From Verrucomicrobiota bacterium (GTDB lineage: Bacteria > Verrucomicrobiota > Verrucomicrobiia > Chthoniobacterales > Terrimicrobiaceae): 32,605 nt of DNA. The notes under the pieces were generated by a model, which was not told the origin of the DNA, made no database searches, and saw nothing but the letters and a program-made list of their open reading frames with translations. Made by a program: the position numbers and the translations under genes. The stretch spans positions 1 to 32,605 of the forward strand of contig VFJO01000023.1 of assembly GCA_009886045.1 (NCBI GenBank). Direction: 5' to 3'. Each line of letters begins with the position of its first letter. The stretch's first letter is position 1. Below are positions 1-32,605 of the stretch, piece by piece.

Positions 1-173
1 ACCTCAAGTTTTGGGTTGTTTCGGACACTCCCAAAGCCATCTGGCCTTGTATCCATGCGGAGTTTAGCCTCTGAGCAACTGTCTGGTTTTGCTCCGGCAA
101 AAAATCTGGATTTGCTCCGTCGCCGACATTTTGCTAAAAGAAAATTGGCGCCCTTTGGGTTTCTGGCTACAAT

Positions 174-395
174 GTGAAAATGAGCACGGTTCTCGAAATC
201 GAAAAAGCTATTGAAAAACTTCCTCGTAATGATGTTTTTGCAATAGCTGATTGGATCTCTAAGCGTTTTTCTGATGCTTGGGATGCGCAGATTGAGGAGG
301 ATGTCCTTACAGGCGCCTTGGATCATTTGGTTAATGAAGCTTTGGCGGAATACCGCACGGGAGCCATAACCAACTTTCCACCAGATGCAAAGTAA
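174..395 (+). CDS. Antitoxin-like small protein (addiction-module family) of a type II TA pair
   Basis: 73-aa acidic ORF (GTG at 174 or ATG at 180) overlapping by 11 nt the downstream RelE/ParE-like toxin ORF (ATGCAAAGTAA). Confidence 0.7.
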   Translation: MKMSTVLEIEKAIEKLPRNDVFAIADWISKRFSDAWDAQIEEDVLTGALDHLVNEALAEYRTGAITNFPPDAK

Positions 396-648
396 GGCTA
401 CTAAGAAATTCTGGAAGTGTTACTTGAATCTTCCGGAACCGATACAAAAAACGGCTCTCAAACAGTATAACTTGTGGATCAGGGACCCCGCCCATTCATC
501 CCTGCAGTTCAAAAAAATCAATGATGCCTGGTCGTGCCGCGTTACTGATAATTATCGCGCTCTCGGGGTAAAATCTGGGGATACAGTTATCTGGTTTTGG
601 ATCGGCGCTCATGGGGAATACGAGACCCTTATCCGACGGAAAAATTAG
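385..648 (+). CDS. RelE/ParE-superfamily toxin
   Basis: 87 aa; pattern '...LQFKKINDAWSCRVTDNYRALGVKSGDTVIWFWIGAHGEYETLIRR' is typical of RelE/ParE toxins; coupled to the upstream antitoxin-like ORF. Confidence 0.8.
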   Translation: MQSKATKKFWKCYLNLPEPIQKTALKQYNLWIRDPAHSSLQFKKINDAWSCRVTDNYRALGVKSGDTVIWFWIGAHGEYETLIRRKN

Positions 649-719
649 CCTTTTCGAGATTTCAGGAATTCATGCCGAATTTTCAGAGAGTCGGGTGTGT
701 CTTTTTTAATGAAACCAAA

Positions 720-735
720 TCGGACTATAGTCCGA
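720..735. repeat. 16-bp perfect palindrome TCGGACTATAGTCCGA
   Basis: Read directly; lies between the toxin stop and the 3' end of the minus-strand sugar kinase. Confidence 0.9.
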
Positions 736-773
736 ACTACGCTCAAATTCCTCAATCCGCAGTGAGGTAAGAA

Positions 774-1799
774 CTATGAGGTCTTCAAGTCGCGCATCCC
801 GAGTTCGTCGGCAAGGGTGAGGCAATCTTTGATTGGCAGGATCCCGTCCGAGGTTCCGGGACCGAAAAGGCAGGAGGCGGCGGTGGCGACTCCGTAGCGG
901 AGGGCCGTTTCGATCGGGAGGTCTTCGTGCAAGCCGAAGAGGACGCCGGCGGCGAAGGCATCCCCCGCGCCGACTGTTCCGATGATGCGCTCCTGAGGCA
1001 CATGGAGGCTGCCTTGGATGTGGAATTTTCCATCATGTCCGAGCGCGCAGGCGCCTTCGGGGAAGTGGACGATGACCCACTCGCCGACGCCGGAGGCGAG
1101 GAGTTGGCGGGAGGCGGATTCGATCGCCGATAGGGAAACGAGGCTGTCGGGCTTGGTAGGGATGCCGGTAGTCCGCTCAATTTCGAACTCGTTCATGATG
1201 CAATAGTCCGTGTGGCGAAGGGCTGGAAGAACGATCTCCGCGAAGCGCTGGCTGTCCTCGCTCACAACATCAATGCTGGTTTTGAATCCGGCATCCCGCG
1301 CCGCGTGCAGCACCCGGGCGGCGGCGGTGCCGAAGTCGGCATCTGGTTGATCGAGCAAATCGAGGAGCAGGAGGTAGCCAAGGTGGAAGATTTTGGCATC
1401 CGTTCCGGTGAAGGAAAAATGTTCGGGTGCGAGGAAGGCGTTGGCTCCACGCTGATGGAAGAATGTGCGGCGCCCGGTGGATTGAACGGTCATCACATCG
1501 GTGTAGGAGGTCGGTGCGGTCGCGTGTCGGAGAATGCGGGTGCGATCGACACCGTGAGTATCGCATTGCTCGTGAATCCAGTCCCCATAGGCATCCGCGC
1601 CAATCAGACCGATGCCTGCAAGCGGAAAGGGGGAGCCCAATCGGGCAAGGTCGAGGAGCACGTTGAAGGTGCCGCCGCCGTTGCCGGTCGTTTCGCTTAG
1701 GATGTTGGCGAGCGCATCCTGTTGCGGGTAGGTGTCGATGAATTTCAGTTTGTCGACAATCCAGTTGCCGCCAGCGAGGATTCCTTTGCGAGCACTCAT
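774..1799 (-). CDS. PfkB-family carbohydrate kinase
   Basis: 341 aa; 'NGGGTFNVLLDLARLG' and C-terminal 'GTVGAGDAFAAGVLFGL' (PfkB GAGD anion-hole motif); 4-nt ATGA overlap with the upstream gene. Confidence 0.85.
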   Translation of the reverse strand: MSARKGILAGGNWIVDKLKFIDTYPQQDALANILSETTGNGGGTFNVLLDLARLGSPFPLAGIGLIGADAYGDWIHEQCDTHGVDRTRILRHATAPTSYTDVMTVQSTGRRTFFHQRGANAFLAPEHFSFTGTDAKIFHLGYLLLLDLLDQPDADFGTAAARVLHAARDAGFKTSIDVVSEDSQRFAEIVLPALRHTDYCIMNEFEIERTTGIPTKPDSLVSLSAIESASRQLLASGVGEWVIVHFPEGACALGHDGKFHIQGSLHVPQERIIGTVGAGDAFAAGVLFGLHEDLPIETALRYGVATAASCLFGPGTSDGILPIKDCLTLADELGMRDLKTS

Positions 1800-2371
1800 G
1801 CGGTCTTGTCGCTCAGTAGGCGGAGAATGGCAGGCTCGTCCTCTTCGAGGTGTGGATAACGGCCGATGTCGGGGTTCACAAAGAAGTTGTCATTCAGGTC
1901 GTCATTCGCTGTCGAGACCTCACCAATGATGCACTCGTCGCTGAGGGGATAAAAGGCATGGTAAACACCCGGTACAAGCGTCACGCGGGAGCCCGCAGGA
2001 AGCTCTATGATCTGCCCCGATTTAACCATCACGGGTTCGTGGTCGATCGGCATGGAGAATTCCCGCTCCCCGCTCTCATCGGGAACGCCTGCCCAGACCT
2101 GAACCGCGAGGCGCCCCCAGCGGCAGATGATGTCCTCCTTTTTTTTGCGGTGGCAGTGAGCCGGTGTGGTCATGCCTTTTTGCGCATACATTAGCTTTTC
2201 ACAGTATTCCGGCTCCTCCGCGAGGTTCACCAGAACGAGTCCGAAATTCCGCCAATCAGCCAGACCAAAATCGGTCACATCCCAGCGCGGGCGCGGCGGG
2301 AGGGCCCATTCGTGGGCTGCAAAACAGGATTGAGCGGAGCGGATGAGGGCGTTGATTTCGCTGCGTTTCAT
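1796..2371 (-). CDS. D-lyxose ketol-isomerase-like cupin protein
   Basis: 191 aa; cupin metal-site patterns 'TPAHCHRKKKEDIICRWG' and 'VPGVYHAFYPLSDECIIGEVS'; 4-nt overlaps with the genes on both sides. Confidence 0.75.
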   Translation of the reverse strand: MKRSEINALIRSAQSCFAAHEWALPPRPRWDVTDFGLADWRNFGLVLVNLAEEPEYCEKLMYAQKGMTTPAHCHRKKKEDIICRWGRLAVQVWAGVPDESGEREFSMPIDHEPVMVKSGQIIELPAGSRVTLVPGVYHAFYPLSDECIIGEVSTANDDLNDNFFVNPDIGRYPHLEEDEPAILRLLSDKTA

Positions 2372-2935
2372 AGGGAGTTTTTGTAGAGGAAGGTTAAGTC
2401 GAGTTTTACAGGAATGCGATGTCCTGCGGGGGAAACAAGGGTGACTCCATGAGTGTCTGGAATGATCTTTTTGACCCGCTCAAAATCATGCGGGATCGCA
2501 GCGACGGCCATGATGTAGTTGATGCTGGTCGGTTTTTTTGGGTCAAACTTTGTAAAGGTTTTGAACCCCTCGCGGCTGATGGGATTGGGCTTTTCGGCGG
2601 GTGAAATGCCGAGAAAAAAATAGGATGTCACATCCTCGAGGCCCATGACATTCACATGGCGTCCGTTCCAAGGCGTGTAATGACGGCCACCATTGGATAT
2701 CCAAAAAACCGTGCTCTGCAGCACGCGGGGATCCTTGAGCGAGAACCACACATAGCCCTCCTTTGGAAAGGCGGCAGCGGTCCAAGCAAAATCGGGCCGG
2801 TCCTGATGGACTATTTGCACGATGTCCTCGAATCCCCTGCGGGAGGGATATCTGCTAAGGTCGGTGTATCCGCCCTGCGCGAGTGGAACGCGGTCCAAGC
2901 GCTTGAAGGTGGCCGAGGGTTTCAGGCAATTATAG
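2368..2935 (-). pseudogene. C-terminal remnant of an aldose-1-epimerase-like protein (5' end lost)
   Basis: 'GGYTDLSRYPSRRGFEDIVQ' and 'FWISNGGRHYTPWNGRHVNVMGLEDVTSYFFLGI' are epimerase-superfamily-like; no credible ATG start, and the open frame runs into the antisense of the lacZ remnant. Confidence 0.6.
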
Positions 2936-2939
2936 CCTC

Positions 2940-4193
2940 CTCGCGCAACCCCTGCAGGCCGATCCGGTGGCAGGGAAGACCGGGATCGTGCGGATCACCA
3001 ACCGGCAGGACTTCACGGACACCTCATGGATATCGGCGCGCTGGGTTCTCCTGCGGGATGGGCACATCCTGCGCCAAGGTTCACTGCCTATCCCTCGCAT
3101 CGCGCCCGGCGCCTCGGTCGAGGTAAGCCCGGCAATCGGTTCACTGCCAAGCTCGGGTGAATTGGTTTTGGACATCCGGTTTGAAGCAAAACGGGACCAC
3201 GGATTTTTCGAAAAAAAGGAATGTGTGGGTTGGAATAGCATTCTCCTTCGCGAGGAAATGCCAGCTTTTGAGAGGGTTGCGAGAGATATTCCCGGGCCCC
3301 AACAGTCGGGTCACACGCTCACCATCCGCTCGCGGGGGCTGCGGTTTGTCTTTGATACCAAGCAGGCCCGGCTCACATCCATTTTCGAAGGCAATAACGT
3401 TCTTTGCTCCGAAGGCCCCGCTCTTCAGGTATGGCGCGCTGCCACAGATAACGACGGAGTCAAGATTTGGACGGGACAGGAGCATAAACCCCTCGGACGC
3501 TGGCTTGCCCTCGGTCTGAACCGGATCGTGGAGACCCCGGAATCATTCGAGTGGGAAGAAACCGGGGATGGAGGTTGCTTGGTGCGCATCCGCACCCAAG
3601 CCTCCGGTCGCGGACAACCTAACGATTTTCTGCTCGCCACCGAGTATCTATATCACCCTGAAGCTCCTGTGCGGGTTGCACACGACCTGCAGATCGGTGC
3701 CGGGGACCTTGTCGATCTCCCTCGCGCTGGCGTGGCGTGGACGCTTGCTGCCGGACTGGAGCACCTCACCTGGTATGGACTCGGCCCGCACGAGAACTAC
3801 AGTGACCGGAAACGTTCCGCGACGCTGGGTATTCATAACTCGACTGTGGCCGCAGAGTATGTGGCCTACACAATGCCGCAGGAGAACGGACACCACTGTG
3901 AAACCCGCTGGCTGAGCTTGTCTCGAAAGGTCGGGCACGCCGGGTTGAGATTCGTAATGGAAAGCCCTCTGGAATTTAATGCGTTGCATTACTCGGTTGA
4001 CGATCTTTATGCGGGATATCACACCACCGACCTTGCGCCGCGACCAGAGGTTTTCCTGAGTATTGATGCCGCCCACCGGGGTGTCGGCACGGGAAGTTGT
4101 GGTCCGGATACTCGCGAGGCCTACCGCCTCACCGGAAACCGTTTTCAATGGAGTTATTTCCTGCAAAATAGAGAACCAGATTCCATTCTTTGA
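2940..4193 (+). pseudogene. C-terminal remnant of a GH2 beta-galactosidase (LacZ type: part of the Ig-like domain plus small-chain domain); catalytic domain absent
   Basis: 'IVRITNRQDFTDTSWISARWVLLRDG', 'TWYGLGPHENYSDRKRSATLGIHNSTVAAEYVAYTMPQENGHHCETRWLSL' and 'SIDAAHRGVGTGSCGPDTREAYRL' match the LacZ C-terminal third; frame opens at 2907 just after a TGA (2904-2906). Confidence 0.85.
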
Positions 4194-4422
4194 ATAGTTT
4201 TCCTACTTATCCCAAGGCTTCATAATAAGAATTTTTTTTGAAATATTTGCTCTTTTTAAAAAACTGAACGAGGCCTTGGAAGTAGATGGTCAACCCAAGG
4301 TGGGGTTGCTCTTCACGCCGATGATCAGTGAGCGTTGCATGAAGCCTCACCTGCCGTAGGTAGTGGAGATGTCGTAGTCTGGAGGCTCTGACATCTACAG
4401 CCTCGTTTTTATCCGCAGGGGA

Positions 4423-4570
4423 AATTCTCAAGCAGGACAGTCTGCGGCGTGTGCGCACGCCGGTTCCCAAGCGGCAGGAAATACTCGCGGCTTTCGATGG
4501 CGCGGGCATGAGTGCGGCAAGGTTTGCCGGCATGGTTGTGATTCCCTCACCAATCCGGCGCCATTTTTTG
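4423..4570 (+). pseudogene. Possible remnant of an IS66-type accessory (TnpA/helix-turn-helix) ORF
   Basis: Plus-strand frame reads 'EILKQDSLRRVRTPVPKRQEILAAFDGAGMSAARFAGM...', resembling the N-terminus of IS66-type accessory ORFs, then degenerates; no full transposase nearby. Confidence 0.4.
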
Positions 4571-4693
4571 CACGGACTATACTTTTCGTGGCTTCGTCCT
4601 CTCTGATATTCGCTCCGATACTTGTGACATCCAGTGCAGAGCTGTAGGTCTTTTCTAAATCAGGAATTCCATCTTACATTCAAAACTCAGTAT

Positions 4694-4897
4694 TTAAAAT
4701 TCCAAATTGGCCGGAGGATTCATTGTGGCTGCGAATTCCTGGCCTTTTTCCGTGAGGCGGTATTTTTGCAGACGGCTATTGGGTTTGTCGGGAATGGTGC
4801 GTTCAATGAAGGCCGATTCTAACGCGCACGGATGCTGAACCAGAGCGCGATCCGTGTGATTTTCACGAATATTCAACAGATTCGGCGCGGCGGACCT
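4694..4897 (-). pseudogene. C-terminal remnant of a winged-helix / AlbA_2-type regulator
   Basis: 'ESAFIERTIPDKPNSRLQKYRLTEKGQEFA' resembles the conserved tail of ATP-binding/HTH (AlbA_2, RecG-like) regulators; the rest of the gene is missing. Confidence 0.4.
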
Positions 4898-4931
4898 ATG
4901 CCCCTGCGGCTCGCCACTATTCCTGAAAAAG

Positions 4932-6218
4932 TCAGGCGGCGGCGAGGCGAACCAGCTTCGAGATCTTGGTCGCAGTCTTTGGTGTAAACCAGATTGAGGC
5001 ATCCTTGGGTGTAGCGAGTTCACGGTAGTTGCTGAAAAGAATCTTGGGGCTGTTCCCTGCCTCCAGCGCCACCTGTGCGGCGCTTTGAACGGAGGCGAGG
5101 CGATATGTGCAGAACGAGTGCCTCAACCCGTTGTCGATGGAGTCCATCCCTGCTGCCTCAATCGTGCCGAGGAGGAAGCGCGAGAAGTGACTGGGCTTGG
5201 AGTAGCCAAAAATCTGCCCCTCTGCCCTGTCCATGGAGTTGATGACATTTGCCAGTGGAGGAAGTATTGGCACGAGCCTGCGTTGGGATGTCTTGGCCTT
5301 ATCTGCCCCGATGGTGATGTGTGTCGCTCCAATGTCCTTCCACTCCAAACGCATCATCTCTGCGCTACGCAGTCCTGCAAACGCTCCAAGTGCCACTGCA
5401 AGCCTGCCTAAGCCTTCGGAGTTGGCAATCATTCTAACGGCATCCTGTGGCCGATAAAACTTGATCGCAAGAGGTGGGGCTTTACCTGCTTCGAGGTGTT
5501 CGGCTTCGGTTTTTTTGTCCCTGTCCAGATACCCCCTGCGGCGAGCGTGGGAAAAGAGCGCGACGAGGGTCTGCCGGTGATTATTCTTGGAGCGCAGGCC
5601 GAGTTTGAGGCGGTCGATGTAGGCTTGGAGGTCTGAGGTTGTCACCCCGGCGATATTGCAACGGAATGCGTCTTTGAATTTTTTTAGAACCAGTCGGCAT
5701 TCGGTGGTGTATCTCTCCGACAAGCCTCCCCGTTTTTTAGCCTCCAGAAATTCGACTACCAGATCAGAAACGCTGATGTCAGGTCTTTGAATCTTCGCTA
5801 GTGCGGAAACGTAGGATTCTGAGGCGGCAAGAAGGCTTCCCGCGCCTTTGAGTCGATCCATGCAGGTCATCCACTCATTCACAACTTGTATCAGATTTGC
5901 GGCTGGATAGACCCTTAGTGCCTTCATGGCGGCTTGATATTCGGATACCTGATGGATGCTCAGGTTGGTGAGGTGCGCGGCCCCACCGCCGAGTTGCTTG
6001 GCTTTAGCTTTGGCTTCGGTTCTGGCTGTTTCGAGGTTGCTGTAGAATTTGCGCTGCCGTGACTCGTTGGCAGTCCATGCGAGTGTATAGCCGGGATACT
6101 CCTTCCCGTTTTTGCGGCTTGGTGAGTTGTAGATAAAAACCGTATGCCCCCCGATGGTGACCTCTTCGAGGGGTTGGTTTTTCCGCCTTTTGTTCGCAGT
6201 GGATCGGGTCGATTTCAT
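4932..6218 (-). CDS. Tyrosine-type site-specific integrase
   Basis: 428 aa; 'GAFAGLRSAEMMRLEWKDI' (catalytic Arg region), 'GLRHSFCTYRLA' (HxxR), 'AGNSPKILFSNYREL' (nucleophile Tyr region), SAM-like core-binding N-terminal domain. Confidence 0.9.
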   Translation of the reverse strand: MKSTRSTANKRRKNQPLEEVTIGGHTVFIYNSPSRKNGKEYPGYTLAWTANESRQRKFYSNLETARTEAKAKAKQLGGGAAHLTNLSIHQVSEYQAAMKALRVYPAANLIQVVNEWMTCMDRLKGAGSLLAASESYVSALAKIQRPDISVSDLVVEFLEAKKRGGLSERYTTECRLVLKKFKDAFRCNIAGVTTSDLQAYIDRLKLGLRSKNNHRQTLVALFSHARRRGYLDRDKKTEAEHLEAGKAPPLAIKFYRPQDAVRMIANSEGLGRLAVALGAFAGLRSAEMMRLEWKDIGATHITIGADKAKTSQRRLVPILPPLANVINSMDRAEGQIFGYSKPSHFSRFLLGTIEAAGMDSIDNGLRHSFCTYRLASVQSAAQVALEAGNSPKILFSNYRELATPKDASIWFTPKTATKISKLVRLAAA

Positions 6219-6224
6219 GCCCGA

Positions 6225-6246
6225 TTTGTCAGGAATTTGTCAGGAA
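6225..6246. repeat. Tandem direct repeat TTTGTCAGGAA x2 immediately upstream of the integrase start
   Basis: Read directly: TTTGTCAGGAA (6225-6235) TTTGTCAGGAA (6236-6246). Confidence 0.9.
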
Positions 6247-6295
6247 AAGTCAAGTAGGCCCGCAAACTCCCACTGGCATTGAATCTTGTTACCTA

Positions 6296-6318
6296 TTCAA
6301 ACCCTGTATCGCGCACCA
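6296..6318 (+). other. tRNA 3'-end fragment; candidate att site
   Basis: TTCAAAC-CCTGT-ATCGCGC-A-CCA has the exact geometry of T-loop, T-stem 3' strand, acceptor 3' strand, discriminator and CCA. The T-stem 5' strand (ACAGG) and acceptor 5' strand (GCGCGAT) are absent upstream, so it is a fragment. It sits about 80 bp from the integrase start. Confidence 0.55.
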
Positions 6319-6415
6319 TTGTTTGGCTCCTTTTTTTCTCTCGAGTGTTCTTCTTAGCGCATCACGGAGTTTTTAATTCGACGCTTGCACTCTAAAATTT
6401 CAATCTGTCGGTCTG

Positions 6416-7399
6416 ATGAAAACTCCCATTCGTGTCGCGGTGACCGGTGCTGCCGGTCAGATTTCTTATTCTCTTCTTCCTCGCATTGCCTCCGGGGCGA
6501 TGTTTGGTCTCGACCAGCCAGTGATTCTCCAACTTCTCGAAGTGCCAGTGGAAAAAGCCATGACCGCACTTGAAGGGGTCGCCATGGAGTTGGACGATTG
6601 TGCATTTCCGCTTTTGAGTGGAATCGTTCTGACGGACGACGCTCGGGTTGCATTCCGAGATGCCAACTGGTGTCTTTTGGTCGGAGCGAAGCCTCGCGGT
6701 CCAGGAATGGAGCGGGCCGATCTGCTCAAGGAAAACGGGAAAATTTTTACCACCCAAGGCCAGATTATTGACGAAGTTTCTGCTGAGAATGCCTGCGTCG
6801 CTGTCGTTGGTAATCCAGCCAACACAAATGCCATGATTGCCGCCAGCAAGGCTCGCCGACTCACGGCTGATCGTTTCTCAGCGATGGTGCGTCTCGACCA
6901 AAATCGCGCCCAAACAATGCTTGCCAAAAAAGCAGGCGTGGCCACGACCGAGGTGAGCGAAATTTTCATTTTCGGGAATCACAGCCCGACGATGTTCCCG
7001 GCTTTTGGCCACGCCAAAATCGCCGGTCAGCCCGTGGAAACAGTCATTACCGATAGAGCGTGGCTTGAAGGGGAATTTTGTGAAAAAGTCGGCAAGCGCG
7101 GGGCGGCAATCATCGCAGCGCGTGGCGCCTCATCAGCCACCTCCGCTGCGAATGCGCTTGTGGATCACGTTCGCTCGCTCGCCACTCCAGGGGCGATCCA
7201 CTCCATCGCCGTCAGATCCGATGGGCACTACGGCTTCGACGAAAACGTCTGGGCCGGCATGCCTGTCAAAACCATTTCATCCGGCACCTACGAAGTCGTC
7301 ACTGGCATTCCGCTGGATGACTTTGCGAAAGGCAAGATTGCCGCTACGAACAAGGAGCTCCTTGAAGAGCGTGCGATGGTCGCCGACATGCTTGGTTAA
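6416..7399 (+). CDS. mdh: Malate dehydrogenase
   Basis: 327 aa; '[25 protein letters not shown]', '[13 protein letters not shown]', '[12 protein letters not shown]' are characteristic of cytosolic-type MDH. Confidence 0.95.
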
Positions 7400-7477
7400 G
7401 GAGAAAACTCCTCCTCGCACTTTTGAAAAACGGATGCATCTTCAAAGGAGGATGCATCTTCAACCCACAGTTTCCTC

Positions 7478-9040
7478 ATGAATGACCCGATTCTTCCTAC
7501 GGCGGAGAGCATGCAGCGCCGTTTGCAGGAGTTGTTGCGATCTTCGTTTGCCACGCCTGCGGCCTCCGCTAACGAGCCAGAGACGCCATCGGCCACTCTC
7601 GACCCTGTTCCCCAAGCGGTCCGAGATTTTCACCTCACACCGAAGAAGATCAAAGCCCACCTCGACCGCTTTGTCATCCAGCAGGATGAGGCCAAGAAGG
7701 TCTTGGGAATTGCCGTTTGCGATCACTACAACAATGCGCGGGTCATGGCCTCGCGCCCAGCCGACGCCGCGCCCCTCGAGTATTCCAAGCAGAATGTCCT
7801 CCTCGCGGGTCCGACGGGTGTTGGTAAGACCTACCTCGTCAAACATGTCGCTGAACTTATCGGTGTTCCTTTCGTGAAGGCGGATGCCACAAAATTCAGC
7901 GAAACCGGCTATGTTGGCGGGGATGTGGATGACCTCGTTCGAGAGCTTGTGCAGAAGGCCGATGGCAATTTGGGCCTTGCTCAGTACGGCATTATCTATA
8001 TTGACGAAATCGATAAAATTGCTACGCCCTCGGACGTCATCGGGCGCGATGTGAGCGGGCGTGGCGTGCAGACAACGATGCTCAAGCTCATGGAGGAAAC
8101 CGATGTTCCCCTGCGCGGAGGTAACGATCTGCAGTCACAAATCCAAGCTGCGATGGAGTTTCAAAAACGGGGTAAAGTTGCGAAGGAGACTCTGAACACT
8201 CGGCACATCCTTTTCATTGTCTCTGGTGCCTTTGATAGGCTTGGGGAGATTGTTTCCCGCCGTTTGAAAAAATCCGGCATGGGATTTGGGGCGGCCCCGG
8301 CATCGGCTGTGAGCGACTCTGGAGAGTTGCTCAGATTTGCCGGCACGAGAGACTTTGTGGGTTACGGCCTTGAGCCGGAATTTATCGGTCGCCTGCCAGT
8401 GAGAGTCGTTTGCGACAGACTCAGTGAGCAGGATCTTTTCGATATTTTGCAGAAGTCCGAAGGCAGCCTGATTCGGCAGTATGAGCGAGCCTTTGCCGCC
8501 TACGGGATCGAGGCGGTCTATACGAATGAGGCTCTGCGGCACATCGCTTCTCTGGCTGGAGTCGAAGGCACGGGGGCTCGTGGGCTGATGACAGTTTGCG
8601 AGCGGCTCATGCGCGACTTCAAATATGAATTACCCGGTGCCCGGGTACGCTCGCTCGAGATCACGCCTGCTGTGCTTGCGAATCCCGCTGAGAGTATTTC
8701 CGAGTTGCTTAAGGTCGGGGAGGAGGAGGCCCGCCACATCCAGCATCTCGTCATCGACCAATTCGCAGAGCGCTTTGGTGGACAGCATGGATTCGTCCTT
8801 CGCTTTGATCCGGCAGCCATTGAAGCCATCCTCCGCATGGCCCTGGAAAAAAACATCCCTGCTCGTGACTTGTGTGAGAGCCTCTTTAAGGATTATCAAT
8901 TCGGACTTGGGCTGATCTCTCGGAACAGTGGCCAGTCGGAGTTTGTCATTCCCGCCGAGGCGGTGGATGCTCCCGACCGCGTGCTGAGCCAATGGGTTGT
9001 CGCCTCCTACCGAACGAAAGAAGAAAATGAAAAACCTTAA
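7478..9040 (+). CDS. ClpX-like AAA+ unfoldase subunit lacking the N-terminal zinc-binding domain
   Basis: 520 aa; Walker A 'GPTGVGKT', Walker B 'IIYIDEIDKI', pore-loop 'GYVG', 'MGFGA' at the position of the ClpP-docking IGF loop, 'EFIGRLPV' sensor; no CxxC pairs at the N-terminus. Confidence 0.85.
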   Translation: MNDPILPTAESMQRRLQELLRSSFATPAASANEPETPSATLDPVPQAVRDFHLTPKKIKAHLDRFVIQQDEAKKVLGIAVCDHYNNARVMASRPADAAPLEYSKQNVLLAGPTGVGKTYLVKHVAELIGVPFVKADATKFSETGYVGGDVDDLVRELVQKADGNLGLAQYGIIYIDEIDKIATPSDVIGRDVSGRGVQTTMLKLMEETDVPLRGGNDLQSQIQAAMEFQKRGKVAKETLNTRHILFIVSGAFDRLGEIVSRRLKKSGMGFGAAPASAVSDSGELLRFAGTRDFVGYGLEPEFIGRLPVRVVCDRLSEQDLFDILQKSEGSLIRQYERAFAAYGIEAVYTNEALRHIASLAGVEGTGARGLMTVCERLMRDFKYELPGARVRSLEITPAVLANPAESISELLKVGEEEARHIQHLVIDQFAERFGGQHGFVLRFDPAAIEAILRMALEKNIPARDLCESLFKDYQFGLGLISRNSGQSEFVIPAEAVDAPDRVLSQWVVASYRTKEENEKP

Positions 9041-10292
9041 AGCCAGTCTTGTCATCGGCGCGATCAGCGTCTTCCTGTCGATGCTATTGTTTGCGACCGG
9101 ACTGCCTACTGCGAGCGATGCCCTTTTGCTGAAGTGGCTCAACATCCCTCAGGATGGACGCCCTCTGGCTGGTACTTCCTGGATTATGGTGTGGGTGTTC
9201 GCTTTCGGAGTCGCTTGGGTTTGGGTGGATCTGACGAAGCCTGTGCTGAAGACTTTGCTCTCCGTGGCAGCCATCTTACTCCTTGCCACTTGGGCGCCAG
9301 TGCTTTCGCTCCATGGAAAGTTTTTTTCTCCTGTGCTCCCCATTTTTGCCGTTCTGTGTACCAGCTGCCTTGCGTTTGGTTGGGGAAAAACCCGCCACGG
9401 TCAACGCAACCAACTTCTCGAACGTTTGTTTGGACTCCGACTGCCGAAGGCTGCATTTCAATCCATCATCGCCTCCGATGTCTCACCAGACTTTCCTGGA
9501 CGCGTCGTGAATGCCTCGGTGCTGGTGATGGCGGTTCAAAATCACGCTGAACTCATGGAGCTTTTGCCACCGGAGAGCTACACCGCCATTACGAATTTGT
9601 ACTTGAAAACCGCTTCCGACTACCTTGTGGATTCGGGAGCGTATTTGGATGAGTGCAACGGCGAGTGCATACGCGTCGTCTTCGGGGCTCCGATTGGCGA
9701 CCCGCGTCACGCGGTCCGGGCTTGTCGCGCAGCAATTGATTTGGCGGCGCGCCTCGACGACTTGAACAAAGAGTGCGACGCCAAGTGGCAGCGCCGGCTC
9801 GATGTGCGCATGGGGCTGGATACCGGCGACATCATTGCAGGCGTTTTTGGTGGCGGTCGCCTCGGAAGTTTCAGCGTTGCGGGGCCGGCTGTGGATTTTG
9901 CGCGACGCCTCTGTGCCGCCAGTTCGATGTATGGAGCGCGTATTCTCATTGGCCCCGATGCTTACAGCCCCGCTTCCGAGTCTGTCGAAGTTCGGCCCAT
10001 TGAAATTCTCAAGGTCGCTGAGAAACGCCGCCGTGTGGAAATCTACGAAATCCTCGCACCCAAGCATGCGCTCTCGCCTGAGCGCGAACGCAGTCGCGAC
10101 CACTTCTGGACGGGCGTCCTCCATTATCGCGAAAGACAGTGGGATAAGGCGGTGGATGAATTCACCAAAGCGCGCATCACTGGCATCCCAGATGCCGCGC
10201 TGGATTTTTACCTCCGCCGCATCGAGCAGGCCCGCCGTCCGGCCTTTGACGCTCATAAGGAATCCGTGCCCGCCCTCTTCCATGCAGCCTGA
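9027..10292 (+). CDS. Membrane protein with a degenerate class III adenylate/guanylate cyclase homology domain
   Basis: ATG at 9027 overlaps the upstream gene by 14 nt; about 4 TM segments, then 'VVFGAPIGDPRHAVRACRAAIDLAARL', 'RMGLDTGDIIAGVFGGGRLGSFSVAGPAVDFARRL', aligning with cyclase domains but with substituted catalytic residues. Confidence 0.8.
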   Translation: MKNLKASLVIGAISVFLSMLLFATGLPTASDALLLKWLNIPQDGRPLAGTSWIMVWVFAFGVAWVWVDLTKPVLKTLLSVAAILLLATWAPVLSLHGKFFSPVLPIFAVLCTSCLAFGWGKTRHGQRNQLLERLFGLRLPKAAFQSIIASDVSPDFPGRVVNASVLVMAVQNHAELMELLPPESYTAITNLYLKTASDYLVDSGAYLDECNGECIRVVFGAPIGDPRHAVRACRAAIDLAARLDDLNKECDAKWQRRLDVRMGLDTGDIIAGVFGGGRLGSFSVAGPAVDFARRLCAASSMYGARILIGPDAYSPASESVEVRPIEILKVAEKRRRVEIYEILAPKHALSPERERSRDHFWTGVLHYRERQWDKAVDEFTKARITGIPDAALDFYLRRIEQARRPAFDAHKESVPALFHAA

Positions 10293-10758
10293 TTCCCCCC
10301 GCATCATCTCACCTGCGGAGGCGCGGTTTGAATGTGAAAGCCTCCACCGTGAGGAAAAAAAACTTGTTTTTACCAATGGGTGCTTCGACGTCCTCCATCG
10401 AGGGCATGCCCATTATCTGGCATTTGCGAGAGCGCAGGGTGACGCCTTGGTGGTTGGACTCAACAGCGACGCTTCTGTTCGCCGAGCCAAAGGCCCCACG
10501 CGTCCTGTCAACACAGAGCAAGACCGCGCCTTTGTTCTTGGTTCGCTTCGGGCGGTGGATTTTGTCGTGATTTTTGATGACGATGAACCTCGGGACCTCA
10601 TCGCCCAAATCCTCCCCGACGTGCTCGTGAAAGGCAAAGACTGGGCCCACTATGTCAGTGGGCGGGACATCGTTGAAGCCTATGGAGGCAAAGTGGTGCT
10701 TGCCGAGATGGTCGAAGGAAAATCCACCACCTCCACGATCGAGCGGTTGCGAGCCTGA
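10282..10758 (+). CDS. rfaE2: RfaE2/HldE C-terminal-type D-glycero-beta-D-manno-heptose 1-phosphate adenylyltransferase
   Basis: 158 aa from ATG 10282; 'LVFTNGCFDVLHRGHAHYLAFARAQGDALVVGLNSDASVRRAKGPTRPVN' (HxGH nucleotidyltransferase) and 'STTSTIERLR'. Confidence 0.9.
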   Translation: MQPDSPRIISPAEARFECESLHREEKKLVFTNGCFDVLHRGHAHYLAFARAQGDALVVGLNSDASVRRAKGPTRPVNTEQDRAFVLGSLRAVDFVVIFDDDEPRDLIAQILPDVLVKGKDWAHYVSGRDIVEAYGGKVVLAEMVEGKSTTSTIERLRA

Positions 10759-10832
10759 GTTCCCAAGTTTCTCGGAATGGGTAGTTTCAGGCTTCCTTGG
10801 GCGGCTCTGGCCCTTGGTAGGGAAAAATATTC

Positions 10833-11135
10833 TTACTTAGCTACCGGGATCACATCCGGAGTTAGTGCTTTTGCAAGGGAGACTAGGCCTTTGTACTTTT
10901 TTCCTGTCTTTTTCACCATGCCACGCGACACGAGATTCTGGAGTTTTTCGTACGCTCTCAGGCGGAGCATCTCTTCGCCGCCGCTTGCTGCATTGCGCGC
11001 TTTGAGGCGCTCGTGGACTAATTCGAATAACTGCTTGAATTCAAACGATGTCTTTTTAGTAAGAACTGCTACCAGTTCCTCGGTAACCAAATCTGGTCCG
11101 CGTCGGGAGAACGCACTTTTACGTTGCATTAGCAT
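10833..11135 (-). CDS. Conserved hypothetical protein, possible winged-helix fold
   Basis: 100 aa, compositionally plausible; C-terminal 'RAYEKLQNLVSRGMVKKTGKKYKGL' resembles a winged-helix wing. Confidence 0.5.
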   Translation of the reverse strand: MLMQRKSAFSRRGPDLVTEELVAVLTKKTSFEFKQLFELVHERLKARNAASGGEEMLRLRAYEKLQNLVSRGMVKKTGKKYKGLVSLAKALTPDVIPVAK

Positions 11136-11311
11136 TAGGGAACATCCTTACCATAGCCTGAGAGAATTGTCCACCATTTGTTTCATTTTTTTGCAAGTCG
11201 CTTGTAAAATGTAAAGTGCGGTTTTGCAGAAATAAGTTGGGAGGGGCCTATGCTTTTGGGAAATTCGGATTTACAAGGCGGCTTACGCGATACATCATAT
11301 GCGGGTAGTAA

Positions 11312-11393
11312 GCTCACGTGGCGGAACTGGCAGACGCATACGACTCAGGATCGTATGGGGTAACCCGTGGAGGTTCGAGTCCTCTCGTGAGCA
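11312..11393 (+). tRNA. tRNA-Leu (anticodon CAG)
   Basis: Acceptor GCTCACG/CGTGAGC, anticodon stem-loop TACGA-CTCAGGA-TCGTA with CAG at 11346-11348, long variable arm, T-loop GGTTCGAGTCC; discriminator A, CCA not encoded. Confidence 0.95.
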
Positions 11394-11420
11394 TAATCCT
11401 TCGCCCGGATACTAAAAAAA

Positions 11421-12125
11421 GTGGACAAGCACCTTGCTCAAAAAAATCCGGAATTTGTATGCAATACGTTCGCATCTATTGCAGGGCGATACGATTTGGC
11501 AAATCACCTTCTGAGTGGAGGGATGGATTTTCTCTGGAGGGCTAAGATGTCGCGTCTTGTGGCTGAGTGCAGCCCCAAGCAGGTTTTGGACCTCGCCACC
11601 GGCAGCGGGGATTTGGCACTGGCGATCAAGAAGACCTGTCCCGCAGCACGAATCACAGCGGCCGACTTTTGTCTGCCGATGCTTGAGCAAGCCCGTCGCA
11701 AGGGTGTCGAAAAACTGGTCCAAGCGGATGGCTTGGCATTGCCTTTTTCGGATGGCGCGTTTGACGTGATCACGGTTGCTTTCGGGCTTCGTAATATGGC
11801 GGATTGGAAGGTCGCAATTTTGGAGATGAACCGTGTTCTTCGGAAGGGAGGAACGCTCTTTATTTTGGATTTTTCCCTGCCTGAGTGGCAGCCCTTGCTT
11901 TCTTTTTACCGCCTTTACCTTCACCACGTCCTTCCGCATCTCGCGCATTGGGCCACCCAGCACAAGGAGGCCTACGAGTATCTTGGAGGTTCCATCGAGA
12001 CGTTTCCCAGCGGCTTAAAAATGAATGCCCTCCTGTCGGCATGTGGTTTCACCTGTCGGGTTCCCAGGCCCCTGACGCTCGGTGTTGTCTCGATCTACTC
12101 GGGCAGCAAAGCGGGAAAGTCCTAG
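11421..12125 (+). CDS. ubiE: UbiE/MenG-type (demethylmenaquinone) methyltransferase
   Basis: 234 aa; 'IAGRYDLANHLLSGGMDFLWR', 'VLDLATGSGDLALAI', 'VAFGLRNMADWKVAILEMNRVLRKGGTLFILDFSLP'. GTG start. Confidence 0.9.
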   Translation: MDKHLAQKNPEFVCNTFASIAGRYDLANHLLSGGMDFLWRAKMSRLVAECSPKQVLDLATGSGDLALAIKKTCPAARITAADFCLPMLEQARRKGVEKLVQADGLALPFSDGAFDVITVAFGLRNMADWKVAILEMNRVLRKGGTLFILDFSLPEWQPLLSFYRLYLHHVLPHLAHWATQHKEAYEYLGGSIETFPSGLKMNALLSACGFTCRVPRPLTLGVVSIYSGSKAGKS

Positions 12126-12139
12126 TCGCCTTTGGAGAA

Positions 12140-13219
12140 TCAATCTCCGAAAGAAATCTCCACGGCGCGGGCGTGCTCCACTAATTGGCCTCGCGGATCA
12201 ACACGGCGCATTTTGTGGACGGCATCGGAGATGGGGACTGCGCAGGTTGCGTGATTTCGATAACTAACCATCGAGCCAAAATTCCCCTCGGCGATGAGTT
12301 GGACGGCCTTGATGCCAAAGCGAGTGCCGAGTATGCGGTCTAGCATGGTGGGTGCGCCTCCGCGTTGAAGATGGCCGAGAACGCAGGTGCGGACCTCCTT
12401 GCCTGTGCGATTGCCAATCTCGCGGCTCACAATTTCTCCAATGCCTCCGAGGCGATTTTCGCCATTTGCATTTTGGAGTCGGGACACGCGTCCATCTTTG
12501 GGTTTTGCGCCTTCGGCAATGACGACCATGGTGCATTTTGCACCCTCTCGTTCTCTGCGCAGAACTTCCGCTGCCACTCGAGAAAATTCGAAGGGGATTT
12601 CAGGGATGAGAATGATATCCGCTCCGCCTGCGAGGCCGCCATGGAGGGCGATCCAGCCCGCATGGCGCCCCATGACTTCGATAACCATGACGCGTTTGTG
12701 GCTGGTAGCAGTCGTGTGGAGGCGGTCGAGGGAACTTGCGACACACTCCACGGCGGAGTCGAAGCCGAATGTCATGTCGGTGGCCTCAAGGTCGTTGTCG
12801 ATGGTTTTTGGAACTCCGATGACTGGTAGCCCTGCCTGGTGCAATTGAAGGGCAATGTTGAGGGACCCGTCGCCCCCGACGACGATGAGTCCTTGAAGAT
12901 TTAGGGATTGGAAGGTTTGGCGGGTTTTGCCTAGGACTTCTGCAGGTATGAACGAGCCCTGGCGTCCGCTGCTACGAGAGATGAATTGGCCTTTATTGAC
13001 TGTGCCGAGGAGGGTGCCCCCGAGGTGCATGATGCCAGCCGTGATTCGGCGGTCCAGAATCATGTAGTCTGTGGTGGAGAGTAGCCCTTCGAATCCGTCT
13101 TGAAATCCGACGAGTTCCCAGCCGAGTTTCTCTGAGGCTCGGCTGGCGGCTCGTAGAACGGCATTGAGGCCTGGGCAGTCGCCGCCGCTTGTAAGGATTC
13201 CGATGCGTTTGCGATCCAT
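12140..13219 (-). CDS. pfkA: 6-phosphofructokinase, PfkA family (GGDGS, probably ATP-dependent)
   Basis: 359 aa; 'GILTSGGDCPGLNAVLRA', 'VVGGDGSLNIA', 'GVPKTIDNDLEATDMTFGFDSA', 'EVMGRHAGWIAL', 'LGHLQRGGAPTMLDR'. Confidence 0.93.
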   Translation of the reverse strand: MDRKRIGILTSGGDCPGLNAVLRAASRASEKLGWELVGFQDGFEGLLSTTDYMILDRRITAGIMHLGGTLLGTVNKGQFISRSSGRQGSFIPAEVLGKTRQTFQSLNLQGLIVVGGDGSLNIALQLHQAGLPVIGVPKTIDNDLEATDMTFGFDSAVECVASSLDRLHTTATSHKRVMVIEVMGRHAGWIALHGGLAGGADIILIPEIPFEFSRVAAEVLRREREGAKCTMVVIAEGAKPKDGRVSRLQNANGENRLGGIGEIVSREIGNRTGKEVRTCVLGHLQRGGAPTMLDRILGTRFGIKAVQLIAEGNFGSMVSYRNHATCAVPISDAVHKMRRVDPRGQLVEHARAVEISFGD

Positions 13220-13231
13220 CTTGGGTGGGCT

Positions 13232-14149
13232 CTAGAGGCTGGTGGACTTTTTTGTTGGCCGACCTTGAGTGGCCCAGGCGTTGTAGAGACTCCAGCCTCG
13301 TGTCACCAGTGCCTGGCCTTCTGTAAAGCGGCTGGGTGAATTGAGCAACACGATATGGATGCGGCGGGGGGTAATAAAAACTTTTTCCCCCTCGCGTTCG
13401 GACTCCGGTGAGCGGGTGGAAGAGATAATGAGGCACTCCCCGGCGAGGCGTGTGCGACCGGTTTTGACTCCATCGATTCCATCAACACCCAAGAGCTCAT
13501 TGGTATTTTTGATTTCAAATGGTGTGTCTACTCCCGCGCGGAGCATGTGGATCTGACGCGATTTCTGGGACACGTAGAAAGCGAAGCCTGCGTTATTGTA
13601 AGCGTAGCGCACCAAGCGGGCGAGGTCTTCGGCCGTCGAGTACGGCGTGGCCACATCGGTGCGGTGATCCATTCCCGAGGGGTTGAGGAAAAGTGTGCGC
13701 TTCATAAAAAGCGTCCTCGCGAGGGCGTTCATGTGTGCGACGAAATTTCCAATGGGCGGGAGACCCTCGGGGTTTGCAACCTGAGCGCCGACATGGTTGG
13801 CAAGCGTCTGGGCGGCGATGTTATCCGATCCAAGCAGGGCGCAATAAATCAGGTCGCGGAGGCTCACGGAATCGCCCGGTTGAAGGCCTACGGAGCTCAC
13901 AGATCCATCGGCTGCGGCTTGGGGAGGCACTTCGGCGAGTGAGGCCAGGTCGGCTTTCTTCAGGTCGGCCCAGTCGAGCACGACGAGTGCGGTGGCAATT
14001 TTCGTTAGGCTGGCGATTTGGACTTTCGCATTTTTATTTTTGGACTCGAGGATCGTCCCGGTCTGGTTATCCACGATGATGTAGTTTTCCGCAGCCTGTG
14101 AGGAAAAGAGGAATGCACTGAGGAATATGGCAGTGATGAGTTTTTTCAT
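13232..14149 (-). CDS. D-alanyl-D-alanine carboxypeptidase (peptidase S11)
   Basis: 305 aa with signal peptide; SxxK 'SLTKIATALV', SxN 'GSDNIAAQ', KTG 'DGVKTGRTRLAGECLI'. Confidence 0.9.
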   Translation of the reverse strand: MKKLITAIFLSAFLFSSQAAENYIIVDNQTGTILESKNKNAKVQIASLTKIATALVVLDWADLKKADLASLAEVPPQAAADGSVSSVGLQPGDSVSLRDLIYCALLGSDNIAAQTLANHVGAQVANPEGLPPIGNFVAHMNALARTLFMKRTLFLNPSGMDHRTDVATPYSTAEDLARLVRYAYNNAGFAFYVSQKSRQIHMLRAGVDTPFEIKNTNELLGVDGIDGVKTGRTRLAGECLIISSTRSPESEREGEKVFITPRRIHIVLLNSPSRFTEGQALVTRGWSLYNAWATQGRPTKKSTSL

Positions 14150-14266
14150 GGCACGCTAAGCGAGCAAAATCTGTGTGAGCGCGACGATAGCCGGAGGGGA
14201 GGTCGTTTCAAACCCTTTTCAAAAAAGAAGGATTTTCCGCAGCGGTGGACATGGTATTCAAGCAGG

Positions 14267-15232
14267 ATGCGTATTCTTTCCGGCATTCAGCCTTCTGGAA
14301 CCCTCCATCTGGGAAATTATTTTGGCATGATGAAGCCTGCAATCGAGCTTCAAGAGCAGGGGGAGGCCTATTACTTCATAGCAGACCTGCATGCGCTCAC
14401 CACGGTGCACGATGCCGCCGCGTTGCGTGCCAACGTGCGGGAGTTGGCGGTGGATTTTCTCGCCTGTGGACTAGATCCGGCGCGGGCGGTTTTTTTTCGT
14501 CAATCGGACGTGCCTGCGGTGGCCGAGTTGGCTTGGATTTTGAGCACGGTGACTCCGATGGGTCTGCTTGAGCGGTGCCACTCGTTCAAGGATAAGACCG
14601 CTCGAGGCTTGGCGGCCTCGCACGGTTTGTTTGCCTATCCTGTGCTCATGGCTGCAGATATTCTCATTTGTGATAGCGACCTCGTGCCGGTGGGAAGGGA
14701 TCAGAAGCAGCATCTTGAGGTGGCTCGCGACATTGCGGTAAAGATGAATGAGATTTTTGGTGAGATTTTCAAACTCCCTCAGCCGAGTATTCTTGACGAG
14801 ACGGCGGTTGTGCCCGGTTTGGATGGGGCCAAGATGAGCAAGAGCTACAATAACACGATCGAGATTTTTGCTCCTGAGGGTGTGCTTCGGAAAAAAATCA
14901 TGGGGATCAAAACCGATTCCACTGCGGTTGACTTGCCGAAGCCGACCGATGGTTCCGTGATTCTCGATCTCTACAAGCTTGTCGCCTCCGCCGGGGAGTA
15001 CGATGAGATGGGGGATGCGTTCCGCAATGGCGGGACGGGTTACGGGGATTTGAAGAAGCGACTGTTCTCTGGAATTTGGGAATTTTTTGCTCCTTTCCGT
15101 GTCCGGCGTGAAGAAATTTTGTCGAATCCGGACTTTGTGGATCGCGTCCTATCCGATGGCGCTGAGAAAGCGAGGGAGGCTTCGGATTCCGTAATGAAGC
15201 GGGTGAGGGCGGCAGTGGGTATCGGCGCTTGA
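14267..15232 (+). CDS. trpS: Tryptophanyl-tRNA synthetase
   Basis: 321 aa; 'ILSGIQPSGTLHLGNYFGMMKP' (HIGH region), 'GLDGAKMSKSYNNTIEIF' (KMSKS). Confidence 0.97.
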   Translation: MRILSGIQPSGTLHLGNYFGMMKPAIELQEQGEAYYFIADLHALTTVHDAAALRANVRELAVDFLACGLDPARAVFFRQSDVPAVAELAWILSTVTPMGLLERCHSFKDKTARGLAASHGLFAYPVLMAADILICDSDLVPVGRDQKQHLEVARDIAVKMNEIFGEIFKLPQPSILDETAVVPGLDGAKMSKSYNNTIEIFAPEGVLRKKIMGIKTDSTAVDLPKPTDGSVILDLYKLVASAGEYDEMGDAFRNGGTGYGDLKKRLFSGIWEFFAPFRVRREEILSNPDFVDRVLSDGAEKAREASDSVMKRVRAAVGIGA

Positions 15233-15262
15233 TATTTGCTCGTTGTTCGGAGGCACAAAAAA

Positions 15263-15292
15263 GCGGATGCCTCCCAATCTGGTGGCATCCGC
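15263..15292. terminator. Bidirectional rho-independent-like terminator between convergent trpS and greA-like genes
   Basis: Inverted repeat GCGGATGCC / GGCATCCGC with 12-nt loop, preceded by AAAAAA and followed by CTTTCTTT. Confidence 0.85.
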
Positions 15293-15317
15293 CTTTCTTT
15301 GATATTGTCTTTGGGAT

Positions 15318-17204
15318 CTAGCTGGCCTCAGGTGCCCCTTTGGGCATGAGGTGGACAGTGGACCTGAGGAGTTCCAGATCCGTGAAGGCGGATATGGATT
15401 TGATCGTCACCTTGCGTGTTCCGTTTTCTGCTGGGAGATCCAGACTTGATCCTGAAGCAGCGCCGAGGAGCGCCTGACCGACTCCCGCTTTATAGGAAAC
15501 GATGCCAAGATCCGGGAAGCTGTCCCATGCTCCAAGGATGCTGAATGTTTCTTGCAAATCATCCTCGTGTTGGATGGTGACAACGGTTCCGATGGAGACT
15601 TGGATCGTGCTTGGGCTTTCAAAGTTTGTGCCACGGGCGGTGACAAGGTCATGTTCCATCTCGGCGCGGCGACGTTGGAGGACGCGCTGATGTTCCTTGG
15701 CGGCTTTGAATCCGGCATTTTCGCGGAGGTCACCCTGTTCCTTGGCGATGTTGATGTCGCGAAGGTTTTGAGGGATTTCCTTGCTGATGAGGAGGTCGAG
15801 TTCGGCTTTGCGTTTCTCGAGGCTGGACCAGGAGACGATGAGGTTATCGGCCTTCTCGATATCTTGGTGAGCACCGGTAATCATGCTCTGTGTGTCGGGG
15901 TAGAGCTTCACGATGCGGGCCATAAGGGAGCGCTTCGAGAGGTCCTCAATGGCTGGGGTCAGCATGAGTTTCCGCATGGAGTCGCGGACCACGTCGCGGC
16001 TGGCTCCGATAAGGAGGTCGCCGATGAGATCGCCGTCATCGATGAGGAGATCTTTCAGGCGCGAGGTTCGCTTTTCGGCGAGGAGATCGGCCTCTAGGGC
16101 GCTGAAGACAGCGGCCAGAAGCTCCGCGTTGAAGAGGGCTGGGAATCGTTTGTCACGCTCTTTGCAGAGCCAGATGAGCATCTCTGAAGAAATCGAGCGC
16201 TCGCTGATCCATTTTTCGACGATGGATTGGAACTGTTCCTTGCGTTTGTGTTTTTCAAACAAGCGACAGATATCCGCAATGAGGCGAGCTCCTGCTGCGG
16301 GAAGCAATTCGATGGCTTTGTCACCCCAGACTTCTCCGAATGCCGGTTCGAGGGCTTCGAGGACGCGCTTTTCTTTTGAGCCCGGGATGGATTCCAAGAT
16401 TTGCCCGAGCTTTCCAGGTTCGGAAGCGATGATGTTGGCGATGGTTGGGACCTCGGATCCGGCTTGGAGTGACTTAAACTTCTCGAGTACATCATCCCGA
16501 GCGATAAGAATCTCAATGGCTGCAGAGGGTTGGAGGCGCCTAGCGCGATGGGCAGCTTCTTCGATCTGGACGATGAGGGCTTGGAGCTCATCTTCACTAC
16601 CGGTGAGATCATCGAGGGATTTTGAAATTTCCTCAAGGGCGAGGATTTGATCGTGTGTGTGTCGCGCCGTACGGAATCCATCAAGGAGGCGGGTGCCTGA
16701 ATTTACTGGGGTTTCCAGCAGCACATAAGGATCGGTTTTTTTAGCTGGCATTCCGAAGTGACCGTCGGATTTGATTTTCTTGCGTGCGGCATCCCACCAG
16801 CGTTTGAAGCCGGCGACGTCGAATACGTCTGGTGTGAGCGCGGAGGCAATTTGCTCGGAAGAGGCTTTGCCACCGAAGTCTGCAAGGATTTTTTTGACCA
16901 GAGCGGAGGAGTCGGATTTGGCGAGCGCGCGAATGCCATCGAGATCCGTCTCGCGTTTTACAAAGATGTGATCTGCGGGTATTGGCGCGAGGGTCTCTGC
17001 TGCATAGACCGCTTGCATGGGGTGGTTTTTCTTGGACTTGAAATCAATCAAGACCTGACCGGCGATGAGGTTCCATTCCGCGACACGTCCGAAGCCCCAG
17101 CTCTTGTGGGTGCAGTAGGATCCGGGCGTGAGGCGGGCGAGCTTCTCGGCGGTTTTTTTATTTAGGGTGCCGCTCTCAACGGCTTGGGCGAGTTCATCTG
17201 TCAT
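15318..17204 (-). CDS. Large GreA/GreB-like transcription elongation factor with about 430-aa N-terminal extension
   Basis: 628 aa; C-terminal 'KEIPQNLRDINIAKEQGDLRENAGFKAAKEHQRVL' matches the GreA coiled-coil with acidic tip (D and E kept), followed by a GreA C-terminal FKBP-like segment. Confidence 0.85.
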   Translation of the reverse strand: MTDELAQAVESGTLNKKTAEKLARLTPGSYCTHKSWGFGRVAEWNLIAGQVLIDFKSKKNHPMQAVYAAETLAPIPADHIFVKRETDLDGIRALAKSDSSALVKKILADFGGKASSEQIASALTPDVFDVAGFKRWWDAARKKIKSDGHFGMPAKKTDPYVLLETPVNSGTRLLDGFRTARHTHDQILALEEISKSLDDLTGSEDELQALIVQIEEAAHRARRLQPSAAIEILIARDDVLEKFKSLQAGSEVPTIANIIASEPGKLGQILESIPGSKEKRVLEALEPAFGEVWGDKAIELLPAAGARLIADICRLFEKHKRKEQFQSIVEKWISERSISSEMLIWLCKERDKRFPALFNAELLAAVFSALEADLLAEKRTSRLKDLLIDDGDLIGDLLIGASRDVVRDSMRKLMLTPAIEDLSKRSLMARIVKLYPDTQSMITGAHQDIEKADNLIVSWSSLEKRKAELDLLISKEIPQNLRDINIAKEQGDLRENAGFKAAKEHQRVLQRRRAEMEHDLVTARGTNFESPSTIQVSIGTVVTIQHEDDLQETFSILGAWDSFPDLGIVSYKAGVGQALLGAASGSSLDLPAENGTRKVTIKSISAFTDLELLRSTVHLMPKGAPEAS

Positions 17205-17310
17205 CTATCACATTGTCACAGAAACCCCCCCACTCATGCAAGGGGAAGAAAAGCCCATGTGTTTTCTCAGTGGAGCAAGTTTCTCCTTGCGGGTTCAGCG
17301 TGTCGCGGCA

Positions 17311-17940
17311 ATGTCTGCGCCTATGAGCAAAAATGAGGAACAGGTGTTGGTTGTGAAACGGGAGTTTTTTGATGGGCTGGGAAGCTTTCAAGGGCTTTGT
17401 CGCAGGGTGGACGATTACCTGCCTGCGTTTATGAAAAAGGAGAATAACTTCTTCGTGCCTCGCGGTGCGGCAGAGGAGGATCCCTCCCTCAAACAGATCA
17501 TTCCCTATGCTGTGTTTCGGCACGGTGGGCGGATTTTGCATTACACGCGCGGGGCGAAGTCTGGCGAGAAGCGTCTCGTGGCCAAGGCCTCGATCGGCAT
17601 TGGGGGGCATGTGAATGACTCGGATGAAAGCATTTTGCATTTTGACCAATCGACTTATCACAACGCCGTGCAGCGCGAGATTCGGGAAGAGTTGCGGCTT
17701 GGTGGTGGCTTTGCCGAGCGTGCGGTTGCCCTGATCAATGATGATTCCAGCGAGGTCGGTCGCGTGCATCTGGGTGTCGTGCACATCGTCGATCTGGAGA
17801 ACGACGATGTGAGCGCTGGCGAGAAGGCGATTGCCGAGCTGGGATTTGCGACGAGGGTCGAATTGCTCGCGCGACGAGATGGCTTTGAGACATGGTCCCA
17901 GATCGTGCTAGATGGTTTGGACGAACTGGACGTCTTTTAG
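17311..17940 (+). CDS. Nudix-family hydrolase-like protein
   Basis: 'ASIGIGGHVNDSDESILHFDQSTYHNAVQREIREELRL' contains REIREEL of a Nudix box; ORF track start 17128 overlaps the divergent gene, so an ATG at 17311 or 17323 is preferred. Confidence 0.7.
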   Translation: MSAPMSKNEEQVLVVKREFFDGLGSFQGLCRRVDDYLPAFMKKENNFFVPRGAAEEDPSLKQIIPYAVFRHGGRILHYTRGAKSGEKRLVAKASIGIGGHVNDSDESILHFDQSTYHNAVQREIREELRLGGGFAERAVALINDDSSEVGRVHLGVVHIVDLENDDVSAGEKAIAELGFATRVELLARRDGFETWSQIVLDGLDELDVF

Positions 17941-17985
17941 CCTCAAACCTTGCATGGCAACGCTTGGTTCCGCATGATTTCAGGC

Positions 17986-18957
17986 ATGGATTATTTGAAG
18001 CTGGCGCGTCGTGTTTTTGAGGTCGAGCTTTGCGAGGTCGAGGCTGTCGCTGCGCGTTTGGATGATCGGTTTGCCGAGGCGGTGAATCTCATCAAAGGCG
18101 CGGTGGAGGGGCGGAACAAAGTCGTGGTCTTGGGTGTCGGGAAGTCAGGACACATCGGGGAAAAAATCGCGGCGACCTTGACGAGTACTGGCTCCACGGC
18201 GGTCGTGCTGAATTCTCTGAACGCCTTGCACGGAGATCTTGGTATTGTGGCGGATGGCGATGTCGTGCTGGCGCTGAGTTACAGCGGGGAAACGCAGGAG
18301 TTGCTCGCAGTGCTGCCCGCTATCGTGCGATTCGGATTGCCAATCATCGCGATCACGGGAGGTCTCCAATCCACGCTGGCCAAGGCTGCGCGGATCGTAC
18401 TCGACGTTTCTGTGACCCAAGAGGCTTGTCCCCTCAACTTGGCCCCCACCTCGAGTACGACTGCGATGTTGGTGCTGGGTGACGCGCTGGCGATGGTCCT
18501 CCTTGAAAGCCGGGGATTTCAAAAAGAGGATTTTGCCAAGTTTCACCCCGGAGGGAGCCTCGGGCGGTTGCTTCTTTTGCGAGTCAATCAAATCATGCGG
18601 CCGATTGCGGAGATGGCGATCATTTCTCCGGAGACGCCGATTGTTGAAGCAATCAAGGCGATGACTTCCCATCGGGCTGGCGCTGCGGTGGTCATTCAAT
18701 CCGATGGCACGCTATCGGGCATTTTTACTCATGGTGATTTTGCGAGGCACTTCCCCGACAATCCTGGTATCGGCACGGCTCCGGTGGCTGGGTTTATGAG
18801 TTTTCACCCGATTACGATTGATGGCAGCAAGCTTGCAGCCGAGGCGTTGCAAATTTTGGAACGCCATCGCATTGATGATCTGGTGGTGGTGGATGAAGAT
18901 CTGCGACCAATTGGCATTGTGGACTCGCAGGACCTCACGCGTCTCAAGATTCTTTGA
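17986..18957 (+). CDS. kdsD: KpsF/GutQ-family arabinose-5-phosphate isomerase (SIS + CBS pair)
   Basis: 'VVLGVGKSGHIGEKIAATLTSTGSTAVVLNSLNALHGDLGIV', 'SYSGETQELLAVLP', 'LAPTSSTTAMLVLGDALAMVLLE', two C-terminal CBS repeats. Confidence 0.93.
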   Translation: MDYLKLARRVFEVELCEVEAVAARLDDRFAEAVNLIKGAVEGRNKVVVLGVGKSGHIGEKIAATLTSTGSTAVVLNSLNALHGDLGIVADGDVVLALSYSGETQELLAVLPAIVRFGLPIIAITGGLQSTLAKAARIVLDVSVTQEACPLNLAPTSSTTAMLVLGDALAMVLLESRGFQKEDFAKFHPGGSLGRLLLLRVNQIMRPIAEMAIISPETPIVEAIKAMTSHRAGAAVVIQSDGTLSGIFTHGDFARHFPDNPGIGTAPVAGFMSFHPITIDGSKLAAEALQILERHRIDDLVVVDEDLRPIGIVDSQDLTRLKIL

Positions 18958-19520
18958 TCCTCGCTTTTCACAAACCCTACGGCGTGCTCTCTCAGTTTAC
19001 CCGGGATGGCAGTGCAAACCGCCCGCTCGCGGACTTTGGTTTTCCCAAGGGAGTCTATCCCATAGGTCGCTTGGATGCCGACTCCGAGGGTCTGCTTTTG
19101 CTTTCTGACGAATCGCGTTGGAACTTTTTGTTGCTGTCGCCTGGCGGGCATATCGAGAAAACGTACCATGTGCTTGTGGAGAGGATGCCCGGCGCTTCGG
19201 CTTTGAAGCAGTTGAGCGATGGCGTGCTGATTGACGGCAAGCCTACGTTGCCCGCTCGAGCCTGTTCTCTAGACCCTCAGCCAGAATTTCCCCCGCGTGA
19301 TCCACCAGTACGGTTTCGTAAAAATGTCCAAGATTTTTGGATTGAATTGCGGCTGCGCGAGGGGAGGAACAGGCAAGTGCGACGCATGACGGCGGCAGTG
19401 GGACATCCCACGCTGCGGTTAATCCGGGTGGCTATTGGCGGAGTCGCGCTTGTGAGCCTTGCCTCCGGAAGTTGGCGGCAGCTCTCCCCCGAAGACGAAC
19501 GCGTGCTCTCTCAGCCCTAG
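18954..19520 (+). CDS. rluE: RluE/RsuA-family rRNA pseudouridine synthase
   Basis: 188 aa; 'LAFHKPYGVLSQFT', 'PIGRLDADSEGLLLLSDE', 'LREGRNRQVRRMTAAVGHPTLRLIRVAIG'. Confidence 0.92.
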   Translation: MILAFHKPYGVLSQFTRDGSANRPLADFGFPKGVYPIGRLDADSEGLLLLSDESRWNFLLLSPGGHIEKTYHVLVERMPGASALKQLSDGVLIDGKPTLPARACSLDPQPEFPPRDPPVRFRKNVQDFWIELRLREGRNRQVRRMTAAVGHPTLRLIRVAIGGVALVSLASGSWRQLSPEDERVLSQP

Positions 19521-19583
19521 ATCGGAATATGTTCGCATTTGCGCGAATACACCTATTTGCACTTCAAAATACTTGTGCAAAAA

Positions 19584-19961
19584 CTACTCAAATCCCATGC
19601 CTAAGCAGTCGAGCATTTTGGTTGTAAGATCCTTCTCGAAAAACGGCTTCGTCATGTAAGCCGTGGCTCCGGCCTTGATGGCTGAGATAATGGCATCCTT
19701 GCTGCCTTCCGTGGTGAGCATGAGAACGGGGAGTGGTTTCCAGCGTTCGTCGGCGCGGATGCACTTGAGAAATTCGAGCCCATTCATGTTCGGCATATTC
19801 CAGTCGAGGCAAACGAGGGAGAAGCCTGTCGGATCCGCTTCGAGCACGCCGAGTGCTATGTGGCCGTCCTCTGCGGGGACGCATTCGGCACCGATAACCG
19901 ATGCGGCAGACGCTACTATGCGTCGGATAAGCATGGAATCATCAACAGCTAAGACTTTCAT
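19584..19961 (-). CDS. cheY: Single-domain response regulator (CheY-like)
   Basis: 'MKVLAVDDSMLIRRIVASAA', 'LVCLDWNMPNMNGLEFL', 'MLTTEG', 'YMTKPF'. ORF track start 20009; ATG at 19961 preferred. Confidence 0.9.
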   Translation of the reverse strand: MKVLAVDDSMLIRRIVASAASVIGAECVPAEDGHIALGVLEADPTGFSLVCLDWNMPNMNGLEFLKCIRADERWKPLPVLMLTTEGSKDAIISAIKAGATAYMTKPFFEKDLTTKMLDCLGMGFE

Positions 19962-20035
19962 ATTTTGGGGAGGGAGTCTGAAACATAGTATTTTGAATAC
20001 AACATGCAATACGAATTCATAACAGTCGAATCCAA

Positions 20036-21130
20036 TTAAGTTCCCAAAGTCTGGATAATGAGCGAATGCCAGCCGGTTGAATAAGTCTCATAGCCAGGGG
20101 CTGTCGCTATCGCGAAGAGGGTGGGAATGCCGTGGTCTTCGGCGATGGTGAAGCCCTTTCCTTGGAGGATGAAAGATTCGAGGTGTGAAATGTTTACACG
20201 GTCTTTCAGGATGGCATTTTTTGAGTCAGCCAAGATTGTTCCCGAGGGGTCTATTATGCAAACTCTTGAGACTTCTTTTTCGGACTGCGAGAGGGGCGTG
20301 CGGTGCACGATTGTTTGGGCGAGCGCCTCCCAGTTGAAGAGAATGCCCAAGACGCCAATCAATTCCCCATTGGGCTGTCCGTCACGCCGGACTCCGCAAG
20401 AGTAGGCCAGGATGTGCTGTCCTTGGACTAATGGGGAGGCATGGACTGTTTCGAAGCCGAAATCATCACCGCTTGCAGAGGTGCGGGCTTTGCGGAACCA
20501 CTCGTTGGCCGCCACATTCATGCCGATGGACTTGTATTTTCCTGAGCGGCCGTTTGCTATGACGGTTCCGTTGAGATCACACAACACGATGTCATAATAA
20601 ACGGTGTAGGCGTTCAGGATGACTCCCAAGCGGTCACAGGTGTGGCGGGATGAGTCGGTGCCAGGGAATGCGAGGGCATTTACCGCACTGGCATCTGTAG
20701 CCCACCAGCGGACGTCGCAGGAGCGTTCGTAGAGGTTGCGGTCTATGAGATCAATGTTGGTGAGAGCGAGATCAACAAGTCGCCCGCCGCGCACAACCGA
20801 GTCTAGGCGGTCGCTGATTTCGGAGAGCTGCTTGATGTCATTCTTGGTTTCCTCTGCAAGCCCCTCCGCGACCTGTGCGGTGTTGGTGGAGAGGTTGCCG
20901 ATTTCATTGGCAACCACGGCGAAGGTGCGCCCTGCGTCGCCGGCTTTGGCAGCTTGAATCTGCGCGTTGAAGGACAAAAGACGAACACGCATATTGATGT
21001 CGTCGATTTGCCTCAGTGAGTTGTTCATCTTGCTGGAGATGCTCTTAGAGAGGTGGCGGATGCTTTCGATCCAATTATCGAAGGAATCGGTTTTTGACGG
21101 GTTGGAAGGTTGGATTTGTTGAGTTGCCAT
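20036..21130 (-). CDS. Soluble chemoreceptor-like protein: N-terminal short MCP signalling hairpin plus C-terminal Cache-like sensor
   Basis: 364 aa; 'INMRVRLLSFNAQIQAAKAGDAGRTFAVVANEIGNLS' (MCP tip) at residues about 45-80, then 'IDRNLYERSCDVRWWA...YDIVLCDLNGTVIANGRSG...NEWFRKA...' (Cache-like); no TM segment seen. Confidence 0.8.
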   Translation of the reverse strand: MATQQIQPSNPSKTDSFDNWIESIRHLSKSISSKMNNSLRQIDDINMRVRLLSFNAQIQAAKAGDAGRTFAVVANEIGNLSTNTAQVAEGLAEETKNDIKQLSEISDRLDSVVRGGRLVDLALTNIDLIDRNLYERSCDVRWWATDASAVNALAFPGTDSSRHTCDRLGVILNAYTVYYDIVLCDLNGTVIANGRSGKYKSIGMNVAANEWFRKARTSASGDDFGFETVHASPLVQGQHILAYSCGVRRDGQPNGELIGVLGILFNWEALAQTIVHRTPLSQSEKEVSRVCIIDPSGTILADSKNAILKDRVNISHLESFILQGKGFTIAEDHGIPTLFAIATAPGYETYSTGWHSLIIQTLGT

Positions 21131-21160
21131 AAGTATTAGGGTTTTATTATCGAGCCACTT

Positions 21161-22012
21161 TTATTTCCTTTTGTAAAAAAATGACCCGGATACATTTTCC
21201 GACGAGAAGAGATGCTGATGCGTGAAGAGGGATTCTGTTCCACCAAGCATGAGGTGTCCATTAGGTAAAATGACTTGCGCGAGTCGATTAAAGAGGTCTT
21301 TTTTAAAATCCTCCTTGAAGTAAATGGCGACATTCCTGCAAAGCACTAAATCGAAGAGGCCGAGATTCGAGAGATCGTCTTGGAGGTTTCTTTTTTTGAA
21401 AGTGACCATCGATCGAATCTCAGGCTTCAATGTCCAAGTATTTCCGAGCGTGGAGTCAAAGAAGTTGGTCTTCCAATAATCCGGGAGGCCGCGCGAGATT
21501 TCGAGTTGGCTGTAACGACCAGCGGATGCCAAAAAAAGCGTTCCCGGGGAGATGTCGAAGCCGGTAATTTCAAAAGAAGAGAGGTTCACCCCGTCCAACA
21601 TGCCTGAGGACTTCAGTTTATGAAGGAGGAGGGCGATGGAGTAGGGCTCTTGGCCTGTGGAGCAGGCAGCGCTTAGGATACGAATGCGAGATTTTTTACC
21701 GCTTTGAAGAAGTTTTCCTAGTTCTGGAAGAATAGCATTTTCCAGTGATTCCCAAGGGCGCGTGTCGCGAAACCAGTAGGTCTCGTGGGTGGTCATGGAG
21801 TCGATGATTTTGTCGCGCAGGCGGCCTGTGGCTTCCGCTTTCGCCATGCGTATGAAATCCGGAATATCTACGGCTCCGCTTTCGGCGATGATTTTGCCAA
21901 GGCGCGCCTCAAAGAGGTAGCGTTTTTCTTCGCCTAAGTGGATGCAGCAAGCTTGCGCAACATATTGCGAGAGAATTCCCAAATCGTTTGGGTTTTTAGA
22001 GAAATCAAACAT
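21161..22012 (-). CDS. cheR: Chemotaxis protein methyltransferase CheR
   Basis: 283 aa; 'MTTHETYWFRDTRPWESL', 'ILSAACSTGQEPYSIALLL', 'LVLCRNVAIYFKEDFKKDLFNRLAQVILPNGHLMLGGTESL'. Confidence 0.95.
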   Translation of the reverse strand: MFDFSKNPNDLGILSQYVAQACCIHLGEEKRYLFEARLGKIIAESGAVDIPDFIRMAKAEATGRLRDKIIDSMTTHETYWFRDTRPWESLENAILPELGKLLQSGKKSRIRILSAACSTGQEPYSIALLLHKLKSSGMLDGVNLSSFEITGFDISPGTLFLASAGRYSQLEISRGLPDYWKTNFFDSTLGNTWTLKPEIRSMVTFKKRNLQDDLSNLGLFDLVLCRNVAIYFKEDFKKDLFNRLAQVILPNGHLMLGGTESLFTHQHLFSSENVSGSFFYKRK

Positions 22013-22040
22013 GTGCCCTGAGATTTATTGCCCTTGGTGA

Positions 22041-23099
22041 TTAAAGTCTGAAAAGTTTATTAATGCGGGGCCCGATTTCTTGAAGTGGCAAGATTTCGTC
22101 GCTTAAATTTCTCTGAGCAACGGCTTGAGGCATTCCGTAAACTGTGGATGTTGATGCATCCTGAGCGATGCACCATGTGGGCAATGCGTGTTGCAAGGTT
22201 GCTACTCCATCGGCTCCATCACAACCCATCCCTGTGAGAATAATAGCAATAGCGCCGCGAAGGTTGCATTTGGCGGCAGAATTAAAAAGCACATCCACCG
22301 AAGGGCGGCAAGATTGCACGTGTGGGCTGCTGGTGAGGCGGGTTTGAATTTTTCCTGCATCGTTGCGAAAGATTTCCAAATGGAAACCTCCCGGAGCTAT
22401 GTGGGCCTCGCCTGGCATTGGGATTTCGCCATTGATCGCTTCTTTGATGGAAAGACTGCTGATCTTGTCCAACTGCTCGGCCAAGGACTTGGTGAACGTG
22501 GCGGGCATGTGCTGCACCAGAAGGATGGGAACGGGGAGTTTGGGCGAAATGATTGGTAAAATGGTGGACAGGGCATTTGGCCCGCCGGTTGAGACGCCGA
22601 TGAGGATCAACTCGGGAAATGGCGGTGGTTGGAGGCGTTTGATCGGTGCCTTTGCAGTTTGGGTGCTTGGCTTGGGAGCCACGTGCAAGGCGGAAGCCGA
22701 TGCGCCGCGAAGGCGGGCCAATGTGGACACCCTTCGAATATCTGCTTTAAGAGCCTCCATTCCAGACTCAAATGAAGAGCTCGAGGGTTTCGAAATGAAA
22801 TCCATCGCTCCGTGAGCCAGACAGCCGACCGTAATTTCGGCATCTCGACCCGTGGCACCACTCACCATAACCACGGATAACTGAGGGTGTGCGACCTTGA
22901 GTTTCTCGAGCGTTTGCGGTCCGCTCAGTTGATTCATGAAAACATCCAGCAGAACGAGATCGAATTTTTCGGATTCCAGCCGCTTAAGTGCGAGCTCGCC
23001 GCTTGAAACGGCTACGGTTTCGCCTCCCGGAACGCTCGAAGCGGCGTCCGAGAGGAGTTTCCGATAAAGTGCTGAATCGTCAACGATGAGAATTCGCAT
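22041..23099 (-). CDS. cheB: Chemotaxis response regulator protein-glutamate methylesterase CheB
   Basis: 352 aa; REC 'ILIVDDSALYRKLL...LVLLDVFM', esterase 'IGVSTGGPNALSTILP', 'LVQHMPATFTKSLAEQLD', 'ILTGMGCDGADG'. Confidence 0.95.
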   Translation of the reverse strand: MRILIVDDSALYRKLLSDAASSVPGGETVAVSSGELALKRLESEKFDLVLLDVFMNQLSGPQTLEKLKVAHPQLSVVMVSGATGRDAEITVGCLAHGAMDFISKPSSSSFESGMEALKADIRRVSTLARLRGASASALHVAPKPSTQTAKAPIKRLQPPPFPELILIGVSTGGPNALSTILPIISPKLPVPILLVQHMPATFTKSLAEQLDKISSLSIKEAINGEIPMPGEAHIAPGGFHLEIFRNDAGKIQTRLTSSPHVQSCRPSVDVLFNSAAKCNLRGAIAIILTGMGCDGADGVATLQHALPTWCIAQDASTSTVYGMPQAVAQRNLSDEILPLQEIGPRINKLFRL

Positions 23100-23114
23100 G
23101 AAGAAAGGGAGGGG

Positions 23115-25201
23115 TTACAACTTGAAGCGATTTACGAGTTGCCCGAGGGAACCGGCAAGGTGGCTGAGTTCCCCTGCGCTGGAGCTGATGCGCGAGGCTC
23201 CTTTGGCGGATTCGCTGGCGGCTTGGGAGACGCCGTTGATGTTTCGCGAGACTTCATCCGCGCCGGCAGAGGCGTTCTTCACGTTTTCAGACAGGCTCTT
23301 TGTGGAAGATGTGGCATTGTGCAGCGAACGAACGATTTCCGATGTGGTGGCGGATTGTTCTTCGACAGCTGCCGCGATGCTGGAAGCGATCTGGCTGACT
23401 TGTTCGATGACCTTGGCCACATCATCAATCGCCTCCATGGAGTTCGAGGTATTTTCTTGGATGAGGCTGACTTGGAGACGGATGTCCTGAGTTGCTGCCG
23501 CGGACTGGCGGGCGAGTTCCTTGACCTCGTTGGCCACAACGGCAAATCCGCGACCGGCATCGCCGGCGCTGGCGGCTTCGATGGTCGCATTGAGCGCCAA
23601 GAGGTTTGTTTGCTCGGCGATTTGGTTGATGAGTTCCACGATTTTTCCGATCTGGCGCGCCGAATCGTCGAGCTTGATCATGAGTTCGCGTGTTTGGCGG
23701 GCTTGTGAATCCGCCTTGCGAGCGATTTCAGATTCTTGCGTGCAGTTGCGAGCGACCTCTTGGATGGATGAGGACATTTCCTCGACGGCGGCAGCTACGG
23801 TCGTTGCGGCTTGACTGATCTCGCCGGCGGAGGCTGTCATAGATTTGGAATTGATAGCAAGCTCTTCTCCTGCAGCGGCAACTGTATGGGCTTGAACATT
23901 CGTTTGTTCTGCACCTGCAGCTTGTGAATTGGCGGTCTCGGTAAGGATCGACGCGGATTCTGTCAACGCTTCGGATGTATGGGTGATTTCCTGCACCATC
24001 TTACGAAGGTTCTCGATGCAAGTATCCACCGAGTTGGCCAGAACGCCCACCTCATCACCGCGCTTGAGTTTGACGCCGCCACTCAAGTCGCCATCGGCCA
24101 GTTTTTTTACGGCTTGGGCACATGCCACGATCGGTTTGCTGATCGATCGACCGATGATCACTGCAGCTAAAAACATGAAAATAACAGCACAGGCCGATAT
24201 GGCCCAAGTTATTTCCACCACACGCTTAAGCAAATCCTGCTCATGGACGCTTACAAGAACATGCCAGTTGGGGTTCGGATATCCTAAAACGCCCTTGCTT
24301 GTGGCTGCTCCGTAAACAGTCCATTCTTTTTGTGGGTCGTATCAAATTCTCTGCCTATGGCGGCTGACTTGGAAAGAATGTCCTTGGCAGCTTCTCTTCC
24401 TTCGGCAACCAAGTTTTCGGTGAGAATGATCTTGGAATCGGTTACAAAATCTTCGCTTCCTGTAGCGGATGGGTCCAGTTTGCCGAGGACAAGACCGTGT
24501 TCGTTCAGGAGTGTGATCTCAGTGGATAAGATTCCACTTTCTTTCATTTGATTGTATGGTTTGTGTAAGATACTTTCGACGAAGGTCATATCCGCAAAAT
24601 TCCTCCAGACTCCCAAGAATTCTCCATTTTTTCCTGTGATTGGCGCAGCGAACCCGATGGTTTCGAAATCTGTGCCGAGGAGTTTATTCAAATCGAGGTC
24701 TCGAGCTGGTTGGCTTACGACGGTGCCAGTGAGCGTATCCGATGCCGTGAAACGACCTTGTTTGGCATTGATAAACCACTCCGTGCCAGAAAAATCTTTA
24801 CCCATAAGGTAGTTGGAGTCGATTGCTTTTCCTAAAGCATCCAACGAATTCACAGCGACAACCTTGCCCTGTGCGTCAAGGATGAGGCTGATCGGGTAGC
24901 ACCCATAAAGCTTCACATAGGTATTGATGGCTTCTGTAAGGGAAGAGGCGTCCACTTCTTCACCGTTTAGAAAATTTTTGGCCACTGGGTTTGAGGCAAA
25001 GGCTTGCACGTCGCCGTAGCGTTCGAAGAGGTTTCTCTCGATGATCTCAATCGAGGCATCCGCATGGGCCAGAAGTTGTTTCTTTGAAAATTCGGCGATA
25101 CGGTTGGCGGAGTTGAGGCCGAAGATGGTCAGCGCCATCACTGGAATAAGGCCACCTATTGCCATACTGATGACGAGTCGCGTGGAGAGGTTGATTTTCA
25201 T
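23115..25201 (-). pseudogene. Membrane methyl-accepting chemotaxis protein (dCache-TM-HAMP-MA), split into two ORFs by a single-nt frame disruption
   Basis: ORF 25201-24284 (TM + Cache sensor) ends '...[20 protein letters not shown]'. Shifting by -1 at CAC AAA AAG (plus-strand T5 at 24327-24331) gives '...[51 protein letters not shown]', which continues into the HAMP + MA ORF (24233-23115). Confidence 0.85.
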
Positions 25202-25207
25202 GGTATT

Positions 25208-27976
25208 TTAATTGGTGAGAGTTGCTGGAGCGTTGGCGTTTGGTAGCTGGGTAATGTGGTGCTGGGAATGACCTGGTTTCTGCGAGTTAGCCGTGAGCAT
25301 GAAATGGCCTTGTGCGAATACGGATGTCTCGTCTCCGCCAGCAGTGAGCATTTCCGCGATGGCGTCGAAATCAAGGACCAGTGAAAGGCGATCTGAGAGG
25401 ACTGCGCTACCCTTGAGCCCTCTGGCCTTGAAGGTGGCTCTGTCGATCTGGTCATCCGAGAGGTCGGCGGAGTCGACGATACGGGAGGCGACGAGGCACA
25501 ATCCATCGAATGGTGGCCGTGGCACAATGAGGAAGAATTCGTCTCCGCGTTGGGTCTGCGGCTTGATGGGAAGAAGATCCGAGAGTTGGACCAATCGCAG
25601 GGTGGAGTCGTGGTTCTTTCGGAGGCAATCCATCGAGCCGATGCGCTCGATGTCGGAGGCCTTGACGGATTCGACACGCATGACTTTTTTGAGGTGGATG
25701 GCGAGGAATTCGCCATTGGTTTCCTGAAAAATAAGCACACGCTCGGAAGTGGATTCAGAAAGAGCGGCTTCGTTTGATTTTGAGGCGTTCTGAGCCAATT
25801 GAGAGGCTGAAATCCTGCCTTGAGCCATGGAATTCGGATCTAATATCACTGCTATTTCACCCTGACCTAATATCGTGGCTCCTGTATAATATGAAACTGA
25901 GCGAAGATGGCGGCCGAGAGGTTTCACCACGATTTCCTCGTTGCTAATAATTTCATTAACGATCAGTCCGTAGGAGACATGGTCCAATCTCAGAACGACC
26001 ACGAAGTTTTCTTGTTTGGTATTCTCCCTAGGAGGGTGGCCCAAAAGGTCGGAGAGATCCACGACTGGAAGGAGTTGTCCTCGCAGCTCAAGAACTCGCG
26101 CACCGCCCATGGATTTGAGCGGGTATTCTTCTCCAGGGTGGACAATTTCATCCACATTGATCTGAGGCAGTGCGTAGGTGGTGCCCCGGCAGCCGACGAT
26201 CAGGGCCGGAACGATCGCGAGCGTCAACGGGAGACGAATAATGATGCGGGTGCCTTGACCCAAGCGGCTCTCGAGTTCCACATGGCCGCCGAGTTTCTCG
26301 ATGTTGGTCTTCACCACATCCATGCCCACGCCTCGTCCGGAGATGTCGCTCACTGCCTCAGCCGTTGAAAAACCCGCGGCGAAGATCAGTTGGAGTGCGT
26401 CAGAGTCCGTCATCTGGGACGCCTGCTCGGTGGTGATGACGCCTTTTTCTACGGCTTTAGCTTTGAGTCGCTCGGGATCCATGCCGCCGCCGTCGTCGAG
26501 GACTTCGATTTGGACACGTCCGGCGAGGTGCGCGGCCGAGAGGCGAATGGTTCCGCAGGAAGTTTTGCCCTTGGCGATGCGGTTTGCGGGAATCTCAATG
26601 CCGTGATCGACGCTGTTTCTCACAAGGTGGGTGAGCGGATCCGAGAGGCCTTCCAGAAGCGTGCGGTCGAGCTCCACATCATCACCAAAAATCTCAAGCT
26701 GGATTTGCTTGTCCAGCTTGTGGCTCAAATCTCGCACAATGCGTGTGAATTTCCCAAAAAGGCTGCCCACTGGCTGCAATCGGGCGCGCATGATTGTGTC
26801 TTGGAGATTGGAAGTGACCGAGCTGATCTCCTGCACCACGGACTGCATCTGCGAGTTGTCGGACCCTGTGTCCGAGCGCCCAGCGATTCGCAGCAAGCGG
26901 TTGCGGCCGAGGACCATTTCGCCCGCCAGGTTCATGAGCGAGTCAAGAAGGCCGACACTGATTCGAATGGTTTCTTCGGGTTTGCGCTTGGCGGCTGCTA
27001 CGGGCTTGGGATCAATCTGGGTGGCTGTGGGCTCCGCAGGTTTAGTCGCGATGGTGGGAACCGTCGGCGACGTCGGCACGATGCTTTGAGATACGACAGC
27101 CTCTGGAGGCTTTTCCTCAATCTCTTGTGGCTCGTGCACAATAGGAGCCATGTTTTGAGCTGGAGCGGTTTTCACCCATTCGCCAAGCTTGGAAGAGTCG
27201 ATCTGGTGGATGTTCTCATCTCCAAGGCCAAGTGCGCCACAGAGAATAAATGGCTCCAAGGCCGTTACAAAAAAGAAGCGGCAAGAGACATCGGCAGCTG
27301 CACAGTTGGAGAGAGTGACATGATCCGGTAGTGAGGCTTCTGTGCCTATGAGCGTGCCGAGAGATGCTAACTCTGATACAAAGTTCTCAAGCGTTTGTGA
27401 TTGCGACTCGATTTCTTTGGCCAATTCTGCCTGTACGATGTAGAAGTTTTGGCCATGCTTCAGCCCATCCAAAAGATCGTCCGGATGAAAATTAAATCTC
27501 GCAAGTTCCTTGTCAAAAACGGAATCTGATTTTATTTTCGTATTTTTTGCGGGAGGTTTTTCGCCTCCTTTTCTGGCAGAGGGTGTGGTTCCTGAGGAGG
27601 TGCCGTCAAGAATGGCTTTGAGGCCCGCAATCTCGCCTTCGCAGGCGATTTCTATGGCCCGCTCTGGATTGACGAGCATGAGGTTCAGTTTGTCCGAGGT
27701 CGAGATGAGCAGGCTGACCATGGGTTGGTCTGCTTTGAGGACGGCATCTCTCAGGAGTGACATCACGCTCTCCATCACATGGGCCAGCTTGACGATGGGG
27801 TCGAAGCCAAAGAATCCAGCGCCGCCCTTGATGCTGTGAACAGATCGGAAAATGCTGTTCAGTAGGGCGTTGTCTGTTGGATTCGACTCCAGCGCCATCA
27901 AATCTGTCTCAAGTGTCTGCAAGTGTTCGCTCGACTCTTGGACAAACAGATCGAGCATTTCTTGGTCTGCACTCAT
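25208..27976 (-). CDS. cheA: Chemotaxis histidine kinase CheA with a second C-terminal CheW-like module
   Basis: 922 aa; Hpt 'SVHSIKGGAGFFGF', N-box 'LTHLVRNSVDHGIE', G-boxes 'LDDGGGMD' and 'GRGVGMDVVKTNIEKLGG', CheW-like P5, then another CheW-like stretch 'RVLIFQETNGEFLAIHLKKVMRVESV...'. Confidence 0.95.
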   Translation of the reverse strand: MSADQEMLDLFVQESSEHLQTLETDLMALESNPTDNALLNSIFRSVHSIKGGAGFFGFDPIVKLAHVMESVMSLLRDAVLKADQPMVSLLISTSDKLNLMLVNPERAIEIACEGEIAGLKAILDGTSSGTTPSARKGGEKPPAKNTKIKSDSVFDKELARFNFHPDDLLDGLKHGQNFYIVQAELAKEIESQSQTLENFVSELASLGTLIGTEASLPDHVTLSNCAAADVSCRFFFVTALEPFILCGALGLGDENIHQIDSSKLGEWVKTAPAQNMAPIVHEPQEIEEKPPEAVVSQSIVPTSPTVPTIATKPAEPTATQIDPKPVAAAKRKPEETIRISVGLLDSLMNLAGEMVLGRNRLLRIAGRSDTGSDNSQMQSVVQEISSVTSNLQDTIMRARLQPVGSLFGKFTRIVRDLSHKLDKQIQLEIFGDDVELDRTLLEGLSDPLTHLVRNSVDHGIEIPANRIAKGKTSCGTIRLSAAHLAGRVQIEVLDDGGGMDPERLKAKAVEKGVITTEQASQMTDSDALQLIFAAGFSTAEAVSDISGRGVGMDVVKTNIEKLGGHVELESRLGQGTRIIIRLPLTLAIVPALIVGCRGTTYALPQINVDEIVHPGEEYPLKSMGGARVLELRGQLLPVVDLSDLLGHPPRENTKQENFVVVLRLDHVSYGLIVNEIISNEEIVVKPLGRHLRSVSYYTGATILGQGEIAVILDPNSMAQGRISASQLAQNASKSNEAALSESTSERVLIFQETNGEFLAIHLKKVMRVESVKASDIERIGSMDCLRKNHDSTLRLVQLSDLLPIKPQTQRGDEFFLIVPRPPFDGLCLVASRIVDSADLSDDQIDRATFKARGLKGSAVLSDRLSLVLDFDAIAEMLTAGGDETSVFAQGHFMLTANSQKPGHSQHHITQLPNANAPATLTN

Positions 27977-28290
27977 TCGGCGTCCTCCTGGGTGATAATC
28001 GACATGCGGCGTTGAAGGTGGAATAAGTTCAGAAATTGTTTAGCCTCCTCCGAGGCTTGGATTTTAAGGTTGAGACCACGAGTTTGGCATTCTTGAGCGA
28101 GGGCCAGAAGAATTTTCACTGTTCCCGAGTCGAATGCAGAAGTCTGGGAGAGGTCGATTTCCACCGACTTTGCTGCGTCAGCCTTTTGCAAGGCCTTTTC
28201 AAGCTGTGCGGCGGCCGTTTCGACTGTGGAAGTGTTCAACTCAAGACCGGGTGTGATTTTGAAGTCCCCTTTTTGGTTCGTCGTTTTCAT
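27973..28290 (-). CDS. STAS-domain protein (anti-sigma-factor-antagonist-like)
   Basis: 105 aa; 'SVEIDLSQTSAFDSGTVKILLALAQECQTRGLNLKI' matches the STAS core with a potential phospho-Ser in 'FDSG'. 4-nt overlap with cheA. Confidence 0.8.
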   Translation of the reverse strand: MKTTNQKGDFKITPGLELNTSTVETAAAQLEKALQKADAAKSVEIDLSQTSAFDSGTVKILLALAQECQTRGLNLKIQASEEAKQFLNLFHLQRRMSIITQEDAE

Positions 28291-28832
28291 ACCGCGGGGC
28301 TTTTCTTCAATTCCAACATGGAGACAAGGTTGCCGATTTGCAGCACGGTCGTGAGGCTATCTTGTGAGCTGATGACTCCGGCGATAAATCGGGTGTCCAA
28401 GCCGCTGAGTGCCTCGGGTGGTGCTGGCAGAACGCGTGTTTCGGGCGGCAGGATATCACCAATCGCATCGACCAGTAGCCCTGTGGGATCTGAGTCCGCC
28501 AGCTCATGGTCTTCCGGTGGGCGGGGAAGGCGAACGAGATCGTTCGTCGTCTTAAAAACGATGCAGCGGCTCGCAGGGCGTGGCTCAGAAACGGGGTGGC
28601 CGAGGCGCGCTTCAAGGTCAAAGGCCGTCAAAATCTGACCGCGCAGGTGGACGACGCCTCGAATATAGGATGAGGCCAGCTTGACGGGAGTGACGGCTGG
28701 GCAACGCAGGACTTCTTTAACCCATAGGAGATCACAGGCGTATTGCCGACCGCAAGAAGTGAAGCCCAGCCACTGGGACTCTCTGGCTGGGTGATCTGCT
28801 TTTGCGAGGCTAAGGTTCACTTGAAGAGACAA
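28287..28832 (-). CDS. cheW: Chemotaxis adaptor CheW
   Basis: 181 aa; 'WLGFTSCGRQYACDLLWVKEVLRCPAVTPVKLASSYIRGVVHLRGQILTAFDLEARLG'. Confidence 0.92.
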   Translation of the reverse strand: MSLQVNLSLAKADHPARESQWLGFTSCGRQYACDLLWVKEVLRCPAVTPVKLASSYIRGVVHLRGQILTAFDLEARLGHPVSEPRPASRCIVFKTTNDLVRLPRPPEDHELADSDPTGLLVDAIGDILPPETRVLPAPPEALSGLDTRFIAGVISSQDSLTTVLQIGNLVSMLELKKSPAV

Positions 28833-28844
28833 AAGGTTGCTTTG

Positions 28845-30068
28845 TTAAAATGCCTTTTTTGCGGCATCGTGATTTGGGAAAACATCGAGTGTTTTCGAGC
28901 CTTCAAATGGATTCTTAATATCTTTAAAAGCAGCGATTTTCTGATTGCTCGCCATCAGTGAGGGCAAGGGGAAAATATCATCATCCGAACCGACTATGCG
29001 CCAAGTGATATCCAGCGCTGTCGCCTCCACAAGAATGCATGCAATGGCACGGAGCAATGGAACTTCAAACTTTTTAACTCCAGTGAGATCCATGATGAGT
29101 TTGTCTTGTCCCGAGTTGACGAGGCCGGAAAGCCTGGAGCGGGAGTAGCGAACAAGGTCGAGTGACCCGATTTCACTCAAATCCTCTGGAATAGTCACAA
29201 CCTGAAAATCTTCGTCCATGCTGTAGTATAGCGGGGTGTTGTCCAAGTCCATGGCGCGGACTAATCGGTCTGGAAGTTCTTTCAGGTCGAGAGGTTTTGT
29301 GATGCTACCGACGAAACCTGTATCTTTGGCGCTATTTTGCTCAAATGTAGCAGTCTTCACGCAAAGGCCCATTACAGGAACGCCTCTCAAGGTTGGGTTG
29401 GAGCGAATCGTTCCATAAAACGTGAGGGCTGCGTTATGTGGAAAAGCCAAGCTCACCAAGATGATGTCTGGCGTATTTTCCGGAGCCAAGGTGCTGGCGA
29501 CATGCGCGGCCGCTTCCGCAGGGCTCGCACAACCAATGACTTCCCACCCGCGATTTGAAACCGCCTTTTTGATGGATTCGATAATGGCTGGGAATTCTTC
29601 AACAACTAAGATCTTGATCACTTCGGTGACGCTTTTGACTTTTTTCCCGGTGGTTTGACAGGGCGTCGATTGCGCACTGGCTGCCGAGCCCTTGTGTTTC
29701 AGGTCCACCAGGCGCGAGACGCGATCAATGACGTTGGCCTCGGTGAAAGGCTTCACAATGTAGTCGCGCACGCCCATCTTTGCGATTTTGAGAACGTTTT
29801 CTTTGCCGGCCTCTGCTGTGAGCATGATAACGGGAATGTCCTTGAGCGATGGATCGGCTTTCAGCTTTCCAAGGCACTCCACGCCGTCCATTACCGGCAT
29901 CGTGACGTCCAAAAGAATCACATCGGGCTTGACTCTTGCGGCAGCCTCTAGGCCTTCAACTCCATCACTGGCGAAAAACATTTCCACGTCATAGGACGCG
30001 AAGCCCTTGTTGATAAGGGTATGAATCATTCGACTGTCGTCGATGCTAAGGATTTTTGGTGAGCTCAT
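28845..30068 (-). CDS. Multi-domain regulator: REC - pseudo-REC - STAS-like
   Basis: 407 aa; REC1 'LSIDDSRM...ILLDVTMPVMDG...MLTA...IVKPF'; second REC-like 'KILVVEEFPAIIESI...IILVSLAFP...SITKPLD' lacking the phospho-Asp; C-terminal 'FQVVTIPEDLSEIGSLDLVRYSRSRLSGLVNSGQDKLIMDLTGVKKFEVPLLRAIACILVEATALDITWRIVG'. Confidence 0.75.
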   Translation of the reverse strand: MSSPKILSIDDSRMIHTLINKGFASYDVEMFFASDGVEGLEAAARVKPDVILLDVTMPVMDGVECLGKLKADPSLKDIPVIMLTAEAGKENVLKIAKMGVRDYIVKPFTEANVIDRVSRLVDLKHKGSAASAQSTPCQTTGKKVKSVTEVIKILVVEEFPAIIESIKKAVSNRGWEVIGCASPAEAAAHVASTLAPENTPDIILVSLAFPHNAALTFYGTIRSNPTLRGVPVMGLCVKTATFEQNSAKDTGFVGSITKPLDLKELPDRLVRAMDLDNTPLYYSMDEDFQVVTIPEDLSEIGSLDLVRYSRSRLSGLVNSGQDKLIMDLTGVKKFEVPLLRAIACILVEATALDITWRIVGSDDDIFPLPSLMASNQKIAAFKDIKNPFEGSKTLDVFPNHDAAKKAF

Positions 30069-30080
30069 TTGTATAAAAAA

Positions 30081-30572
30081 TTACTGTTCTAACGCTGCAA
30101 AGACTTGGACAATCAAAGTGTCGGAGCAACCTTCAATTACATAAGTGTTGCTCACGCTGATGGATGCGTTTTTTGCTGATACTGTAATATCATCTCCCCT
30201 CATGACGCTTGGAATGCTAAGGGCGCAATTGAAGCCGAGGTCGCAAAGACGGGACTTCAGGTTGCCAGTGACCATGTTTGTAAGCTCTGCAACGACATCG
30301 GCCACATCTTGATCGCTTGGGCTACCGCCGAGGATTTTTTCAGCCACTATCTTGGCAAGTTTTTCCGTAAAAGCCGTGTAAACTATCCCATTGACTTTCC
30401 CGCTGAGTCCGATGGAGCCTGTCACTCCAGATAGCGTGGAAGGTTGGGGCGCATGTGCGTTTCCCGCTTCTGGTGTGGCGGAAATGCCTGCCATTGTTTG
30501 CATAACTTCTGGAACGTACAGATTGATTGTTTCCAAAATGAGTTCGCTGCTCGGGGTGTTGGAATCGGACAT
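30081..30572 (-). CDS. cheX: CheX-like CheY-P phosphatase
   Basis: 163 aa; 'DVADVVAELTNMVTGNLKSRL' carries the CheC/CheX/FliY ExxN motif (ELTN) in the usual helix context. Confidence 0.8.
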   Translation of the reverse strand: MSDSNTPSSELILETINLYVPEVMQTMAGISATPEAGNAHAPQPSTLSGVTGSIGLSGKVNGIVYTAFTEKLAKIVAEKILGGSPSDQDVADVVAELTNMVTGNLKSRLCDLGFNCALSIPSVMRGDDITVSAKNASISVSNTYVIEGCSDTLIVQVFAALEQ

Positions 30573-30668
30573 AGTGGGATAGGGTTTAATGTGAGGGTTT
30601 TTTTAAGAAAAATCGCAGAAAGGCCTTTGACCGCGAGCGACCAAATCAATCAAAGCGCTCCGCATGGG

Positions 30669-32348
30669 TCAACTTCCAATTTCAACCTTTGGTTCAGTTG
30701 GAGGCTGCAGGCTCTCTAGTTTGAGTGTGATGGTCGGACGGTCGCAGACTTCGGCTGGGCCGAAGTATTGGATCGGGCCGGGGAAGGCGTATTGGGTTTC
30801 CTCAGCCCAGGCGGCGCGGTGTTTTTCAAATTCCTTGAAGGCAGGTCCGTCAAGCTCGACAAGGGCTTTTTTGATAACGGGAACCATTTTTCCATGTCGG
30901 CGTTCCAGGTTCATCATTTGAGCCATGGGGATGCCGCCTGCTTGCCAGTCGGCGGCGGGTTTTGTGAGGCCGCGAACTGAGCAGATGTACCCTGTCAGGC
31001 CTTCGCGGAGGAGGAGAGCTGCTGTAAAGCCGAGGGTGTAAGTGTAGTCGGCATCGAAGTTTGATGGCACGGCGCAGCGGCCTTCGTATCCGAAATAATG
31101 GGGTTGTGGCGAGAAGCTGGCTTTGTAGGTGCCGGCGGCCTTCATTTCTTTCAGACGCGCCTCGACGAGGTCGATGAGGAGGCGCTGGGTGTCGATGCGG
31201 GCGACTTGCACGTTGCCGTGGGGGTCGCGATCGAGGATGAGCTGGTTCGCGATATCACCCGGCAGGCTGCGGTATAGCGAGGCGGCGGCGGGTGTCAGCT
31301 TGGCAGCCACAAATTCGCGCTTTTGCGGGAGGGTTTCGAGGGCATTGAAGGCGTCGCCGTGGTGCGCGAGGGCGTCGTTGAGCTCGCCGATGAGCGCTCC
31401 CATCTCAGGTACGAATTCGATGAGTCCTTCAGGGATCAGGACCGTGCCAAATTTTTCACCCTTGGCGGCGCGCTGGCAAACGGTGAGGGCGATTTGCTCA
31501 ACGATCTGCTTCAGCGTGGGTCCGCGCTCGGCGACTTCTTCTGAGATGAGCGTGATGTTCGGATGCGTCTGCAGGGCACATTCCAACGCGATATGCGAGG
31601 CCGAGCGGCCCATGAGCTTGATGAAGTGCCAGTACTTGCGGGCTGAGATGGCATCGCGCTGGATGTTCCCGATGAGGTCGGAGTAAACCTTGCTCGCCGT
31701 GTCGAATCCGAAGCTCGTTTCGATGTACTCGCCGCGCAGGTCGCCATCAATCGTCTTGGGAACCCCGACCACGCAGAGTGGGGCATTGTTCGCCTTTGCA
31801 AACTCGGCGAGCTTTGAGGCATTCGAATTCGAATCATCGCCACCAATCACCACCAGCGCGGTAAGATTGCGGGTTTTTGCGGTTTCTAGAGCTTTTAAAA
31901 AATCCTCGTGCGACTCGAGTTTTGTGCGGCCAGAGCCGATGATATCGAACCCGCCGGTATTGCGGTAACTCTCGAGGAGCTGGGTGTCGATTTTGATGGC
32001 TTTGTTCGTAAGAAGGCCGTCCGGGCCATTCAGGAAGCCGATAAGCGAGCTTTCGGCATGGATGCTTTTGATTGCGTCGAATAGCCCTGCGATAACATTG
32101 TGGCCGCCGGGGGCTGGACCGCCGGAGAGGATCACTCCAACACGGATGGGTGTAGACGATGCTGTCGGCGCGCCGGCCTCAAAGCTCACCGCTGGCAGGT
32201 CAAAGGTATTTGGAAAGAGGGCGCGGATTTCGATGTCGCCTGATGTCGGTATGGGAGATTTTTTAGCAGCGGATGTCGCGCTGAGCGAGGCTGGGAGCTT
32301 CGGTTGGTAAGTGGAGCGGGCTTGTGCGAGTGCGGTTTGCTGGATCAT
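30669..32348 (-). CDS. Pyrophosphate-dependent phosphofructokinase (long PfpB-like type)
   Basis: Own ATG at 32348 ('MIQQTALAQARSTYQPKLP'); 'VILSGGPAPGGHNVIAGLFDAI', 'GGDDSNSNA' (PPi-type Asp), 'VGVPKTIDGDL', 'LMGRSASHIALE'. The open frame continues upstream to the window edge. Confidence 0.9.
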   Translation of the reverse strand: MIQQTALAQARSTYQPKLPASLSATSAAKKSPIPTSGDIEIRALFPNTFDLPAVSFEAGAPTASSTPIRVGVILSGGPAPGGHNVIAGLFDAIKSIHAESSLIGFLNGPDGLLTNKAIKIDTQLLESYRNTGGFDIIGSGRTKLESHEDFLKALETAKTRNLTALVVIGGDDSNSNASKLAEFAKANNAPLCVVGVPKTIDGDLRGEYIETSFGFDTASKVYSDLIGNIQRDAISARKYWHFIKLMGRSASHIALECALQTHPNITLISEEVAERGPTLKQIVEQIALTVCQRAAKGEKFGTVLIPEGLIEFVPEMGALIGELNDALAHHGDAFNALETLPQKREFVAAKLTPAAASLYRSLPGDIANQLILDRDPHGNVQVARIDTQRLLIDLVEARLKEMKAAGTYKASFSPQPHYFGYEGRCAVPSNFDADYTYTLGFTAALLLREGLTGYICSVRGLTKPAADWQAGGIPMAQMMNLERRHGKMVPVIKKALVELDGPAFKEFEKHRAAWAEETQYAFPGPIQYFGPAEVCDRPTITLKLESLQPPTEPKVEIGS

Positions 32349-32605
32349 GGAATGCAATAAAAGAGAGTCTTTTTTAACCTTCCAATGAACGAACGCAAGC
32401 GCGTCGTTGCTACCGACCTGCCAGAGTACCAGATCGGGCTCGCGCAGCGCGACCTCATTTTGGATGCGGACCGCGGCGTCGGCAGCGAGCTCGCCAGAGA
32501 CACCGCGATTGATCATGACAACATCGAGGCCCTTGATCGCTTTCTCCAATATCTGCTCGATCTGTTCGGTGTAACCACCGCGCCGCCCCCGCCGCCCCGC
32601 CGTGG
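32349..32605 (-). pseudogene. N-terminal part of an SGNH/GDSL hydrolase, cut after block III and in-frame with the PPi-PFK; runs off the window edge
   Basis: Minus-strand translation from the edge: 'TAGRRGRRGGYTEQIEQILEKAIKGLDVVMINRGVSGELAADAAVRIQNEVALREPDLVLWQVGSNDALAFV'; contains the SGNH GxSG-region and GSND, no C-terminal DxxH block. Confidence 0.7.

Follow-up and report, generated by a model that had tools for sequence, protein, structure and literature searches.

In PleD, phosphorylation alters the contacts between the first receiver (REC1) and the pseudo-receiver, leading to dimerisation (PMC12632262). Among STAS proteins studied by experiment in chemotaxis, CheS is the nearest precedent. 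CheS is reported to bind CheA, to tighten the binding of the sink receiver CheY1 100-fold and to sharpen the response, with a rise of the Hill coefficient from 3.4 to 7.6 (PMC4214558; PMC12654446). According to one survey, 93% of the genomes whose single CheA carries a receiver domain are without CheC/CheX/CheZ phosphatases (PMC10782961).

The window analysed here is a 32,605-nucleotide stretch of DNA from a Verrucomicrobiota bacterium of the Terrimicrobiaceae (contig VFJO01000023.1, assembly GCA_009886045.1). It encodes a response regulator that combines a receiver, a pseudo-receiver and a STAS domain, and that probably tunes how the signal of the chemotaxis kinase is shared out.

Domain states of the regulator

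The open reading frame at 28845-30068 on the minus strand, whose coordinates are correct, has an ATG start and encodes 407 amino acids. The original prediction described its product as a REC-pseudoREC-STAS protein with a complete first receiver, a second receiver carrying Ser in place of the phospho-Asp, and a STAS output of the non-phosphorylatable type. These readings were borne out by an alignment of 40 homologues, obtained from a genome scan and whole-genome searches, together with family Pfam matches and a model of the STAS fold. All full-length homologues recovered in these searches fall within Verrucomicrobiota. The features of the regulator are listed below.

28845..30068, minus strand: REC-pseudoREC-STAS response regulator, 407 aa (homologue alignment, family Pfam matches, structure models)
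29703..30068, minus strand: REC1, complete receiver, residues 1-122, phospho-acceptor D54 (PF00072; active-site quintet in 40/40)
29907..29909, minus strand: codon of D54, the predicted phosphorylation site (D in 40/40)
29247..29621, minus strand: REC2, pseudo-receiver, residues 150-274 (PF00072, 39 bits; beta-alpha fold in model; PleD-like arrangement)
29451..29453, minus strand: codon of S206, which replaces the phospho-Asp of REC2 (S in 39/40, N in 1/40)
28848..29222, minus strand: STAS domain of the non-phosphorylatable type, residues 283-407 (family Pfam matches, AlphaFold2 model, Foldseek)
29058..29066, minus strand: codons of E335-V336-P337, in place of the STAS D-S-S/G phospho-motif (column 336 V/I/M/L in 39/40, T in 1)

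The active-site quintet of REC1 (D10, D11, D54, T84 and K106) is kept in every one of the 40 homologues, and Y103 in 39/40. REC2 is still recognised as a receiver by Pfam and retains K258 in 40/40 homologues; it is classed as a pseudo-receiver because the phospho-Asp is absent, the corresponding column holding Ser in 39 homologues and Asn in one. In the column of the conserved switch Thr, most homologues have C, S, A or V, and K-3 shows no conserved aromatic residue in the 40-homologue alignment. The criteria of a pseudo-receiver review (PMC12632262), applied to this alignment, place REC2 among the pseudo-receivers that lack the Y-T switch. The acidic pair of REC2, originally singled out as EE, is indeed EE in the window protein but varies among the homologues (24 E and 16 D at position 157; 28 D and 12 E at position 158), and it is the Asp-to-Ser change that defines REC2.

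The C-terminus of the window protein alone gave no Pfam STAS match, and the STAS assignment therefore needed homologues and fold. Isolated homologous C-termini matched PF01740 in 36/40 cases (E<=0.1; best 1.7e-6) and STAS_2 in 18/40 (best 2.7e-7), and 12 of the 18 full-length homologues matched STAS. An AlphaFold2 model of residues 277-407, built on the alignment of the 40 C-termini, reached a pLDDT of 88.6 and a pTM of 0.84. Foldseek returned STAS proteins throughout the 50 matches listed for this model, including anti-sigma antagonists (SpoIIAA, RsbV), stressosome RsbS/RsbR, SLC26/SulP transporters and MlaB; eight of the 50 had E below 0.001 (TM1081, a Dyadobacter STAS protein, RsbS). The expectation that the C-terminus would score and model as STAS thus held for the family and for the fold. 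An insertion of about 15-18 residues, present in the window's genus after the strand ending in RIVG, may be why the window protein misses the Pfam model.

The 'FEVPLL' stretch occupies the position of the D-S-S/G motif of STAS proteins. E, D or H predominate in column 335; the phospho-Ser column, 336, holds V, I, M or L in 39/40 homologues and Thr in 1/40, never Ser. On this alignment, the STAS domain of the regulator falls outside the phosphorylatable anti-sigma antagonists of the SpoIIAA/RsbV type. Comparison with the closest relative indicated purifying selection on REC1, REC2 and STAS (omega 0.05, 0.08 and 0.11, respectively), with a looser linker (omega 0.26).

PleD was the top PDB sequence match, over profile positions 3-283 (E 2.5e-34), and the top Foldseek match of the full regulator model. 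The NCBI PleD model aligned in 18/18 members, the window protein scoring 104 of 474 bits, below the curated cut-off. Against plasmid-collection proteins, the REC2-STAS part gave only ordinary receiver matches; two of the best plasmid-collection matches were an OmpR-type regulator and a regulator with REC and a DNA-binding-type domain. No sigma-70 promoter-like site was found in 28700-30800.

Chemotaxis operon and distribution

The regulator shares one chemotaxis operon with both CheA and CheX, a context that the original prediction had guessed. The genes follow one another on the minus strand, between 30572 and 19584, as CheX, regulator, CheW, small STAS protein, CheA, receptor, CheB, CheR, receptor-like protein and CheY. 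The neighbours of the regulator are given below.

30081..30572, minus strand: CheX phosphatase, heading the operon and lying upstream of the regulator by 12 bases, with the catalytic motif ExxN as ELTN (PF13690, 6e-21)
28287..28832, minus strand: CheW coupling protein (PF01584)
27973..28290, minus strand: small protein consisting of STAS alone, its D-S-G motif intact (AFDSGT) (PF13466, PF01740; sequence)
25208..27976, minus strand: CheA kinase with Hpt, dimerisation and ATPase domains and two CheW stretches (Pfam)
24284..25201, minus strand: first half (dCache part) of a receptor in a frame-shifted gene (Pfam; one 694-aa ORF in a relative)
23115..24233, minus strand: second half of that receptor, with HAMP and the MCP signalling domain (Pfam)
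22041..23099, minus strand: CheB methylesterase (Pfam)
21161..22012, minus strand: CheR methyltransferase (Pfam)
20036..21130, minus strand: receptor-like protein, MCP tip N-terminal and dCache C-terminal (Pfam)
19584..19961, minus strand: CheY, stand-alone receiver with a DWNMPNMNG motif (from the first Met of a longer ORF, 19584-20009)

The genes are closely spaced. Twelve bases separate the regulator from CheX on one side and from CheW on the other, the small STAS frame overlaps the cheW and cheA frames by 4 bases each, and the spacings CheA-receptor, receptor-CheB, CheB-CheR and CheR-receptor-like are 6, 15, 28 and 30 bases. The widest gap, 74 bases, lies between the receptor-like gene and CheY. 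The stretch 30572-19584 holds a complete chemotaxis operon, CheY included. The catalytic ExxN of CheX is kept in 21/21 CheX neighbours of the regulator. The regulator as the only response regulator of the cluster was ruled out by the CheY at 19584-19961.

The receptor gene following cheA (23115-25201, minus strand) is split into two frames near 24234-24290, and a relative (locus L095) has a single 694-aa ORF; BLASTN against this locus placed a 2-base difference near the break, which may be a real lesion or an assembly error. The receptor-like protein at 20036-21130 showed no obvious membrane segment when its sequence was read. Among the loci read, a small D-S-G STAS protein between cheW and cheA, and thus beside cheA, was seen only in the window's genus; this protein is possibly a counterpart of CheS or the target of an RsbW-like kinase encoded elsewhere in the genome. 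Contig C12 of the same genome (locus L096) carries a cluster in partner-switching style with a STAS protein, a 701-aa sensor-like protein, an RsbW-like ATPase, a REC-containing protein and a single receiver. Contig C214 (locus L097) carries a second chemosensory fragment with CheR, CheB, a receiver resembling CheY (48% identity with REC1) and a protein with REC and a probable cyclase domain. No second CheA was found in the genome's own assembly, the one at 25208-27976 being the only CheA found.

In a phylum sample of 388 Verrucomicrobiota genomes, with presence called at E<=1e-40, the regulator was present in 24, and all 24 also have CheA and FliG. It was found in none of the eight same-class genomes of this sample with only CheA (G028, G074, G346) or only FliG (G103, G114, G263, G276, G400; the FliG of G263 being a weak match). 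The regulator is a feature of class Verrucomicrobiae, as 15 genomes outside the class with both CheA and FliG are without it. In a closer sample the rule mostly held, with the exceptions of G026 and G046, two genomes of the same order that carry CheA and FliG and are without the regulator. G026 is also without CheX. G046 keeps CheX, which at locus L123 adjoins a single-domain receiver 43% identical to REC1, possibly a simpler form ancestral to the fusion.

Three congeners of the window organism have FliG and are without CheA. In G013 (locus L102), REC1 ends in a stop, remnants of REC2 lie in other frames and CheX is intact; in G015 (locus L120), the regulator is gone and only a CheX remnant is left; G005 has neither. 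The CheX/regulator module, decayed or gone in these genomes, thus decays when CheA is lost.

CheX lies directly upstream of the regulator in nearly all loci examined, which span several families. In one family the regulator, flanked by CheX and CheA, heads a run of flagellar genes, with the succession CheX, regulator, CheA and FlgB, then FliF, FliG, FliH, FliI and FliJ in G281, and in Opitutaceae the CheX/regulator pair is often found beside a sigma-54 type regulator and flagellar genes, not CheA. The regulator thus occurs in nearly all flagellated, CheA-carrying members of class Verrucomicrobiae. From the operon, the CheX pairing and the co-occurrence with CheA and FliG, it is therefore taken as a core flagellar-chemotaxis part of this class. 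A non-flagellar ('alternative') chemosensory role was rejected on the co-occurrence with FliG and the linkage to flagellar genes.

Candidate roles in the chemotaxis pathway

In the mechanism that we infer, CheA would phosphorylate REC1, with D54 as the predicted site, and CheX would remove the phosphate. The unphosphorylatable REC2 would serve as a PleD-like rigid adaptor against which phosphorylated REC1 packs, and the STAS domain would be a constitutive protein-binding module docking the regulator on the CheA/CheW complex. REC1, once docked, would compete with CheY for phosphate and be drained by CheX. Regulator and CheX together would then form a phosphate sink or threshold device, comparable with Sinorhizobium CheY1 and CheS, but in one chain. 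The regulator need not be the motor signal because a separate, bona fide CheY is encoded in the operon.

A CheA-fed, STAS-docked phosphate sink or threshold device, acting with CheX in the flagellar chemotaxis of class Verrucomicrobiae, is the reading that we tentatively prefer over an output branch, a CheV-like scaffold and a motor ligand. With more reserve, we suggest that a sink receiver and a kinase-docking STAS partner, which alphaproteobacteria make as separate proteins, may here form one chain through a pseudo-receiver and be serviced by a dedicated CheX, as a threshold device built in class-wide. Several points count against a sink. A third domain is not usually required for a sink, the substrate of CheX could be CheY and not the regulator, and the regulator is missing from G026 and G046 although both carry CheA and FliG. 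Moreover, CheX is nearly always present here, unlike the pattern in the survey (PMC10782961).

A PleD-like switch is possible, if somewhat doubtful: phosphorylated REC1 would pack on REC2 and the protein would dimerise, allowing STAS to bind something else than CheA (for instance an enzyme, a partner-switching kinase or a flagellar regulator) as a second output branch of CheA. The REC1-REC2 layout matches that of PleD, which dimerises on phosphorylation, the genome also holds a cluster of RsbW-like ATPase, REC protein and STAS protein, and the frequent position of the Opitutaceae pair away from CheA is in line with such a branch. However, no candidate target travels with the regulator gene except CheX, and the fact that CheA and FliG strictly accompany the regulator speaks more for a function within the chemotaxis complex.

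The coupling domain of CheV is tuned by a receiver. By this precedent, the STAS domain could be part of the receptor array, with CheA activity tuned by whether REC1 is phosphorylated, making the regulator an array scaffold or adaptation modulator; its location between CheX and CheW-CheA in the window's genus would fit. We consider this unlikely, as the STAS domain is not a coupling domain of the CheW type and a separate CheW is present. Less likely again is a substitute for CheY in which FliM is bound by phosphorylated REC1 itself, with access controlled by the other domains: REC1 is CheY-like, with Y103 in 39/40 homologues, and the N-terminal peptide of the FliM of the window genome is similar to the CheY-binding motif, but a typical CheY is encoded in the same operon. 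That the C-terminus is not STAS, or that the gene is decaying, is very improbable given the family STAS matches, the fold match and the purifying selection on each domain, despite the missing Pfam STAS match of the window protein itself.

Comparison with known systems

The domains of the regulator and its receiver/pseudo-receiver layout are known; its STAS output is unusual and lies in a conserved, apparently unstudied setting. The original prediction did not recognise the architecture as standard, which applies to the output and not to the N-terminal two thirds, where the order of receiver, pseudo-receiver and output is that of PleD. The architecture proved widespread in class Verrucomicrobiae, and no published description or characterisation of a receiver-STAS architecture was found in the open-access literature. 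In the same literature, chemotaxis signalling in Verrucomicrobiae appears unstudied. With its conservation, its link to CheA and flagella, its phosphatase partner and an output of undescribed kind, the regulator represents a testable second branch of the pathway.

The fold of the C-terminal domain is shared with the stressosome STAS proteins RsbS/RsbR, whereas the regulator has no phosphorylatable Ser, is fused to receivers and is found in a chemotaxis context. As in the CheX/CheY pairs of Thermotoga, Borrelia and Treponema, a CheX with conserved ExxN adjoins a CheY-like receiver; here, however, the receiver bears two extra domains.

With CheY1 and CheS of Sinorhizobium/Agrobacterium, the locus has in common one CheA, a CheY, and a second receiver and STAS protein in one chemotaxis system. 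There the two are separate proteins, whereas the regulator holds receiver and STAS in one chain with a pseudo-receiver between them, and CheX is present. Among the loci read, the window's genus alone has a small STAS protein as a separate gene product.

Caulobacter PleD, the best match in both sequence and fold over residues 3-283, likewise pairs a phosphorylatable REC1 with an unphosphorylatable REC2. Its output is GGDEF (diguanylate cyclase), whereas that of the regulator is STAS, and the regulator is paired with CheX and CheA. In the regulator, the receiver/pseudo-receiver principle known from PleD would thereby serve a protein-binding output in place of an enzyme.
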